A DNA stretch of 64,000 nucleotides from Rhodobacteraceae bacterium XHP0102 (GTDB taxonomy: Bacteria > Pseudomonadota > Alphaproteobacteria > Rhodobacterales > Rhodobacteraceae), in assembly GCA_025751475.1 (NCBI GenBank), contig JAOWLD010000001.1, forward strand, positions 682,001 to 746,000. The letters are read 5' to 3'. The notes below the pieces were generated by a model. It searched no databases, was not told where the DNA came from, and saw only the letters and a program-made list of their open reading frames with translations. Positions 1 to 64,000 of the stretch are shown here, piece after piece (within the stretch, counting starts at the first letter, position 1; each line of letters starts with the position of its first letter). The translations under genes were made by a program, and so were the position numbers.

Positions 1-1
1 A

Positions 2-610
2 TCAGAACCTTATAAATTTCATGATGGAGTAAACATATCCTATTTTGGTAGCGTGATACCACGCCATCATAATATACAACCAGTTATTTCAGCAATAAAA
101 CAGCTCAGTATTTCAGGCGACATAGTGCCAGGAGATCTTAAGCTTCGTTTTTTTGGGAACAGTGAAGCCTTGGATCAAACTGCAATACTTTCAGATAGTC
201 ATTTGCAGCCGTTTGTCGAGTTTTGTGGGGTGGTACCTCGTTCCAGTGTCTTTTCGTTAATAAAGGGTTCAACTCTTTTGCTTTTTCTAGGCGTAAGCTC
301 GAGTCCAGTGTTAGGTGATATGAGTAGAAGTGTCGTCAGCGGAAAGATTTTTGAATTGATGATTTCTGGGGTGGAAATTATGGGTGTTGGTGTTTTTAGA
401 AATATGGTTGTTGCTGATCTGATATTGGAGAGCAAAACTGGTGACATATATCAAAGTGATGTTGAGAAGATTAAAAATAGGTTGCTAGCAGCGGTGAAGG
501 GGTTGGATGTTCCAATTTCCCCAGATTGGGATTATCTAAATAATTTTCGTCGGAGTGTGCACGCTGATCAGTTTATTCACAAGATTAATGAAATAAAATC
601 TGGACAATGA
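2..610 (+). CDS. Glycosyltransferase, C-terminal part (5' end outside window)
   Basis: The frame is open from the first bases of the window, so the gene is cut at its 5' end; 202 residues remain. The visible part resembles the C-terminal Rossmann half of a GT-B (GT4-type) glycosyltransferase: a YFGSVIPRHHNIQPVISAIK stretch (the usual 'fiGsl..rn.....ai..l' start of that half), then a predicted alpha/beta fold with 'FCGVVPRSSVFSLIKGS' in the position of the donor-sugar-binding segment. It overlaps the next gene by four bases (ATGA), so the two are probably co-translated. Base composition is clearly more AT-rich than the rest of the window. Donor and acceptor cannot be read from the sequence. 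Confidence 0.6.
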   Translation, partial: SEPYKFHDGVNISYFGSVIPRHHNIQPVISAIKQLSISGDIVPGDLKLRFFGNSEALDQTAILSDSHLQPFVEFCGVVPRSSVFSLIKGSTLLLFLGVSSSPVLGDMSRSVVSGKIFELMISGVEIMGVGVFRNMVVADLILESKTGDIYQSDVEKIKNRLLAAVKGLDVPISPDWDYLNNFRRSVHADQFIHKINEIKSGQ

Positions 611-1347
611 GCACTTGTTTGACCCTTTCCATTGTTAGTCATGGTCAGTTGGCCTTTGTCCTTTCGCTGCTGTGTGACTTGAAGCGGTGTGGTCAAATTA
701 GAAAGGTAATCCTGACCCATAATTTACCCCAGCCCGACTTGGCTGATCTGGATAACTTGGGGCTGGTGATCGAGCATATCCAAAACGACATCCCGCTCGG
801 CTTTGGCGCGAACCATAACCAAGCGTTTCAACGGTGCGAGACGGAATATTTCGCCGTTCTCAACCCTGATTTGCGGATCTCGCGTGACCCCTTCCCCGCA
901 CTTCTTGCTGCGGCAAAGCAGCGGGAATTTGGCGCATTGGCGCCCTTGGTCAAAAACGGGGCAGGGGAGATTGAGGACAGCGCGCGCCGCTTTCCCACAA
1001 TCCCGCGGCTTATCGCCAAGGCGCTTGGCCTCTCCACAGGGCGCCAAGACCACAGCCTGACGGAACCCGCGCTCGTGGATTGGGTGGCGGGAATGTTCAT
1101 GTTGTTTCAAAGTAAAACGTTCAAGGAAATCGGCGGCTTTGATGAGCGCTATTTCCTCTATTATGAGGATGCCGATCTCTGCACGCGGCTCTGGCAGCAG
1201 GGTTTGCCTGTGATGATCGCACCAGAAGCCGAAGTGATCCATGACGCGCAGCGTCAGAGCCATCGCAATCTGCGCTACCTAAAATGGCACCTTGGCAGTA
1301 TGGCGCGCTATCTTTGGCGCTATACGGGGCGTTTACCGCGCCGCTAG
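607..1347 (+). CDS. Family 2 glycosyltransferase (rhamnosyltransferase-like)
   Basis: A 246-residue GT-A fold protein of the WbbL/rhamnosyltransferase type. It starts TLSIVSHGQ, has the metal/nucleotide-binding acidic motif as LNPDLRI near residue 84, then [10 protein letters not shown] and the strong family block [17 protein letters not shown] near residues 176-192 that holds the catalytic acid. It should transfer a nucleotide-activated sugar to a surface glycan at the cytoplasmic face. The ATG overlaps the stop of the upstream glycosyltransferase. The first 150 or so bases are AT-rich like the upstream gene while the rest matches the rest of the window, so the gene spans a composition boundary. 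Its 3' end overlaps the convergent fcl gene by 15 bases. Confidence 0.85.
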
Positions 1348-2280
1348 GGCCTCGGCGGTTTTGAATTCCTCATAAACCTGTGCAACCCCCTCCCGCAGCC
1401 CAATCTGCGGGCTCCACCCCAAAGCCTCCAACCGCCCGCTGTCCATCAGTTTCCTTGGCGTGCCATCGGGTTTACTTGTGTCAAAGCGCAGGGCGACATC
1501 CCCCCCCACCACATCGCGAATGATCTCGGCCAAGTCGCGGATGCTGACTTCTTGGCCCGATCCGATATTGATATGCGGCGCGTCTGTGTAGTGTTGCAGT
1601 AAAAAGACCAGCGCATCGGCCAGATCATCGGCATGCATAAATTCGCGCAAAGGTTTGCCTGAGCCCCACACCACGACCTCGCGATCACCGCGCAGTTTCG
1701 CTTCATGAAAACGGCGCAGAAGCGCGGGCAGGACGTGGGAATTTTCGGGGTGATAATTGTCCCCTGGCCCGTAAAGATTTGTGGGCATGGCGGAAATCCA
1801 ATCGCGGCCATATTGGCGGCGATAGGCCTCGACCAATTTGATCCCCGCGATTTTGGCAATGGCATAAGGTTCGTTCGTGGGTTCTAACGGGCCTGTCAGC
1901 AGCGCGTCCTCAGGGATAGGTTGCGGGGCCAATTTAGGGTAGATGCAGGATGATCCGAGGAACAAGAACCGCTCCACATCAGCCAGATGAGCACCTTGTA
2001 TAACGGCGTTCTGGATCATCAGATTGTCTTGCAGAAAATCGACGGGGTAGGTGTTATTGGCGTGAATGCCACCTACCTTGGCCGCCGCCATCACCACCAC
2101 ATCGGGGCGTCTGTCAGCCATCCACGCGGCCACCGCGCCCGCATCGCGCAAATCCAATTCCGCGCGGGTGGTGGTTACCAGTTCCACATCTTCGCGTTCT
2201 AGGCGGCGGCAAACGGCGCTGCCCACCATTCCACGATGGCCCGCGACAAAGACCCGTTTTCCCTTCAGCGCGTAATGCAT
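1333..2280 (-). CDS. fcl: GDP-L-fucose synthase
   Basis: Converts GDP-4-keto-6-deoxymannose to GDP-L-fucose by epimerisation at C3 and C5 and NADPH reduction. A 315-residue short-chain dehydrogenase/reductase with the NADP-binding loop GHRGMVG near residue 14, catalytic Ser in LGSSCIYPK, and the Tyr/Lys pair in EPYAIAK. An in-frame upstream TTG would add 12 residues, but the ATG at 2280 starts [11 protein letters not shown], has GGAAGG five bases upstream and lies one base after the gmd stop, so gmd and fcl form a coupled pair. Length is normal for the family (about 310-320). Confidence 0.95.
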
Positions 2281-2281
2281 C

Positions 2282-3400
2282 TTAGCCTTCCAAACTGACG
2301 GGCAGGTCCAGGCCATGCTCGGCCAGAAGTTTCGCGCGGCGTGCGGCGGTCAAATCGGCCTCGACCATTTCCGCGCACATTTCTTGCGCGGTGATCTCTG
2401 GCACCCATCCCAATTTTTCCCGCGCCTTGGTGGGGTCGCCCAAAAGTGTGTCCACCTCTGCAGGGCGGAAATAGCGCGGGTCGATGCGCATCACCACATC
2501 GCCCACTCTCACGGCGGGCGCCTTGTCGCTGTTGACCGCGGTCACGGTGGCGATTTCCTCCAAGCCTTGGCCGCTGAATTCGAGGCTCAGGCCCAATTCG
2601 GCGGCGGTCCAAGTGATGAAGTCGCGCACGCTATATTGCTGGCCCGTGGCGATTACGAAATCCTCGGGCGCGTCTTGTTGCAGCATCATCCACTGCATTC
2701 GCACATAATCCTTGGCGTGGCCCCAATCGCGCAGGCTGTCGATATTGCCCATGTAAAGGCACTGCTCTAGCCCAAGTGCGATATTGGCCATGCCGCGCGT
2801 AATCTTGCGGGTGACAAAGGTTTCGCCGCGGCGCGGGGATTCATGGTTAAATAGGATGCCATTGCAGGCATAGATCCCGTAAGCTTCGCGATAATTCACC
2901 GCGATCCAATAGGCGTAAAGTTTCGCCACCGCATAGGGGCTACGCGGGTAAAAGGGGGTCGTCTCGCGCTGCGGTGTTTCTTGCACAAGCCCGTAAAGTT
3001 CCGAGGTTGAAGCCTGATAGAAGCGCGTTTTCTTCTCTAGTCCCAAAAAGCGGATCGCCTCCAAAAGGCGCAACGTGCCAATCGCATCCACCTCGGCGGT
3101 ATATTCAGGCGCCTCAAAACTGACCGCGACATGCGATTGCGCGCCAAGGTTATAGACCTCATCGGGTTCGATATCCCGTAAAATGCGGGTGAGGTTGGAG
3201 CTATCCGTCAGATCGCCGTAATGCAGTTTGAACCGCGCATTATCGACATGAGGGTCTTCGTAAATATGATCCACTCGCTGCGTGTTAAACAAAGACGCGC
3301 GCCGCTTGATCCCGTGAACCTCATAGCCTTTGTCCAGCAAAAACTCCGCCAGATAGGAGCCATCCTGCCCCGTAATCCCCGTAATAAGTGCGCGCTTCAT
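2282..3400 (-). CDS. gmd: GDP-mannose 4,6-dehydratase
   Basis: First step from GDP-D-mannose towards GDP-L-fucose (or GDP-rhamnose/perosamine), forming GDP-4-keto-6-deoxy-D-mannose. A 372-residue extended SDR: NADP-binding [12 protein letters not shown] at the N-terminus, catalytic Thr/Ser in ASTSELYG, and [12 protein letters not shown] with the YxxxK pair. Length is typical. The start has a strong GGAGGG ribosome site. It is followed directly by fcl, which fixes the product as GDP-L-fucose. The region upstream carries a perfect 18-bp inverted repeat and is shared with the divergent gene at 3611. Confidence 0.96.
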
Positions 3401-3459
3401 GTAACCCTCCGATGCCTTGGGGCGTGTTTATGAGCAATTTGGGGCTATGGCAATCAAGC

Positions 3460-3500
3460 CTGTCCCAAGAAATTTGGTTAATCCAAATTTCTTGGGACAG
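3460..3500. repeat. Perfect 18-bp inverted repeat in a divergent intergenic region
   Basis: Arms CTGTCCCAAGAAATTTGG (3460-3477) and its exact reverse complement (3483-3500) flank the loop TTAAT. It lies between the divergent gmd and the gene at 3611. No T-run follows on either strand that would mark an intrinsic terminator for a known transcript. It could be an operator, an mRNA-leader hairpin, or the remains of a small palindromic repeat. Confidence 0.75.
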
Positions 3501-3610
3501 TGTGACATGGGTTGATCCCCCTTTGTGAAGGGCTTAGGGACAGGAACGTGTTCTGTATTTGTGTCTCTGTATAAAACCAAAACACCCTCGGCAAAATATG
3601 GAGACGCTGA

Positions 3611-4465
3611 ATGGCGGTATCCCTTATGGCGCAAAACGATCAACACCAGCCTGGTCCGTGGGGGCAGGATGTGTCGCTGTTGGTGATGACCTATTCAAAA
3701 ATGGAAAAATACCTACCTGCAATTCGGCAGAACCTTGATCTGTTCTGGCCCAACCGTCCGGATATGCTCATCGCCACGGATGGCCAGGCCGAAGGCGAGG
3801 ATGTGTTTGTGGGTACGTCTGCATCGTTCCTTGGTCTTTTGTCCGAAGCCCTGCATGAGCTGCGCTTGCGCTTTCCAAAAGTGCAATATGTATTTTTACT
3901 TCTCGAAGATCTTTGTCCCTTGGCCCCTGTTGATGATGCCAGATTGTCCGAGGCTTTCCGCATTCTCAAAGGGGCGGGGGGGCAATATATGCTCAACCAT
4001 TGGCCAACCAAGCGTCACCGCCCGTGGGATGATGAGAACTGGGACATTAGCCAGTCTCTTTCCGAGGGGCGCACAAGGTTGATGCCAATGTCGCGCCGAT
4101 ATGAAACTTACAATTCCCTCGTGGCGTGCATCTGGCGCATGGATTATCTTGAACAATTGATTGACGCTAAATTGGCGCGGGGCATCGCGGATCCGTGGGG
4201 TTTCGAGCGCTATCTGGACGGCGTGCAGGAGCAGCATTATCTTCTCGAAAATGCATGGCCAACATTTGCGAATGGGTTCATGATCGCAGGAAGTGTGAAC
4301 GCGCGCTGCGTCACCGAACCCGCCTTGCCCGCGTCACCCCTCATGTCGCAACTGCGCCGCGAATATTGTGGTGCGGACAGTTTCTTGCAGGCATGTCTAA
4401 AACGGTTCAACGATCGAATGGCGCGGTCATGGCACAAGCGATTTGTGCCGAAAAACCGCGTTTGA
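3611..4465 (+). CDS. Unrecognised protein of the polysaccharide cluster, possibly a glycosyltransferase
   Basis: A 284-residue soluble protein that I do not recognise. It opens with VSLLVMTYSKMEKYLPAI, followed by PDMLIATDGQ and YVFLLLEDLCPLAPVD, a layout that recalls GT-A glycosyltransferases (beta strand, Asp after the second strand, acidic motif near residue 100), but no family signature is secure. Several Trp/Tyr-rich segments follow (HWPTKRHRPWDDENWD, DPWGFERYLDGVQ). No signal peptide or membrane helix. The start has GGAGA six bases upstream. It is the first gene of a rightward run that leads to the acyltransferase and FkbM genes, so a role in glycan assembly or decoration is inferred from context only. 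Confidence 0.6.
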   Translation: MAVSLMAQNDQHQPGPWGQDVSLLVMTYSKMEKYLPAIRQNLDLFWPNRPDMLIATDGQAEGEDVFVGTSASFLGLLSEALHELRLRFPKVQYVFLLLEDLCPLAPVDDARLSEAFRILKGAGGQYMLNHWPTKRHRPWDDENWDISQSLSEGRTRLMPMSRRYETYNSLVACIWRMDYLEQLIDAKLARGIADPWGFERYLDGVQEQHYLLENAWPTFANGFMIAGSVNARCVTEPALPASPLMSQLRREYCGADSFLQACLKRFNDRMARSWHKRFVPKNRV

Positions 4466-4536
4466 CGGGTAATGTGCAAACAGTGTGACCCATGCCGATA
4501 AGGCGGTCCGACAAGGCCGATAAATAGGATTAGCAA

Positions 4537-5592
4537 GTGACCCAGCAGGCCGATCTTCCCATACGCGAAACCAACAGCTTCGATGAGATGCGCTTTATTC
4601 TGGCGATGATTGTCGTGTTTGGTCATGCGACCCAACTCAGCTCAAACGCACCGTTGCGCCCGTTTGCATACGTCTTTGATACACATATGGCGGTTTCGGG
4701 ATTTTTCGCTGTGAGCGGTTATCTGGTAACAAAAAGCTATCTGTCCAGCACGGGTTTGCGCGATTATTTCGGCAAGCGTCTGCGCCGCATTTATCCCGCC
4801 TATATCGGGGTGATCCTGTTTTGCCTTTGTATTGGCGCACTGACAACCTCCTTGCCTTTGGCAACTTTTGTCACCCACCCAGAGACATTGCGCTATTTGG
4901 CCGCCAATCTCAGCTTGATGAACTTTCTGCAGCCGAGCCTTCCAGGCGCTCTGCAGGATAATCACCTTACCGCTCTGAACGGCTCACTTTGGACGATCAA
5001 GGTGGAGGTGATGCTGTATTTCACCGTGCCCTTTTTGTGTCTGTTTTACAGGGTTTTAGGCCATACAGTGACGCTAGCGCTGTGCCTGGCAGGGGCTTTG
5101 GTTTGGTATCTATATTTCACCTATTATTTTGGCCATCCATTGGGACCCACAATTGGGCACCAATTCCCCGGGCAAATGGGGTATTTTGTAATGGGCAGTG
5201 TCTTGGGTTTTCTTACCCTATCGCGCGTGCAGGTCGGTATCATCACATTGATTTTTTTACTCTATTACATCGCCGCTCGGCCGCAAATGCCCGCGCCTTG
5301 GTCAGTTGGGCTTGATATGATCCTCATTGCGCTCTTCGTCATCGCAATCGCGGCCAGCCCAATTCTATCCATTGGAATAGGCCGATTTGGGGATGTGTCC
5401 TATGGCATCTATCTGTTCCACTTTCCGATCATTCAAGCCGCGGAGCATTTCAAGCTGAACGAGAGCCACCCGACCCTCACGCTGATCGGCATTGTGGCAT
5501 CCACGCTCATCATGGCGCTGTTGTCTTGGCATTTGATCGAAAAACGGTTTCTTCGGCGGGGATCCCACTATATCAGGGTCGCGCAGGGGTGA
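4537..5592 (+). CDS. Acyltransferase 3 family membrane protein (O-acetyltransferase-like)
   Basis: A 351-residue polytopic membrane protein with about ten hydrophobic helices, of the OafA/NodX/YrhL acyltransferase-3 family. The N-terminus has the family's first-helix signature with catalytic His (RFILAMIVVFGHATQL), then FAVSGYLVTKSYL and GKRLRRIYPAY, and near the C-terminus SYGIYLFHFPIIQ and WHLIEKRFLRR. Such proteins move acyl groups, usually acetyl, from the cytoplasm to sugars. In this locus it probably acylates the surface glycan. The start is GTG with AGGA seven bases upstream. It lacks the C-terminal SGNH domain found in some relatives, so acyl transfer may need a partner. Confidence 0.88.
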   Translation: MTQQADLPIRETNSFDEMRFILAMIVVFGHATQLSSNAPLRPFAYVFDTHMAVSGFFAVSGYLVTKSYLSSTGLRDYFGKRLRRIYPAYIGVILFCLCIGALTTSLPLATFVTHPETLRYLAANLSLMNFLQPSLPGALQDNHLTALNGSLWTIKVEVMLYFTVPFLCLFYRVLGHTVTLALCLAGALVWYLYFTYYFGHPLGPTIGHQFPGQMGYFVMGSVLGFLTLSRVQVGIITLIFLLYYIAARPQMPAPWSVGLDMILIALFVIAIAASPILSIGIGRFGDVSYGIYLFHFPIIQAAEHFKLNESHPTLTLIGIVASTLIMALLSWHLIEKRFLRRGSHYIRVAQG

Positions 5593-5697
5593 TGGAAAGG
5601 ATTTCCGTTTGAAGGCAATACCAACATTTTACCACCCCGTGCGGGTGCGATTTTCGGCTTGGTTCGGTTCGCAAATATTTGATTTGTAGGATTTAAA

Positions 5698-6645
5698 ATG
5701 ACGGCACTCACAAATCTACTTGCAAAGATATTGTCGCGAAGAAAGTTTGAGACACTCGCCAACACGGCCTATGAGCGTATAAAACTTCGAAATCCCGCTG
5801 ATGTATCAACCCTCGGCAAGGCCAACAATTTCATCGAACGTCATCGCGAGATTTTGAGTGACCCTTTAAATCTTATGATCAATCGTGTCCCACAGTCCGG
5901 ATATCTTGATGGGGCAGGCAATGTTGTTCTGCACAACGGAAACAAGGTTCCCGTTCGGGGAGCCTTTGCTTATTACAGCGGGTTTTCTGATATTTTGATC
6001 CTCAATCGTGGCGTCCATGAACCGCTTGAGGAGTTTTGTTTTCAGACACTTCTGACCCGCCTTGCTCACTATTCTGATCCAATTACTATGTTGGAACTGG
6101 GGGCATATTGGGGTCACTACTCAATGTGGATGAAATTGGCATTTGCTGATGCAGAGGTGACGCTGGTCGAACCTGACCCTGTCAACCTTGCGGCAGGGCA
6201 ACATAATTTCGCGTTGAACGACTATGAGGGGCGGTTCATCAACGACTTTGTCGGCAATGGCCATTTTTCTGTGGATGCGCATTTGCACGCAAACACCCAT
6301 CCAAAATTGACTCTGCTTCATTCAGATATCCAAGGCTTCGAAGTCGAAATGTTGCAGGGCGCAAGCCAAAGCCTGACTGCCAAGGCGGTGGATTATGTCT
6401 TTGTATCAACGCATTCTAATCCACTGCATGAGGCGTGCCTTGGGCTTCTTTCCGACTATGGGTATTGCATCGAAGTCAGCTCTGATCCTGATACCCATAC
6501 CACCTCTTCAGATGGGTTCATCTTGGCCTGTGCGCATGATGATTTGCGCCTGTTCAAGTCATTTGCGCCGATGGGGCGTCTAGAATTGACGCGCCTGGCC
6601 CCATCGGAAATTCAACAAAGGCTGAACGATATTCGGGTGTCCTAA
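5698..6645 (+). CDS. FkbM family methyltransferase (first of three)
   Basis: A 315-residue protein with a SAM-binding Rossmann core: motif I as TMLELGAYWGHYSMW near residue 125, acidic EPDP after strand 2, and the FkbM block HSDIQGFEVEMLQGA near residue 210. FkbM-type enzymes O-methylate sugars and polyketides; here the likely substrate is a hydroxyl of the surface glycan. The roughly 120-residue N-terminal extension before the core has no recognised domain. Base composition is lower in GC than in manC downstream. Two further FkbM genes follow directly but are only distantly similar, so the trio is not a recent duplication. Confidence 0.85.
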   Translation: MTALTNLLAKILSRRKFETLANTAYERIKLRNPADVSTLGKANNFIERHREILSDPLNLMINRVPQSGYLDGAGNVVLHNGNKVPVRGAFAYYSGFSDILILNRGVHEPLEEFCFQTLLTRLAHYSDPITMLELGAYWGHYSMWMKLAFADAEVTLVEPDPVNLAAGQHNFALNDYEGRFINDFVGNGHFSVDAHLHANTHPKLTLLHSDIQGFEVEMLQGASQSLTAKAVDYVFVSTHSNPLHEACLGLLSDYGYCIEVSSDPDTHTTSSDGFILACAHDDLRLFKSFAPMGRLELTRLAPSEIQQRLNDIRVS

Positions 6646-6679
6646 GCGAGACCGTTTGCCGCCATCGTGGAGATTTTCA

Positions 6680-7411
6680 TTGAAAAAGCTATTGCAACTC
6701 ATCGCTCGCAATTTCGGCTATGACCTTCACAAGATAAACATCAACAGCAAAAGCCGCAGCACGCTTCTTCATTTGCTTGGTCGCAAACGGCATGAAGAAC
6801 TGGTCATTTTCGATGTAGGCGCGCATCAAGGGCAGACTATTGAGGAGTATTCGAAACTTTTTCCTAACGCGCGGTTCTTTTCCTTCGAACCTTTCCCCGA
6901 AACCTATGAACGTCTCGCCAAGCGTCAAAGCGACAAAGTGCGCACATTTCCGTTTGGTTTGTCCGACAAGGTAGAAAGTCAGACCTTTTTTACGAACAAA
7001 GGTTCGGGGACCAATTCGCTTCTAGTTTTGTCAGATGCCGCACAAATCACATGGAGCGGCCATCAGGATTTACACGCCACGGGATCGGTGACTTGCGACT
7101 TCTCTACGCTTGATCAATTTGTTGCCGAAAATGCGATTGCATCAATCGACTTTCTCAAGATTGATGTGCAGGGTGCGGAATATAAGGTGCTTACAGGGGG
7201 CGAGAACACCTTGAAATCGGGCATAGTCAGTGTGGTCAAATGTGAAGTTATTTTGTCAGAAACTTATCTGGGTCAGCATTCGCTTCACGAATATCTTGCG
7301 CGTTTTGATGAGCTTGGCTTCGAGTTGGTCAATATTTGCGATCAAGTATATGGGTCCAACGGGAGCCTTATTCAGGTTGATCTGATCTTACAGCACAGGC
7401 AACATCGTTAA
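6680..7411 (+). CDS. FkbM family methyltransferase (second of three)
   Basis: A 243-residue SAM-dependent methyltransferase: VIFDVGAHQGQTIEEY (motif I), FSFEPFPETYE (acidic loop), CDFSTLDQFV and LKIDVQGAEYKVLTGGE, all standard for the FkbM family. The frame extends to a TTG at 6656, but the TTG at 6680 has GTGGAG six bases upstream and gives the usual short N-terminus (MKKLLQLIARNFGYDL). It follows the first FkbM gene by 34 bases and precedes the third by 16, so all three are probably one transcript. Predicted role: O-methylation of a glycan residue; the target position is unknown. Confidence 0.87.
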   Translation: MKKLLQLIARNFGYDLHKININSKSRSTLLHLLGRKRHEELVIFDVGAHQGQTIEEYSKLFPNARFFSFEPFPETYERLAKRQSDKVRTFPFGLSDKVESQTFFTNKGSGTNSLLVLSDAAQITWSGHQDLHATGSVTCDFSTLDQFVAENAIASIDFLKIDVQGAEYKVLTGGENTLKSGIVSVVKCEVILSETYLGQHSLHEYLARFDELGFELVNICDQVYGSNGSLIQVDLILQHRQHR

Positions 7412-7427
7412 ATTAAGGAAATAAAAA

Positions 7428-8213
7428 ATGCGCGGAACACTGAATAAAATCTTCAAACCAATGGGGTACGAGTTATGGACCCGTGAAAAGATCAGGTGGC
7501 TCTACAACGAGCACCACGCCGCCGAAACCATGCGGCGGGATCTGCTGCTTCTCTCCAAGCAAACTCCTGACCTTGCCCATAAAGCCCTCCAAGCCCTCCC
7601 CAAATCGCGGTCGCAGCTGCGGCAAGATATTTTCGCGCTTTGTGAATTGGGTTTCAAAGAAGGGGGATTTTTCGTGGAATTCGGCGCGACCAATGGCGTT
7701 GATTTGTCGAACAGTTACCTTCTTGAAACCGAATTCAATTGGACGGGTATTTTAGCCGAGCCTGCGCGCTCATGGCACAGCGATCTGAAAGCCAACCGCA
7801 AAGCCAACATCGAGACCCGCTGTGTTTGGCGGGCCAGTGGTGAGCGGCTCACTTTTAACGAGGTTCCGCGCAGCAAAGAATTGTCGACCATTGACGCGTT
7901 TTCATCCTCGGATGGTCACGCAAAGCGCCGCGCAAAGGGCACGCGCTATGAGGTTGAGACAATTTCCCTCAATGATCTGCTAGACGCGCATGATGCGCCC
8001 GCGATTGTCGATTATCTGTCCATCGACACCGAGGGCAGCGAATATGAAATCCTGTCGAATTTCGATTTCAGCAAACGTCAATTCCGCGTCATCACGTGCG
8101 AGCATAACTATACGCCAGAACGTGACAAAATTCACGCGCTTCTGACGGGGAATGGTTATGTGCGTAAATTCGAGGATGTCTCGCATTTTGACGATTGGTA
8201 TGTCCGTGCATAA
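7428..8213 (+). CDS. FkbM family methyltransferase (third of three)
   Basis: A 261-residue protein of a different FkbM branch: FFVEFGATNGVDLSNSYLLE (motif I variant with FGA-NG), WTGILAEPA, then STIDAF and VDYLSIDTEGSEYEILSNFD. The branch with 'EFGA.nG...SNt..LE' is usually annotated as FkbM methyltransferase of unknown substrate. An N-terminal stretch of about 75 residues precedes the SAM domain. The ATG at 7428 has AAGGA at good spacing. Co-directional with its two neighbours and with manC 46 bases downstream. Confidence 0.86.
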   Translation: MRGTLNKIFKPMGYELWTREKIRWLYNEHHAAETMRRDLLLLSKQTPDLAHKALQALPKSRSQLRQDIFALCELGFKEGGFFVEFGATNGVDLSNSYLLETEFNWTGILAEPARSWHSDLKANRKANIETRCVWRASGERLTFNEVPRSKELSTIDAFSSSDGHAKRRAKGTRYEVETISLNDLLDAHDAPAIVDYLSIDTEGSEYEILSNFDFSKRQFRVITCEHNYTPERDKIHALLTGNGYVRKFEDVSHFDDWYVRA

Positions 8214-8259
8214 GCTGGCGTTGCGGTAAGCCTTGCGGGGTTGGGGAAGGAACAGAACA

Positions 8260-9693
8260 TTGGCCAAGGATAATCAAATCTACCCCATCATCCTTTGCGG
8301 CGGGTCTGGGACGCGGCTTTGGCCTGTCAGTCGCGCGGCCTTTCCCAAGCAATTTGTGCAACTGCACGGGAATGGCAGCCTGTTTCAACAGGCGGCACGG
8401 CGCCTGTCGGGGCAGGGGTTTGCGGGGCCCGTGGTGATCACCTCTGACCCGTTTCGCTTCACGGCGGCCGAGCAGATGCAGGGCATCGGCATTCCCCCGC
8501 AGGCCTTGATCCTAGAGCCTGAGGGGCGTAACACCGCGCCCGCGATTTTGGCGGCAAGCCTTTGGGCCGCCGCGCGCGATCCGCAGGCCCTTCTCTTGGT
8601 GGCGCCGTCAGACCATGTCATTCCCGACCCTGTAGCGTTTCGCGCGGCGGTCTTGGCCGCGCAAGCGGCGGCAGAGGCAGGGCAGATCGTCACATTTGGC
8701 ATTCGCCCCGACCGCCCTGAGACGGGCTATGGCTATCTGGAATTGGGCGAAGGCTCAGGGGGCGCGTGCCTGCCTCTCCGCCGCTTTGTGGAAAAGCCCG
8801 ATCTTGCCACTGCGAAAACCATGTTGGCCTCGGGCCGTTACCTGTGGAACGCGGGTATCTTCCTGTTCCGCGCGGATGTGATGATTGCCGCATTCGAGGC
8901 GCACGCACCCGAAATGCTGACCCCCGCCCGCGCGGCCCTTGAGGGTGCGAAAGCCGACCTTGATTTCCTCAGGCTTGATCCTGCCGCATGGCGCGATCTT
9001 CCCGATATCTCTATCGATTACGCGATTATGGAGCGCGCGGATAACCTGTCTGTTATGCCTTATGAGGGGCAATGGTCGGATCTCGGATCCTGGACCGCCG
9101 TGGCGGAACAGTCGGCCACTCAATGCGATGCGCAGGGCAATCTGATCTCTGACCACGCCCATGCGATCGATTGTGAAAACACGATGCTGCGCAGCGATGA
9201 TGGAAAGCTGCGCTTGGTGGGTATCGGGCTGCGGGACATGGTCGCGATTGCCACAGGCGATGCGGTATTGCTCGCCCCCAAAGATCAAAGCCAGCGGGTG
9301 CGCGAGGCGGTCGATTTGCTAAAGCAGCAAGGCGCAAAAGAGGCCACCGAATTCCCGCGCGATTATCGCCCTTGGGGGTGGTTCGAAAGCCTTGCCTTAG
9401 GCGCGCGGTTTCAGGTCAAACGCATTGTGGTGAAACCGGGCGGCGTGTTGTCGCTGCAATCGCACCAACATCGGGCGGAACATTGGATCGTGGTTGAGGG
9501 CACCGCCAAAATCACCATCGGTGACGAGGTCAAAATGGTGTCCGAGAACCAGTCGGTTTACGTGCCCCTCGGCGCGATCCACCGCATGGAGAACCCTGGA
9601 AAAATCCCGATGGTGCTGATTGAGGTGCAAACAGGCAGCTATCTGGGCGAGGATGACATCATCCGCCACGAAGATATCTACGCCCGCGACTGA
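8260..9693 (+). CDS. manC: Mannose-1-phosphate guanylyltransferase / mannose-6-phosphate isomerase
   Basis: A bifunctional type II enzyme that makes GDP-mannose, the precursor used by gmd. It has the pyrophosphorylase signature GGSGTRLWPVSR at the N-terminus, FVEKPD in the middle, and a C-terminal cupin domain with the metal-binding block LSLQSHQHRAEHWIVVEG (isomerase half). The chosen start is TTG at 8260, which has GGGGAAGGAA seven bases upstream; a TTG at 8233 would add nine residues. The resulting 477 residues fit the family. No phosphomannomutase gene is seen in the window, so mannose-1-phosphate must come from elsewhere. The 3' end overlaps the convergent capD-like gene by 16 bases. Confidence 0.95.
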   Translation: MAKDNQIYPIILCGGSGTRLWPVSRAAFPKQFVQLHGNGSLFQQAARRLSGQGFAGPVVITSDPFRFTAAEQMQGIGIPPQALILEPEGRNTAPAILAASLWAAARDPQALLLVAPSDHVIPDPVAFRAAVLAAQAAAEAGQIVTFGIRPDRPETGYGYLELGEGSGGACLPLRRFVEKPDLATAKTMLASGRYLWNAGIFLFRADVMIAAFEAHAPEMLTPARAALEGAKADLDFLRLDPAAWRDLPDISIDYAIMERADNLSVMPYEGQWSDLGSWTAVAEQSATQCDAQGNLISDHAHAIDCENTMLRSDDGKLRLVGIGLRDMVAIATGDAVLLAPKDQSQRVREAVDLLKQQGAKEATEFPRDYRPWGWFESLALGARFQVKRIVVKPGGVLSLQSHQHRAEHWIVVEGTAKITIGDEVKMVSENQSVYVPLGAIHRMENPGKIPMVLIEVQTGSYLGEDDIIRHEDIYARD

Positions 9694-11555
9694 TGATACC
9701 CGATGGGTAAGCTGCGCAAAGTATCGATGATGCTTGCGCCATCTTCGGCCTGCAGCGCGGCCTCTAGGGCCGCAAGCGCGCGGGGGGTGTCGCTTGGGTC
9801 TACCTCATATTTGGCAGGCTCCAGCATAATCCGCGGATGCGCGGTGGCCTCTGCCCCGTCATCGACCAAAAGCTCTTCATAGAGTTTTTCACCAGGCCGC
9901 AGCCCCGTGATTTCAATCGCGAGGCCATCGGCAATCGGGGCCTCTTGCCCTGCAATATAGGTTTCGCGCCCCTGAAGGCGGGCCATGGTGCGGGCCAACT
10001 CTAGGATCTTGATCGGCTCCCCCATATCGAGAAGGTAAATTTCGCCTGCTTGGGCCATTGCATTTGCTTGGATCACCAATTGTGCGGCTTCGGGGATGGT
10101 CATGAAATAGCGGGTGATTTCAGGATCAGTCAGGGTGATGGGGCCACTTTTTCGGATTTGGTCGGTAAATTTAGGAATGACGGACCCAGATGAGCCCAAC
10201 ACATTCCCAAAGCGCACCGCACAAAAGCGCGTGTCAGGATAGGCCTTGGCGGTGGCTTGCATCACCAATTCCGCCACGCGTTTGGTGGCCCCCATCACAT
10301 TGGTGGGGCGTACGGCCTTATCTGTGGAAATCAGGGTAAAGTTTTTAACGCCCAAACGCCCTGCGGCTTCGGCCACGCATTTCGTGCCAAAGACATTGTT
10401 GCGCAGACCTTCAAGGATATTCGCCTCGACAAGCGGCACGTGTTTGAAGGCCGCCGCATGAAACAGCGTTTCGACCGCATTCTCTGTGATGGCGCGCGCC
10501 ACGCGCCCTTCCTGTGTGACTGAGCCGAGGATCGGGATCAGCTGCGTTGTGCCCGCGCGCGGTGCAAGCCAAGCCTGCAAATCCTCCAAAATGCGATAAA
10601 GCGCGAATTCCGAATTCTCGAATAGGACCAGCTTGCTTGGGTTTTGTTCCAAAATTTGGCGGCACAGCTCGCTGCCAATCGAGCCGCCGGCGCCTGTCAC
10701 CATAACAGATTTGCCATGGGTGGTTTTCGACATCAGATCAGGCAGCGGTGGGACGGGGTCGCGCCCCAATAATTCCTCAACCGTGATACGCCGCAATTCC
10801 GATATCCGCACGCGGCCAGAAACCAGATCGGACATATTGGGGATCACCCGCACCTCTAGCCCCAGATCGGCCAAAACCTGCGCTGCTTTGCGCCGTCCTG
10901 CGGGGTTGCTGTCTGCAATCGCGATAAGCGCGGTTTTGATCCCCAAATTCTTGAGCCGCGCGGAAGCCTGATCTGGGCGCACGATGCGCACGCCGCCAAT
11001 TTCACTGCCTGATAATTTGCCATTGTCATCCACGAAAAGGGCAGGGCGGTAATTTCGGCTTTGCTCAAGCGCTTGCAACACCTGTCGGCCTGCTTCGCCT
11101 GCGCCATAGATCAAGACGGGCTCACGCGTGGCTGCTTGTGTGCTGAGGTAAATGCCGCGCATAATGAACCGCGTGCCCCCCACCACAATCAGCAAAAGCG
11201 CGAGATAAATCGCGGGAACCGAACGCGGAACGCGCAGGTTTAACCCTTGGCTGAGAAGGAACATGGTCACGGCGGAGATCAGAACCCCAATGGCCACCGT
11301 GCGCACGGCCCGATCCGCCATATATCGGATCACCGCGCGATACAGACCAAGCCCCACAAAGACAAAGATCGTAATCGGAATAACCGGCAGCAACACGTAA
11401 TAGGGGCGCGACCCCATCGCCATGATGTTCCCATCAAGGCGCAGCGCCATCGCCAGCCAAAAGCAAAACACAATGGCCAGCGCGTCAAAGGTGACTTGGA
11501 TCAGCCGCTTGGTGCCGCGTCCCAGTCCAAAGAGATGTTGCGAAAGGCCAAACAT
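9678..11555 (-). CDS. Membrane nucleotide-sugar dehydratase/epimerase, FlaA1/WbpM (CapD) type
   Basis: A 625-residue protein: four or five N-terminal membrane helices (about residues 15-115), a CoA-binding-like Rossmann region (EPVLIYGAGEAGRQVLQAL near 145), then the catalytic extended-SDR domain with VTGAGGSIGSELCRQI near residue 285. The catalytic triad region reads LISTDKAVRP...NVMGATKR, giving Ser-Met-Lys instead of the usual Ser-Tyr-Lys; the Tyr-to-Met change is characteristic of the large membrane-bound WbpM-like 4,6-dehydratases. It probably converts UDP-GlcNAc to a 4-keto-6-deoxy sugar, giving residues such as QuiNAc or FucNAc. Convergent with manC and probably transcribed after the GT25 and GT11 genes. 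Confidence 0.9.
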   Translation of the reverse strand: MFGLSQHLFGLGRGTKRLIQVTFDALAIVFCFWLAMALRLDGNIMAMGSRPYYVLLPVIPITIFVFVGLGLYRAVIRYMADRAVRTVAIGVLISAVTMFLLSQGLNLRVPRSVPAIYLALLLIVVGGTRFIMRGIYLSTQAATREPVLIYGAGEAGRQVLQALEQSRNYRPALFVDDNGKLSGSEIGGVRIVRPDQASARLKNLGIKTALIAIADSNPAGRRKAAQVLADLGLEVRVIPNMSDLVSGRVRISELRRITVEELLGRDPVPPLPDLMSKTTHGKSVMVTGAGGSIGSELCRQILEQNPSKLVLFENSEFALYRILEDLQAWLAPRAGTTQLIPILGSVTQEGRVARAITENAVETLFHAAAFKHVPLVEANILEGLRNNVFGTKCVAEAAGRLGVKNFTLISTDKAVRPTNVMGATKRVAELVMQATAKAYPDTRFCAVRFGNVLGSSGSVIPKFTDQIRKSGPITLTDPEITRYFMTIPEAAQLVIQANAMAQAGEIYLLDMGEPIKILELARTMARLQGRETYIAGQEAPIADGLAIEITGLRPGEKLYEELLVDDGAEATAHPRIMLEPAKYEVDPSDTPRALAALEAALQAEDGASIIDTLRSLPIGYHQSRA

Positions 11556-11628
11556 AGATGTTCCCCAACAGCGTCAGATATTGCGATAGCGAGACGGGCC
11601 GTGCCTGTCCAGTGCCGCGCGGGGCCTC

Positions 11629-12333
11629 TCAAAGGTTGTAATCAACCGTGCGACCCAGAATATCGGAATAAGAGGCGGCCTGTTGCGCCGCACGGGGGCG
11701 GGCAAGGGCGAAGATAAATCTGCGCTGCGCCACCTGCCATGTGATATCCACAGCTGCGGTTTTATCAGGCTCTCCCGCTTCTAGGCGTCTCACGCTCTCT
11801 CTCGCAGTTTCGCGCAGCGCCTCTACAACCTGCGGCTTGACCAAATAGCAGGACATGGTGCGCGTGTTTGAGGTGATCAGAAAATCCTCGCAGACTTCGA
11901 CCCCGTTGCGCCGATTATAGGCCAGACACAGAACATCCATGCGGCTGTCGCGGTAAAATGTTTCAATCAAATGATCGAGCCGCGCGCGATCTGCCAGAAA
12001 TTCCAGATCATCCTCGCAGATCATGGTGATCCGCCCCTCTACGGGGGTGGCGGCTTCGATCACATCGCGATGCGACATGGCGCAGCCCGTTGCGCCGCGC
12101 GCGTGTTTATGGGCGGCAAAGCGGGTCACATTTTGCGCGCCGATCTTGGCAAATTCCGCCTCGATCCGTTCCCGCCGATCCGTGCGGTGATCAAGGTTGA
12201 TATAGGTGATGTCGCAGCGGTCTAGCCCATGCGCCACATCAAGACCTTTTGGCGTGGTTTGCACCGCGCGCCGCCACCGCCATTTTAGGCGCATATTCTG
12301 CAACCATCGCTGCAATTCACGTTTCGGGCTCAT
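11629..12333 (-). CDS. Family 25 glycosyltransferase
   Basis: A 234-residue protein with the GT25 (LPS galactosyltransferase, LgtB/LpsA-like) pattern: TYINLDHRTDRRERIE near residue 44, GCAMSHRDVIEAA near 87, and the acidic ICEDDLEF near 108. It probably transfers a hexose to the polysaccharide or LPS core at the cytoplasmic face. It starts four bases after the GT11 fucosyltransferase stop, so the pair is an operon. The substrate cannot be predicted. Confidence 0.85.
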   Translation of the reverse strand: MSPKRELQRWLQNMRLKWRWRRAVQTTPKGLDVAHGLDRCDITYINLDHRTDRRERIEAEFAKIGAQNVTRFAAHKHARGATGCAMSHRDVIEAATPVEGRITMICEDDLEFLADRARLDHLIETFYRDSRMDVLCLAYNRRNGVEVCEDFLITSNTRTMSCYLVKPQVVEALRETARESVRRLEAGEPDKTAAVDITWQVAQRRFIFALARPRAAQQAASYSDILGRTVDYNL

Positions 12334-12337
12334 GGCG

Positions 12338-13237
12338 TTACATCCTCACCCAATGGGGCAGATAAATGTCTTCCATCGGCTCAGGGCTGCCTGCGAACCA
12401 AATTTTTGGTGCGATGACGATTTGGCCATCATCCGCCACCCCATGCGCACGGGCCAACCATGCCCCCCACCAACTGAAACTGGAATTGGCGATCACATGG
12501 TGTTTGCAGCGCGCCATCAACATCATATCGCGATAGCTGACCGCGCCCGTGTTGCCCGTGACATAGGTGATATCCGCGCCCTGACCGAATTCGGCCTTTG
12601 CCGCGTCTAGATCGTCTGAGAACACGAAAAACTGCGGCGCATCGAGGCCCGCGCGCATATGGGCCATGGCCGCCTTGTAATAAGGCCAATCACAAATCCC
12701 GTGAAAGGCGTTCACATTGGCGTTCTTCACATAATCGCCGCGCCGCACATGAAGGCTGACGGCGGTGCAACCTGCCATTTGCGCGGCAATCTGCGCATTC
12801 TCGCCCGTAAAATCCTCCCGAAACTCAAAGGCGCGGGCAATCGCTTCCTCGGCCCCTTGGAAATATTTGGGCGATTGCCAATAGCCCGCGAGATAGGTTT
12901 TTCCCGACAAGGCGCTGAAACCGTCCCAGTAATTATGCGTGGGTTGCCGAATTTTCGGCCCTGTTTGCGGGTTCGGCAAACGGGGGTCTGGGGTCACGCT
13001 GCCCCGCACGCCACGCCGCATTCCAAACCCCAAGACGCGAAACAAATCCAGTTTTGACGCGGTTTGAAAATCGCCCTTAAAAATTTGCTCAAACTGATAG
13101 CCCTGATGCAGTTTGTATTTGCGCAAACTGGTCAGGTCGAGACGCAATTCTTGACCCGTGCGCGCCGCAAGCGCCGCACCTGCCGCATATTGGAACATCT
13201 GGTTGCCCAATCCCCCGATAAGGCGCGTGATGATCAT
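12338..13237 (-). CDS. Alpha-1,2-fucosyltransferase (GT11)
   Basis: Transfers L-fucose from GDP-fucose to a galactose-type acceptor. A 299-residue GT-B enzyme with the N-terminal GT11 signature RLIGGLGNQMFQYAAG, the GDP-fucose-binding VSLHVRRGDYV near residue 160, and the C-terminal block ANSSFSWWGAWL. Length is usual for bacterial WbsJ/FutC relatives. The start has GAGGG six bases upstream. It explains why GDP-fucose is made in this locus (manC, gmd, fcl). A 130-bp divergent promoter region separates it from the GT4 gene at 13368. Confidence 0.93.
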   Translation of the reverse strand: MIITRLIGGLGNQMFQYAAGAALAARTGQELRLDLTSLRKYKLHQGYQFEQIFKGDFQTASKLDLFRVLGFGMRRGVRGSVTPDPRLPNPQTGPKIRQPTHNYWDGFSALSGKTYLAGYWQSPKYFQGAEEAIARAFEFREDFTGENAQIAAQMAGCTAVSLHVRRGDYVKNANVNAFHGICDWPYYKAAMAHMRAGLDAPQFFVFSDDLDAAKAEFGQGADITYVTGNTGAVSYRDMMLMARCKHHVIANSSFSWWGAWLARAHGVADDGQIVIAPKIWFAGSPEPMEDIYLPHWVRM

Positions 13238-13367
13238 GCCCCACCCTCATGGTTCAAATAGTCGCTTTGCTGTTGCAATGATGCGCCCCGCCGATCAAAA
13301 CCCGTGACAGGTGATAGACAGCGGTGGCTAAAAAGGTCAAGCATAGAGCGGGATTGAAAGGGACTGT

Positions 13368-14516
13368 GTGCAGAAGATGAGCCGTTTACGCCTCCTTATG
13401 GTCGCCGATACATTGGCAGGCGGCGGGGCCGAGCGGGTGATCCTTGATCTCGTTAACGCAAGCATGGCCCGCGATGATGTGGACATTGTTTTGGCGGTGT
13501 CACAAAACCATGGGCCGCTGAAAGACGCCTTTCCCAAATCCACGAAAATCTATGAATATGGGGATTTTCGCGCGGCGCATAACGCATTTTCCAATGCGCG
13601 CGCCTTGCGCAAAATCTGCTCCGCAGAACGGATTGACGCAATCGTCTCGCATATGACCACGGTCAATAAGGCAATGCTGCGGGCCAAACTGATCGCGCCC
13701 GCTTTGCCGCCCGTGTTTATCGTTGAGCATACGGAGATTGCGCGTCAGTTATTTGATATACCTTCGGCATGGAAACGGCGCACACGGCCCATTGAATTTC
13801 GCCTGCTTTACCCGCGCGCGGCGGGGATCATTACGGTTTCCCACGGCATTGGGGCGGAGTTGCAACGGTTTTGCGGAATTAACCCCCGTCTTTTCACGAC
13901 AATTCTAAACCCTGTGGATCGTCAGCGTGGGCAGGGTGGGGCGGTTCAAACGGTGGAAGCAGGCCCCAAAGGCCGTGTTGTGATCTCGGTGGGGCGGCTT
14001 GATGGGGTCAAGAATTTCAAGGCGCTCTTGCGGTCCTTCGCCGCGACTGTAGCGGCCCGTGGCCACAGCGATGATCGCCTTGTGATTTTAGGCGAGGGAT
14101 ATCAGCGCGCAAGGCTTGAGGCGCAGGCGCAAGAACTGGGCCTTTCAGGGCAAGTCCACCTCCTTGGTTTTACCGATAATATTTTTGCGCATCTGTCCGC
14201 AGCAGATTTGTTCGTTTCGACCTCGCTCTATGAGGGGCTTGGCAATGCCACGCTTGAGGCCATCGCGGCAGGCTTGCCTTGCATCTCGACAGAAACGGCA
14301 GGGTCGCGGGAATTGGCCCAGCACATCGGCGCGTTGCAGTTGATTGCACAGGGCGATGAGGCGGGGCTCGCGCAGGCGATGGTCGATCAGCTTGGAACAG
14401 CTGCGCTGAAGGTCAGCGCGGCAGATCAGGCCTTTGTTGACAGCCTTGCACCCGATCAGGTGTTGGCGCGTTATCTCGATGTCATTAAAGCGGAAAGGAC
14501 GGGCAGAGATGATTGA
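13368..14516 (+). CDS. Family 4 glycosyltransferase
   Basis: A 382-residue GT-B glycosyltransferase. The N-terminal half starts RLLMVADTLAGGGAERVILD, the GGxE-type signature of GT4; the C-terminal half has VISVGRLDGVKNFKALLRSF near residue 207 and the donor-binding STSLYEGLGNATLEAIAAGLP near residue 285 with the E-x7-E-like motif. The GTG at 13368 has GAAAGGGA five or six bases upstream; an ATG nine bases later is a weaker option. It overlaps the next gene by eight bases. Sugar and acceptor are not predictable. Confidence 0.9.
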   Translation: MQKMSRLRLLMVADTLAGGGAERVILDLVNASMARDDVDIVLAVSQNHGPLKDAFPKSTKIYEYGDFRAAHNAFSNARALRKICSAERIDAIVSHMTTVNKAMLRAKLIAPALPPVFIVEHTEIARQLFDIPSAWKRRTRPIEFRLLYPRAAGIITVSHGIGAELQRFCGINPRLFTTILNPVDRQRGQGGAVQTVEAGPKGRVVISVGRLDGVKNFKALLRSFAATVAARGHSDDRLVILGEGYQRARLEAQAQELGLSGQVHLLGFTDNIFAHLSAADLFVSTSLYEGLGNATLEAIAAGLPCISTETAGSRELAQHIGALQLIAQGDEAGLAQAMVDQLGTAALKVSAADQAFVDSLAPDQVLARYLDVIKAERTGRDD

Positions 14517-15777
14517 CCTCTCAGCCTCAGGGCAAAGACAGGCCCGCGTGGCCTCTTGGGGGGAAGTGGCCCTTTTGGCATTGGCATTTTTTGCCTTGCC
14601 CTTGTTCGAGGCCCCCAAAAATGCGGCAAGCTTATTATTCCTGTTTGCCTTTGTGGTTCAATCTCTACGCCTGCGCGGCCTCGGTCGGGCAAGCCCGTTT
14701 GACTGGCCGATTGCGGGTTTGATTGCGGTGCTGTGGATCGGGCCTGCCCTGTCCGAGTTTCGTGATGTCTTGCCGCCCCAAGACAGCGCCACACGCTGGA
14801 CCTTGCTCGGCCTTTTTGTGCTGGCCGTGGGGCGGTTGAGTTACACGGCGGTTCACGTGAAAATCTTGGTCGCGGCATTGCTTTTGGGGGGCGGGATTGC
14901 CGTTTTGGAAAGCTTCTATTCATGGTCGTTGAATGACCGTCCGTTTCCTGAGTTCCGTTCGGTGGGCCATGTGAACCATTCGGGAATGTATTCCCTGATC
15001 CCCTTGGCGCTGGGGATTGCCATGTTGTCAACGCGTGATCTTTTGCTCAAATCGCTTGGGGTTTTTGCGATAGCCACCACCTTGGCCTATTTGCCGCCCT
15101 CGCGCAGCTTGGTCAGTGGGATTGCCATTGTGGCCATCATCGCCGTTGCGGCGATTATGGCGGCACTGGCGGCGCGCAAATTACGCCACTTGGCCTATGC
15201 GGCGCTGAGCTTTGGTGCAATTGCCGCGGGTATCTTGACCCTGCCTGCGGCCGCCGAGTTTCGCGCCGAGGCCGTGGTGCGTGTCACGGGCGATGACCTG
15301 TGGTCTGGGCGCGACAAGATCTTGAACTCCGCCCTCGAGGTGTACGACCGTCACCCAGTGTTTGGCACAGGCTTTCAAAGCTTTGGCCTTGCCACCGCCG
15401 AAGAAATCGTGCGCGCCGAGGTCGAAGCCGATGGCCGCGATTATGACGCGATTAAAGATCGCTATTGGTTCTTTGGCCATGGTCATAACCTCTGGACAAC
15501 TATGTTGATTGAACGCGGTCTGGTCGGGGTGGTTCTGATAAGCTGGCTGCTGGTTGCCTATTTCTGGGCCTTCCTGCCCCTTGCGCTGCGGCGTGACGCG
15601 GCGCAGCCCCTTGCGCGTGCCGTTGCACAGGCGGGCGTGTTGATCGCCACGGGGTTCCTCGTGGCGGGTCTGGGCAACACAACCATGATGAATGAACACG
15701 GGCAGGCGGGCATGGCGATGATTGCTATTGCTTGGGGGTATCTGCGCGCCAGTGGTGCAATTGCACAGTCGCGTTAG
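14509..15777 (+). CDS. O-antigen ligase / polymerase family membrane protein
   Basis: A 422-residue membrane protein with about eleven hydrophobic helices and the Wzy_C (O-antigen ligase-like) region: a large periplasmic loop around residues 255-330 containing DDLWSGRDKILNSALEVYDR, HPVFGTGFQSF and FFGHGHNLWTTMLIERG. The His/Arg-rich loop is what WaaL and Wzy proteins use to handle undecaprenyl-linked glycan. It either ligates the glycan to lipid A core or polymerises it. The ATG at 14509 overlaps the upstream GT4 stop by eight bases; longer in-frame starts inside that gene are unlikely. LptD-like and RfaH-like genes follow. Confidence 0.88.
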   Translation: MIDLSASGQRQARVASWGEVALLALAFFALPLFEAPKNAASLLFLFAFVVQSLRLRGLGRASPFDWPIAGLIAVLWIGPALSEFRDVLPPQDSATRWTLLGLFVLAVGRLSYTAVHVKILVAALLLGGGIAVLESFYSWSLNDRPFPEFRSVGHVNHSGMYSLIPLALGIAMLSTRDLLLKSLGVFAIATTLAYLPPSRSLVSGIAIVAIIAVAAIMAALAARKLRHLAYAALSFGAIAAGILTLPAAAEFRAEAVVRVTGDDLWSGRDKILNSALEVYDRHPVFGTGFQSFGLATAEEIVRAEVEADGRDYDAIKDRYWFFGHGHNLWTTMLIERGLVGVVLISWLLVAYFWAFLPLALRRDAAQPLARAVAQAGVLIATGFLVAGLGNTTMMNEHGQAGMAMIAIAWGYLRASGAIAQSR

Positions 15778-15856
15778 AAAAATCATCCCGCGCCCTGCTG
15801 CTTCTCTTGGCAGCTTGGCGCTACTCCTCTAACACAGTCACCACGGAGGGATCATC

Positions 15857-18301
15857 TTGGCGCGCAACTGGCATAGATATTTTTGGAACAGCGTGCGCGA
15901 TGTCTCCGCGCCGCTTCGGCTTGGTGTGGGTCTTGGTCTGGGGGTGGTGCTCGGGGCCACATTGACGGCGACTTGGGGCTTGGCGCAAAGGGCAGATGAC
16001 CCAAGCGCCGCTGACCATCCCCTTCCCTCGACATTGATCGCGGATAATATCAGCTTTGATCAAGCCACGCAGACCTATCGCGCCGCGGGCAACGTCCAAA
16101 TTTTCTATGATAATATGGAATTGCGCGCGCCAAGCCTTGCCTATGACGCGCAGACAGATCGCGTTATGATTGATGGCCCCCTCTATCTGATCGAAAGCGG
16201 GGGGGCGCAGGTATTTTATGGCGCATTCGCGGATTTATCCGCCGATCTGTCCGATGGTGTGGTCGTGGCCGCCCGACAGGTGATTGACCAGAACCTGCAA
16301 ATTGCAGCCCAAGAAATGATCCGCCGCGAAGGGCGTTATACGGAATTCCCCTATGTGCGGGCCTCAGCCTGCGAGGTGTGTTCGGAAAACGCGACACCGC
16401 TGTGGGAATTGCGCGCCCGCCGCGCGGTGCATGATCAAGAGACGCGCAGCATCACCTATCGTGATGCGCAATTGCGTGTGGCAGGCACGCCTGTGCTTTA
16501 CACGCCGTGGTTGCGCACCCCTGACCCAACGGTGGCACGGGCAAACGGATTGCTGGCGCCCACCTATGCGGTCAATTCGCGCTTGGGCACGCGCATTGGC
16601 TTGCCCTATTTCCGTATGTTGGGGGACAGCGCCGATATCACCGTCACACCGCAGCTTTCGGTTGCGGGCGGCTCTGGCGCGGGTGGGGGTGTTTTACGCA
16701 CCTTGGAGGGGCGATATCGGCAGGCCTTTTCCAGCGGCTATGTCGAGTTAAACGGTGCCATCAGTCGAGATGACCTGACCGATGACGCCTTGCGGGCATA
16801 TTTGTTTTCAAATGGGCGCGCCGAATTCGACAATGGGATTGACCTTGTGTTCCAAACGCAATCTGCCTCGGATCGGACCTATATCAGCACCTATGATTTC
16901 TTTGCCGATGGCCGCACCAGCTTTGGAGATGACCCGGTGGTGTTTGCCCAAGATCGCCTGAACAATTTCCTGCGCTTCTCGCGCCGCAGCGCCGATGAGG
17001 TTCTCAGCTTTGATTATACGGCCTTTTCGCCCTTGCGCGAGGAAGACTATGATTACAAAGCCCCCAATCGCCTTCTGAACGCGCAATGGACATTTTTGCG
17101 AGAGACGGGGGATTTTGGCGATTTGACGCTCAATTTCGGCGCACAAGCCGATTACAATGACTTTGGCAATGCAAACCCCCGCCGCAGGGATGTGGATCGG
17201 GCGATGGCCAATATCATTTGGGATGGGGCGTGGCAGGCGGGAGAGGTCTTGCGGATCAATACGGATTTGGGAGTGTTCCTCGACCAATATGGCATTCATG
17301 ATGATGCAAGCCTGCCTGATCGCCAAAACAGCACCAGCGGATTTGCGGCCACACGGCTCAGTTGGCCGATTGAATTTGATGGGCCAAATGGCGCGCAGCA
17401 AACCCTGACGCCATCTATTGGCTTTTTGCGGTTCGAGGCGGGCGCGGTCCAGATCCCCTCGATTGATGGATCAATCGATATGATTGATCCCTTTGATTAT
17501 GCCCAGCTTGGCCAATACCGCCGCGTCAATCGCAGTCAGATCAACCAATACGATTTGACCGTTGCAGATATCGATGTGACCTATCGCTACGCGCTGCCAT
17601 CGGGCTATTATTTCGGCGGCTCGGTCGAGCGGGATCATATCATCTCCAGCGACAATCCCCTGCTGCAATCGGGCGCGCTTTACACGGCGCGTCTGGGGCG
17701 CAGCACGGGTCCGTTCCAATTCTCCGTTACAAGCCGCTATAACCCTGATTTCGAGCGGGTGTCGGATGTCATCACCTTCCGCCAAGCTTTGGATCATCTG
17801 ACAATTGATGGGGGTTATTTCAGTGTCGAAACCGATGAGGCGCTTGGCAACCCAGAGGCAGAACGCCGTTGGACATTGGGCCTGACGGCGCAAGTCACGG
17901 AATTTGTCGAAGCGCGGATTGGCGTGATCGATGATGAATATAAACAAGACGCGTCCTTCGTCACGGGGCGGATCGCGTTTGACAATATGGTTGATTGGCG
18001 CTCCGCCTTGGGGTGGACGTATGACAGCGATGAGAATGACTTTGACAGCTTGCGGTTCGATGTCGGGCATAGGTTGGATTGGGGCGGCGAGGTTTATGCG
18101 CTTTATGGTTTGGATGATGACACGGTGCGCCGCTATGGCATCGGCATTCAATTCGACAATGAATGTCTGCGTGCCCGCGCACAGGTGTCACGGGTCGATA
18201 ACCGCGTAACGGGCCTTTCTCCGATCACGCAATTCTCGCTTGATTTCGAGCTTGGCTCTTTCGGGCGCGGTGCAGGCGCACAGTCGCGCAAATGTATGTG
18301 A
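15857..18301 (+). CDS. LptD-family outer-membrane LPS assembly protein
   Basis: LptD forms the outer-membrane beta-barrel through which LPS reaches the cell surface. This 814-residue protein has an N-terminal hydrophobic segment (residues 20-42), an OstA/LptA-like jellyroll (about 55-160), the family block with a cysteine pair ASACEVCSENATPLW, then VLYTPWLRTPDPTVARANG, and a long strand-rich barrel ending with further cysteines (DNECLRAR and the terminal SRKCM), matching the inter-domain disulfide layout of the family. The start is TTG with GGAGGG upstream. It is not beside lptF/lptG, surA or pdxA, the usual company of lptD in this group, but in a glycan cluster, so it may be a second copy for a special surface glycolipid. 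Confidence 0.85.
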   Translation: MARNWHRYFWNSVRDVSAPLRLGVGLGLGVVLGATLTATWGLAQRADDPSAADHPLPSTLIADNISFDQATQTYRAAGNVQIFYDNMELRAPSLAYDAQTDRVMIDGPLYLIESGGAQVFYGAFADLSADLSDGVVVAARQVIDQNLQIAAQEMIRREGRYTEFPYVRASACEVCSENATPLWELRARRAVHDQETRSITYRDAQLRVAGTPVLYTPWLRTPDPTVARANGLLAPTYAVNSRLGTRIGLPYFRMLGDSADITVTPQLSVAGGSGAGGGVLRTLEGRYRQAFSSGYVELNGAISRDDLTDDALRAYLFSNGRAEFDNGIDLVFQTQSASDRTYISTYDFFADGRTSFGDDPVVFAQDRLNNFLRFSRRSADEVLSFDYTAFSPLREEDYDYKAPNRLLNAQWTFLRETGDFGDLTLNFGAQADYNDFGNANPRRRDVDRAMANIIWDGAWQAGEVLRINTDLGVFLDQYGIHDDASLPDRQNSTSGFAATRLSWPIEFDGPNGAQQTLTPSIGFLRFEAGAVQIPSIDGSIDMIDPFDYAQLGQYRRVNRSQINQYDLTVADIDVTYRYALPSGYYFGGSVERDHIISSDNPLLQSGALYTARLGRSTGPFQFSVTSRYNPDFERVSDVITFRQALDHLTIDGGYFSVETDEALGNPEAERRWTLGLTAQVTEFVEARIGVIDDEYKQDASFVTGRIAFDNMVDWRSALGWTYDSDENDFDSLRFDVGHRLDWGGEVYALYGLDDDTVRRYGIGIQFDNECLRARAQVSRVDNRVTGLSPITQFSLDFELGSFGRGAGAQSRKCM

Positions 18302-18308
18302 GGCCCTC

Positions 18309-18818
18309 ATGACGGCGGGGCCTTTGAAAACATGGTATTTGGTGCAATTCAAACCCAATTCGCACAGCATTGCCTTGCGCAATTTGAACCGCCAAGGGTT
18401 TGAAACCTTCCTGCCCATGATCACGGTCACCGCGCGGGTTGGGTCGCGGTTTATGTCACGGTCCCGCCCGCTTTTCCCGGGCTATCTGTTTTTGGCGCTA
18501 GACGCGGGGCAGGGGGCATGGCGCAAGATCAACTCCACCTATGGGGTGGCACGCATTGTTTCTTTCGCAGGGCAGCCAAGCCCCGTGCCTCATGATTTGG
18601 TGGCAGGATTGCAGGCGCGTTGTGATGCATCGGGGCTTTTGTCTGCGGCCAGTGATCTCGCGCCGCGAGATCAGGTGACGCTGCAAAAAGGCCCGTTCGC
18701 GCAATTCGTGGCTACGGTAGAGAGCTTGGATGAAGAGCAGCGCGTTTGGGTCTTGATTGATCTGATGGGCCAAAAGACCCGCATCAATGTCGCGCGTGGG
18801 GATGTCACGAAAGCTTAA
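18309..18818 (+). CDS. RfaH/NusG-like transcription antitermination factor
   Basis: A 169-residue NusG paralogue. Residues 8-110 form the NGN domain (KTWYLVQFKPNSHSIALRNL, RQGFETFLPM, SRPLFPGYLFLAL, then YGVARIVSFAG), and the C-terminal part has the KOW-like barrel (RDQVTLQKGPFAQFVATVESL). Size is close to RfaH (162) and smaller than typical NusG. The ATG at 18309 lies seven bases after the LptD-like stop. RfaH-like factors bind RNA polymerase and let it read long polysaccharide operons, so this is the likely dedicated elongation factor for the locus. Its gene being last would give positive feedback. True NusG would sit next to secE, which is absent here. Confidence 0.88.
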   Translation: MTAGPLKTWYLVQFKPNSHSIALRNLNRQGFETFLPMITVTARVGSRFMSRSRPLFPGYLFLALDAGQGAWRKINSTYGVARIVSFAGQPSPVPHDLVAGLQARCDASGLLSAASDLAPRDQVTLQKGPFAQFVATVESLDEEQRVWVLIDLMGQKTRINVARGDVTKA

Positions 18819-18822
18819 ATGA

Positions 18823-18850
18823 AAAGCGGCCCCACGAGGGGGGCCGCTTT
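18823..18850. terminator. Bidirectional intrinsic terminator
   Basis: An 11-bp perfect stem, AAAGCGGCCCC paired with GGGGCCGCTTT, with a six-base loop. It sits between the convergent RfaH-like gene and the TRAP permease gene and can end both transcripts. Confidence 0.85.
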
Positions 18851-18856
18851 GATGGG

Positions 18857-21199
18857 TCAATCGAGACCTTTGACTTCGATTTCTGCGTCCGCTTTGGGTT
18901 TGAACAGTTTCTGGATCGCATAGACCCCAATGGCCGCGCCGATGCCGATGAGGTCGGTGAGCAATCCGCCTTCGATCATAAACAAGGCGGCCCCGATCAA
19001 AATCGCGCGCAAGAACCATGGGTTGCGTGCGCCCATGAACCAGCCTTGAATGCCCGAGGACAGCAGGAACACACCAAAGATTGCTGTGGCGGCCGCCCGC
19101 AAGATCTCCAAGGTGCCGCCATCCATCAGCAAGGCGGAATTGTAGAAGAACATGAACGGCACGATAAAGGCCGCGATGCCGATCTTGAAAGAGGCCACCG
19201 AGGTTTCCATCGCATTGGCCCCCGATATCCCCGCAGCCGCATAAGAGGCCAGCGCCACAGGTGGTGTAATGGCCGAGACCACGGCAAAATAGAACACAAA
19301 GAAATGCGCGGTCAGTTGCGGGATGCCAAGCTGCACCAGACCAGGTGCCACCACGGAGGCGGCCACGGCATAGGCGGCTGTGGTGGGCATACCCATGCCC
19401 AACAAGATCGAGATACACATCGCGAAGAACAGCGCCAAAAGTTGGCTCACACCCGCAAGATCCAGTAAGAGCGAGGAGAAACGCGCGCCCACACCCGTCA
19501 GGCTGATCACACCCACGATCACACCCGCACAGGCGCAAACCGCGATGATCTGAATGGCCATGATGCCTGCCAATTCAAAGGCCTTGAGGATCTCGCGTGG
19601 CCCCATGCCCGCAACCGATGCCGCAGGCAGGCTCTGTGGAAAGAAGCGCACCATCAATACGGGCATCCATGAGATGACGGCGGCACTGAGCGTGGCCAAG
19701 GTGCCCGCTCGGATCACCGAGTAGCCTTGGAACAGCGCATAGATCAAAATGATGATCGGCACGAAGAGGTAAAGCTGCTTCAGCAGCATTTTCAGCTTGG
19801 GCAGTTCATCCTCGCGCATTCCGCGCATTCCCAATTTCGCAGCCTCAAGATCGACCATGAAATAGACCGACACGAAGTAGAGGATCGCGGGAATGATCGC
19901 GGCAATCGCGATGTCCTGATAGGGGATGCCTGTGATCTCGGCCATGATGAAGGCGCCTGCACCCATGATCGGCGGCATGATCTGCCCCCCCGTTGAGGCC
20001 GCAGCCTCAACCGCGCCTGCGGTTTTCTTGTGATAGCCCACCTTTTTCATCAAGGGGATGGTCAGCGATCCTGTCGCCACCACATTGCCCGCCGATGTGC
20101 CATTGATCATACCCATCAGACCGCTTGCGAAAATGGCCACTTTGGCGGGGCCGCCACGGGCGCGCCCTGCCGCGGCAAAGGCGAAATTCACAAAATAATC
20201 CCCCACCTTAGAGGCCTGAAGGAAGGCCGCAAAGATGATAAAGAGGATGATATAGGTCGAGGAGACCGCCGTGGTTGGCCCCAGAATACCTGCATCCGAA
20301 TAGATGTGACCAAAGAAGCGCTGCCATGTATAGGCGTTTCGCACCGCCAGAATACCGGGCAAAAGATGCGCGGTGAACGTGTAGAGAAGGAACACACCTG
20401 TGATAATCACCAAGGCCAGACCTGCCACGCGGCGCGTCAGTTCCATGATCATGGCCGTGCCTGCGGTCGCAGCAAAGGCCACGCCAATTGGCACAAATGG
20501 CGTGCCGACCGAGTTACGCGCAGCGGTCGAGAAGATCGGGATCAAATAGGCCGCCACCACGATTGCACAAAGGGCGAGAACCAAATCACTGGTCGCGAAA
20601 CGGTCGCGGGGGCGGCGTTCAAACCAGCCCAAAACAATTGCCCCGAATGTCGCAAGCAACAACGGCAGGCCGAAATTCCAAATCTCGCTGTCATAAATCT
20701 CGGTGCCTGGGAAGGCGGCCCAAGAGACCAGACCGCTCATCTCAGGCAGGGTGCCTGACTGGATCAATCGCCCGTAAGACAGCGCCGACCATAGCGCAAG
20801 GCCCGCAGGGATAAACAGGGCATAGCCCGCTTTGGACAGAAGACCTGTCTCTTGTGGCGCTGCGCCCTCCTCCTTCCACGTTGAGGAGGCATAGAGGATA
20901 AACCCCAAGACAAGCGCGCCCGCGATGTGGAAAATACGGAAATTCCATGTCTCAAGCGGCAGCCGTGGCAAAAATGACAGATTAATTCCCGTCCACGCGG
21001 AGATTGATGCCCCGTTCAATGCTGCCATATGAAAGGCTGCGTAAAGCATGGCCAAACTGGCCACGACAATCAGGCTTGGGCCTGTAAAGATACGGCGGTT
21101 GCTCTCAACGGGTTCCTGATCCACGCCCTCTGCGATGACGGGGCCGAGGTCCGCGGTCTGGTCCAGATCGTTGGGGTTTGATGCTGTGCTTTTGGTCAT
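18857..21199 (-). CDS. TRAP transporter permease, fused 4TM/12TM (TAXI type)
   Basis: A 780-residue inner-membrane protein in which the small (4TM, DctQ-like) and large (12TM, DctM-like) TRAP permease subunits are fused, as is usual for TAXI-type systems. The N-terminal 45 residues are hydrophilic. Many membrane helices follow, with the large-subunit signature around NGTSAGNVVATGSLTIPLMK and GGQIMPPIMGAGAFIMAE (about residues 365-415) and a second inverted half near GMGMPTTAAYAVAASVVAPG (about 605-625). It takes up a carboxylate-type solute, driven by an ion gradient, delivered by the TAXI binding protein encoded 80 bases upstream. The substrate is unknown; glutamate or 2-oxo acids are common for the family. 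Confidence 0.93.
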   Translation of the reverse strand: MTKSTASNPNDLDQTADLGPVIAEGVDQEPVESNRRIFTGPSLIVVASLAMLYAAFHMAALNGASISAWTGINLSFLPRLPLETWNFRIFHIAGALVLGFILYASSTWKEEGAAPQETGLLSKAGYALFIPAGLALWSALSYGRLIQSGTLPEMSGLVSWAAFPGTEIYDSEIWNFGLPLLLATFGAIVLGWFERRPRDRFATSDLVLALCAIVVAAYLIPIFSTAARNSVGTPFVPIGVAFAATAGTAMIMELTRRVAGLALVIITGVFLLYTFTAHLLPGILAVRNAYTWQRFFGHIYSDAGILGPTTAVSSTYIILFIIFAAFLQASKVGDYFVNFAFAAAGRARGGPAKVAIFASGLMGMINGTSAGNVVATGSLTIPLMKKVGYHKKTAGAVEAAASTGGQIMPPIMGAGAFIMAEITGIPYQDIAIAAIIPAILYFVSVYFMVDLEAAKLGMRGMREDELPKLKMLLKQLYLFVPIIILIYALFQGYSVIRAGTLATLSAAVISWMPVLMVRFFPQSLPAASVAGMGPREILKAFELAGIMAIQIIAVCACAGVIVGVISLTGVGARFSSLLLDLAGVSQLLALFFAMCISILLGMGMPTTAAYAVAASVVAPGLVQLGIPQLTAHFFVFYFAVVSAITPPVALASYAAAGISGANAMETSVASFKIGIAAFIVPFMFFYNSALLMDGGTLEILRAAATAIFGVFLLSSGIQGWFMGARNPWFLRAILIGAALFMIEGGLLTDLIGIGAAIGVYAIQKLFKPKADAEIEVKGLD

Positions 21200-21238
21200 G
21201 TTTTGCGCTTTCGCTCGGCCATGTGAGGCAAAAGAAAA

Positions 21239-21271
21239 GGCGCGCGAAAGGATGGTTTCCCCGCGCGCGCC
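21239..21271 (-). terminator. Terminator/attenuator between TAXI receptor and TRAP permease genes
   Basis: Read on the minus strand, the stem GGCGCGCG/CGCGCGCC with a 17-base loop is followed by TTTTCTTTT. It lies after the binding-protein gene and before the permease gene. Partial termination here would give more receptor than permease, which suits a TRAP system. Confidence 0.75.
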
Positions 21272-21286
21272 AAATGATTTAGGCCA

Positions 21287-22279
21287 TTAGCCGCCGAAAA
21301 TTTGATCGGCTGCGATGGTTGCACCTGCATTTTCGGTGAACCAACGTGCGGCACCTGGGTGCCACATCATCACGCCGTTCTTGTCCCAATGCTCGGGCAA
21401 GGTTGCGCGGGCCGCGCCGTGGATGGCGACCATGCGCTCATTGTCCGACATCACAGTGTCCACAACCGCGTAGACAAAGCTTTCAGGCAACTCACAGTTT
21501 GCAATGGCGAAGTTCCACATGGAAACGGACCGTGCAGGGGCCTCAAGCGTGGTGTAGGTGTCTGCTGGGATCTCGAATGCCGAGACAGGGAAGGCGGCTT
21601 CGATTGCGGCCTGCTCTTCTGCGGTGAATTCGATGATGTTGATGTCCGTTTGCACCTCAAGCTGGCTGACCGCAGGCACAGGCACACCTGCCGCAAATGC
21701 GATCACGTCCAACAGACCGTCCTGCAACTGGCCACCCAAATCATCCCAACCGCCGTTGCGGCGCTCGAAATTCACACCCAGCTCTTCCATCATGCGGGGG
21801 AAATAGGTGTCGGAGGTCGAACCCGCAGGGCCAAAGCCGATGCGCGCGCCATCTGGGATTTCATCGATGCTTGTGATGCCCGAAGAAGACAAAGTGGTCA
21901 CCGAGAATGGCGTTTGATACATTGGGAACATCGCGCAGGCATTGGTCATCTGCAGACCTGGTGCGATGGGGTTGGTGCCTGCCAGCGATTCCGCTGCAGG
22001 GCCCATTGTGGTCATGCCGAAGGCGACTTCGCCTGTATGGACAAGCGCCATGTTCTGCATGGGGCCGCCTGTGACTTCGGCGCCGCCTGTCATGCCGAGT
22101 TCTTCGGCAACAAGATTTGCCCATCCTGAACCATAGGCAAAGAAAGTGCCGCCTTGTGACGCGGTGCCAACGGTGAAGCTTTCAGGCCAGCCTGTGCGAT
22201 CCATATGGCCATCCGCGAAGGCGGCCGTGGTGCAGATCGCGGTGCTCAATGCGAGCGCAGAAATTTTGGTGAGTTTCAT
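21287..22279 (-). CDS. TAXI family TRAP transporter solute-binding protein
   Basis: A 330-residue periplasmic receptor. The signal peptide is clear (MKLTKISALALSTAICTTAAFA), and the mature protein has the TAXI pattern: FTVGTASQGGTFFAYGSGWANLV near residue 36, later VAFGMTTMGPAAESLAG, IGFGPAGSTSDTYFPRMMEEL and GGQLQDGLLDVIAFAAG. It captures the solute for the fused permease downstream. The frame stays open another 95 codons upstream, but the ATG at 22279 with AAGGGAGA and the signal peptide settle the start. No convincing -24/-12 sigma54 promoter is visible upstream. Confidence 0.93.
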   Translation of the reverse strand: MKLTKISALALSTAICTTAAFADGHMDRTGWPESFTVGTASQGGTFFAYGSGWANLVAEELGMTGGAEVTGGPMQNMALVHTGEVAFGMTTMGPAAESLAGTNPIAPGLQMTNACAMFPMYQTPFSVTTLSSSGITSIDEIPDGARIGFGPAGSTSDTYFPRMMEELGVNFERRNGGWDDLGGQLQDGLLDVIAFAAGVPVPAVSQLEVQTDINIIEFTAEEQAAIEAAFPVSAFEIPADTYTTLEAPARSVSMWNFAIANCELPESFVYAVVDTVMSDNERMVAIHGAARATLPEHWDKNGVMMWHPGAARWFTENAGATIAADQIFGG

Positions 22280-22486
22280 TATCACGTTCTCCCTTAAGGT
22301 GAGGGTCCACCCACCCTTCAGCTTGGTGCGCACTGCGCCCCCGCTTTTGGATTGGTTGATCTCAAATATGTGATGCCAAGGCTCCCTCCTTGGCGCGTGG
22401 CGGGCCATCCCGCCGCGCCACAAAGCACGAGGTTTTGCGGGGTTTTTCAACAAAGCAAAGCTCTGTTTCGTGTGGGTGCAGATAAA

Positions 22487-22528
22487 AAAATCCCGCGATG
22501 GGATGATTTCCACCCATCGCGGGATTTT
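22487..22528 (-). terminator. Strong intrinsic terminator after the YidB-like gene
   Basis: A 16-bp perfect stem, AAAATCCCGCGATGGG and CCCATCGCGGGATTTT, with a ten-base loop and a run of seven T on the minus strand. It separates the YidB-like gene from the TAXI receptor gene, so the receptor needs its own promoter in the roughly 200 bases between 22280 and 22486, where I see no other clear site. Confidence 0.9.
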
Positions 22529-22575
22529 GCTTGTGTTGAATGCAACCCGTTCGCGCCTATTCAACGCCCCGAGGC

Positions 22576-23013
22576 TCAGCGCCCTTTCAGCAAGCCCCCC
22601 AAAAGGCCCGCAATTTGGTCGACAGAATCGCCCCCCATATCCGTGGCGCGGCCATTGGGTGTCATCTGGTCGACAAGTTGCGGCAAGATTTGCGCCAAAA
22701 GCGAGGATGCCTCGCCTTGGCCCAGTCCTGCGGTTTGCGCAAATTGCCCCATCAGATCAGCGCCAAGTGCCCCTTCGATTTGGTCAGGCGCAATGGTTTG
22801 GTTTTCGCCCGTGCCAATCCAGGATTGCGCGACATCGGCCAAGCCCGCTTGGGCAAAACGGTCTTGCAAGCCGGCGATGCCGCCCGTGCCTTGGTTGCTC
22901 AAAAGGCTGGCGGCGGCTTGCAGAAGGGCAGGGTTTTGCCCTGCGATTTGTGCAAGTTGGCCAAGTCCCGCTTTATTACCCAATGCGCCAAGAACGGTGT
23001 TGAACAGTGACAT
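22576..23013 (-). CDS. YidB/DUF937 family protein
   Basis: A 145-residue protein with the YidB-like pattern: SLFNTVLGALGNKAGLGQLA at the N-terminus, a QNPALLQAAASLL repeat-like helix, FAQAGLADVAQSWIGTGENQTI and a Gly-rich C-terminus LAGLLGGLLKGR. The family is small, cytoplasmic or secreted, and of unknown biochemical function. The ATG at 23013 has AAAGGGATC upstream; an upstream frame start is weaker. It is divergent from the BON-LysM gene across a 204-bp AT-rich region that probably holds both promoters. Confidence 0.8.
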   Translation of the reverse strand: MSLFNTVLGALGNKAGLGQLAQIAGQNPALLQAAASLLSNQGTGGIAGLQDRFAQAGLADVAQSWIGTGENQTIAPDQIEGALGADLMGQFAQTAGLGQGEASSLLAQILPQLVDQMTPNGRATDMGGDSVDQIAGLLGGLLKGR

Positions 23014-23217
23014 TGCGATCCCTTTCTTTTCCGAAGGCCCACCCATGTGCGGGCATATTTCTTTGATCCCGCCCAGTCTGACATATTTATATATTAATTA
23101 TGTAATATTTTTGCTTGGCAGGTCGCCGCGTATGAGGTTTTTAGGGCCTGTGACAGGAAAAACGTCCATTGCGGGCGCGACATGGATCACAACAGCGATC
23201 ACAAAAGGGGTATCACG

Positions 23218-23628
23218 ATGGGTTTGATCAATTTCATGGTTGGCGCAGGCAAGCGCTTGTTTGGCAAGGACGAAGCGCCGAATGCCGAAGCTTTGAGTGC
23301 CGAAGTTGCGGATTTGGGTTTGGATCTGCAGGGGGCCGAGATCACGGTCGAAGGGGATAAAGTGGTTCTCTCTGGCGGCGCATTGAGTGCGCAAGACCGT
23401 GAGAAGGTCATTTTGGCCATCGGCAATGTCGAAGGCGTTGCTGCGGTTGAGGCGGATGCCCCTGCGGATGTGTTCCACACGGTCGAGAAGGGGGACACGC
23501 TTTCCGCCATTGCGAAAAAAGCCTTGGGTGATGCCAATCGCTATCCCGAAATCTTTGAGGCAAACAAGCCGATGCTGACCCATCCCGACAAAATCTACCC
23601 CGGTCAGGTCTTGCGTATCCCACGTTAG
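23218..23628 (+). CDS. BON and LysM domain protein (Kbp/YgaU-like)
   Basis: A 136-residue protein with a BON domain (about residues 20-80: DLQGAEITVEGDKVVLSGG, VILAIGNVEGVAAVE) and a C-terminal LysM domain (FHTVEKGDTLSAIAKKALGD...NKPMLTHPDKIYPGQVLRIP). This is the architecture of E. coli Kbp (YgaU), a potassium-binding, stress-induced protein; there is no signal peptide, which also fits Kbp. An ATG 36 bases upstream is in frame, but the ATG at 23218 follows AAAAGGGG at normal spacing. Divergent from the YidB-like gene. Confidence 0.87.
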   Translation: MGLINFMVGAGKRLFGKDEAPNAEALSAEVADLGLDLQGAEITVEGDKVVLSGGALSAQDREKVILAIGNVEGVAAVEADAPADVFHTVEKGDTLSAIAKKALGDANRYPEIFEANKPMLTHPDKIYPGQVLRIPR

Positions 23629-23655
23629 CATCTGTGCGGCGCGCGGTAAAAGCGC

Positions 23656-23679
23656 AAAAGGGGCCAACTGGCCCCTTTT
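23656..23679. terminator. Bidirectional intrinsic terminator
   Basis: Stem AAAAGGGGCC/GGCCCCTTTT with loop AACT between the convergent BON-LysM gene and the DctD-like gene. A-rich and T-rich flanks let it work in both directions. Confidence 0.85.
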
Positions 23680-25019
23680 CACTCGGTAAAGCTGTCTTTG
23701 TCCAACCCGTGCCGTTGCATTTTCTCATAAAGTGTCTTGCGGCTAAGGCCAAGCGCCTCATAGGTCGCTTTGAGGCTGCCGCCGTTGCGGGCGAGGGCAG
23801 TGGCGATCAGGGCGCGCTCATGCTTGGCCATTTGGCCCGCGAGGCTTTGATCGGGCGTATCATGCGCCACAACGCCGATGCCCAGATCAAGGCCAAGCGC
23901 AAAACGATCCGCCGCATTGCGCAATTCGCGCACATTGCCTGGCCAATCGCGGGCGGCCAATGCATCGAGAACGGCACCCGGAATATCGGGGGGCGTAATT
24001 TTGTAGCGCGCCGCCGCCTGCCCCACCAGATCAGCGAAAAGGCGTGGAATATCTTCGCGCCGTTCCGACAAGGGGGGCATGGACAAGCGCGTGACATTGA
24101 GGCGGTAAAGCAGATCGGCCCGAAAGCGACCATCTTCGGCGGCCTCGGTGAGATCCACCTTCGAGGCCGCGATGAAGCGCAAGTCCAGCTCAATTGCCTC
24201 ATTCGAGCCAAGCCGCGTGATCACGCGATTTTGGATCGCAGTCAAAAGCTTGGCCTGCAATTCCAAGGGCAGGCTGTCGATCTCGTCCAAGAATACCGTG
24301 CCGCCCCGCCCATGTTCAAACTTGCCAAAGCGAGGGCGCATCGCACCCGCAAAGGCCCCTGCTTCATGACCGAATAATTCGCTTTCGATCAGCGCGGCGG
24401 GCAGGGCGGCGCAATTGATATGGACGAAGGGGCCATTTTGGCGGGTTGAATGACGGTGAATGGCGCGTGCAGCGACCTCCTTGCCTGTGCCCGTTGCCCC
24501 TTCAATCAACACATCCGCATCGGTTGCGGCGATGGCGCGCAGGCTTTCCCGCAAGCGCACCATCACGGGGGCGCGGCCCGTCAAGCGCGCCTCGACAGGG
24601 TCGCGCTGTCCAACCTCGCGGCGCAGCGCGCGGTTCTCAATCGTCAGGCGCCGCTTTTCCAAGCCGCGTCTGGCGCTTTCAACCAGACGTTTTGGATCAT
24701 AGGGTTTCTCATGGAAATCATAGGCCCCTTGCTGCATGGATTTGACCGCCAATTCCACATCGCCGTGGCCCGTCACAAGGATCACAGGAAATTCTGGATC
24801 AATCTCCAATGCCCTGTTCATCAGCGTTAAACCGTCCATACCTGACATTCGGATATCGGTGATCAATATGGCAAATCGGTCTCGGGCAATCTGGGCAAGC
24901 GCGGCTTCGCCCGTCTCAAAGCAGATCACATCAAGATCGGCCAATTGCAGCGTTTGCTTGGCTGCAACGCGCAGGTCCTCCTCGTCATCCACAAAATAGA
25001 TCTGCCCCGTTTTGCTCAT
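23679..25019 (-). CDS. dctD: DctD-like response regulator with AAA+ domain
   Basis: A 446-residue NtrC-family regulator. Receiver domain at residues 5-120 (VDDEEDL, phosphoacceptor Asp in ILITDIRMSG), AAA+ sigma54-interaction domain at about 145-370 (Walker A GATGTGKE, Walker B GGTVFLDEIDSLP), and a Fis-type DNA-binding helix-turn-helix at the C-terminus (LKATYEALGLSRKTLYEKM). The loop that normally reads GAFTGA and contacts sigma54 is GAFAGA here. It overlaps dctB by four bases (ATGA). By homology it answers to an external carboxylate; the TAXI-TRAP genes nearby are the obvious candidate target, although the substrate is not known. Confidence 0.9.
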   Translation of the reverse strand: MSKTGQIYFVDDEEDLRVAAKQTLQLADLDVICFETGEAALAQIARDRFAILITDIRMSGMDGLTLMNRALEIDPEFPVILVTGHGDVELAVKSMQQGAYDFHEKPYDPKRLVESARRGLEKRRLTIENRALRREVGQRDPVEARLTGRAPVMVRLRESLRAIAATDADVLIEGATGTGKEVAARAIHRHSTRQNGPFVHINCAALPAALIESELFGHEAGAFAGAMRPRFGKFEHGRGGTVFLDEIDSLPLELQAKLLTAIQNRVITRLGSNEAIELDLRFIAASKVDLTEAAEDGRFRADLLYRLNVTRLSMPPLSERREDIPRLFADLVGQAAARYKITPPDIPGAVLDALAARDWPGNVRELRNAADRFALGLDLGIGVVAHDTPDQSLAGQMAKHERALIATALARNGGSLKATYEALGLSRKTLYEKMQRHGLDKDSFTE

Positions 25020-26941
25020 GTGTTTTGCTTTGCCTTTGATGTGTGCTGCCGTGATTTGGCGGAAGGGCGCAGATGCACGGTGAATTCGGCCCCGCCTTCC
25101 GCTGTGTTGCGCGCCTCGATCTTGCCGCCGAAATCGCGGATGATGTTGTAAGAGATGGACAAACCGAGGCCCAAACCATGGCCCGGCTCTTTGGTGGTGA
25201 AAAACGGATCAAACACTTGGGCCTGCGCATCCTGCGAGAGGCCCGTTCCATTGTCGCGCAAAGTAAGGCAAACCATCCCCTCGACATCTTCGGTGATATG
25301 CAACTCCAATTTTGGGGTCTTGGTGTCGACCATCGCATCCAGCGCGTTGGACAAAAGATTGACCAAAACCTGTTGCAGCCGCACGCGGCCGCCGATGACC
25401 CAAATTTCCGCCTCGTCCACAGGCAGCTCGAGGATCACCTCAGCGCCGGCACGCCGCAAGCGTGGCTCAATCAAATCCAGCGCATCGCGGATCACTGCCC
25501 GCAGCGGGATGTCGCGCAATTGCTCCTGCGGGCGGCGGGCAAAGTTGCGCAAATGTTTCGAGATGGACGCCATGCGATCCGCCATCAGCGAGATACGGGT
25601 GATGTTTTCGCGCGCCTCTTGCGCGCGGTCGCGCTCAAGAAATGTGGCGGCATTCTCGGCATAAGATTTCACCGCAGCCAAGGGTTGGTTGAACTCGTGG
25701 CTGAGGGCGGCTGACATTTGCCCCAAGGCCGCCAATTTGCCAGCCTGCACCAATTCGGCTTGCGTGCGGCGCAGCCGTTCTTCGGTGTGGGCGCGTTCCG
25801 CGATTTCTTGGCGCAGTTTTGCGTTGGCATTGTTCAGGTCGCGGGTGCGTTCTTGCACCCGCGCATCCAAGGTTTCGGCCAATTCGCGCTGCACCGCGAT
25901 CCGCTCGAGCAATTGTGTGCGCCGTTGGATCAGGATGATAATGCTCAGACCTGCGATCAAGATCACAAGCCAAGATATTGCAAAAAGCCCCAAGGCCTCG
26001 GCACGGGTTGATCCCGCGGGGGTCAGAATATTGACCCGCCAACGCGCCGAAGCAATCAAGGATTGCTGCGCCACATAGTGGGATACGACCCCGTCATCGG
26101 ATGTGATGGTCATCCGCGACAGACGGTTGTCCTCCCCTTGGGCGGCGACAAATGGCTCACTGCGCAAGGAGAGCGGCTTGAGCAGGGTCATCGGATATTG
26201 GCGGGTGCTGCGAATTTCTTCCATGGCCACCTCGCTGAGCGGGGCAAGCGTGCGGAACTGCCATTCAGGGCGATCCGACATGAAAATCACCCCATGCTGA
26301 TCGGCGACAAAAATGCGCGAGTCATTGTCGCGCCATGCCTCCTCAAAGCGGTCTAGGGTGATTTTAACGGCCACAACGCCCAAGATTTTTGTGCCATCGA
26401 AAATGGGGGCGGCGAAATAATAACCGCGCTGCCCTGATGTCGTGCCAAGCGCGTGATAGCGCCCAATCCCATTGGCAAGCGCATCAATGAAATAAGGGCG
26501 AAACCGAAAATTTTGCCCGATGAACGAGCGGTCCAATCGGTAATTGGAGGCCGCGATGGTCGTGCCATCGGCATCCATCACATAGATATCAGAAATCCCA
26601 AGCGACAAGGCGGTTTGGCGCAGCTGTTCATTCGCAAAGGGCAGTAGCCCCGAATTGTCAGGGTCGCGCAGAATATCACCCAAGATCGGCCGCTCCGCGA
26701 TCAAAGCGGGCAGCGCCTCGGTGCGCGAGAGGGCACCACGGATGACCTCCGTCACAAGACGTAAGGTGGCCTCATCTTGGCGCAGACGCCCCTCCATCAG
26801 GCGCTGCTCCATATGGGGCAGCGCGGCAATGCTCAGGGCCAATGAGACCAAAACAACCAAGGCCAAAGCCGCAAAATTGCGCTTGGGGCGTTTCGCATTC
26901 CCTGCAAAAGGGTGCGGTGGATGGGCGGCGGTCACGTTCAT
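25016..26941 (-). CDS. dctB: DctB-like membrane sensor histidine kinase
   Basis: A 641-residue kinase. Membrane helix near residues 24-44, a periplasmic double-Cache-type sensor domain (about 45-315, with FRFRPYFIDALANGIG and GYYFAAPIF typical of DctB), second helix near 318-340, a coiled coil, then HisKA with phospho-His in ALSHEFNQPLAAVKSY and HATPase_c with LVNLLSNALDAM, LRDNGTGL and HGLGLGLSIS. It senses a small carboxylate in the periplasm and phosphorylates the DctD-like partner encoded downstream with a four-base overlap. Length and layout are normal for the family. Confidence 0.92.
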   Translation of the reverse strand: MNVTAAHPPHPFAGNAKRPKRNFAALALVVLVSLALSIAALPHMEQRLMEGRLRQDEATLRLVTEVIRGALSRTEALPALIAERPILGDILRDPDNSGLLPFANEQLRQTALSLGISDIYVMDADGTTIAASNYRLDRSFIGQNFRFRPYFIDALANGIGRYHALGTTSGQRGYYFAAPIFDGTKILGVVAVKITLDRFEEAWRDNDSRIFVADQHGVIFMSDRPEWQFRTLAPLSEVAMEEIRSTRQYPMTLLKPLSLRSEPFVAAQGEDNRLSRMTITSDDGVVSHYVAQQSLIASARWRVNILTPAGSTRAEALGLFAISWLVILIAGLSIIILIQRRTQLLERIAVQRELAETLDARVQERTRDLNNANAKLRQEIAERAHTEERLRRTQAELVQAGKLAALGQMSAALSHEFNQPLAAVKSYAENAATFLERDRAQEARENITRISLMADRMASISKHLRNFARRPQEQLRDIPLRAVIRDALDLIEPRLRRAGAEVILELPVDEAEIWVIGGRVRLQQVLVNLLSNALDAMVDTKTPKLELHITEDVEGMVCLTLRDNGTGLSQDAQAQVFDPFFTTKEPGHGLGLGLSISYNIIRDFGGKIEARNTAEGGAEFTVHLRPSAKSRQHTSKAKQNT

Positions 26942-26981
26942 CTTGATGCAATATGCGCCGATTTCTAGGCCTATGGCCAGA

Positions 26982-27029
26982 GCATCTTCGCACGCATCTT
27001 CGCAGGGATATTCACAGCCATCTTCACAA
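26982..27029. repeat. Four degenerate 12-bp direct repeats
   Basis: Four consecutive units, GCATCTTCGCAC, GCATCTTCGCAG, GGATATTCACAG and CCATCTTCACAA, lie between the divergent dctB and the Crp/Fnr gene. The first two differ at one base. They may be slippage products or a tandem protein-binding array. Confidence 0.6.
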
Positions 27030-27106
27030 GCGCGTTGGCAGGGCGATTTCGCTTTGACCCCGTCATGCTTGCCTTTATGTTGAGGCTTGGAAAAGGAAGT
27101 TGCGCA

Positions 27107-27784
27107 ATGAATGTGATGCCTGCAGGTGCTGCTTGGATTGACAGGTTCACGGGCCTTTCGCGGTTGGAGCCGCGGGTCCGTGACGTCTTGAGCGCGCGTG
27201 CCACCATAATTTCAATCCGTGAGGGCACGGTGATTTTCGGCCCAGGTAAGCGCCCCGAAAACCTGCTTTTGCTACTTGAGGGCACGGTGCGGGTGCAGCA
27301 AACGGCCGAAAGTGGGCGGGAGGTGGTGCTGTATCGGGTGAATGCAGGCGAAAGCTGCGTTATGACCTCGGCCTGTTTGTTGGCCTACGAGGATTACGCC
27401 GCAGAAGGCATTGCCGAAACCCCCGTGGAGGCGGTGGCAATCCCGCGCAGCGTGTTTGATGATTTGATCAGCCAATCTGAGAATTTTCGCACCTTCGTCT
27501 TTTCTGCCTTTTCGCGGCGGATGACGGATTTGTTCCATGTGATCGAGGAAATCGCCTTTCGCCGTGTCGATATCCGTTTGGCGCAACGCATTTTGGATTT
27601 GGCCAAAGATGACAGCGTCCAAGCCACCCATCAACAAATGGCCGCTGAATTGGGCACGGCGCGCGAGGTGATCTCGCGTCAATTGGCCGAATTTCAGCGC
27701 CGCGGTTGGATCAGCCTCTCGCGCGGCCAGATCAAGATCGAAGCCCGCGCCGAGATTGAGAAATTGGCAGGCACGGAGGCGTGA
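27107..27784 (+). CDS. Crp/Fnr family regulator of the sulfur module
   Basis: A 225-residue regulator with an N-terminal cyclic-nucleotide-binding-like barrel (about 15-115), dimerisation helix, and C-terminal winged helix-turn-helix (THQQMAAELGTAREVISRQL, residues 174-193). The four-Cys iron-sulfur motif of FNR is missing, so it is not an oxygen sensor of that type. A cysteine pair, Cys84 and Cys90 in GESCVMTSACLL, is present. The genes downstream all handle sulfide or sulfite, so a thiol/persulfide-responsive role is inferred. The ATG at 27107 has AAAGGAAG seven bases upstream and is preferred to an in-frame start 72 bases earlier. Confidence 0.88.
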   Translation: MNVMPAGAAWIDRFTGLSRLEPRVRDVLSARATIISIREGTVIFGPGKRPENLLLLLEGTVRVQQTAESGREVVLYRVNAGESCVMTSACLLAYEDYAAEGIAETPVEAVAIPRSVFDDLISQSENFRTFVFSAFSRRMTDLFHVIEEIAFRRVDIRLAQRILDLAKDDSVQATHQQMAAELGTAREVISRQLAEFQRRGWISLSRGQIKIEARAEIEKLAGTEA

Positions 27785-27798
27785 AGCGGCAAATGCCT

Positions 27799-27843
27799 GC
27801 ATTACCACCGCCCGCGTTACCACTGCCCGCATCATCAAGACCC
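27799..27843. repeat. Three degenerate 15-bp direct repeats
   Basis: Units GCATTACCACCGCCC, GCGTTACCACTGCCC and GCATCATCAAGACCC lie between the Crp/Fnr gene and the YeeE genes, in the likely promoter region of the sulfur operon. The first two differ at two positions; the third is weaker. Confidence 0.5.
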
Positions 27844-27988
27844 GCGTCTTTGTGACTACATCACTGTCACGGGGCTTGGGTTTTTGTAATAAGATCCCCA
27901 GCGAACAGCATAACGCGTTTAAATCCGCATGATACATGGGCCGAATCTCTATCTGCCCGTGGTCAGGCGCAAAATTGATGGACGTAAA

Positions 27989-28420
27989 ATGGAAACCGAA
28001 TTTACACCACTTCTATCCGCCACGGGCGGGATTCTGATCGGATTGGCCTCCGTTCTTTTGATGCTGACATTGGGCCGTGTCATGGGCGCAACTGGCATTT
28101 TGACGGGGCTATTGGCCCCCGCAAGCCGCAGTGATTTCTCGTGGCGCGCGGCGCTTTTGCTGGGCATGATCACGGGGCCTGCGGCGCATCTGTTGCTGCG
28201 CGGTGAAATGCCCGAGATCAGCGTGCCCGTCTCCCTGCCGCTGCTTTTGGTGGGTGGCTTTATCGTGGGTCTCGGCGTTACCTTCGGGTCTGGCTGCACA
28301 TCGGGCCACGGGGTCTGTGGTATGGCGCGGCTGTCCAAACGCTCAATCGTTGCAACCCTGACCTTCATGGTCACCACCGCGATCACGGTTTTCGTGATGC
28401 GCCATGTGATTGGAGGCTAA
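27989..28420 (+). CDS. YeeE/YedE family half-transporter (first)
   Basis: A 143-residue membrane protein with about four helices and the conserved cysteine motif FGSGCTSGHGVCGMARLS near residue 110, which marks the YeeE/YedE (DUF395, PmpA-like) family. Full-length YeeE imports thiosulfate; half-size forms occur as pairs, often near sulfide-oxidising genes. The ATG at 27989 gives a hydrophilic start before the first helix; the ribosome site is weak. The second half-transporter starts four bases after its stop. Confidence 0.88.
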   Translation: METEFTPLLSATGGILIGLASVLLMLTLGRVMGATGILTGLLAPASRSDFSWRAALLLGMITGPAAHLLLRGEMPEISVPVSLPLLLVGGFIVGLGVTFGSGCTSGHGVCGMARLSKRSIVATLTFMVTTAITVFVMRHVIGG

Positions 28421-28424
28421 GGTG

Positions 28425-28877
28425 ATGCGTTATCTTTCGATTTACATCATCGGCCTGATCTTTGGCCTTGGCATCTCGCTCTCTGGCATGTCCAACCCTG
28501 CGAAAGTGATCAATTTCTTTGATATTGCAGGGACATGGGACCCAAGCCTGATTTTCGTAATGGGCGGGGCATTGATTGTGACCTTCATCGGCTATCGCCT
28601 TGTGCTGCCACGCCCAAGCGGCCCGATTTTTGAGGGCAAATTTGCCCTGCCAACGGCCACCAAATTGGATGCGCGCTTGATTGGTGGCTCGGCCCTGTTT
28701 GGGGTGGGGTGGGGCATTGCAGGATTTTGCCCTGGCGGTGCTTTGCCTGCCATCGGCACAGGACGGATCGAGGTATTGGCCTTTATCGTGGCCATGCTGG
28801 GGGGGATTTTCGTGGCCCGCGCCATTATTTCTGCCCGCCAAAATGCACAACTGAATTCAAATGTGAAACGCGCCTGA
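28425..28877 (+). CDS. YeeE/YedE (DUF6691) family half-transporter (second)
   Basis: A 150-residue, four-helix membrane protein with the partner signatures GLGISLSGMSNPAKVINF near the N-terminus and GWGIAGFCPGGALP near residue 108, including the conserved Cys. With the gene before it, it should form the sulfur-compound channel PmpA/PmpB type. GGAGG lies eight bases before the ATG (a GTG one codon earlier is also possible) and overlaps the upstream stop region, so the pair is translationally linked. Confidence 0.88.
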   Translation: MRYLSIYIIGLIFGLGISLSGMSNPAKVINFFDIAGTWDPSLIFVMGGALIVTFIGYRLVLPRPSGPIFEGKFALPTATKLDARLIGGSALFGVGWGIAGFCPGGALPAIGTGRIEVLAFIVAMLGGIFVARAIISARQNAQLNSNVKRA

Positions 28878-28896
28878 TCGACAAAGGAGCACCAAA

Positions 28897-29781
28897 ATGA
28901 CCAGTTTTCCCGTGAATATGAACGTTCAGCCCGAGGTTGAGCCGTTTTTTGACCCTGCGACCAACACCATTTCCTATGTGGTCAAAGACCCCAATTCCAA
29001 CGCCTGCGCCATTGTCGACAGCGTGATGGATATCGACTATGCGGCTGGTCGGATCACCTATGACAACGCCGATGCGATCATCTCCTACGTCAAGGAAAAG
29101 GGGCTTCAGGTTGAGTGGTTGATCGAGACCCATGTTCATGCCGATCACCTGTCGGCTGCGCCCTATATTCAGGCAAAACTTGGCGGCAAAATCGGCATTG
29201 GTGAGAACATCATCACCGTGCAGGAAACCTTCGGCAAAGTGTTCAACGAAGGCACGGAGTTCCAGCGCGATGGCAGCCAGTTTGACGCGCTCTTCAAGGA
29301 TGGGGATGTCTACGAAATTGGGGGCTTGCGCGCCTTTGCCATCTATACCCCAGGTCACACACCCGCCTGTATGACCCATGTGATGGGCAATGCGGCCTTT
29401 GTGGGCGATACGTTGTTTATGCCCGATGGTGGTTCTGCGCGTGCGGATTTCCCGGGCGGTGATGCGGGCGTGCTTTATGACAGCATCCAGAAAGTGCTGT
29501 CTCTGCCAGACGATATGCGCCTGTTTATGTGCCATGATTACGGGCCCAATGGCCGCAACATCGAATGGGAAACCACGGTCGGCGATGAGAAGCAGCACAA
29601 CATCCATGTTGGCGCGGGCAAAAGCCGCGAGGAATTCATCAAATTCCGCACGGAACGGGATGCGCAGCTTGATATGCCCAAGTTGATTATTCCGTCTTTG
29701 CAGGTGAATATGCGCGCAGGCGACATCCCGACAGACAAGGATGGCCGCCCGATGCTCAAAGTGCCGCTGAACAGCCTCTGA
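28897..29781 (+). CDS. MBL-fold metallohydrolase, persulfide-dioxygenase-like (ETHE1/Blh type)
   Basis: A 294-residue metallo-beta-lactamase-fold protein: THVHADH (residues 78-84) and later YTPGHTPACMTHV, FVGDTLFMPDGGSARADFPGG and LFMCHDYGPNGR supply the iron ligands. This set matches the non-haem iron persulfide dioxygenases such as ETHE1, CstB and the Blh C-terminal domain, which oxidise glutathione persulfide to sulfite. It lies 19 bases after the YeeE pair and before the DUF442-SQR gene, so sulfide is probably oxidised to persulfide by SQR and then to sulfite by this enzyme. Confidence 0.9.
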   Translation: MTSFPVNMNVQPEVEPFFDPATNTISYVVKDPNSNACAIVDSVMDIDYAAGRITYDNADAIISYVKEKGLQVEWLIETHVHADHLSAAPYIQAKLGGKIGIGENIITVQETFGKVFNEGTEFQRDGSQFDALFKDGDVYEIGGLRAFAIYTPGHTPACMTHVMGNAAFVGDTLFMPDGGSARADFPGGDAGVLYDSIQKVLSLPDDMRLFMCHDYGPNGRNIEWETTVGDEKQHNIHVGAGKSREEFIKFRTERDAQLDMPKLIIPSLQVNMRAGDIPTDKDGRPMLKVPLNSL

Positions 29782-29827
29782 GCATTTATCTCAAACAGGC
29801 TTCGCCGCGGCGAAGGAAGGGACGACC

Positions 29828-31501
29828 ATGGATATCAAGACCATCAATGCCGAGATTTCGGTTGCGCCACAGATCACACCCGATGAGGTGCAACAGCTTG
29901 CCGATCAGGGCTTTCGCGCCCTGATTTGCAACCGTCCCGATGGCGAGGCGGCCGATCAACCCAATTTTTCGGAAATTGAGGCCGCTGCGAAAAAGGCAGG
30001 TCTGGAAATTCGCAATCTGCCCATCGTGTCGGGCAAAGTCACCGATCAAGATGCCGCGGATTTCGGCGCGGCGATGCAGGAATTGCCGCGTCCCATTCTG
30101 GCCTATTGCCGCACGGGCACGCGTTCGGCCACCTTGTGGTCGCTGTCGCAGGCCAATCGGTTGTCGGTGGCCGATATTCTGGCGGCAACCAAAGCAGCGG
30201 GTTATGATATGGGCGGGGTCGTGCGCCGTATTGCCAATGGTGGCAAAACCCCAACCGACCGTGCAGATGCCAGCTATGATATCGTGATCGTGGGTGCGGG
30301 CGCGGCAGGGCTTGCTGTGGCGGCTTCGCTGAAATCGCGCAAATCATCGCTTGAGATCGCGGTGATTGATCCTGCCGATATCCATTATTATCAACCAGGC
30401 TGGACCATGGTGGGTGGTGGCATTTTTGAGGCTGCGGATACCGCCAAAACCATGGGCAGTTTGATCCCGCGCGGGGTGACATGGATCAAATCCGCCGTTG
30501 CGGCCTTTGAGCCAAAAGATGATGTTGTGATCTTGGACGGATGCCGCGTGGTGAAATACAAGCGCCTGATTGTGGCGCCGGGTTTGAAACTGGCATGGGA
30601 CCGCATCGAGGGGTTGGAAGCCACCCTTGGTAAGAATGGCGTAACCTCAAATTATCGTTATGATTTAGCGCCTTACACATGGAACCTCGTCAAAAACATG
30701 AAGGAAGGCCGCGCGATATTCACGCAGCCGCCTATGCCCATCAAATGCGCAGGCGCGCCGCAAAAGGCGATGTATCTTTCTGGGGATCACTGGACGCGCG
30801 CGGGCGTGCTCAAGGACATCTCGATTGATTTCATGAATGCAGGCGGCGTTTTATTTGGGGTCAAGGATTACGTCCCCGCCCTTGAGGGATATGTGCAGAA
30901 ATACGGGGTCAATCTCAACTTCTTCCACAATCTCAAGGCGATTGATGGCGCGGCGAAAAAGGCGTGGTTCACCGTGGCCAAGCCCGACACCCCCCCCACC
31001 GAGGTCGAGGTGGAGTTCGACATGATCCATGTCGTGCCGCCGCAGATCGCGCCCGATTTCATCCGTGTCTCGCCATTGGCTGATGCGGCGGGTTGGGTCG
31101 ATGTGGATCAGGCCACATTGCGCCATAAGAGCTATGAAAATATTTGGTCCTTGGGTGATGTGATGAATGCGCCTAACGCCAAAACCGCGGCCGCGGCCCG
31201 GATGCAGGCGCCGATCGTGGCACAGAATATCATCGATGACATCAATGGCAGCAGCGCAACCGCGCAGTATAACGGTTACGGCTCCTGCCCTTTGACCGTG
31301 GAGCGCGGCAAGATCGTCTTGGCGGAATTTGGCTATGGCGGGGCGCTTTTGCCGTCTTTCCCCAAAGCGGTGATTGATGGCACGAAACCTTCGCGCTTGG
31401 CGTGGTGGCTCAAGGAAAGCTTCCTGCCGCCCTTCTATTGGAAGGGGATGCTGAAAGGGCGTGAATGGATGGTCAAGCCCGAAAAGATCAACGTTCGTTA
31501 A
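29828..31501 (+). CDS. DUF442 (phosphatase/sulfurtransferase-like) - sulfide:quinone oxidoreductase fusion
   Basis: A 557-residue two-domain protein. Residues 1-135 are a DUF442/TIGR01244 domain related to protein tyrosine phosphatases with the loop CRTGTRS at Cys94; in Blh proteins this domain acts as a sulfurtransferase. Residues about 148-557 are an FAD-dependent disulfide reductase with dinucleotide-binding GAGAAG at 156-161 and the SQR-type cysteines in MPIKCAGAPQK and GSCPL, plus GYGGALLPSFP near the C-terminus. It should oxidise sulfide to persulfide and pass electrons to quinone at the inner membrane, with the N-terminal domain possibly receiving the sulfane sulfur. Confidence 0.9.
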   Translation: MDIKTINAEISVAPQITPDEVQQLADQGFRALICNRPDGEAADQPNFSEIEAAAKKAGLEIRNLPIVSGKVTDQDAADFGAAMQELPRPILAYCRTGTRSATLWSLSQANRLSVADILAATKAAGYDMGGVVRRIANGGKTPTDRADASYDIVIVGAGAAGLAVAASLKSRKSSLEIAVIDPADIHYYQPGWTMVGGGIFEAADTAKTMGSLIPRGVTWIKSAVAAFEPKDDVVILDGCRVVKYKRLIVAPGLKLAWDRIEGLEATLGKNGVTSNYRYDLAPYTWNLVKNMKEGRAIFTQPPMPIKCAGAPQKAMYLSGDHWTRAGVLKDISIDFMNAGGVLFGVKDYVPALEGYVQKYGVNLNFFHNLKAIDGAAKKAWFTVAKPDTPPTEVEVEFDMIHVVPPQIAPDFIRVSPLADAAGWVDVDQATLRHKSYENIWSLGDVMNAPNAKTAAAARMQAPIVAQNIIDDINGSSATAQYNGYGSCPLTVERGKIVLAEFGYGGALLPSFPKAVIDGTKPSRLAWWLKESFLPPFYWKGMLKGREWMVKPEKINVR

Positions 31502-31570
31502 GCCCATAATCACGGGTTGGGGCCATTGGCCCCGACCCCCATTTCTCGCCCGATGACAGGCCCAGATCCC

Positions 31571-33286
31571 ATGAAAAACCTATCGCGCTATATCCCCGTT
31601 CTGGACTGGGGGCGCAGCTATAACAGCACCGCCTTGTCAAATGACATGATCGCCGCCGTGATCGTGACGATCATGCTGATCCCGCAATCCTTGGCCTATG
31701 CGCTTTTGGCGGGTTTGCCACCCGAGGCGGGGATTTATGCATCTATTGCGCCCATCATTCTCTATGCGATCTTCGGGACAAGCCGCGCTTTGGCGGTTGG
31801 GCCGGTGGCGGTGATTTCGCTGATGACCGCTGCGGCAGTGGGGCAGGTGGCTGAGACTGGCACGATGGGCTATGCGATGGCGGCCCTCAGCCTTGCCATG
31901 CTCTCTGGTGCGATTTTGTTGATCATGGGGATTTTCCGCCTTGGCTTTCTGGCAAATTTCCTCAGCCACCCTGTGATTGCGGGGTTCATCACCGCTTCTG
32001 GTATTCTCATTGCGGCCAGCCAGTTGAAGCATATTTTGGGCGTGGATGCGGGCGGTCACACATTGATCGAGATGGTCTGGTCATTGATCACGCATTTGGA
32101 TCAGACCAACCTGATCACATTGGGGATTGGCGTTACTGCGACCGCGTTTTTGTTTTGGGTGCGCAAAGGGCTAAAGCGTGCGCTTTTGAATATGGGTGTG
32201 GGCGCGCGCATGGCCGATGTGGCCCAGAAAGCGGGGCCAGTGGCGGCTGTTGTTGTGACCACATTGGCCACTTGGGGCTTTGGCTTGGCGGACCGTGGGG
32301 TGGCGATTGTGGGCGAGGTGCCGCAAAGCCTGCCGCCTTTGACCCTGCCTGATCTTTCGCCCAGCCTGTTGGGGCAGCTTTTTGTGCCCGCGTTGCTGAT
32401 CTCGATTATTGGGTTCGTGGAATCGATTTCTGTGGCGCAGACCTTGGCCGCGAAGAAGCGGCAGCGGATCAACCCAAACCAAGAATTAATCGGCCTTGGC
32501 GCGGCGAATTTAGGTGCGGGGTTCACGGGTGGCTATCCCGTGACAGGGGGGTTTGCGCGCTCTGTAGTGAATTTTGATGCGGGGGCCGAAACGCCTGCGG
32601 CGGGGGCCTATACGGCGGTGGGTCTGGCGATTGCCGCCGTGGCCCTCACGCCTTTGGTGTTTTTCCTGCCAAAGGCCACGTTGGCGGCCACGATCATCGT
32701 TGCGGTCCTCAGCCTCGTGGATCTGTCGATCTTGAAAAAAACATGGGGCTATTCCTTGGCTGATTTTGCGGCTGTGGCCGCGACCATCGTTTTAACCTTG
32801 GGCTTCGGGGTTGAGGCGGGGGTTTCCGCAGGTGTGGTTTTGTCGATTGTGCTGCATCTCTATAAAACCTCGCGTCCCCATGTGGCGGAGGTGGGTTTGG
32901 TGCCGGGCACACAGCATTTTCGCAACATCAACCGCCATCAGGTGGAAACAGCCGATAGCCTTCTGACCATCCGCATTGACGAGTCGCTATATTTCGCCAA
33001 TGCGCGCTTCCTTGAGGATTTGGTGCTGGATCGGGTGGTCGAGGATTGCCCGATCAAGGATGTGGTGCTGATGTGTTCCGCTGTCAATGAAATCGATATG
33101 TCTGCATTGGAAACCCTAGAGGCGCTGAACAGCCGTCTTGGGGATATGGGTGTGCGGTTGCATATGTCCGAGGTCAAAGGCCCCGTAACCGACCGTCTGA
33201 AACGGACCCATTTCCTAGAGGAAATGACAGGGGATCTGTTCTTGTCGCAATATGATGCTTGGGTAAAGCTGTCAGGTAAGGCCTAG
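31571..33286 (+). CDS. SulP family anion transporter with STAS domain
   Basis: A 571-residue SLC26/SulP protein: about ten to fourteen membrane helices with the family block AVIVTIMLIPQSLAYALLAG at the start, FGTSRALAVGPVAVISLM, and GFTGGYPVTGGFARSVVN, followed by a cytoplasmic STAS domain (about residues 455-560). It probably exports sulfite or sulfate made by the enzymes encoded upstream, or exchanges it for another anion. Starts at 31553 (ATG) and 31517 (TTG) are also in frame; none has a strong ribosome site, so the ATG at 31571 is a choice by family alignment. It ends eight bases before the convergent irr gene. Confidence 0.9.
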   Translation: MKNLSRYIPVLDWGRSYNSTALSNDMIAAVIVTIMLIPQSLAYALLAGLPPEAGIYASIAPIILYAIFGTSRALAVGPVAVISLMTAAAVGQVAETGTMGYAMAALSLAMLSGAILLIMGIFRLGFLANFLSHPVIAGFITASGILIAASQLKHILGVDAGGHTLIEMVWSLITHLDQTNLITLGIGVTATAFLFWVRKGLKRALLNMGVGARMADVAQKAGPVAAVVVTTLATWGFGLADRGVAIVGEVPQSLPPLTLPDLSPSLLGQLFVPALLISIIGFVESISVAQTLAAKKRQRINPNQELIGLGAANLGAGFTGGYPVTGGFARSVVNFDAGAETPAAGAYTAVGLAIAAVALTPLVFFLPKATLAATIIVAVLSLVDLSILKKTWGYSLADFAAVAATIVLTLGFGVEAGVSAGVVLSIVLHLYKTSRPHVAEVGLVPGTQHFRNINRHQVETADSLLTIRIDESLYFANARFLEDLVLDRVVEDCPIKDVVLMCSAVNEIDMSALETLEALNSRLGDMGVRLHMSEVKGPVTDRLKRTHFLEEMTGDLFLSQYDAWVKLSGKA

Positions 33287-33294
33287 GGACGGGC

Positions 33295-33720
33295 TCAATC
33301 CGCTATTTTGCGCAGACGAATGACCACATCTAATTTTGAAATCTCATAGCCTTCAGGCGCATCGGGCAGGGCCGCCACTTTCAACTCGGCTGCGGGGGCG
33401 TCTTCAAGTTGCCCTGTCTCTTCGATGAAGAAATGCGGGTGGTCATCCATGCGCGTGTCGAAATAGCTCCGTGCGCCATCCACGATGACCTCGCGCATCA
33501 GACCCGCCTCGCAAAAGGCGCGCAAGGTGTTATAGACCGTGGCCAAGGAAACAGGGTCGCCTGCTTTCTGGGTGGCGGCGTGCAGACCCTCGGCTGTGAC
33601 GTGACGGTGATGACCATCTCCCACCAGCAAAGTCGCAAGCGATAGCCGCTGGCGGGTGGGCCGCAAGGCCGCCTGCGCCAACCAGATCGTGCTGCGCTCA
33701 AGGGCTTCTGGTGTCATCAT
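33295..33720 (-). CDS. irr: Iron response regulator Irr (Fur family)
   Basis: A 141-residue Fur-family repressor of the alphaproteobacterial Irr branch: TRQRLSLATLLVGDGHHRHV, VSLATVYNTLRAFCEAGLMRE (recognition helix) and DGARSYFDTRMDDHPHFF. Irr senses haem status and controls haem synthesis, iron uptake and storage genes. The haem-binding His cluster reads HPH rather than the HHH of Bradyrhizobium Irr, and the N-terminal haem regulatory motif (GCPWHD) is absent, as is normal outside that genus. It is divergent from fabA, an arrangement often seen in Rhodobacteraceae and Rhizobiales. Confidence 0.92.
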   Translation of the reverse strand: MMTPEALERSTIWLAQAALRPTRQRLSLATLLVGDGHHRHVTAEGLHAATQKAGDPVSLATVYNTLRAFCEAGLMREVIVDGARSYFDTRMDDHPHFFIEETGQLEDAPAAELKVAALPDAPEGYEISKLDVVIRLRKIAD

Positions 33721-33749
33721 CTGTCAATTTCCCGCAACGTGTAGGCTAT

Positions 33750-33779
33750 AATATATGCCCGAATGCGCGGCATTTTCAA
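33750..33779 (-). promoter_or_regulatory. Predicted irr promoter
   Basis: On the minus strand, -35 TTGAAA (33774-33779) and -10 TATATT (33750-33755) are 18 bases apart and about 30 bases before the irr start codon. The composition is distinctly AT-rich for this genome. Confidence 0.5.
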
Positions 33780-33976
33780 TTCGTTTGTCAAAATTGACGC
33801 AGGCACGGGTGACATATGGGGCAAAAAACCTTGGGCAAGCTGTCGCAAAATCGTTACCTTGGCCCCGCGCTGCCCTTGCATGGGGGGCAAGCGCAATGGT
33901 AAGTCGACTGAAAATACGACCGGACAAGCCGTGCCTCGCAAGGGTTTGGCGATAATAAGCAGGGGAGGCAGGGCAT

Positions 33977-34486
33977 ATGTCGCAGTATCCGACACGCTTT
34001 GACAGAGAAGATCTTTTGAAATGCGCGCGCGGCGAATTGTTTGGGCCTGGCAATGCGCAATTGCCCGAACCCCCGATGCTGATGATGGACCGCATCACCG
34101 AGATTTCCGAAGATGGCGGCGCGCATGGCAAGGGCCATGTGGTGGCGGAGTTCGACATCAAACCTGATCTTTGGTTTTTCGACTGCCATTTTCCCAACAA
34201 TCCGATCATGCCAGGATGCCTTGGGCTTGACGGGCTTTGGCAATTGACGGGGTTCAACCTTGGTTGGCGCGGTTGGCAGGGGCGCGGATATGCGCTGGGC
34301 GTGGGCGAGGTAAAACTGACGGGCATGGTGCGCCCTGATCGCAAGATGCTGACCTATTACGTGGATTTCACCAAAGCGGTGCAAACCCGCCGTCTGACCA
34401 TGGGTGTGGCCGATGGGCGGGTTGAGGCGGATGGCGAGGTGATTTATCAAGTCAAAGATATGAAAGTCGCCCTGTCGGAAAGCTGA
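33977..34486 (+). CDS. fabA: 3-hydroxydecanoyl-ACP dehydratase/isomerase
   Basis: Introduces the cis double bond of unsaturated fatty acids at the C10 stage. A 169-residue hot-dog-fold enzyme with catalytic His in [21 protein letters not shown] and the catalytic Asp in the same block (GLD). Length matches FabA (about 170). The start has AGGGGAGGC upstream. It is followed 25 bases later by fabB, and fabI comes next, so the three form an operon for anaerobic-type unsaturated fatty-acid synthesis. Confidence 0.96.
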
Positions 34487-34511
34487 TTGGAGCTGCAAAA
34501 AGGAGCTGCGA

Positions 34512-35741
34512 ATGCGCCGCGTTGTCGTTACGGGATTGGGGATCGTCTCACCCATCGGAAATAATGCCGAAGAAGTTTGTGCCGCATTGAAAGCGGGGCG
34601 TTCGGGTGTCGAATTTAACCCCGATATGGCCGAACGCGGATTTCGCAGCCATGTGTCAGGCACGCTGAAAATAGACGTGGCCGATCACGTTGACAAACGC
34701 GCTTTGCGCTTCATGGGGCCAGGCGCTGCCTATGCACATATCGCCATGGCACAGGCCATTGCCGATGCGGGGTTGTCGGATGGTGATGTTGTCAATGAGC
34801 GCACAGGCCTGATCGCAGGTTCAGGCGGGCCATCCACCAGTGCGATGTTGGCCGCGCATCAAACGGTGCTCAATTCAGGCGCGACCAAGCGGATCGGGCC
34901 ATTCGCCGTGCCAAAATGTATGTCCTCGACCATTTCGGCAAATCTTGCCACCTCTTACCAGATCAAGGGGATCAATTATTCGATCACCTCGGCCTGTTCG
35001 ACCAGTTTGCATTGCATCGGGGTCGCGGCCGAACAAATCATGCTGGGCAAGCAAGATGTGATGTTTGCAGGTGGCGCGGAAGAATTGGATTGGACATTGT
35101 CCTGTCTCTTTGACGCCATGGGGGCGATGTCCTCCAAATATAATGACACACCCACGAAGGCGAGCCGCGCCTTTGATGCAGACCGCGATGGTTTCGTGAT
35201 TGCAGGGGGCGGCGGCATTGTTGTGTTGGAAAGCCTAGAGCACGCGCTGGCGCGCGGGGCCAAAATCTATGCCGAGGTCACAGGGTTTGCCGCCACATCG
35301 GATGGGCATGACATGGTCGCCCCATCGGGCGAGGGCGGCGAGCGCGCGATGCGTCTGGCGCTGCAATCCCTGCCTGAGGGGCGCAAGGTCAGCTATATCA
35401 ACGCGCATGGCACATCGACCCCCGTGGGGGATGTGGGCGAGGTTCAGGCCGTGCGCCGTGTCTTTGGCGAGGGGCAGACGCCGCCAATTTCCTCGACCAA
35501 ATCCATGACGGGCCACAGCCAAGGGGCCACGGGCGCGCAGGAAGCGATCTATTGCTTGCTGATGTTGGACCAAGATTTCATTGCGCCTTCGATCAATGTG
35601 GAAACCCTTGATCCCAATTTGCACCCAGACGAGATTGCAACCGCGCTTGTCGAAGCGGCAAATTTGGATACGGTGATGACCAATTCATTTGGATTTGGCG
35701 GCACAAATGGCTCGATGCTGTTGTCGCGCTATCAGGGGTAA
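34512..35741 (+). CDS. fabB: 3-oxoacyl-ACP synthase I
   Basis: Elongates the unsaturated acyl chain made by FabA. A 409-residue condensing enzyme with the active Cys in [11 protein letters not shown] (about residue 162) and the two His in [12 protein letters not shown] and [14 protein letters not shown]. The N-terminal [16 protein letters not shown] is typical. An AAAAGGAG site precedes the start. Found between fabA and fabI, which separates it from the general FabF. Confidence 0.95.
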
Positions 35742-35747
35742 GGGACA

Positions 35748-36536
35748 ATGGCAGATTTGATGAAGGGCAAACGCGGCCTGATCATGGGGGTCGCGAATGA
35801 CCGCTCCATCGCATGGGGCATCGCCAAGGCCATGGCCGATGAGGGCGCAGAACTTGCCTTCAGCTATCAGGGCGAAGCCTTTGGCAAACGGGTCGAGCCG
35901 CTTGCCGCTTCGGTCGGATCGGATATTTTGATTGATGTGGATGTGACCGATGATGCCTCGATGGAGGCGGCCTTTGCGGCACTGAAATCCAAATGGGGCC
36001 AGCTTGATTTCGTGGTGCACGCCATCGCTTTTTCGGATAAGTCTGAATTGACGGGGCGGTTTTCCGATACAAGCCGCGCGAATTTCTCCAATTCCTTGGA
36101 AATCTCCTGCTACTCGTTCATTGATGTCGCCCGCCGCGCTTCGGAATTGATGCCTGAGGGTGGCACATTGTTGACGCTGACCTATCAAGGGTCGAACCGC
36201 GTCACGCCATTTTACAACGTCATGGGCGTGGCCAAAGCGGCCTTGGAAAGTGCTGTGCGCTACTTGGCCAATGACCTTGGCCCGCAAAATATCCGCGTCA
36301 ATGCCATCAGCCCTGGCCCGATGAAAACCTTGGCAGGCGCCGCAATTGGGGGCGCGCGGAAAACCTTTAAGACGACCGAAATGAACGCGCCCTTGCGCGC
36401 CAATGCCACGCTTGAGGCGGTGGGGGGAACGGCCGTCTACCTTGCCTCTGACTATGGCGCCTGCACCACGGGCGAGATTGTGCGCGTGGATGGCGGCTAT
36501 CACGTTCTGGGCATGGCGCAGCCTGAGAATTTGTAA
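35748..36536 (+). CDS. fabI: Enoyl-ACP reductase (NADH)
   Basis: Reduces trans-2-enoyl-ACP at the end of each elongation round. A 262-residue SDR with the FabI-type nucleotide-binding start GLIMGVANDRSIAWGIAKA and the catalytic Tyr/Lys in FYNVMGVAKAALES (Y-x6-K). This is the triclosan-sensitive FabI family rather than FabV or FabK. It begins six bases after fabB. Alphaproteobacteria often carry more than one fabI, so another copy elsewhere is possible. Confidence 0.95.
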   Translation: MADLMKGKRGLIMGVANDRSIAWGIAKAMADEGAELAFSYQGEAFGKRVEPLAASVGSDILIDVDVTDDASMEAAFAALKSKWGQLDFVVHAIAFSDKSELTGRFSDTSRANFSNSLEISCYSFIDVARRASELMPEGGTLLTLTYQGSNRVTPFYNVMGVAKAALESAVRYLANDLGPQNIRVNAISPGPMKTLAGAAIGGARKTFKTTEMNAPLRANATLEAVGGTAVYLASDYGACTTGEIVRVDGGYHVLGMAQPENL

Positions 36537-36625
36537 CGAAGACTAAAACATGATCGGCTCGGGCGGGTGTTGCGCCGCCCTTCGGGCGATTTTGATACGC
36601 GTTAGAAACGGCGCGCCGCAATAAA

Positions 36626-36655
36626 AAAACCGCCCCTGCCTTTGGGGGCGGTTTT
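36626..36655. terminator. Bidirectional intrinsic terminator
   Basis: Stem AAAACCGCCCC/GGGGCGGTTTT with an eight-base loop between the convergent fabI and FKBP genes. Confidence 0.9.
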
Positions 36656-36675
36656 CTTGTTCTTATCCGCCTAAA

Positions 36676-37104
36676 TTAGGCGATTTCGACCAATTCCACG
36701 GCAAAGGTCAAATCCTTGCCCGCCAGCGGGTGGTTCGCGTCAAGGGTGACTTCCTCATCGGTGACCGAGGTCACTGTGACGAGGATCGTTTGGCCGTCTG
36801 GGGTTTGCACTTGCAGGCCACCACCCACTTCAAGGGGGATTTCCGCAGGGATTTGCGCGCGTGGCACAGCCTGAACCGCCTCGGGGCGATGCTCGCCATA
36901 GGCTTCGGCTGCGGGGATGGTCACCGATTTCTTATCGCCTTGGTTCATGCCTGTGATGGCCGCGTCTAGACCTGCGATGATCTGACCTGAGCCAAGCTCA
37001 AAGCGCAGCGGATCGCGTCCTTCGGAACTGTCAAACTGGCTGCCATCGGCCAAGGTGCCTGTGTAATGAATGGCGACTGTATCGCCTGCTTTCGCCTGCG
37101 TCAT
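36676..37104 (-). CDS. FKBP-type peptidyl-prolyl isomerase (SlyD/FkpB-like)
   Basis: A 142-residue PPIase. The FKBP half is at the N-terminus (GDTVAIHYTGTLADGSQFDSS) and at the C-terminal end, and an inserted IF chaperone flap lies between (YGEHRPEAVQAVPRAQIP...ANHPLAGKDLTFAVEL), the layout of SlyD/FkpB. There is no signal peptide or His-rich metal tail, so it is a cytoplasmic folding helper. The ATG at 37104 has AAAGGAC upstream, while the frame extends 26 codons further without support. Confidence 0.92.
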   Translation of the reverse strand: MTQAKAGDTVAIHYTGTLADGSQFDSSEGRDPLRFELGSGQIIAGLDAAITGMNQGDKKSVTIPAAEAYGEHRPEAVQAVPRAQIPAEIPLEVGGGLQVQTPDGQTILVTVTSVTDEEVTLDANHPLAGKDLTFAVELVEIA

Positions 37105-37317
37105 GGCTGTCCTTTCGGATGTTCTGGGAGGATGAATGTCACGGGGCCGCGTCATTGCAGGTGCCCGTATAGGGTTCTGCATCAGCTTAGGTGTTTCTAC
37201 CCCAGATTGAAACCCCGTAATTTATCCCGCCTTCTTCTGGCACTGACCGCGCATTTAGCGATTGTGCGGGCAAGGGGGGCTGCTAATCTTGGCCCGACAG
37301 TTTGGAAAAGAGACGCT

Positions 37318-38163
37318 ATGGCGCACAAGACACGGTTCTTTATCACGGGCGATAATGTCCACTTGGCCTATGATGACACGGGCGGTGAGGGGGCTGCGCT
37401 GCTGTGTCTTCCAGGGCTGACGCGCAATCGCGCAGATTTCGATTTTGTCTTGCGCGATTTTCGTGATCAGGCGCGCATCATTCGCCTTGATTTTCGGGGG
37501 CGCGGTGCGTCAGATCACGCGGACCCTGCCACCTATACCCCCCTACATGAGGCGTCCGATGTGGTCGCGCTGTTGGATCATCTGGCCCTACCGCAAGCCG
37601 CCATATTGGGCACATCACGCGGCGGCATTGTGGCAATGATCATGGGGCTTACGGCGCGGGATCGTCTCAGCGGGGTTTGTTTCAATGATATCGGCCCCGA
37701 AATTATGCCCGAAGGTCTGGACGCGATCATGACCTATCTGGGCAAACAACCCTCCTATAAAACCCTTGCCGAGGCCGCCGCCGCGATGCCTGCCGCCCAT
37801 CCTGAATTTCAAAATGTGCCCTCTGAAACATGGGCCGCCCATGTGGCGCGGCTGTGGCGCGAGGATGAGGCGGGTCTGCATCTGCGCTATGATCCGCGCC
37901 TGCGCGAGGCGGTTGCGCCCGCCTTCGCCCCTGATGCCAAGCCCGTTGATCTTTGGCCCTGTTTTGATGCCTTGGCCCCGCTGCCCCTTGCGCTGATCCG
38001 TGGGGCAGGGTCGAATATTCTATCACGTGAGACAGCCGACAAAATGCGCGCGCGCAGGCCCGATATGATTTATGCGGAGCTGCCTGATCGCGGTCATGTT
38101 CCGTTTCTCGATGAACCCGCGTCACAGGCGGTGATATCTCAATTTCTTAAGGAGATCGCATGA
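37318..38163 (+). CDS. Alpha/beta hydrolase
   Basis: A 281-residue alpha/beta-hydrolase: oxyanion region LLCLPGLTRNRADF, nucleophile elbow GTSRGG (Ser near residue 101), and the catalytic His near the C-terminus in LPDRGHVPFLDEP. The substrate is unknown. The ATG at 37318 follows GGAAAAGAGA; an upstream in-frame start would run through the FKBP promoter region. Its stop overlaps the start of the PLP dehydratase gene by four bases (ATGA), so the two products may act together or at least be co-translated. Confidence 0.88.
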   Translation: MAHKTRFFITGDNVHLAYDDTGGEGAALLCLPGLTRNRADFDFVLRDFRDQARIIRLDFRGRGASDHADPATYTPLHEASDVVALLDHLALPQAAILGTSRGGIVAMIMGLTARDRLSGVCFNDIGPEIMPEGLDAIMTYLGKQPSYKTLAEAAAAMPAAHPEFQNVPSETWAAHVARLWREDEAGLHLRYDPRLREAVAPAFAPDAKPVDLWPCFDALAPLPLALIRGAGSNILSRETADKMRARRPDMIYAELPDRGHVPFLDEPASQAVISQFLKEIA

Positions 38164-39131
38164 GCGATATCGCGCAAATCCGTGCCGCAGCCGCCCGCGC
38201 CAAGGGCCATGTGCGGCATACCCCGCTGTTATCCGCGCCCGCTTTAGACGCAATGGCAGGGCGCAGGGTTTTCGCCAAGGCCGAGGTTTTGCAACTGACA
38301 GGCAGCTTTAAGTTTCGCGGGGCGTGGTCTGCCGTCTCGAATTTACCGCCTGCAGAGCGTGCCAAAGGCGTGCTGGCCTTTTCATCGGGCAATCATGCGC
38401 AAGGTGTGGCCTATGCGGCGGCGCTCCATGGGGTGCAGGCCACCATCATCATGCCCGCCGATGCGCCACAGGCCAAGATCGACAACACCCGCTTTTATGG
38501 CGCCGAAGTGATCCTTTATGACCGCAAAGGTGGGGAGGATCGCAATGTGATCGGCGCCCGCCTGCAGGAGGAGCGCGGCCTGCCTTTGATCAAACCCTTT
38601 GACAATGCCGATGTGATCGCAGGGCAGGGCACTTGTGGGCTAGAGATTGCCGAACAGGCGCGTGAGATGGGCATTGCGCAGGCCGAGGTTCTGGCCTGTT
38701 GCGGCGGCGGAGGGCTGTCTGCGGGCATTGCCTTGGCGTTGGAGGCGGATGCACCACAAATGCGCCTGCGCACGGTCGAGCCTGAAGGGTTTGACGACAC
38801 CGCCCGCAGTTTGGCCGCGGGCGAGATTTGCCACAACACGGGGCCAGAGGCGGGGCTTTGTGATGCGATTGTCACCCCCGCGCCTGGGCAGTTGACCTTT
38901 CCCATCCTCAAACGCCTTGCGGGGGCAGGGATTGTGGTCAGTGATGAGGAGGTGCGCGCCGCCATGCGCGCGGCCTATGCGTATTTGAAATTGGTGGTCG
39001 AGCCGGGCGGCGCTGTGGCCTTGGCCGCCGCGTTATTTCATGGCGCAGAATTGGAGGGCGACACGGCAATCGTCACCCTGTCGGGTGGCAATGTCGACCC
39101 TGATCTTTTTGCTCAGATCCTAAAGGGGTGA
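38160..39131 (+). CDS. PLP-dependent threonine/serine dehydratase
   Basis: A 323-residue fold-type II PLP enzyme. The Schiff-base Lys is in TGSFKFRGAWSA (near residue 48), the substrate loop is SSGNHAQGVA, and the phosphate-binding Gly-rich loop is CCGGGGLSAGIA. It lacks the C-terminal ACT regulatory domain of biosynthetic IlvA, so it resembles catabolic threonine dehydratase (TdcB) or serine racemase/dehydratase. It removes ammonia from L-threonine or serine to give a 2-oxo acid. The end overlaps the convergent MFS gene by 12 bases. Confidence 0.88.
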   Translation: MSDIAQIRAAAARAKGHVRHTPLLSAPALDAMAGRRVFAKAEVLQLTGSFKFRGAWSAVSNLPPAERAKGVLAFSSGNHAQGVAYAAALHGVQATIIMPADAPQAKIDNTRFYGAEVILYDRKGGEDRNVIGARLQEERGLPLIKPFDNADVIAGQGTCGLEIAEQAREMGIAQAEVLACCGGGGLSAGIALALEADAPQMRLRTVEPEGFDDTARSLAAGEICHNTGPEAGLCDAIVTPAPGQLTFPILKRLAGAGIVVSDEEVRAAMRAAYAYLKLVVEPGGAVALAAALFHGAELEGDTAIVTLSGGNVDPDLFAQILKG

Positions 39132-40337
39132 GGGGGCAAGCCTGCGTCCCTTGACGAGAAAGATCAGCAAAGACCCCATCATCAAAAGGCTGGAGACCAG
39201 AAACGCCGAGCCGGGCAAATATAGGCTTGCCCCTTCGCGGGTGAACCAGAAAAACGCTTGGGTCATCAGCAAGGGCGACAAGATCATCGATAAGGCGGAG
39301 CAGGAGGCCAGCACGCCTTGCAATGCGCCTTGTTGATCCGCGCCTGCCGCGCGCGACATCAACGCCTGCATCGCAGGGGCCACCACCGCGCCCACGGATG
39401 AGATCGGGATCAACACCCAGACCATCCATGCCTCAGGCGCAACCCCATACCCCCACAGCGAGAGAATATTAAGGACCAACCCGTATTGCACTGCACGGGT
39501 TTCGCCCAAAATGCGCAGGATCGGTCGGATCAACGCGCCCTGTGTGACCGCAATCGCCACGCCATAGGCCGCCAGCGAAGCGCCGATCAGCCTTGTGTCC
39601 CAACCAAAGGCCGCTTGGGTGTAATAGGCCCAAATCGCAGGATAGACGAAATTAGAAATCTGATAGGCCAACATCACCGCCAAGAGCGGCGCAAGATTTG
39701 GCAGTGCCCCGATTTCCATGATCCCCCCCAACGGGTTGGCCCGCGCCCAGCGAAACGGGCGGCGGTGCTCAGGCGTGAGGGTTTCAGGGGCTACGAATAT
39801 ACCAAAAATCAGATTGGCCCCTGCCAGCAGGGCCGCGGCGTAAAACGGCGCGCGCGGGTCAAGCCCACCCAAGATGCCGCCCAAAATCGGGCCAAGGATA
39901 AACCCCATCCCAAACCCTGCCGAGATCAGGCCAAAATTCTGCGCGCGTTTTTCAGCGGGGGAAATATCGGCCATATAGGCAAGGGCGGTGGCGTGGGTTG
40001 CGGCGGCAATCCCTGCAATGATCCGCCCCGCCAAAAGGATCCAGATCGAATTGGCCTGCGACATGATGATGTAATCCACAGTCATCACCAAGAGCGAGAC
40101 CAACAACACGGGGCGGCGGCCAAAGCGGTCGGACAGATTTCCGATGATCGGTGAAAAAATGAATTGCATCACCGCATATGAGGCGGACAGCACCCCACCC
40201 CAGATTGCCGCATCCGCGAGGGTGATGCCACGCACCTCTTCGATCAGGTCGGGCATGACGGGCAGGATCAGACCGATACCCATGGCATCGAGCGTGACCG
40301 TGATCATGATAAAGGTCAGCGACAGGCGCATTTTCAT
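39120..40337 (-). CDS. MFS drug/metabolite exporter, TetA-like
   Basis: A 405-residue, 12-helix major facilitator of the DHA1/TetA branch: start LTFIMITVTLDAMGIGLILPVMPDL, motif A in loop 2-3 as GNLSDRFGRRPVLL, and motif C-like Gly/Pro pattern in helix 5 (GFILGPILGGILGG). TetA-like proteins export tetracycline, but chromosomal relatives in this bacterial group usually have unknown substrates. No TetR-type regulator lies beside it. Confidence 0.88.
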   Translation of the reverse strand: MKMRLSLTFIMITVTLDAMGIGLILPVMPDLIEEVRGITLADAAIWGGVLSASYAVMQFIFSPIIGNLSDRFGRRPVLLVSLLVMTVDYIIMSQANSIWILLAGRIIAGIAAATHATALAYMADISPAEKRAQNFGLISAGFGMGFILGPILGGILGGLDPRAPFYAAALLAGANLIFGIFVAPETLTPEHRRPFRWARANPLGGIMEIGALPNLAPLLAVMLAYQISNFVYPAIWAYYTQAAFGWDTRLIGASLAAYGVAIAVTQGALIRPILRILGETRAVQYGLVLNILSLWGYGVAPEAWMVWVLIPISSVGAVVAPAMQALMSRAAGADQQGALQGVLASCSALSMILSPLLMTQAFFWFTREGASLYLPGSAFLVSSLLMMGSLLIFLVKGRRLAPSPL

Positions 40338-40361
40338 GCCACCCTCATGGGTGGGTAGGCA

Positions 40362-41189
40362 TTACTTGTCAAGCTGGGGTGACAGATGCCCTGTTGCGGC
40401 GATAAAATCCGCGATTAATTTGGCGTAATCTTCAGGTGCCTCGATTGGGGGCAAATGCCCTGCATTGCGCATCAATTCAAACCGCGCGCCGTGGATCAGA
40501 TCGGCCATCTCGCGCATCAGATCAGGCGGGGTTGAGCCATCTTCGGCCCCCGCAATCACAAGGGTCGGCAGGCGCAATGCAGCGGTGGTGGTGTAGAAGT
40601 CGCTCCCAGATATGGCCTCGGCCCCTGCGAGATAGCCTGTCAGTGAGACGCTTTTCAACGCTTCCTCAAAGGCTGCATGGCCACCCTTGGCGCGAAAAGC
40701 GCGGGTGAACCACCGCTCCATCAGCGCAGGCGCGGCCGCCGCCATTCCACCCTTGGCAATGGTGGCAATGCGCGCCTGCCACATCTCGCGTGTGCCGATT
40801 TTGGTGGCGGTGTTGGACAGGATCAACGCGCGGATCAGGTCAAGTCGCTTGGCCGCCAGACCTTGGGCAACCATCCCGCCAAGTGAAAGCCCGAGGAACA
40901 TCGTGTCTTTCAACCCCAGCGCATCCAACAGGCTTTCCGCATCGCGGATCAGCATTCCCATCGCATAGGGACCATCGGGAACATCACTTTGGCCGTGGCC
41001 GCGCTGATCATAAGCGATGACCTGAAGTCCATCGGGCAGATGTGGGATGACGTGATCCCACAGCCGCGTGCTGCAACCCAAGCCATGGCACAGCACGAGG
41101 GCGGGGGCATCGCTCGGGCCATAGCGTTCCACGTAATGGCGCACACCGTTGATGGGGATGTAAAGGCAGGTTTTATCTTTCGCGCTCAT
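40362..41189 (-). CDS. Alpha/beta hydrolase, 3-oxoadipate enol-lactonase-like
   Basis: A 275-residue alpha/beta hydrolase resembling PcaD: LVLCHGLGCSTRLWDHVIP, AYDQRGHGQSDVPDGPY, nucleophile Ser in FLGLSLGGMVAQG, and catalytic His in MRNAGHLPPIEAPEDY. PcaD opens 3-oxoadipate enol-lactone in aromatic degradation, but no other pca gene is in the window, so the exact substrate is unsure. The start is uncertain (ATG at 41189 or 41195); both overlap the end of the GntR gene, so the pair is probably co-transcribed and the regulator may control it. Confidence 0.8.
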   Translation of the reverse strand: MSAKDKTCLYIPINGVRHYVERYGPSDAPALVLCHGLGCSTRLWDHVIPHLPDGLQVIAYDQRGHGQSDVPDGPYAMGMLIRDAESLLDALGLKDTMFLGLSLGGMVAQGLAAKRLDLIRALILSNTATKIGTREMWQARIATIAKGGMAAAAPALMERWFTRAFRAKGGHAAFEEALKSVSLTGYLAGAEAISGSDFYTTTAALRLPTLVIAGAEDGSTPPDLMREMADLIHGARFELMRNAGHLPPIEAPEDYAKLIADFIAATGHLSPQLDK

Positions 41190-41940
41190 GCTCATACCGC
41201 ATTTTTGCGATTTGTTCATTCGCTTCTGCCTTTTGTTGCCGGTGCAAATCTTCTTCGACATAGGTTAAATGATGACGGATTGCGGCCCGCGCGGCCTCTG
41301 GATCGCGGGATTGGATCGCCTCATTGATCGCGCGATGATGATCCAACAACATATCGCGGGTTGTGCGCTGCTTGAACATGATGGAGCGGTTGTAAAATAC
41401 CCCCTCGCGCAGCAGGTCGAACATTGAACGCATCATATGCAGCATGATGACATTATGGCTGGCCTCAATGATGGCCATATGGAATTCCGCGTCCAGATCC
41501 GCTTCATCGGTGGGATTGCGTTTGGAATGGGCCGCTTCCATTTTGCGAAATACGGTGTCGATCACCTTGAGGTCTGTGTCCGAGGCATATTGGGCGGCGC
41601 GTTCTGCGGCCAAGGCCTCCATATCGCGGCGGAAGGAGACGTAATCAAACACGGCTTGCGGGTGGCTTGAAAACAGGCGCGTCAGTGCGGGTGAAAAGGC
41701 CGATCCCAAGACATCGGCCACGTAAATCCCCGCGCCCGCGCGCGTGGCCAAAAGGCCGCGATCTTGCAAATCGGCAATCGCCTCGCGCAGAGACGGGCGT
41801 GAAACGCCCAGACGTTCGGACAATTCACGCTCGGAAGGCAGACGTTCGCCTGGGCGTAAAATTCCGCGCAAGATCAGCATTTCGATCTGTCGCTGCACAG
41901 AATGCGACAGCTTTTCAGCTTCGATCCGTTGAAATGGCAT
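41173..41940 (-). CDS. GntR-family regulator, FadR/FCD subfamily
   Basis: A 255-residue regulator. Winged helix-turn-helix at residues 10-75 (LRPGERLPSERELSERLGVSRPSLREAIADL) and a C-terminal all-helical FCD ligand domain with the metal-binding Asp/His residues (DLDAEFHMAIIEASHN, HHRAINEAI, HHLTYVEEDL). Members such as PdhR, LldR and GlcC sense organic acids. A palindrome of the FCD-type sits directly upstream (41960-41978), suggesting autoregulation. The hydrolase gene downstream overlaps its end. Confidence 0.9.
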   Translation of the reverse strand: MPFQRIEAEKLSHSVQRQIEMLILRGILRPGERLPSERELSERLGVSRPSLREAIADLQDRGLLATRAGAGIYVADVLGSAFSPALTRLFSSHPQAVFDYVSFRRDMEALAAERAAQYASDTDLKVIDTVFRKMEAAHSKRNPTDEADLDAEFHMAIIEASHNVIMLHMMRSMFDLLREGVFYNRSIMFKQRTTRDMLLDHHRAINEAIQSRDPEAARAAIRHHLTYVEEDLHRQQKAEANEQIAKMRYEHERER

Positions 41941-41959
41941 TTGATGCCCCCTCCCTGAT

Positions 41960-41978
41960 TGGTCAATTTATATGACCA
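41960..41978. promoter_or_regulatory. Predicted GntR/FadR-type operator
   Basis: TGGTCA-N7-TGACCA, a perfect six-base inverted repeat, about 20 bases before the GntR start codon. The TGGT...ACCA ends match operators of FCD-type GntR regulators, so it is probably the autoregulatory site. Confidence 0.7.
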
Positions 41979-42019
41979 GCAGGCGCAGGGGGCAAGAAAT
42001 TCTCGCCTCAGCCTATTCC

Positions 42020-42694
42020 TCAGCCCGTTGTGGGGCGGATGAATATCTCCACGCGGCGGTTTTGTTGCCGCCCCTCAGGGGTCAGGTTGGAAGCCACAGG
42101 CTCGCTTTCACCACGGCCAAAGCTGCGCACGCGCCATGGGGCGACACCTTCTTCCAACAGCACACCCGCAACCGCGCTGGCGCGGCGCGAGGATAGATCC
42201 ATGTTATAGCCAGAGGAGCCTGTATTGTCGGTATGCCCGATCACATCCACGGTGGTGTCAGGATAGCTTTGCAGGTTTTGCGCCAAGGCGCGCAAATCGG
42301 ATTGCAGCATCGCACGAATGGCTGCGCTGTCCGTGTCGAACAATATGCCCTCTGGCAGGGTGACGATCAATTCATCGCCTGTGTTTTGGATCAAGATATT
42401 TTCATTCTCCATTTGCGCGCGCAAATCCGCCGCCTGCCGATCCAGCATGGAGCCGATGCCCGCGCCAATGGCGGCCCCTGCCGCCGCGCCGATCACCGCA
42501 TCGCGGCGGTTGTTATCGCCATCGCGGGTCGCGCCAAGGAAGCCACCCAACATCGCGCCGACAATGGCCCCATCACGGGTGCGGTTCGCGTTTGGATCCG
42601 TGGCGGTGCTTTGCACGCAGCCGCCTAAGGCAAGGCTCAGGGCGGTTAGACCCGCCACGGTGTTCAGGCGCAAATTGGGAATGTTGAAGGACAT
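42020..42694 (-). CDS. OmpA family lipoprotein with glycine zipper (YiaD-like)
   Basis: A 224-residue envelope protein. Lipobox LSLALGGC with Cys26, a glycine-zipper stretch (GAIVGAMLGGFLGA, GAAAGAAIGAGIGSML) near residues 43-85, and a C-terminal OmpA/MotB peptidoglycan-binding domain (LFDTDSAAIR, DVIGHTDNTGSSGYNMDLSSRRASAV, GRGESEPVA). It anchors the outer membrane to peptidoglycan. The ATG at 42694 gives the lipoprotein signal; the frame stays open far upstream without support. Confidence 0.9.
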   Translation of the reverse strand: MSFNIPNLRLNTVAGLTALSLALGGCVQSTATDPNANRTRDGAIVGAMLGGFLGATRDGDNNRRDAVIGAAAGAAIGAGIGSMLDRQAADLRAQMENENILIQNTGDELIVTLPEGILFDTDSAAIRAMLQSDLRALAQNLQSYPDTTVDVIGHTDNTGSSGYNMDLSSRRASAVAGVLLEEGVAPWRVRSFGRGESEPVASNLTPEGRQQNRRVEIFIRPTTG

Positions 42695-42816
42695 ATGTGC
42701 CACTTTCTTTATCTTGTGCTCGTTTGCCGCATCATACCGCTGCTTTGCCGCCAATAAAAGCGGGCAAGCGGCGGATCGGCCATTCCTCGCGCAGAGGTGA
42801 ACGCGGCTGTGTTGGG

Positions 42817-43659
42817 CTAGACCTCCCGCGCGGCGCTTTCCCATGCCAGCATCGCACGTTTGACGGGCAGGCCCCAATGATAGCCGCCCATCTCGCCTGA
42901 TTTGCGCAGGGCGCGATGGCAGGGGATCAGCAGCGAGATGGGATTGCGTCCCACCGCTGTGCCCACCGCGCGCACGGCCTTTGGGGCGCCAATAGCCGCG
43001 GCAATCGTGGAATAGGTGGTCACATGACCTGCGGGAACCTGCATCAAGGCCTCCCAAACTTTGATCTGAAACGGCGCGCCGATCAGATGCAATTCCGCCT
43101 TGCCTTTGATCGTCAAGACGGCTTCCGCCCATGGTGCAACCGCCCCTGGATCATGCATGACCGTGGCCTTTGGCCAGCGCCGCACCATGTCGGACAGGCA
43201 CGCCTCGCGCCCCATTTCAGCGGCAAACCCAAGGCCGCAAATGCCCTTGGGTGTCGCGATGACCAAGGCAGGGCCAAAGACGCTGTCAAACCAGCCATAT
43301 CGCAACGTCAGACCCGCACCGCCCTTGGCGTAATCGCCAGGGGCCATCGCCTCCCACCGCAAAAACAGGTCATGCAAGCGGCCCGTGCCAGAAAGCCCAG
43401 ACAGCACAGCGGTCTCCAAGGTGCTGTGATGGGTGGTTAACAAAGATTTGGCATGGGCCAATGTCAGGAATTGCGCATAGCGTTTTGGCGAAATGCCTGC
43501 ATAGCGCGAGAAGACCCGCTGCAAATGCGCAGGGCTCAGGCCGATCTTTTGGGCCAGATGATCCAAATTGCTGGCAGCGGCAGGGTTTTCATCAATCAAG
43601 GCAATCGCACGGGCGATAACCCCGAAATGATAACCCGCCTCTCCTGTTTCATCGCGCAT
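42817..43659 (-). CDS. Ada-like AraC regulator / O6-methylguanine-DNA methyltransferase
   Basis: A 280-residue protein with an N-terminal AraC helix-turn-helix (about 20-110; LAQKIGLSPAHLQRVFSRYAGISPKRY) and a C-terminal alkyltransferase with GHVTTYSTIAAAIG and the active-site LIPCHRALRKSG (acceptor Cys near residue 248). The N-terminal zinc/phosphotriester domain of E. coli Ada is missing, so it can repair O6-alkylguanine but probably senses damage differently. Divergent from nth, another DNA-repair gene, across 125 bases. Confidence 0.92.
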   Translation of the reverse strand: MRDETGEAGYHFGVIARAIALIDENPAAASNLDHLAQKIGLSPAHLQRVFSRYAGISPKRYAQFLTLAHAKSLLTTHHSTLETAVLSGLSGTGRLHDLFLRWEAMAPGDYAKGGAGLTLRYGWFDSVFGPALVIATPKGICGLGFAAEMGREACLSDMVRRWPKATVMHDPGAVAPWAEAVLTIKGKAELHLIGAPFQIKVWEALMQVPAGHVTTYSTIAAAIGAPKAVRAVGTAVGRNPISLLIPCHRALRKSGEMGGYHWGLPVKRAMLAWESAAREV

Positions 43660-43784
43660 TTCTGTGACCTGTGGCTGTGGTTGGTTTCCTTTATGCCATG
43701 GATTGTGTCACAGGCGACCCGAAACTTGCGCAAAGCCCATCACCCACCCTTGCGCCCGGGCACCGCCCGCGCCAAAAGGACGGT

Positions 43785-44429
43785 ATGGTTCGCCAATTGG
43801 ATTATAGCACCCTTGTGGAGATTTTTGCCCGCTTTGAAGCGGCCGAACCCGAACCAAAAGGGGAGCTGCATCACGTCAATGCCTATACGCTTCTGGTGGC
43901 GGTGGCCTTGTCCGCGCAGGCCACGGATGCGGGCGTGAATCGCGCCACGGCACGGCTGTTTGAGATCGCCGATACACCGCAAAAAATGCTGGATTTGGGC
44001 GAAGCGGGTTTGATCGCGCATATCAAAACCATCGGGCTTTATCGCAACAAGGCCAAAAACGTCATCAAGATGGCGCAGATTTTGGTCGATGAATATGGTG
44101 GCGAGGTGCCCGCTTCCCGCGCCGCGTTACAAGCCTTGCCGGGGGTGGGGCGCAAGACCGCCAATGTGGTGCTGAATATGTGGTGGCGGCAGCCCGCACA
44201 GGCAGTGGACACGCATATTTTCCGCGTGGGCAATCGCACAGGCATTGCGGTTGGCAAAACCGTTGAGGCCGTTGAACGCGCAATCGAGGATCATATCCCT
44301 GCGCCCTATCAGCTGCACGCCCATCATTGGCTGATCTTGCATGGTCGCTATATCTGCGTGGCGCGCAAACCTAAATGCGGGGCCTGCCCCATTCATGACC
44401 TTTGTCAATTCGAGGAAAAAACCCGATGA
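43785..44429 (+). CDS. nth: Endonuclease III
   Basis: Base-excision-repair DNA glycosylase/AP lyase for oxidised pyrimidines. A 214-residue protein with the helix-hairpin-helix LPGVGRKTANVV (catalytic Lys), the catalytic Asp in VDTHIFRV, and the [4Fe-4S] cluster motif C-x6-C-x2-C-x5-C at the C-terminus (CVARKPKCGACPIHDLC). The ATG at 43785 follows AAAAGGA; an earlier in-frame start lacks support. The stop overlaps the start of the next gene by four bases. Confidence 0.96.
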   Translation: MVRQLDYSTLVEIFARFEAAEPEPKGELHHVNAYTLLVAVALSAQATDAGVNRATARLFEIADTPQKMLDLGEAGLIAHIKTIGLYRNKAKNVIKMAQILVDEYGGEVPASRAALQALPGVGRKTANVVLNMWWRQPAQAVDTHIFRVGNRTGIAVGKTVEAVERAIEDHIPAPYQLHAHHWLILHGRYICVARKPKCGACPIHDLCQFEEKTR

Positions 44430-45421
44430 AAAAAACCTTTGATCTCGTTGGCATTGGCAATGCGATTGTCGATGTGATTGCCCATGGTGATGATCAATTC
44501 CTAAAAGATATGGGGATCGAGAAGGGGATCATGCAATTGATCGACTGCGACCGCGCCGAGACGCTTTATGATGCGATGCAGGATCGGGTGCAAACGGCAG
44601 GCGGATCGGTGGCCAATACCGTTGCGGGCGCGGCCAGCTTGGGATTGAAGACGGCGTTCCTTGGCAAGGTCAAGGATGATGATCTGGGCCGATTTTATGT
44701 GGACGGGATGCGCGCCGATGGCAGTGTTTTCCCGAACCCGCCCGTGGCCGATGCAGACCTGCCGCCAACCTCGCGCTCGATGATCTTTGTTTCGCCTGAT
44801 GGGGAACGCTCGATGAACACCTATCTTGGTGCAGGAGCGGATTTCAACCAGTCGGATGTCGATGTCGACACCGCCAAAGCCGCGCGTTGGATGTTTTTGG
44901 AGGGATATCTCTACGACAAACCCGAAGGGAAATCGGCCTTTACCCTCGCAGGTCAGGCCTGTCGCGCGGGCGGCGGCAAGGTGGGGATCACCCTATCTGA
45001 TCCGTTTTGCGTGGATCGCCACCGCGATGATTTCCGCAATCTGATTGCGCAAGGTATGGATTTTACCATTGGCAATCATGAAGAATGGCTGTCGCTCTAT
45101 CAAACCACGGACCTTGAGGCCGCCCTGCGCAGCGCCGCTGAGGTTTGTGATCTGGTGGTCTGCACCCATTCGGGCGAACCTGTGAAGATCATTCACCAAG
45201 GCGCGCGCACGCAGGTGGCCGTCAGCCCTGTGACACCCGTGGATGCCACCGGCGCGGGGGATCAATTCGCGGCGGGATTTTTGGGTGGCATGGCCATGGG
45301 CCTTGGCATTGAGCGCGCAGGCGAGATGGGGGTTGCAGCCGCGGCCGAAGTTATCTCTCATATCGGTCCGCGCCCCAAGCGCAGCTTGCGCGCCGTGTTC
45401 ACGGAAAAAGGCCTGATCTGA
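44426..45421 (+). CDS. PfkB family carbohydrate kinase, adenosine-kinase-like
   Basis: A 331-residue ribokinase-fold enzyme: start FDLVGIGNAIVDVIA, substrate-binding GGSVANTVAGAASLG, and the ATP-binding/catalytic DATGAGDQFAAGFLGG with the catalytic Asp. Rhodobacteraceae orthologues are named adenosine kinase (adenosine to AMP), and SGEPVKI and GIERA features fit, but sugar kinases of the same family cannot be excluded. It is translationally coupled to nth. It abuts the convergent sulfotransferase gene with no spacer. Confidence 0.85.
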   Translation: MKKTFDLVGIGNAIVDVIAHGDDQFLKDMGIEKGIMQLIDCDRAETLYDAMQDRVQTAGGSVANTVAGAASLGLKTAFLGKVKDDDLGRFYVDGMRADGSVFPNPPVADADLPPTSRSMIFVSPDGERSMNTYLGAGADFNQSDVDVDTAKAARWMFLEGYLYDKPEGKSAFTLAGQACRAGGGKVGITLSDPFCVDRHRDDFRNLIAQGMDFTIGNHEEWLSLYQTTDLEAALRSAAEVCDLVVCTHSGEPVKIIHQGARTQVAVSPVTPVDATGAGDQFAAGFLGGMAMGLGIERAGEMGVAAAAEVISHIGPRPKRSLRAVFTEKGLI

Positions 45422-46240
45422 TCAATCGCCCAACTTCGCGTGCACTTCGTCAAGGTCGATCTCGCCAATGGGCATCTTATTGGCGGGATTCTCAAAATCA
45501 TATTTGAAGAGTTCGAAATCACGTTTGTAGATTTCATAGATCAGATGCATCGACAGATCGTCAAAATAATCCTCAACAGGATAGGCGCGTTTGGGTCCAT
45601 GCCCTTCGGATTCATTGAAACGCGGCACATCGGCCAGCGTCACGGTGACGGGCGTTTGAACCGCATCCAAAACCTGCTGCATCCCTGCATCAAATGTCTC
45701 GGTCCAGAAGATCTGGTTATACCGCCCGCCATTGGCAATCAGTGTTGAGATATGCCCCGACATGGCCGACCAGTGGATGTCTGGCTCCATCGGTTTGCGA
45801 AACCGGATGGTGTCGCGCGCAAATAGCAAAAAGCGGCGGAAACTGGCGATTTGGTCAAACTCTTGCTTGCCATCATCGCCGCCCACCTCGATCCCGTAGC
45901 GCTGGATCACTTGGGGCACGAGATTGCCCCGATAGCGGTTTCCATTGCGCTGGATGCCGCAGATTTTGTCGAAGAAGCTGGAGAGAATTCGGGTATAGGG
46001 GTTGCGCACGCAGGTAAAGGTCAGGGTGTTTTGCGCCTTTACGCCCTCTTCGATGATGGGTTGCGAATGTTCTTGCGCCCATTTGTGCAGGCCATCCGTG
46101 GCATCATGGATATCGCCATCGAAAAAACGGCCATGGTCGGAATAATACATGATCTGCCCAATGCTAGAGCACGCGCATTTTGGCACGACCCGATAGATCA
46201 TCGAGCCACTTTCCGTCATCCATGTCCCTGGAAATCCCAT
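45422..46240 (-). CDS. Sulfotransferase family protein
   Basis: A PAPS-dependent sulfotransferase: the 5'-phosphosulfate-binding region is RVVPKCACSSIGQIM and the 3'-phosphate-binding region is TCVRNPYTRILSSFFDKICG, both typical of the carbohydrate sulfotransferase (Sulfotransfer_2) family. The ATG at 46240 has GAGGG seven bases upstream and gives 272 residues; a TTG at 46321 would add 27 residues (including DWTFLRRFEGKK, which looks coding) but has no ribosome site, so the start is open. It is divergent from the GT14 gene. A shared role, adding sulfate to a GlcNAc-containing glycan, is inferred. Confidence 0.8.
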   Translation of the reverse strand: MGFPGTWMTESGSMIYRVVPKCACSSIGQIMYYSDHGRFFDGDIHDATDGLHKWAQEHSQPIIEEGVKAQNTLTFTCVRNPYTRILSSFFDKICGIQRNGNRYRGNLVPQVIQRYGIEVGGDDGKQEFDQIASFRRFLLFARDTIRFRKPMEPDIHWSAMSGHISTLIANGGRYNQIFWTETFDAGMQQVLDAVQTPVTVTLADVPRFNESEGHGPKRAYPVEDYFDDLSMHLIYEIYKRDFELFKYDFENPANKMPIGEIDLDEVHAKLGD

Positions 46241-46371
46241 TTTCTTGCCCTCGAACCTACGCAGAAATGTCCAATCTGTGCCTGCGCCTGCCTTGAAATC
46301 AAACTTGGCCTGTATATTCAATATAATTTAGGTATTAACAATAGAGAGAAAAAAGAGCAGAGAAGCCGCGA

Positions 46372-47949
46372 ATGGTGCGCATTGCGTTCATCCTCCTGTG
46401 TCACAAGAACCCCGCGCAGATCATCGAGCAGATCGAAGGTCTGACTGCGACTGGGGATTATGTCTGCGTGCATTTTGATGCAAATGCCACGGACCAAGAT
46501 TTCGAGGTGTTACAGGCGCGTTTTGCGCATGACCCATCAGTGGCCTTCGCCGCCAAGCGCGTCAAATGCGGTTGGGGTGAGTGGAGCCTTGTGCGCGCCA
46601 CCCTAAACGCAGTCGAGCGCGCGGTGCAGGCCTTTCCCAAAGCGACCCATTTCTACATGGTCTCGGGCGATTGTATGGCGATTAAATCCGCCGCTTATGC
46701 GCGCAAATTCTTGAGCGAAAACACCAAGGATTTCATCGAAAGCTTTGATTTCTTTAAATCCGATTGGATCAAGACAGGGATCAAAGAGGAGCGGTTGATC
46801 TATCGTCATTTTTTCAATGAACGACAACAAAAGGCCCTTTTCTATGGCGCGATGAAGCTGCAGCGCAGCCTTGGGCTCAAGCGCCGTATCCCGCGTGATC
46901 TCGATGTGATGATCGGGTCTCAATGGTGGTGTCTTCGGCGTGACACGATTGAAAAAATACTGGCGTTTTGCGCAAAGCGCCCAGATGTGCTGCGGTTTTT
47001 CAAATATTCATGGATTCCAGACGAGACATTTTTCCAGACCTTGGTCAATCACCTCGTGCCAGATCGCGAAATCGAGCGGCGCACGCTGACCTTTTTGATG
47101 TTTTCCGACTACGGGATGCCCGCGACCTTCTACAATGACCACTATCAGATGTTGTTGGCGCAGGATTATATTTTTGCGCGCAAAATCAGCCCTGAAGCGC
47201 TGTTTTTGCGTGAAAGATTATCGGTGCTTTGGGCATCAGATGTCACAGAATTCGTGATCTCGAAGGGGGGGCGCAGACTTTATAAATTCCTGCGCGAGCG
47301 CGGGCGGATCGGACAGCGCTTTGCACCCCGTTTCTGGGAGCGGGACGGGGCCATCGGGCAAGGGCGCGAGGTGCTGATGGTCGTGTGCAAGAAATGGCAC
47401 GTGGCCAAACGTCTGGTGCATTCCGCGCAACATCAATTGGGCATTCCTGCGGCTGAATATCTGTATGACGAGGAAGATTGCGGTTTGCCACATTTGGGGG
47501 GGATTGAGCGCACATTGGAAAAGCGCAACCGCCACCGCCGCGCGCTTTTAAGGATGCTGTTTGATTATTATCAATCCGACCGTTTGATGATCTGTCTTGA
47601 TCCCAACAATATCGACTGGATCAGAGATGTCATGAGCGACCGCGCGAAATCTGCGATTCTTGAGGTCAAATGTGACTTTGATGATGATTACCTGCGCGGT
47701 CACGCCCATCGTGTGGGGCTTGCAAGCGTGGATGCACCGCAAGAGGTGATGGACCGTATGCTGCCCGTGCTGCGCTACGAATTTCAGCACCAAGAAACGC
47801 GGCTATTGGAGGCGGGGTTTGATCCCCATTACGTGATCCGCCAATCGCGCAATGGCGATGAGAACTTGCACGCGCTGGCACAATTCTTCACCATATCGCC
47901 AGAACAGGCACAGGGGGTGTTGAACACGCCGCATCTTTTTGATGACTAA
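46372..47949 (+). CDS. Beta-1,6-N-acetylglucosaminyltransferase-like (GT14) protein with C-terminal extension
   Basis: A 525-residue protein. Residues 1-250 match the core-2/I-branching GT14 family (IAFILLCHKNPAQIIEQIE, VHFDANATDQDF, WGEWSLVRATLNA, FYMVSGDCMAIKS, GSQWWCLRRDTIE, WIPDETFFQTL). The following 275 residues are a separate domain found attached to this family in Rhodobacteraceae (DUF5927/5928-like), with no known function. No membrane helix or signal peptide, so it works in the cytoplasm. Divergent from the sulfotransferase across an AT-rich promoter region. Confidence 0.85.
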   Translation: MVRIAFILLCHKNPAQIIEQIEGLTATGDYVCVHFDANATDQDFEVLQARFAHDPSVAFAAKRVKCGWGEWSLVRATLNAVERAVQAFPKATHFYMVSGDCMAIKSAAYARKFLSENTKDFIESFDFFKSDWIKTGIKEERLIYRHFFNERQQKALFYGAMKLQRSLGLKRRIPRDLDVMIGSQWWCLRRDTIEKILAFCAKRPDVLRFFKYSWIPDETFFQTLVNHLVPDREIERRTLTFLMFSDYGMPATFYNDHYQMLLAQDYIFARKISPEALFLRERLSVLWASDVTEFVISKGGRRLYKFLRERGRIGQRFAPRFWERDGAIGQGREVLMVVCKKWHVAKRLVHSAQHQLGIPAAEYLYDEEDCGLPHLGGIERTLEKRNRHRRALLRMLFDYYQSDRLMICLDPNNIDWIRDVMSDRAKSAILEVKCDFDDDYLRGHAHRVGLASVDAPQEVMDRMLPVLRYEFQHQETRLLEAGFDPHYVIRQSRNGDENLHALAQFFTISPEQAQGVLNTPHLFDD

Positions 47950-47993
47950 GCCTCATTGCCGTAAACCGCAGCGCGAAGAAGGGGCCGCACGCC

Positions 47994-48380
47994 ATGTCGC
48001 ATGATTATGATCCGCAGAATATTTTCGCCAAAATCCTGCGCGGGGAGATTCCGAATAACACGGTCGCAGAGACTGATCACAGCCTTGCGTTTCATGACAT
48101 TGGCCCGCAGGCGCCGATCCATATTTTGGTGATCCCGAAAGGCGCTTATGTGACCTATGATGATTTTGTGCAGAACGCGTCTGATGCGGAAATTTTGGAT
48201 TTTGCGCGGCTGACGGGGCGTTTGTGCAAAGATCTGGGTCTGTCTCTGGCCGAAGGAGGGCCGGGCTATCGGGTGATTTCCAATGCGGGCGCGCATGGCG
48301 GGCAGGAAGTGCCGCATTACCATTTGCACCTTTTGGGTGGTGCAGCCCTCGGGCCGCTCTTGGCGAAACGCTCAGGCTGA
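47994..48380 (+). CDS. HIT family nucleotide hydrolase/transferase
   Basis: A 128-residue Hint-type protein with NIFAKILRGEIPNNTV at the start and the histidine triad HYHLHLLGG near residue 110. Such enzymes hydrolyse aminoacyl- or AMP-amidates. It follows the GT14 gene by 44 bases and overlaps the convergent ABC gene end by nine bases. The ATG at 47994 is the first in the frame with the conserved N-terminus. Confidence 0.92.
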   Translation: MSHDYDPQNIFAKILRGEIPNNTVAETDHSLAFHDIGPQAPIHILVIPKGAYVTYDDFVQNASDAEILDFARLTGRLCKDLGLSLAEGGPGYRVISNAGAHGGQEVPHYHLHLLGGAALGPLLAKRSG

Positions 48381-49307
48381 TTTTGTCAGTGACACGAACA
48401 CATCCTGCAAGTCAGGCTCTTGGGTTTTCACATCACGGATGCCCACGCCCGCGTGGCGTAATGTGTCGAGAATGGCGGCGGGGCTGGTTTTGGCACGGCT
48501 GTAGCTGAACACCAAGGCCCCATCCCCCCGCCGCTCCAGTGTCACACCTTCGGGCGCGGTAACTTGGTCACTGGCCCCATCGGGAACAATCACAAGGCTT
48601 TTTTGATCCGTCTGTGCCAGCAGATTTTCGGTGCGATCCCGCGCGATTACGGCGCCGTGATTGATGATGGCGATTTCATCGCACATCTCCTCGGCTTCTT
48701 CGAGGTAATGCGTGGTCAGGATGATGGTCATGCCGCGTTCTTCATTCAGACGGCGCACATTGGCCCATAACATTTGGCGCAATTCGATATCGACCCCAGC
48801 GGTGGGTTCGTCCAAAACCAACACATGGGGATTATGGATCAAAGCCTTGCCAAGCAGCAATCTGCGCCGCATCCCCCCTGATAGCGTGCGCGCATAGGCC
48901 TCGGCCTTATCTTCAAGCCCGATGAGCCGCAGAACACCGTCCACATCGCGTTGCGATTTCGGCATCCCATAGAGCCCTGCTTGCACGTCCAAAGCGGCGC
49001 GGGGGGTGAAAAACGGATCAATGTTCAATTCTTGCGGCATCACCCCGATAGAGGCGCGCGATTGGCGCGGGTTTTTATCTTGATCAAACCCCCAAATCGT
49101 CACTTGGCCTGAGGTCTTGGTCACAAGCCCTGCAAGGATATTGATCATGGTCGATTTGCCCGCGCCGTTTGGCCCCAAAAGCCCAAAAATCGACCCGCGC
49201 GGAATATCCAGATCAATGCCCTTAAGCGCCTCCTTCGCAGCACTGCGCGCAGAGGCGGCATAGGTCTTACGCAAATTGCGCAGCTCAATGGCATTTTCGC
49301 GGGGCAT
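48372..49307 (-). CDS. ABC transporter ATP-binding protein (ABC-2 type)
   Basis: A 311-residue ATPase: Walker A GPNGAGKST, Q-loop VMPQELNID, signature LSGGMRRR, Walker B VLVLDEPTAGVD and H-loop TTHYLEEAEE, followed by a roughly 80-residue C-terminal domain. The pattern fits the drug/polysaccharide ABC-2 group (CcmA/NodI-like). No permease gene lies on either side: the neighbours are the convergent HIT gene and the divergent zinc-finger gene. The ATG at 49307 has AGGAGACAGG upstream; the frame continues upstream without support. Confidence 0.92.
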   Translation of the reverse strand: MPRENAIELRNLRKTYAASARSAAKEALKGIDLDIPRGSIFGLLGPNGAGKSTMINILAGLVTKTSGQVTIWGFDQDKNPRQSRASIGVMPQELNIDPFFTPRAALDVQAGLYGMPKSQRDVDGVLRLIGLEDKAEAYARTLSGGMRRRLLLGKALIHNPHVLVLDEPTAGVDIELRQMLWANVRRLNEERGMTIILTTHYLEEAEEMCDEIAIINHGAVIARDRTENLLAQTDQKSLVIVPDGASDQVTAPEGVTLERRGDGALVFSYSRAKTSPAAILDTLRHAGVGIRDVKTQEPDLQDVFVSLTKSA

Positions 49308-49434
49308 GATCCTGTCTCCTCTTGCCCGAAAGGGGGCAAACTGCGATATGAGGCAGATGTAAGCCTTGCGCGCCATGAGGGCAAGCAACCCACATTGCGC
49401 GCGTGGCACAGACCAGATCAGGAGGAACGGCCCA

Positions 49435-49620
49435 ATGGCGATGGATGCCCCAGAAACCGAGATTGTCAGCCAATGGCGTGTGGCCTGTGATGGGGGCCAA
49501 GGCGCATTGGGGCATCCGCGGGTTTGGTTGTCGATCCCCCATGACACGGGCCGCGTGGAATGTGGCTATTGCGACAAGATGTTCATCCACGAAAGCAAGG
49601 CGAAACAGGTTAAAAGCTGA
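49435..49620 (+). CDS. CHCC-type zinc-finger protein (NDUFS6-like)
   Basis: A 61-residue protein with the zf-CHCC pattern: Cys in VACDGG, His in [12 protein letters not shown], and the CxxC in [10 protein letters not shown]. Mitochondrial NDUFS6 is a zinc subunit of complex I, and the alphaproteobacterial version copurifies with complex I. The start has a strong AGGAGGAA site. It stands before polA, 74 bases away. Confidence 0.9.
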
Positions 49621-49694
49621 TCTTGGCTTTCGGGTCGCATCCCGCGTGATGCTGCGCTAGAAGGGATCGAACGCAAGAAAAGCGCGGTGTAAAA

Positions 49695-52508
49695 ATGAGC
49701 GGATTTCACAAAGGGTGCCACCTTCATCTGGTTGATGGCTCGGCCTTTATTTTTCGGGCCTATCATGCGCTGCCGCCGCTCACGCGCAAGTCGGATGGAC
49801 TGCCCATTGGGGCGGTGTCGGGCTTTTGCAATATGCTTTTGAAGATGATTGTCGAGAATGGTGGCTCTGACGGGCCGACCCATGCGGCGGTGGTGTTCGA
49901 CAAAGGCAGCCACACGTTCCGCAACGATCTTTACGATCTCTACAAAGCCAATCGTGATGCCATGCCCGAGGATTTGCGCCCGCAAATGCCGCTGACCCGC
50001 GAGGCCACGCGGGCCTTTAACCTCGCCTGTCTGGAGTTGGAGGGATACGAGGCGGATGACATCATCGCCACCCTTGCGCGACAAGCGCGCGAGGCAGGGG
50101 GGCGCTGCACCATTATCTCATCGGACAAAGACCTGATGCAGCTTGTCGGGGGCGGGGTCGAGATGTTCGATGCGATGAAAAATGCGCGCATTGATGCCGA
50201 AGGTGTTTTTGCAAAATTTGGGGTCGGGCCAGAGCGGGTGATTGATGTGCAATCTTTGGCGGGGGATAGTGTCGACAATATTCCCGGCGCGCCTGGCATC
50301 GGCATCAAAACCGCCGCGCTTTTGATCAATGAATATGGCGATCTGGATACGCTTCTGGCGCGGGCCGAGGAAATCAAACAACCCAAGCGGCGTGAGGCGC
50401 TGATTGAATTTGCCGATCAAATTCGCTTGTCGCGGCAATTGGTGCGTCTCGATGATCACGTGCCGCTTGAGATCAGCCTCGCGGATTTGGAGGTCAAAGA
50501 CCCAGACCCCGAGCCATTGATGCAGTTTTTAGCAGCGATGGAGTTTCGCAGCCTCACCAAACGTGTGGCCGATCATTTGGGGGTCGCGGCCCCCGAAATT
50601 CAGGTGAGCGTAGCCGCCCCTGCGGCCGCTGGTGGTGCGGCCCCTGCCGCGCCAGAATTCCCCGCCTTTGATCACAGCCAGTATGAGACAATCACAACGC
50701 TTGAAGCGCTTACCCCATGGCTCGAGGCGGCGCGGGCGCAAGGGTTCATTGCGATTGATACCGAGACAACCGCCCTAGATGAGATGCGCGCCGAATTGGT
50801 TGGCGTGTCTTTGGCCACCAAGGCGGGGGGCGCCTGTTACATTCCGCTGCAACATCGCGCAGGCGGGGATGATCTCTTTGGCAGCGCCGCATTGGTCGAG
50901 GGGCAAATACCGCTTGCCGCAGCGCTGGATGCATTGCGCCCTGTGTTTGAGGATGAAGCCATCGTCAAAATCGGGCAAAATATGAAATATGACGCGAAAA
51001 TCTTGGCCCGATACGGGATCAAGGTCGCCCCGATTGATGATACGATGTTGATGTCTTATGCGCTGCATGGCGGGTTGCACGGGCATGGGATGGATGCGCT
51101 GTCTGCGCGCTATCTCGATCATGAACCGATCCCGATTAAAACCCTGCTTGGCGGTGGCAAATCCGCCATCACCTTCGATCAGGTTAAAATTGAGGATGCC
51201 ACCCCTTATGCGGCCGAGGATGCCGATATCACGTTGCGCTTGTGGCAGGTGTTCAAGCCCCAGTTGCATCAGGTGCAGGTGACACGGGTTTATGAAACGC
51301 TTGAGCGCCCTCTTGTGCCCGTTCTGGCGCGGATGGAAATGGCGGGGGTCTGTGTTGACTGCGATGTTCTGAGCCGAATGTCCAACGCTTTTGCGCAGAA
51401 AATGGCCGCGCTTGAGGCCGAAGCCCATGATCTGGCGGGCGAGGCGTTCAATCTGGCCAGCCCCAAACAGCTTGGGGAAATTTTGTTCGACAAGATGGGC
51501 CTTGAAGGCGGCAAGAAGGGTAAGACGGGGGCCTATTCCACGGGGGCCGATATTCTGGAGGACTTAGCCGCACAAGGCCATGACTTGCCCGCGCGGCTGT
51601 TGGATTGGCGCCAGATTGCCAAGCTGAAATCGACCTATACCGATGCGTTGCAAGATCACATCAACCCTGAAACGGGGCGGGTGCATACATCCTATGTGAT
51701 TGCAGGCGCGAATACGGGGCGTCTGGCCTCAAGCGATCCGAATTTGCAGAATATTCCTATCCGCAGCGAAGAAGGCCGCCGCATCCGCGAGGCCTTTGTT
51801 GCCCCAGAGGGGCGCGTGTTGGTCAGTCTGGATTATAGCCAAATTGAGTTGCGCATTCTGGCCGAGATTGCAGGGATTGATGCGTTGAAACAGGCCTTCC
51901 GCGAGGGGCAGGATATTCACGCCGCGACCGCATCGGAGATGTTCGGGATACCGCTGGATCAAATGACCTCGGATATTCGCCGTCAGGCCAAGGCGATCAA
52001 TTTTGGTGTGATTTATGGCATTTCTGGCTTTGGGCTTGCGCGCAATTTGCGTATTCCGCGGGCCGAGGCCCAAGGCTTTATCGACCGTTATTTTGAGCGC
52101 TTCCCAGGTATTCGCGATTACATGACCGCGACCAAGGAATTCGCCAAATCGCACCGCTATGTGCAGACCTTGTTTGGCCGTAAAATTCATACGCCCGATA
52201 TCGAGGCGAAAGGCCCCGCTGCGGGCTTTGCGCAGCGCGCCGCCATCAATGCGCCCATCCAAGGCACGGCGGCCGATATCATCCGCCGCGCAATGATCCG
52301 CATGGATCAGGCCATCGCGGATATTCCTGCAACCATGCTCTTGCAGGTGCATGATGAATTGGTCTTTGAGGTGGATGAGGATGCGGTGGATGCCCTGATT
52401 GCCTGCGCCCGTGATGTTATGGAAAGCGCGGCAAGCCCCGTTTTGCATCTGTCTGTGCCTTTGGTCGTGGATGCAGGGCAGGGTAAGAATTGGGCCGAGG
52501 CGCATTGA
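49695..52508 (+). CDS. polA: DNA polymerase I
   Basis: A 937-residue repair polymerase with three domains: 5'-3' exonuclease (about 1-300; LVDGSAFIFRAYHA, EGYEADDIIATLA, SSDKDLMQL, GVGPERVIDVQSLAGDSVDN), an intact 3'-5' proofreading domain (about 340-530; AIDTETTALDEM, with further acids at IGQNMKYD and YAAEDADITL), and the polymerase (motif A SLDYSQIELR, motif B RRQAKAINFGVIYG, motif C LLQVHDELVFEV). All catalytic residues are present. Length is typical. The pseudouridine synthase gene starts within its last codons. Confidence 0.97.
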   Translation: MSGFHKGCHLHLVDGSAFIFRAYHALPPLTRKSDGLPIGAVSGFCNMLLKMIVENGGSDGPTHAAVVFDKGSHTFRNDLYDLYKANRDAMPEDLRPQMPLTREATRAFNLACLELEGYEADDIIATLARQAREAGGRCTIISSDKDLMQLVGGGVEMFDAMKNARIDAEGVFAKFGVGPERVIDVQSLAGDSVDNIPGAPGIGIKTAALLINEYGDLDTLLARAEEIKQPKRREALIEFADQIRLSRQLVRLDDHVPLEISLADLEVKDPDPEPLMQFLAAMEFRSLTKRVADHLGVAAPEIQVSVAAPAAAGGAAPAAPEFPAFDHSQYETITTLEALTPWLEAARAQGFIAIDTETTALDEMRAELVGVSLATKAGGACYIPLQHRAGGDDLFGSAALVEGQIPLAAALDALRPVFEDEAIVKIGQNMKYDAKILARYGIKVAPIDDTMLMSYALHGGLHGHGMDALSARYLDHEPIPIKTLLGGGKSAITFDQVKIEDATPYAAEDADITLRLWQVFKPQLHQVQVTRVYETLERPLVPVLARMEMAGVCVDCDVLSRMSNAFAQKMAALEAEAHDLAGEAFNLASPKQLGEILFDKMGLEGGKKGKTGAYSTGADILEDLAAQGHDLPARLLDWRQIAKLKSTYTDALQDHINPETGRVHTSYVIAGANTGRLASSDPNLQNIPIRSEEGRRIREAFVAPEGRVLVSLDYSQIELRILAEIAGIDALKQAFREGQDIHAATASEMFGIPLDQMTSDIRRQAKAINFGVIYGISGFGLARNLRIPRAEAQGFIDRYFERFPGIRDYMTATKEFAKSHRYVQTLFGRKIHTPDIEAKGPAAGFAQRAAINAPIQGTAADIIRRAMIRMDQAIADIPATMLLQVHDELVFEVDEDAVDALIACARDVMESAASPVLHLSVPLVVDAGQGKNWAEAH

Positions 52509-53101
52509 GGGCGCGCGGAAATCGGCCGCGCCCTCGCAAGACGCGAGAAGGGCCAAGACGGCTTGTGGCCTTTAACAAGCCGATGGATGTCTTGAGCCAG
52601 TTTTCCCCTGATGGGCATTGGCGGGGGCTTTCGGATTATTTGGATCTGCCTGGCCTTTATCCTGCAGGGCGGTTGGATCGTGACAGCGAGGGGCTGCTGC
52701 TGCTGACCAATGATGGCCGCTTGCAGGCGCAGATCACAAGCCCTGCCGCCAAATTGCCGAAGACCTATTATGCGATGGTTGAGGGTGCGCCGAATGATGC
52801 GGCCTTGGTCGCGTTGCGCGCAGGTGTCACATTAAAAGATGGGCCAACACGCCCCGCCAAGGTGGCGCAGGTGGATGCGCCTGACTGGCTATGGCCGCGT
52901 GTGCCGCCTGTGCGCTATCGCCAATCTGTGCCCGACCATTGGCTGCGCCTCACCATTACCGAAGGACGCAACCGCCAAGTGCGGCGGATGTGCGCCCATG
53001 TGGGTCTGCCCGTTTTACGGCTTGTGCGGTGGCAAATCGGGGATTGGATTTTGGGCGACTTGCCCCCCGCCGCATGGCGCCAGATTGAATTGCCCAAATA
53101 A
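52505..53101 (+). CDS. RsuA/RluE-family pseudouridine synthase
   Basis: A 198-residue RNA pseudouridine synthase: LVAFNKPMDVLSQFS, the catalytic-Asp motif GRLDRDSEGLLLLTNDG (near residue 63), LPKTYYAMVEG and LTITEGRNRQVRRMCAHVGLPVLRL. Lacking an N-terminal S4 domain, it fits RluE, which modifies U2457 of 23S rRNA. The start is not clear: TTG at 52505 overlaps the polA stop and has GAGG five bases upstream; a TTG at 52490 is also in frame. Confidence 0.88.
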   Translation: MRARGNRPRPRKTREGPRRLVAFNKPMDVLSQFSPDGHWRGLSDYLDLPGLYPAGRLDRDSEGLLLLTNDGRLQAQITSPAAKLPKTYYAMVEGAPNDAALVALRAGVTLKDGPTRPAKVAQVDAPDWLWPRVPPVRYRQSVPDHWLRLTITEGRNRQVRRMCAHVGLPVLRLVRWQIGDWILGDLPPAAWRQIELPK

Positions 53102-53102
53102 A

Positions 53103-53135
53103 AAGGCGCGCAAGGGTTTCCCCCTGCGCGTCCTT
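53103..53135. terminator. Probable terminator between convergent rluE-like and pdhC genes
   Basis: Imperfect stem AAGGCGCGCAAGGG against CCCTGCGCGTCCTT with two single-base bulges and a small loop. It is the only hairpin in the 53-bp gap; flanking A-rich bases (AAATAAAA) would give a U-tract only on the minus strand. Confidence 0.5.
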
Positions 53136-53154
53136 ATCCGAATGTCGCGGGCTG

Positions 53155-54441
53155 TTAGGCCAGCATCGCCATTGGGTTTTCCAGATTGCGCACGATCGAG
53201 GCCAGTAATTCTGCCCCAAGTGCGCCATCAATCGCGCGGTGATCCACGGAGAGGGTGACCGACATCACAGTCGCCACTTGCACCGCGCCATCTTCGTTCA
53301 CCACGGGCTTTTTCACCCCTGCACCAACCGCCAAGATGGCGCCATGGGGCGGGTTGATAACGGCATCGAAATTATCGACCCCAAACATCCCCAAATTGGA
53401 GATTGCGAAACTGCCGCCCTGATATTCATGCGGGGCGAGCTTTTTCGATCGCGCGCGTGCCGCCAGATCCTTCATCTCGGTCGATAAGCGTGACAGGGAT
53501 TTTTGATCCGCATCTTTCAAGACAGGCGTGAACAGCCCGCCTTCAATCGCCACGGCCACCGCAACATCGGACGGTTTCAGCTTTAGGATACGATCCCCTG
53601 CCCAAACTGCATTGGCATCTGGCACTTCCTGTAGGGCAAGGGCGCAGGCCTTGATGATGAAATCATTGACCGAAAGCTTGACATCGCGCGCCGCCAATTG
53701 CGCGTTCAGCTGGCCGCGGAACGCAAGAAGATTGTCGATCCGAATATCGCGGCGCAGATAGAAATGCGGGATGGTTTGCTTGGCTTCGGTCAGGCGGGCG
53801 GCAACCGTTTTGCGCATCCCGTCCAAGGCCACTTCTTCATAATCGCGGCCTTCGTAGATTTTCTTGATTTGATCTGCACCTGGTGAGGCGGGCAGAGCGG
53901 GGGCGCTTTGCGCAGGTGCCGCTGTCGCCGCAGGGGATGATGCAGCAGGGGCCGCGCCGCTTTCGACATCCGCCTTCACGATCCGCCCATGGGGGCCTGT
54001 GCCCTTAATTTGGGTCAGGTCGAGGCCTTTTTCCGCCGCGATCCGCCGCGCAAGCGGTGAGGCAAAAACGCGGGCGCCATCTGCCTTAGGGGCCGCAGGT
54101 GCAGGGGTTGCGGCGGTGGCGATAGGGGCCTGTTCAGCCACGGGTGCAGGGGCCGTGGGGGCGGGTGCCGCCGCGGCGGGGGCCGCGCTCATATCTTCGC
54201 CCGCTTCGCCGATGAGGGCGATGGCCGTGTTGACCTTCACCCCTTCGGTGCCCTCAGGCACAAGGATTTTGCCAATCACGCCCTCATCCACGGCCTCGAA
54301 TTCCATCGTGGCTTTATCGGTTTCGATCTCGGCCAACAGGTCGCCCGCTTGCACGGTGTCACCTTCCTTGACCAACCATTTCGCCAATGTGCCCTCTTCC
54401 ATAGTGGGCGACAGGGCGGGCATTAGAATTTCGGTTGCCAT
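53155..54441 (-). CDS. pdhC: Pyruvate dehydrogenase complex E2, dihydrolipoamide acetyltransferase
   Basis: Transfers acetyl from lipoyl to CoA. A 428-residue protein with one N-terminal lipoyl domain (lipoylated Lys in [13 protein letters not shown]), an Ala/Pro linker, a peripheral-subunit-binding domain ([20 protein letters not shown], about 125-160), a second linker and the catalytic domain ending in [14 protein letters not shown] with the active His and Asp. It follows pdhB by 13 bases. The first 90 residues are almost identical to the lipoyl domain of PdhB. Confidence 0.96.
54186..54441 (-). repeat. Lipoyl-domain coding repeat, copy in pdhC
   Basis: The first 85 codons or so of pdhC closely match the first codons of pdhB (55564-55819). 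Most differences are synonymous; protein differences visible are LLA/ILA, LVP/LIP and GEA/GDA. Confidence 0.8.
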
Positions 54442-54454
54442 AATCAGCCCCTCC

Positions 54455-55819
54455 TTAGCGATAGGTTACGGATTTGACCGCTGCGACCACCTCATCGGTG
54501 GTGACAAGGGCCAGTTTCTCAAGGTTCGCCGCATAGGGCATTGGCACATCTTTGCCCGTGCAATTGATCACAGGCGCATCGAGATAATCAAAGGCGTTCT
54601 GCATCAGATAGGCTGAGATGTGATTGCCGATGGAGGCCACGGGGAAGCCTTCTTCGATGGTCACGCAGCGGTTGGTTTTTTGAACAGAGGCCAAAACCGT
54701 GCCGTAATCCAAGGGGCGCAGCGTGCGCAGGTCGATCACCTCGGCAGATATGCCTTCGGCGGCCAAACGGTCTGCTGCTTCCATCGCATATGTCATGCCG
54801 ATCCCGAAGGACACAAGGGTCACATCATCCCCTGCGCGCGCGATTTTTGCCTTGCCAAAAGGAATGGTGAAATCGGGCAGGTCGGGCACCTCGAACGTCT
54901 TGCCATAGAGTATTTCATTCTCAAGGAAGATCACGGGGTTTGCATCTCGGATGGCCTGTTTCAAAAGGCCCTTGGCATCTGCGGCCGTATAGGGCTGCAC
55001 CACCTTTAGGCCTGGAATATGCGCATACCATGCGGCGTAATCTTGGCTGTGCTGTGCGCCCACGCGGGCAGCGGCCCCATTGGGGCCACGGAACACGATG
55101 GGGCAGCCCATCTGACCGCCTGACATATAGAGCGTCTTTGCCGCCGAGTTGATGATCTGGTCAATCGCCTGCATGGCAAAGTTGAAGGTCATGAATTCCA
55201 CAATCGGGTTCAGACCGCCAAAGGCCGCACCAACCGCGATCCCTGCGAAACCATGCTCGGTGATGGGGGTGTCGATCACGCGTTTTGCGCCAAACTCGTC
55301 CAACAACCCTTGGCTGATCTTATAGGCGCCTTGATATTCGCCGACCTCTTCACCCATCAAGAAGACGTTGTCATTGCCGCGCATTTCTTCGGCCATGGCA
55401 TCGCGCAAGGCTTCGCGCACGGTCTGGGTTTTCATGGGCGTGCCTTCGGGCCAGTCGGGGCTGTGATCGGCCACGGGCGCCGCAGGGGCCGCTGCCACAG
55501 GCGCGGCAGGGGCCGCTTCTGCCACGGGGGCAATAGGGGCAGGGGCCGCTGCCGTGGGGGCCGCGCTCATATCTTCGCCCGCGTCCCCGATGAGGGCGAT
55601 GGCGGTGTTCACCTTCACCCCTTCGGTGCCTTCGGGGATCAGGATTTTGCCGATCACCCCTTCATCGACCGCTTCGAATTCCATCGTGGCCTTGTCGGTT
55701 TCGATCTCGGCCAGAATATCGCCCGCTTGCACGGTGTCGCCTTCCTTGACCAGCCATTTGGCCAAAGTGCCTTCTTCCATGGTTGGCGAAAGGGCGGGCA
55801 TCAAAATTTCGGTTGCCAT
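54455..55819 (-). CDS. pdhB: Pyruvate dehydrogenase E1 beta subunit with N-terminal lipoyl domain
   Basis: A 454-residue protein. Residues 1-80 form a lipoyl domain with the lipoylation site ETDKATMEF; an Ala/Pro-rich linker of about 45 residues follows; the rest is the transketolase-like E1 beta ([55 protein letters not shown]). Together with PdhA it decarboxylates pyruvate. A lipoyl domain on E1 beta is known in several alphaproteobacteria and may add swinging arms to the complex. Lies between pdhA and pdhC. Confidence 0.96.
55564..55819 (-). repeat. Lipoyl-domain coding repeat, copy in pdhB
   Basis: Direct-repeat partner of 54186-54441. High nucleotide identity along the whole domain suggests ongoing gene conversion or a fairly recent copy. 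Confidence 0.8.
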
Positions 55820-55840
55820 TGGTTTATCCTCTCCTTCCGC

Positions 55841-56860
55841 TCACGCGTCCGCGTAAATATCTGTCCACAATTCGTCCAAAGGCGGCTCGGGGCTTTCTTT
55901 GGAGAATTCGGCGGCCTCATTCACGATGTCTTTGATTTCTTTATCAATCGCCTTGAGGTCTTCCTCGGAGGCGTGACCGCCTGTCAGCAACAATTGGCGC
56001 ACGTGCTCAATCGCGTCACGCTTTTCGCGCATTTCCTGCACTTCTTCGCGGGTGCGATATTTCGCGGGGTCGGACATGGAATGCCCGCGATAGCGATAGG
56101 TTTTGACCTCGAGGATATAGGGGCCATTGCCCGCGCGGCAGTGGGCAACGGCACGTTGGCCCGCGTCTTTCACGGCCAACACATCCATCCCGTCCACCTC
56201 CTCGCCTTCGATGCCATAGGCCGCGCCGCGTTCCCAAAGGCTGGGTGATTTGGTGGAACGCTGCACCGAGGTGCCCATGGCGTATTGATTGTTCTCGATG
56301 ACAAAAATGACGGGCAGTGACCACAGCTCGGCCATGTTGTAGGTCTCGTAGACCTGACCTTGGTTGGCCGCGCCATCGCCAAAATAGGTGAAGGTCACGC
56401 GATCATTGCCACGGTATTTGTCTGAGAAGGCCAGACCTGCACCCAATGGCACCTGCGCACCCACGATACCATGGCCGCCGTAGAAATGCTTCTCTTTCGA
56501 GAACATATGCATCGAGCCGCCCTTGCCCTTGGAATAGCCCCCGATGCGTCCCGTCAATTCGGCCATGACGCCTTTAGCATCCATCCCGCAGGCCAACATA
56601 TGGCCATGGTCGCGATAGGAGGTGATCCGCTTGTCGCCTTCGCTGGCCGCGGCCTCAAGGCCGACAACAACCGCCTCTTGCCCGATATAGAGATGGCAAA
56701 AGCCACCGATCAAACCCATGCCGTAGAGCTGACCCGCTTTTTCTTCGAATCTGCGGATCAGCAACATTTCACGGTAGAATTTTTTCAATTCATCGGGTGA
56801 AACATTTGATTTCGCGTTGGTTTTTCCGCCTGCGGCGGGGGTCGATCGTTTCGCGGCCAT
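55841..56860 (-). CDS. pdhA: Pyruvate dehydrogenase E1 alpha subunit
   Basis: A 339-residue thiamine-diphosphate subunit: EKAGQLYGMGLIGGFCHLY, SYRDHGHMLACG, the TPP/Mg motif GDGAANQGQVYETYNMA...VIENN, and the phosphorylation-loop region YRYRGHSMSDPAKYR. The ATG at 56860 has GGGAGGG nine bases upstream; a start six codons earlier has none. First gene of pdhABC, with a 28-bp palindrome about 23 bases upstream of its start codon. Confidence 0.96.
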   Translation of the reverse strand: MAAKRSTPAAGGKTNAKSNVSPDELKKFYREMLLIRRFEEKAGQLYGMGLIGGFCHLYIGQEAVVVGLEAAASEGDKRITSYRDHGHMLACGMDAKGVMAELTGRIGGYSKGKGGSMHMFSKEKHFYGGHGIVGAQVPLGAGLAFSDKYRGNDRVTFTYFGDGAANQGQVYETYNMAELWSLPVIFVIENNQYAMGTSVQRSTKSPSLWERGAAYGIEGEEVDGMDVLAVKDAGQRAVAHCRAGNGPYILEVKTYRYRGHSMSDPAKYRTREEVQEMREKRDAIEHVRQLLLTGGHASEEDLKAIDKEIKDIVNEAAEFSKESPEPPLDELWTDIYADA

Positions 56861-56882
56861 ATCCTTGGGCCCTCCCATTCGT

Positions 56883-56910
56883 AAGAATAGTTTAACGTTG
56901 AACTATTCTT
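56883..56910. promoter_or_regulatory. 28-bp near-perfect palindrome upstream of pdhA (probable operator)
   Basis: Ten-base arms AAGAATAGTT (56883-56892) and AACTATTCTT (56901-56910) flank T-AACGTT-G, whose centre is itself palindromic, so only one base pair is mismatched in 28. It overlaps the predicted pdhA promoter. It is unlike GC-rich terminators and no T-run follows. Confidence 0.75.
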
Positions 56911-56918
56911 TATCACAA
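56889..56918 (-). promoter_or_regulatory. Predicted pdhA promoter
   Basis: On the minus strand TTGTGA (56913-56918), 18 bases, then TAAACT (56889-56894). The palindrome covers the -10 and most of the spacer, so a protein bound there would block RNA polymerase. Confidence 0.4.
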
Positions 56919-56969
56919 AAGGTGGGGGCAAGGGTAGGGGTGTTTTCGATGTGCCACATTGCGCCGTGA

Positions 56970-57794
56970 TTACAGCCGTTCTGCGTGCCAGCGTATATGG
57001 TCCTCGATCACGGAGGCCACAAAGAAATAGCTGTGATCATAGCCTTCATGCATCCGCATCACATGGGGCTGTGCGCGGGAAGTCATGGCTTGGGCCAAAC
57101 TGGCAGGGCGCAGCAGCTCAAGGAATTGATCCGCGCCCCCTTGGTCAATCAAGATGTCACTGGGATACCCGTTCGCGGCCATCAACAGGCTGGCATCATG
57201 CGCGGCCCATTGGCCCTGATCTGGCCCCAAATAGGCGGTGAGTTGCTTTTTGCCCCAATCTGATTGGGTGGGGTTGGCAATTGGCGCCAGCGCGGACAGG
57301 CTTTTGAACCGATCAGGATAGGTCATGGCAAGGGTCAGCGCCCCATGCCCGCCCATTGAATGGCCTGTGATGCCCGCGCGGGTGCCGTCAATCGGGAATT
57401 CCGCATCAATCAAGGCAGGCAATTCTTCTGCGATGTAATCCCACATCTTAAAATGTGCGGCCCAAGGGGCCTCGGTCGCATTGACATAGAACCCCGCACC
57501 TTGGCCCAGATCATAGGCCGCGTCATTGGCGACAGCTTCGCCACGGGGACTGGTGTCAGGAAAGACCACGGCAATGCCATATTCCGCCGCCCATCCTTGG
57601 GCGCCTGCTTTGGTCATGGCGTTCTCATGGGTGCAGGTCAGGCCTGACAGATAATACACCACGGGCACAGGTCCGTCCTCGGCCTGTGGGGGCAGATAGA
57701 CCGCAAAGGTCATCTCGCATTTGCACGCATCAGACAGGTGTTTGGCGACAATTTGCGTGCCGCCAAAGGCGCGATTTTCGCTGATCACCTGCAT
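56970..57794 (-). CDS. fghA: S-formylglutathione hydrolase
   Basis: Hydrolyses S-formylglutathione to formate and glutathione, the second step of formaldehyde detoxification. A 274-residue esterase-D-type alpha/beta hydrolase: VYYLSGLTCTHENAMTKAG, nucleophile Ser in ITGHSMGGHGALTLAM, and catalytic His in MHEGYDHSYFFVASVIEDH. Its start overlaps the stop of the upstream dehydrogenase by one base, so the two are translated together. Confidence 0.95.
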   Translation of the reverse strand: MQVISENRAFGGTQIVAKHLSDACKCEMTFAVYLPPQAEDGPVPVVYYLSGLTCTHENAMTKAGAQGWAAEYGIAVVFPDTSPRGEAVANDAAYDLGQGAGFYVNATEAPWAAHFKMWDYIAEELPALIDAEFPIDGTRAGITGHSMGGHGALTLAMTYPDRFKSLSALAPIANPTQSDWGKKQLTAYLGPDQGQWAAHDASLLMAANGYPSDILIDQGGADQFLELLRPASLAQAMTSRAQPHVMRMHEGYDHSYFFVASVIEDHIRWHAERL

Positions 57795-58921
57795 CAGAAT
57801 TCCACCACGGCGCGGATGGATTTGCCCGCGTGCATCAGATCAAACCCTTCGTTGATCTGTTCCAACGTCAATTTATGGGTGATCATCGGATCAATTTCGA
57901 TTTTACCATCCATATACCAATCCACGAATTTAGGCACATCTGTGCGCCCTTTCGCGCCGCCAAAGGCGGTGCCTTTCCAAACCCGCCCCGTCACAAGTTG
58001 GAAGGGCCGTGTGCTGATCTCGGCCCCTGCGGGGGCGACACCGATGATGACCGACACGCCCCAACCGCGGTGACTGCATTCCAAGGCATCGCGCATCACT
58101 TTGACATTGCCCGTGGCGTCAAAGGAATAATCCACGCCGCCGATCTGGTCATCGCCGCGCTTGGTCAAATTGACGATCTCCTGCACGACATTGTCGACCT
58201 TGGAGGGGTTCACAAAATGGGTCATGCCGAATTTGCGCGCCATCTCCGCCTTGCTGTCGTTGAGATCAACGCCAATGATCATATCCGCGCCCGCCATGCG
58301 CAAACCTTGGATCACGTTCAGGCCAATGCCACCAAGGCCAAAGACGGCGGCGGTCGATCCGATCTCGACCCCTGCGGTGTTGATCACCGCGCCGATGCCC
58401 GTGGTCACGCCGCATCCAATGTAGCAGATTTTGTCAAACGGCGCGTCATCGCGCACTTTGGCCAAGGCAATCTCGGGCAGCACTGTGTGATTGGCGAAGG
58501 TTGAGCAGCCCATGTAATGGTAAATCGGCGTGCCATCGAGCATGGAGAAGCGCGTGGTGCCATCGGGCATCAGCCCTTGACCTTGGGTGTTGCGAATGGC
58601 GGTGCACAGGTTGGTCTTGCCCGAACGGCAGGAGGCGCATTGCCGACATTCAGGCGTGTAAAGGGGGATCACGTGATCACCTGGTTTCAGGGTGGTCACC
58701 CCTTCGCCCACCTCAACCACGATGCCCGCGCCTTCATGGCCCAAAATAGCAGGGAAAATCCCCTCGGGGTCTGCGCCTGAGCGGGTAAATTCATCCGTAT
58801 GACAAATGCCTGTGGCCTTGATCTCGACCAAGACCTCGCCCGCTTTCGGGCCGTCCAATTCGACCTCCATCACGGTCAATGGTTCGCCCGCTTTCAAGGC
58901 AACGGCGGCTTTGGTGCGCAT
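57794..58921 (-). CDS. adhI: S-(hydroxymethyl)glutathione dehydrogenase (class III alcohol dehydrogenase)
   Basis: Oxidises the formaldehyde-glutathione adduct with NAD+. A 375-residue zinc-dependent medium-chain dehydrogenase: catalytic zinc site in TGICHTDEF and GHEGAGIV, structural zinc cysteines in [15 protein letters not shown], and the nucleotide-binding [14 protein letters not shown]. Class III features (long form, about 370 residues, [16 protein letters not shown]) fit the family. Coupled to fghA. Roseobacters use this route for formaldehyde from methylated compounds. The start has AAGGGG upstream. Confidence 0.95.
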
Positions 58922-58964
58922 GATGATCCCCTTCTCAATCCGTATTTCTACCTAGTGTTAGGAA

Positions 58965-58981
58965 GCCCGACCACTTCGGGC
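58965..58981 (-). terminator. Possible weak terminator after ftsB
   Basis: Six-base stem GCCCGA/TCGGGC with a five-base loop lies 37 bases past the ftsB stop and before the dehydrogenase gene. On the minus strand only TTCCT follows, so termination would be partial. Confidence 0.35.
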
Positions 58982-59017
58982 AAGGCAGAATGCGGCATAT
59001 TGAAGGTATTTTGCGCG

Positions 59018-59317
59018 TCAGCGCAGCACGATCTCATCGCTGCGCAAATAGCCCAAGATCTCGCGCGCCTGTTCGTCCAACAGATCAAGGTCGAGGAAAT
59101 CATCCGACATCCGCCGCGTCAGCGTCTCAAGATGCTGCGTTTCCGCTTGCAATTGCGCCAATTCAAGGCGCAGTTCTTCGGCCTCCGCCTCAACTTGGAT
59201 GCGTTGAAACAGGCCCGAGTCCCCTTGGATGGCGGACAGCCCGAAATACCCGCCGACCAAGATCAGCGTGATATGCAACACCGCCCCCGCGAGCGACAAT
59301 TTACGGGCCTTGGACAT
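59018..59317 (-). CDS. ftsB: Septum formation initiator (FtsB/DivIC)
   Basis: A 99-residue bitopic cell-division protein: short cytoplasmic N-terminus, one membrane helix (about residues 10-30), then a periplasmic coiled coil (VEAEAEELRLELAQLQAE) and a C-terminal segment LDEQAREILGYLRSDEIVL, where the ARE.LGY pattern is typical of FtsB in this group. FtsB bridges FtsQ and FtsL in the divisome. Starts at 59335 or 59338 are also in frame; 59317 gives the usual short N-terminus. Confidence 0.9.
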   Translation of the reverse strand: MSKARKLSLAGAVLHITLILVGGYFGLSAIQGDSGLFQRIQVEAEAEELRLELAQLQAETQHLETLTRRMSDDFLDLDLLDEQAREILGYLRSDEIVLR

Positions 59318-59468
59318 TGTTCTTCTCTGCCTCATCAATTCGGCATTCTATGAAACGTGCCGATATTGTGCGGGCAGATTCGCACATTCGAATCGAAAAG
59401 GGAATCCCCCTGATTCGATTTATTTTTCTTTTTGAGTCAGCGCCTTACATGGCGCAATATATGGGGCA

Positions 59469-60647
59469 TCAGGGCAAAAGTGCCGCAACACCTGGCAGGG
59501 TTTTACCCTCCATCCACTCAAGGAAGGCGCCACCTGCGGTCGAGATATAGGTGAAACGCTCTGCCGCGCCCGATTTATTGAGGGCCGCGACCGTGTCACC
59601 GCCGCCTGCAACCGAGATCAAATGGCCTGTTTCGGTCGCCTGTGCGGCGGCTTGCGCGGCCGCGTTGGTGGCTGCGTCAAAGGGGGTAAGTTCAAAGGCG
59701 CCAAGCGGGCCGTTCCAGATCAGGGTCTTGGCGGTTTCAATCTGGGCAATGATGGCGGCCACGCTGTTTGGCCCTGCGTCCAAAATCATCGCATCTTTCG
59801 GCACATTCGTGCTGGCCACGACCTCATGCGCTGCGCCTGATTTGAATTCGCGCGCGATGACCACATCGCTTGGCAAAATGATGGCGCATCCTGTGGTTTG
59901 CGCGTGATCCAAAATGTCGCGTGCGGTTTGCGCCAGATCATGTTCGCACAAAGACGCGCCCACATCATGGCCCTGTGCCGCCAGAAACGTATTGGCCATG
60001 CCGCCCCCGATCACAAGGCGATCTACTTTACCCACCAGATTGTGCAAAAGATCCAGTTTGGTTGATACTTTTGCCCCGCCGACAACCGCCATAACAGGGC
60101 GGGCAGGGGTGCCAAGCGCGGCCTCCAACGCGGCCAATTCCGCCGCCATCAAACGCCCCGCGCAAGAGGGCAGCAAATGCGCAACCCCTTCGGTCGAGGC
60201 GTGCGCCCGATGCGCCGCAGAAAAGGCATCATTGCAATAAATATCGCCAAGCGCGGCATAGAATTGGGCCAGCTGCGGATCGTTTGCCTCCTCCATCGTG
60301 GAGAAGCGCGTATTTTCCAGCAAGATCACCGCGTCAGACGGGGTTGCCTCAATCGCGGCGCGGCTTGGGGTTTCGATGAAGATCACCTCATCCCCAAGGG
60401 CGGCCTCAAGGGCAGGCACCAATTGCGCAAGGCTCATTTCGGGAACGGGGCGCCCTTTGGGGCGGCCAAAATGTGCCAAAAGAACCACGCGCCCCCCTTT
60501 GGCACGGATATCGCGCAGCGTGGGGATGATCTTTTCGATCCGTGTCGCATCGGTGACGCGGCCATGTTCCATGGGCACATTGATGTCGACACGGGTCAGC
60601 ACCGTTTTGCCCGCCAGATCAAGATCATCCAATGTTTTCCACGCCAT
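59469..60647 (-). CDS. pgk: Phosphoglycerate kinase
   Basis: Glycolysis/gluconeogenesis: interconverts 1,3-bisphosphoglycerate and 3-phosphoglycerate with ATP formation. A 392-residue two-lobe kinase: [59 protein letters not shown] and the nucleotide-binding [11 protein letters not shown]. Length is standard. It lies downstream of gap, separated by a terminator hairpin, so it probably has its own promoter too. Confidence 0.97.
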
Positions 60648-60726
60648 CTTGGCCTCCGAAATGCGAAAGAGAGGATATGCAACTGCGCTAGCGATTTATC
60701 CCGCTTAGGTCAATTTTTCACGACAA

Positions 60727-60752
60727 AAAAGGCGCGCTTTCGCACGCCTTTT
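60727..60752 (-). terminator. Intrinsic terminator between gap and pgk
   Basis: Stem AAAAGGCG/CGCCTTTT with a ten-base, partly paired loop; on the minus strand the stem runs into TTTTTT. It lies 25 bases after the gap stop. Confidence 0.8.
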
Positions 60753-60776
60753 GGGAGGGTCTTTACCTGCGCTGCA

Positions 60777-61778
60777 TCACAGGAGTTTTCCCATCGCCAC
60801 GGCGGTATCGGCCATACGGTTGGAGAAGCCCCATTCATTGTCATACCAGCTTAGGATGCGGCACATATTGCCATCCATCACCTTGGTCTGATCGAGATGG
60901 AAAATCGATGAGCGGGGATCATGGTTGAAATCCATCGAGACATTGGGCTGATCGGTCACGCCCAAAATGCCTTTAAGCGGGCCATTGGCGGCCTTGATCA
61001 CCGCTTCGTTGATTTCTTCCACGGTTGTGTCCCGTGCCGCCTCGAAGGTCAGATCAACCACCGAAACATTCGGTGTCGGCACGCGGATGGCAACCCCGTC
61101 AAGTTTGCCGTTCAGTTCAGGCAACACCAAGCCAACGGCGCGCGCTGCACCCGTGGAGGTGGGGATCATGCTCATCGCAGCGGCGCGCGCGCGATAGAGG
61201 TCTTTGTGCATCGTATCAAGCGTGGGCTGGTCGCCTGTGTAGCTGTGGATCGTGGTCATAAAGCCGCGCGAAATGCCGATGGCGTTATGAATCGCAAAGG
61301 CAACGGGGCTAAGGCAGTTCGTGGTGCAAGAGGCGTTTGAGACGATGATATCCTCTTTCGTCAATGTGCCGTGGTTTACCCCGTAAACGATGGTCTTATC
61401 TGCGCCGCTCGATGGGGCCGAAACCAAGACGCGCGATGCCCCGTTTTCCAAATGCACGGCGGCCTTGTCGCGGTCGGTGAAAATCCCTGTGCATTCCAAA
61501 ACGATGTCGACATGGCCCCATGGCAATTCAGCGGGGTTGCGAATTGCGGTCACCTCAATCGGGCCGCGGCCCACGTCAATCGTTGTTGCGGTGGTTGTAA
61601 CCTCGGCGGGGAAACGGCCATGCACGCTATCAAAACGCAAAAGATGCGCGTTGGTCTCGACAGGTCCCAGATCATTGATCGCGACCACCTCGATATCGGT
61701 GCGGCCCGACTCGATGATCGCGCGCAGCACATTGCGCCCGATGCGGCCAAATCCGTTAATCGCCACCTTAACAGCCAT
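60777..61778 (-). CDS. gap: Glyceraldehyde-3-phosphate dehydrogenase, type I (first copy)
   Basis: Oxidises and phosphorylates glyceraldehyde-3-phosphate with NAD(P). A 333-residue enzyme: NAD-binding [16 protein letters not shown], cofactor Asp region VVAINDLGP, catalytic Cys in [24 protein letters not shown], and [13 protein letters not shown]. The ATG at 61778 follows GGAGGGGATC. The C-terminal part of a second gap gene lies 2 kb upstream on the same strand, and the two differ in sequence, so they are distinct paralogues, possibly for opposite flux or different cofactors. Confidence 0.97.
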
Positions 61779-61861
61779 GATCCCCTCCAATAACCGATTT
61801 TTGTTAGCGGTAACATTGCGGGTGGTATAGTCGCTTCCACCTCAAAAGGAAAGAGGGGATG

Positions 61862-62005
61862 CTAACGCCAAAAAGCCATTTTTGTTAGGACTTCGACCAG
61901 AAGTTTGCCGATGAAAATCAGGCCTGATTGATCCCATAGCAGCACGTCCACCGCCACAAGCGATAGGATCAACCCACCCAGCCAGATTGCAATCGTATTT
62001 GTCAT
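61862..62005 (-). CDS. Small membrane protein upstream of gap (47 residues)
   Basis: A short frame encodes MTNTIAIWLGGLILSLVAVD followed by VLLWDQSGLIFIGKLLVEVL and ending MAFWR: one clear membrane helix (residues 4-25), a short polar turn (WDQSG) and a second amphipathic helix. Such small proteins are found beside gap in other Rhodobacteraceae as hypothetical proteins, as far as I recall. The ribosome site is weak. No function is known; association with a membrane complex is a guess. It ends 83 bases before the gap start codon. Confidence 0.65.
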   Translation of the reverse strand: MTNTIAIWLGGLILSLVAVDVLLWDQSGLIFIGKLLVEVLTKMAFWR

Positions 62006-62062
62006 GAAATTATGTCTAAACAGATTTGATCTTGGTGGGAAGATGGGCGGAGGTAGGTTAGC

Positions 62063-62557
62063 CTATCCTCTGTGGCCTTCGCTTTGAATTAAGTCCTCAA
62101 TCAAAAGGCTTAACAGTTCTCCACGATTGGTGACGCCCGCTTTTCGATAGATTGCGTTCAAATGGCTTTTGACTGTGCCTTCGGCTGTGCCACGCAAATC
62201 CGAGATTTCAGTGATCGAGCAACCCTTAACCATGAAATGCGCCACATCCTTCTCTGAGGTGGTAAGGCCCCACTCAGAAAAATGGGCATCCACCACATCA
62301 TGAAAGGCCATAGCTGCAGTGGATAGTTGCTTTTCCATCCTCCGAGCATGAGCCACTAAATGCGTTAAATAACGGGTTTCGATCGCAACCGCAGCAGTCA
62401 ACAGCAAGGCTGCGATCAATTCCACGCGGAAATGTTGATCCAAATACCAGAAGCGCCCTAAACTTTGGGCATCGGCAATCACATCCGTCATGAAGAACAG
62501 AATTGAGGCCACCTGCGCCACTATTAGAAGACCGAGAAAAATAGGCTGCTTCGTCAT
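62063..62557 (-). CDS. Membrane-anchored LuxR-type regulator
   Basis: A 164-residue protein with two N-terminal membrane helices (about residues 5-25 and 44-64), a short coiled linker (HARRMEKQLSTAAMAFHD) and a C-terminal LuxR/GerE helix-turn-helix (LTTSEKDVAHFMVKGCSITEISDLRGTAEGTVKSHLNAIYRKAG). No separate ligand domain is present, so any signal must come through the membrane part or a partner. The ATG at 62557 has AGGGAC at seven bases. It begins 11 bases after the cytochrome b gene, so the two are one operon with the PepSY gene. Confidence 0.85.
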   Translation of the reverse strand: MTKQPIFLGLLIVAQVASILFFMTDVIADAQSLGRFWYLDQHFRVELIAALLLTAAVAIETRYLTHLVAHARRMEKQLSTAAMAFHDVVDAHFSEWGLTTSEKDVAHFMVKGCSITEISDLRGTAEGTVKSHLNAIYRKAGVTNRGELLSLLIEDLIQSEGHRG

Positions 62558-62568
62558 GGATTGCGTCC

Positions 62569-63114
62569 CTATTTGATTTTGACCGCGGCAGGGATGGTTT
62601 TGATGCCTGTTACCATGGCGCGCACAAGATTTACACTGGTGCGCCGCGATTCCCACAAGACAGCGGCAATATGCAAAACGATAGAAAGTTCCGCCCAGGT
62701 CACAAGAATTTCGTGAGTTTCCTCCACCCATTCAACACCCCAAAAAGCGTTGGTGGTCATCATATATCCTGTAGCAGCAATACCGATGATGGATGCGATG
62801 AGATTAAAAATCATCAACGCCCCAAGAGGCGAATGCCCCAAATGGGTGCTGCGCCGCGCCGTGATGATATCGTCTAGCTGGCTGTTGATTGAGCCGCGCG
62901 ATGGCATGAACGAAGAAAACCGCGCGTATTTCGTGCCGATCAGCCCCCAAATCAGGCGAAAGGCAATAAGCCCTGCAATCGCATAGCCGATATATTCGTG
63001 CAGGTTGCTTTCGGGGTCAGTGATCAGCGCATTCACAGCAAAGCCGATCACAAGGCTCCAATGAAACAGGCGGATCAGTGGATCCCAGATTTTGTAAGTC
63101 TGTGTGTCTAACAT
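62569..63114 (-). CDS. Cytochrome b561-type membrane protein
   Basis: A 181-residue, four-helix di-haem cytochrome b of the Ni-Fe-hydrogenase cytochrome b/b561 group. Likely haem ligands are His18 (LIRLFHWSL), His39 (NLHEYIGY), His134 (EETHEILV) and His148 (SIVLHIAAVLW), one pair on each side of the membrane. It should carry electrons between the quinone pool and a periplasmic or cytoplasmic partner. It is between a PepSY protein and a membrane LuxR regulator. The start has GAGGAC upstream. Confidence 0.9.
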   Translation of the reverse strand: MLDTQTYKIWDPLIRLFHWSLVIGFAVNALITDPESNLHEYIGYAIAGLIAFRLIWGLIGTKYARFSSFMPSRGSINSQLDDIITARRSTHLGHSPLGALMIFNLIASIIGIAATGYMMTTNAFWGVEWVEETHEILVTWAELSIVLHIAAVLWESRRTSVNLVRAMVTGIKTIPAAVKIK

Positions 63115-63197
63115 TTCTTGTCCTCAACGGTTGGAGGCCGTGACGCGTTTTGCAGGCCATGGGGAGAGGCCGCAAAACGCGCCAGTATAAACCTAGG

Positions 63198-63464
63198 TCA
63201 ATCGTCCCGCGAGATGCGGATGATTTCAAAATTGTTATCGAGATACAGTTCAAAGCGTTCGCCATCTTTCACGGCATAGACCTCGATCATGCCATCTTCC
63301 ATTTCGATCTTGCGGGTTTCATAGCCCTGCTCGGTCATGGCGGCGGTGATGTTTGCGCGCTGCTCTTCGGTCAGACGCTCATAGCCAGAGGCCTGTGCCG
63401 CCAAAGGCAGGGCGGTGGCTAGGGCCAGTGCTGCGACAAAGGTCGATGTTTTGATAAAAGACAT
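63198..63464 (-). CDS. Secreted PepSY domain protein
   Basis: An 88-residue periplasmic protein: signal peptide MSFIKTSTFVAALALATALPL with the AQA-S cleavage site, then one PepSY-type domain (ERLTEEQRANITAAMTEQGY, KIEMEDGMIEVYAV, FELYLDNNFEIIRIS). PepSY domains are small binding or inhibitory modules often found near cytochrome b561 genes. AGAAAGGAA precedes the ATG at 63464. It is the first gene of the PepSY / cytochrome b / LuxR operon, with 83 bases to the next gene. Confidence 0.88.
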   Translation of the reverse strand: MSFIKTSTFVAALALATALPLAAQASGYERLTEEQRANITAAMTEQGYETRKIEMEDGMIEVYAVKDGERFELYLDNNFEIIRISRDD

Positions 63465-63640
63465 ATGAACTTCCTTTCTGATGTGGTGAGTGGCCGACCT
63501 CTTTGCGGCGGCCTCGTGAGAAAGGATTTGTGCGGAAATCGCCCCGACCACCATTGGACGCGGGTTATAGATGGCAGAGTTCGACCTCTGGTTGGGGGCG
63601 CTATAACTGGGGTTTAGGCCATTCAGGGGTTGAAAAAGCA

Positions 63641-63671
63641 AAAACCCAGCCATGCATCATGGCTGGGTTTT
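63641..63671 (-). terminator. Intrinsic terminator after the second gap gene
   Basis: A 14-bp perfect stem, AAAACCCAGCCATG and CATGGCTGGGTTTT, with a three-base loop. On the minus strand it runs into TTTTTGCTTTTTC and lies about 30 bases after the gap stop. Confidence 0.92.
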
Positions 63672-63699
63672 GCAAAAGGTAAACGCATCAGGCAGGGGT

Positions 63700-64000
63700 T
63701 TAGGCGATCAGGCGGCCCATGGCGGCAGAGACATCCGCCATACGCGCCGAAAATCCCCATTCATTGTCATACCATGCCAAAACCCGCACGGTGCGCCCGC
63801 CGATAACCTTCGTCTGATCGGGGGCAAAAATCGAGCTATGCGTGGTGTGATTGAAATCAATCGACACTTTGGGTTCTGGATCATAGGCCAAGACGCTGCG
63901 CATATGGCCTTCGGCGGCATCGCGCATGATCTGGTTGACCTCTTCCACCGAAGTATCGCGGCCCGCCTCAAAGGTCAGATCAACGCAGGAGACATTCGGG
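63700..64000 (-). CDS. Glyceraldehyde-3-phosphate dehydrogenase, type I (second copy, C-terminal part)
   Basis: The last 100 codons of a gap gene whose start lies beyond the window. It shows PNVSCVDLTFEAGRDTSVEE, SIDFNHTTHSSIFAPDQTKV and [20 protein letters not shown], aligned end to end with the C-terminus of the first gap but clearly different (for instance HTTHSS for HDPRSS). It ends in its own strong terminator. Two gap genes close together are common in this family of bacteria and may serve opposite directions of carbon flow. Confidence 0.93.
   Translation of the reverse strand, partial: PNVSCVDLTFEAGRDTSVEEVNQIMRDAAEGHMRSVLAYDPEPKVSIDFNHTTHSSIFAPDQTKVIGGRTVRVLAWYDNEWGFSARMADVSAAMGRLIA

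Follow-up and report, generated by a model that had tools for sequence, protein, structure and literature searches.

The 814-residue protein studied here is encoded in the marine Rhodobacteraceae bacterium XHP0102 (genome G000, 2.68 Mb, 99.98% complete), on a stretch of 64,000 nucleotides (contig JAOWLD010000001.1, positions 682,001 to 746,000) that was analysed as a whole and is called the window below. All coordinates of the following features refer to the window.

2282..3400, minus strand: GDP-mannose 4,6-dehydratase
8233..9693, plus strand: mannose-1-phosphate guanylyltransferase / mannose-6-phosphate isomerase
9678..11555, minus strand: polysaccharide biosynthesis NDP-sugar epimerase/dehydratase (Polysacc_synt_2)
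11629..12333, minus strand: GT25-like glycosyltransferase
12338..13237, minus strand: GT11 (fucosyltransferase-type) glycosyltransferase
13368..14516, plus strand: GT4 glycosyltransferase, first gene of an apparent GT-ligase-lptD2-rfaH transcription unit
14434..15777, plus strand: O-antigen ligase-like gene directly upstream of lptD2 (domain match to Wzy_C, E=1.6e-10)
15857..18301, plus strand: lptD2, a divergent LptD homologue of 814 aa and the only LptD of the genome (ORF, sequence and fold comparison)
16028..16561, plus strand: part of lptD2 for the periplasmic jellyroll and linker (aa 58-235), with Cys172 and Cys175
16562..18301, plus strand: part of lptD2 for the beta-barrel (aa 236-814), with Cys770 and Cys813 close to the C terminus
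17894..18079, plus strand: approximate extent of a barrel insertion in lptD2 (aa 680-741; alignment and predicted strands)
18309..18818, plus strand: RfaH/NusG-like antiterminator gene directly downstream of lptD2 (TIGR01955)

The lptD2 gene starts with a TTG codon, with GGAGGG upstream. The ATG of the rfaH-like gene lies at 18309, 7 bp past the lptD2 stop (18301), and a longer rfaH ORF begins at 18240; its product matches TIGR01955 with E=3.9e-35 and 121 bits, which is under the cut-off of 144.5 bits. lptD2 is surrounded by genes for GDP-mannose and GDP-fucose-type sugars, several glycosyltransferases and FkbM-family methyltransferases. No PHROGs match was obtained and no phage link was seen.

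To the solved LptD structures the protein was related by phmmer (5iv9_A, E=1.5e-11; 4n4r_A, 3.8e-6), and the NCBIfam LptD models matched it at 4e-10, far under the model cut-offs. It has no match to Pfam PF04453, which is reached by all 21 normal family LptDs scanned. The absence of any LptD from the genome, as an empty PF04453 search would have it, was rejected, since the protein has diverged too far to be recognised by PF04453, while sequence, profile and fold comparisons show an LptD. All 37 best Foldseek matches of the predicted structure are LptD (top E=7.6e-29). The protein is thus a divergent LptD variant outside the curated PF04453 core model and not a canonical LptD. Together with its relatives it is designated LptD2, as opposed to the housekeeping type, termed normal LptD; one member of the clade, the LptD2 of LSUCC0031, passes PF04453 (33.4 against a cut-off of 22.4 bits). 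The four LptD cysteine columns (172, 175, 770 and 813 in XHP0102) are kept in 7/7 LptD2. With a dN/dS of 0.05-0.12 within the genus, lptD2 is under purifying selection and is therefore neither a chance nor a decaying ORF. Homology and the Wzy_C and TIGR01955 matches thus confirmed the first-pass annotation in its description of an LptD-like protein of 814 residues with conserved cysteines between an O-antigen ligase-like and an RfaH-like gene.

To find any second LptD, the genome was searched with the XHP0102 protein as query and with a profile of 21 normal LptDs (E<=1). Apart from lptD2 itself, just a weak LptA-like match was returned, and a hidden normal LptD was rejected on the same result. 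LptD2 is likewise the only LptD in the three genus mates, Rhodobacterales bacterium LSUCC0387 (G150), the single-contig genome G151 and G152, as judged from LptD2 and normal-LptD profiles; the four genomes are referred to as genus g1. Normal LptD is carried by nearly all of the ~397 family genomes, usually in the operon pepA/lptF-lptG-lptD-surA-pdxA. On contig C3 of XHP0102 this operon reads pepA / lptF-lptG-surA-pdxA, with lptD missing between lptG and surA, and lptG is followed by surA in the same way in G150, G151, LSUCC0031 and the family genome G374. No lptD remnant was detected at the lptG-surA junction of XHP0102, G150 or G151. In another family genome, G180, a normal-lptD fossil of ~100 codons with two stops lies exactly between lptG and surA, and an intact LptD2 is encoded elsewhere. 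As a separate observation, lptF and lptG, which are usually adjacent, are found on different contigs of G180 (L146 and L149), so that the operon is split in the fossil-bearing genome. LptD2 is hence the only intact LptD in g1, LSUCC0031, G374 and G180. As read from gene order and sequence, lptD2 is not a relocated housekeeping lptD, and the normal lptD is deleted from the lptG-surA site. The remaining genes of the Lpt bridge are retained in XHP0102, namely lptF and lptG and, by ORF reading, the locus rnd-lptC-lptA-lptB-hpf-ptsN, in which lptA was recognised as a weak OstA-like match.

These results bear on the two branches that the first-pass annotation had left to a genome-wide search. A dedicated exporter of a second glycolipid is not supported for XHP0102, where lptD2 is the only copy, whereas the other branch, a sole copy tied to O-antigen genes, is borne out by the LptD searches. 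The notion of a second LptD fits relatives better, namely the plasmid-borne set of Marivivens and M. donghaensis, which has both kinds (the LptD2 being broken). Nor is the placement a local arrangement common to all relatives, as nearly all of the family genomes carry normal LptD and the lptG-surA site is emptied in g1. The loss of lptE, the barrel insertion, the G180 fossil and the horizontal spread, all described here, go beyond that annotation.

LptD and LptE are regarded as a near-universal, essential and co-adapted pair in Proteobacteria and as an antibiotic target. The family position of lptE is between leuS and holA, as seen in Marivivens donghaensis (G118), G180, G085 and G145. In XHP0102, G150, G151, G374 and LSUCC0031, holA follows leuS after 10-51 bp and lptE is missing. 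A profile built from four family LptEs detected LptE in 378/397 family genomes (down to E=1e-5) and found no LptE in XHP0102, G151 and G374. Among well-assembled genomes, LptE is missing in 3/4 of those with LptD2 only versus 4 of ~341 with normal LptD (Fisher test, p=2e-5 by genome and 8e-4 by genus). G180 has lost normal lptD and kept lptE, demonstrating that LptD2 is not always paired with the loss of LptE; we read it as an intermediate in which normal lptD is decaying and lptE is not yet gone. Beside lptD2 in g1 no conserved lipoprotein gene was found, and the absence of the lptE gene suggests that LptD2 is independent of LptE in g1, G374 and LSUCC0031.

LptE was also undetected in four LptD-bearing genomes, G331 (a single contig), G069, G103 and G199. 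As G331 looks closed, it may represent an independent loss of LptE. Three further well-assembled genomes (G168, G233 and G358) gave no match to LptD, in the search with the LptD2 profile, or to LptE; loss of LPS or another displaced translocon is possible for them.

The divergence of LptD2 is unevenly distributed along the protein. Compared with normal LptD, the jellyroll is 41% identical and the initial barrel segment 39%, and the segments after them 20, 16 and 25%; normal LptDs compared with one another share 57, 50, 40, 37 and 49% in the same five segments. The invariant residues Asp544 and Cys770 are spaced by 222-226 residues in 7/7 LptD2 versus 165-171 in 48/48 normal LptD, and a barrel insertion of ~55 aa is present in all LptD2 and in 0/48 normal LptD. 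AlphaFold2 models of LptD2 and of a normal Marivivens LptD as control, made from the same set of 27 sequences, differ by four strands that are additional in LptD2 (684-693, 701-709, 714-723 and 728-739). Upon superposition on solved barrels the LptD2 model reached a TM of ~0.45 (rmsd ~10) and the control ~0.75 (rmsd ~3.9). If the normal LptD barrel has 26 strands, the models are consistent with an LptD2 barrel that has grown from 26 to about 30, and the extra strands would presumably sit in the barrel wall. An origin of the insertion as a recent copy of the adjacent hairpin was rejected, as no internal similarity was found.

Among the 397 family genomes and the genome collection searched, LptD2 is confined to g1, M. 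donghaensis, G180, G374 and LSUCC0031, besides a plasmid copy in Marivivens. The latter is an intact lptD2 on a 169-kb plasmid of Marivivens sp. JLT3646, with lptC, kdsB, genes for a Kdo transferase and a WecA/MraY-type transferase, an O-antigen ligase and an ABC transporter, and rfaH as neighbours. This plasmid region (NZ_CP018573.1 91101-123380, L051) brings its own copies of lptC, kdsB and the Kdo transferase gene along with lptD2; the ABC transporter is Wzm/Wzt-like, and the whole comes close to a portable set for LPS assembly and export. M. donghaensis carries lptD2 as a pseudogene with two to three in-frame stops and has an intact normal lptD elsewhere in the genome. Compared with the plasmid, its locus (G118:C9:1-20000) lacks the segment from fructose-bisphosphatase to lptD2, a deletion that comprises the Kdo transferase, kdsB, ligase, lptC and WecA-like genes. 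The lptD2 module is decaying in M. donghaensis, where normal lptD persists; normal LptD was present in 7/7 Marivivens genomes examined. A normal-type LptD was also noted outside a chromosome, on a 1.58-Mb extrachromosomal replicon of Pseudorhodobacter turbinis (NZ_CP039965.1:117439-119463).

In the phylogeny of the LptD copies, LptD2 forms a clade of its own, separate from normal LptD (SH-aLRT 100), on a stem of 1.13 changes per site. It is placed beside the LptDs of the family genomes G085, G145, G171 and G190, while a position outside all family LptD was not rejected (p-AU 0.09); from the sequences, an origin near these LptDs is thus suggested with less certainty than the unity of the clade. 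In a six-gene host tree the LptD2 hosts fall in four places. A single clade of all hosts was rejected (p-AU 3e-78), as was a clade of g1, G374 and LSUCC0031 (p-AU 0.012); G180 lies on long branches, so its exact position is weak. Since hosts and LptD2 branch in conflicting orders, the gene appears to have moved and to have displaced normal lptD repeatedly. On this comparison of sequence trees, displacement took place at least twice, and probably three times when G180 is counted.

An O-antigen ligase adjoins lptD2 in 4/5 LptD2 lineages. The exception is G374, where lptD2 is set among cytochrome c maturation genes, demonstrating that the glycan linkage of lptD2 is not universal. Inheritance of one ancestral ligase alongside LptD2 was considered and holds for g1 and LSUCC0031 only, whose ligases are orthologous; by BLAST, those of G180 and Marivivens are unrelated. 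As the ligases differ between lineages, the linkage seems to have arisen or to have been retained several times, and it presumably has a functional meaning. A galU-like gene is located between the O-antigen ligase and lptD2 in LSUCC0387 (L045:9568-10401), and a galU-like fragment was also found near lptD2 in G180 (L142:3-593).

We consider it probable that a mobile LptD2, linked to O-antigen and LPS genes, displaced the housekeeping lptD and took over LPS insertion without canonical LptE in g1, LSUCC0031 and G374. LptD2 would have started out as an additional, mobile copy associated with such genes and, in g1, would have replaced the normal outer-membrane translocon, with lptD being lost from lptF-lptG-lptD-surA and lptE from leuS-lptE-holA. 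The retained LptB2FGC-LptA bridge would hand LPS to the conserved LptD2 jellyroll in the manner of normal LptD; from the barrel it would then leave laterally, and LptD2 would presumably insert it into the outer leaflet. In g1, LSUCC0031 and G374 this would take place without canonical LptE and, presumably, without a substitute protein. Synthesis and attachment of O-antigen would fall to the neighbouring genes, with RfaH probably ensuring that the unit is transcribed. A wider form of this proposal is offered tentatively: a plasmid-transferable LPS-export module with a ~30-stranded, LptE-independent LptD that repeatedly displaces LptD/LptE in Rhodobacterales and has left a fossil in one genome.

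Vertical descent might account for the locus if the lineage's own lptD had moved into the glycan cluster and evolved fast there, lptE being lost in a separate event. In agreement with this, LptD2 nests beside LptDs from genomes that are near g1 and G374/LSUCC0031 (SH-aLRT 90-94). Such a history is nevertheless improbable, as LptD2 also occurs in the distant Marivivens and G180 (reference tree, AU test), is carried on a plasmid and is found in M. donghaensis together with a normal lptD that is intact, and as G180 combines an intact LptD2 elsewhere with a normal-lptD fossil at the old site. The coexistence in M. donghaensis and the fossil in G180 indicate that both kinds of LptD once shared one genome. 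A related question is whether LptE is truly dispensable or was relocated, or whether a lipoprotein that has escaped recognition plugs the barrel of LptD2 in its stead. LptE is short and evolves fast, which limits profile searches, but the same profile finds it in nearly all family genomes, the usual leuS-holA slot is closed in five genomes and g1 lptD2 has no conserved lipoprotein gene at its side; we regard a hidden LptE as rather unlikely.

Two further readings concern the substrate. LptD2 might export a glycolipid that is linked to O-antigen and distinct from ordinary LPS. The ligase linkage in most lineages would lend this some colour, as would the Marivivens plasmid, whose lptD2 comes with an lptC, a kdsB and a Kdo transferase of its own, much like a separate export set. 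Yet LptD2 is the only intact LptD in g1, LSUCC0031, G374 and G180 and must therefore serve whatever LPS those cells have, and a single lptFG pair is kept; this reading is very improbable. Alternatively, g1 might have given up lipid A-based LPS, with LptD2 carrying another lipid-linked glycan. Loose motifs located no lipid A genes in ~0.8 Mb of the XHP0102 genome, and a few other family genomes seem to be without both LptD and LptE. However, the motifs were weak and sampled ~30% of the genome, the one for Kdo transferase failing on a known Kdo transferase, and lptF, lptG, lptC, lptA and lptB are retained and the genome also encodes an O-antigen ligase, RfaH and LPS-type glycosyltransferases, which makes abandonment of lipid A highly improbable.

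LptD2 resembles the LptD of Klebsiella and E. coli (PDB 5iv9, 4q35) in sequence, fold, N-terminal jellyroll, large barrel, four cysteines and the conserved start of the barrel. It differs from the LptD of the LptDE translocon by the insertion and the four predicted extra strands, by its site in an O-antigen cluster and by the lack of an lptE gene in most hosts. Normal Rhodobacterales LptDs are its nearest tree relatives and the same Lpt pathway genes surround the emptied site, whereas LptD2 is a separate clade that coexists with them in M. donghaensis and displaces them elsewhere. Nearly all Proteobacteria have an LptE homologue, and LptE possibly matters more for LptD biogenesis than for LPS transport (PMC7204523). 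LPS transport is reported to depend little on LptE in P. aeruginosa (PMC7204523) and, in the account given there of Bos and Tommassen (2011), in Neisseria meningitidis. In contrast to LptD2 hosts, where lptE is gone from its place in five genomes together with normal lptD, both species still have lptE in the genome. GfcD, the proposed exporter of lipid-anchored group 4 capsule, shares with LptD2 the idea of a lateral-gate barrel that frees a lipid-anchored polysaccharide; it is set apart by its description as a different and smaller barrel whose C-terminal unit has 13 strands (PMC11494523). No description of the LptD2 clade was found in the open-licence PMC papers searched.

On more than one occasion, a divergent relative moving together with O-antigen genes has apparently taken the place of an essential outer-membrane machine. 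The double loss of lptD and lptE makes the need for LptE directly testable, and LptD2 hosts offer a natural system for the role of LptE, for the limits of LptD barrel enlargement and for asking whether O-antigen type and export pore are swapped together. Apart from the glycan genes, the window encodes a 557-aa protein (29828-31501) with a BLH_phosphatase domain joined to a pyridine nucleotide-disulphide oxidoreductase; it is followed by a sulfate-permease-family gene, an arrangement that resembles a sulfide-oxidation unit.
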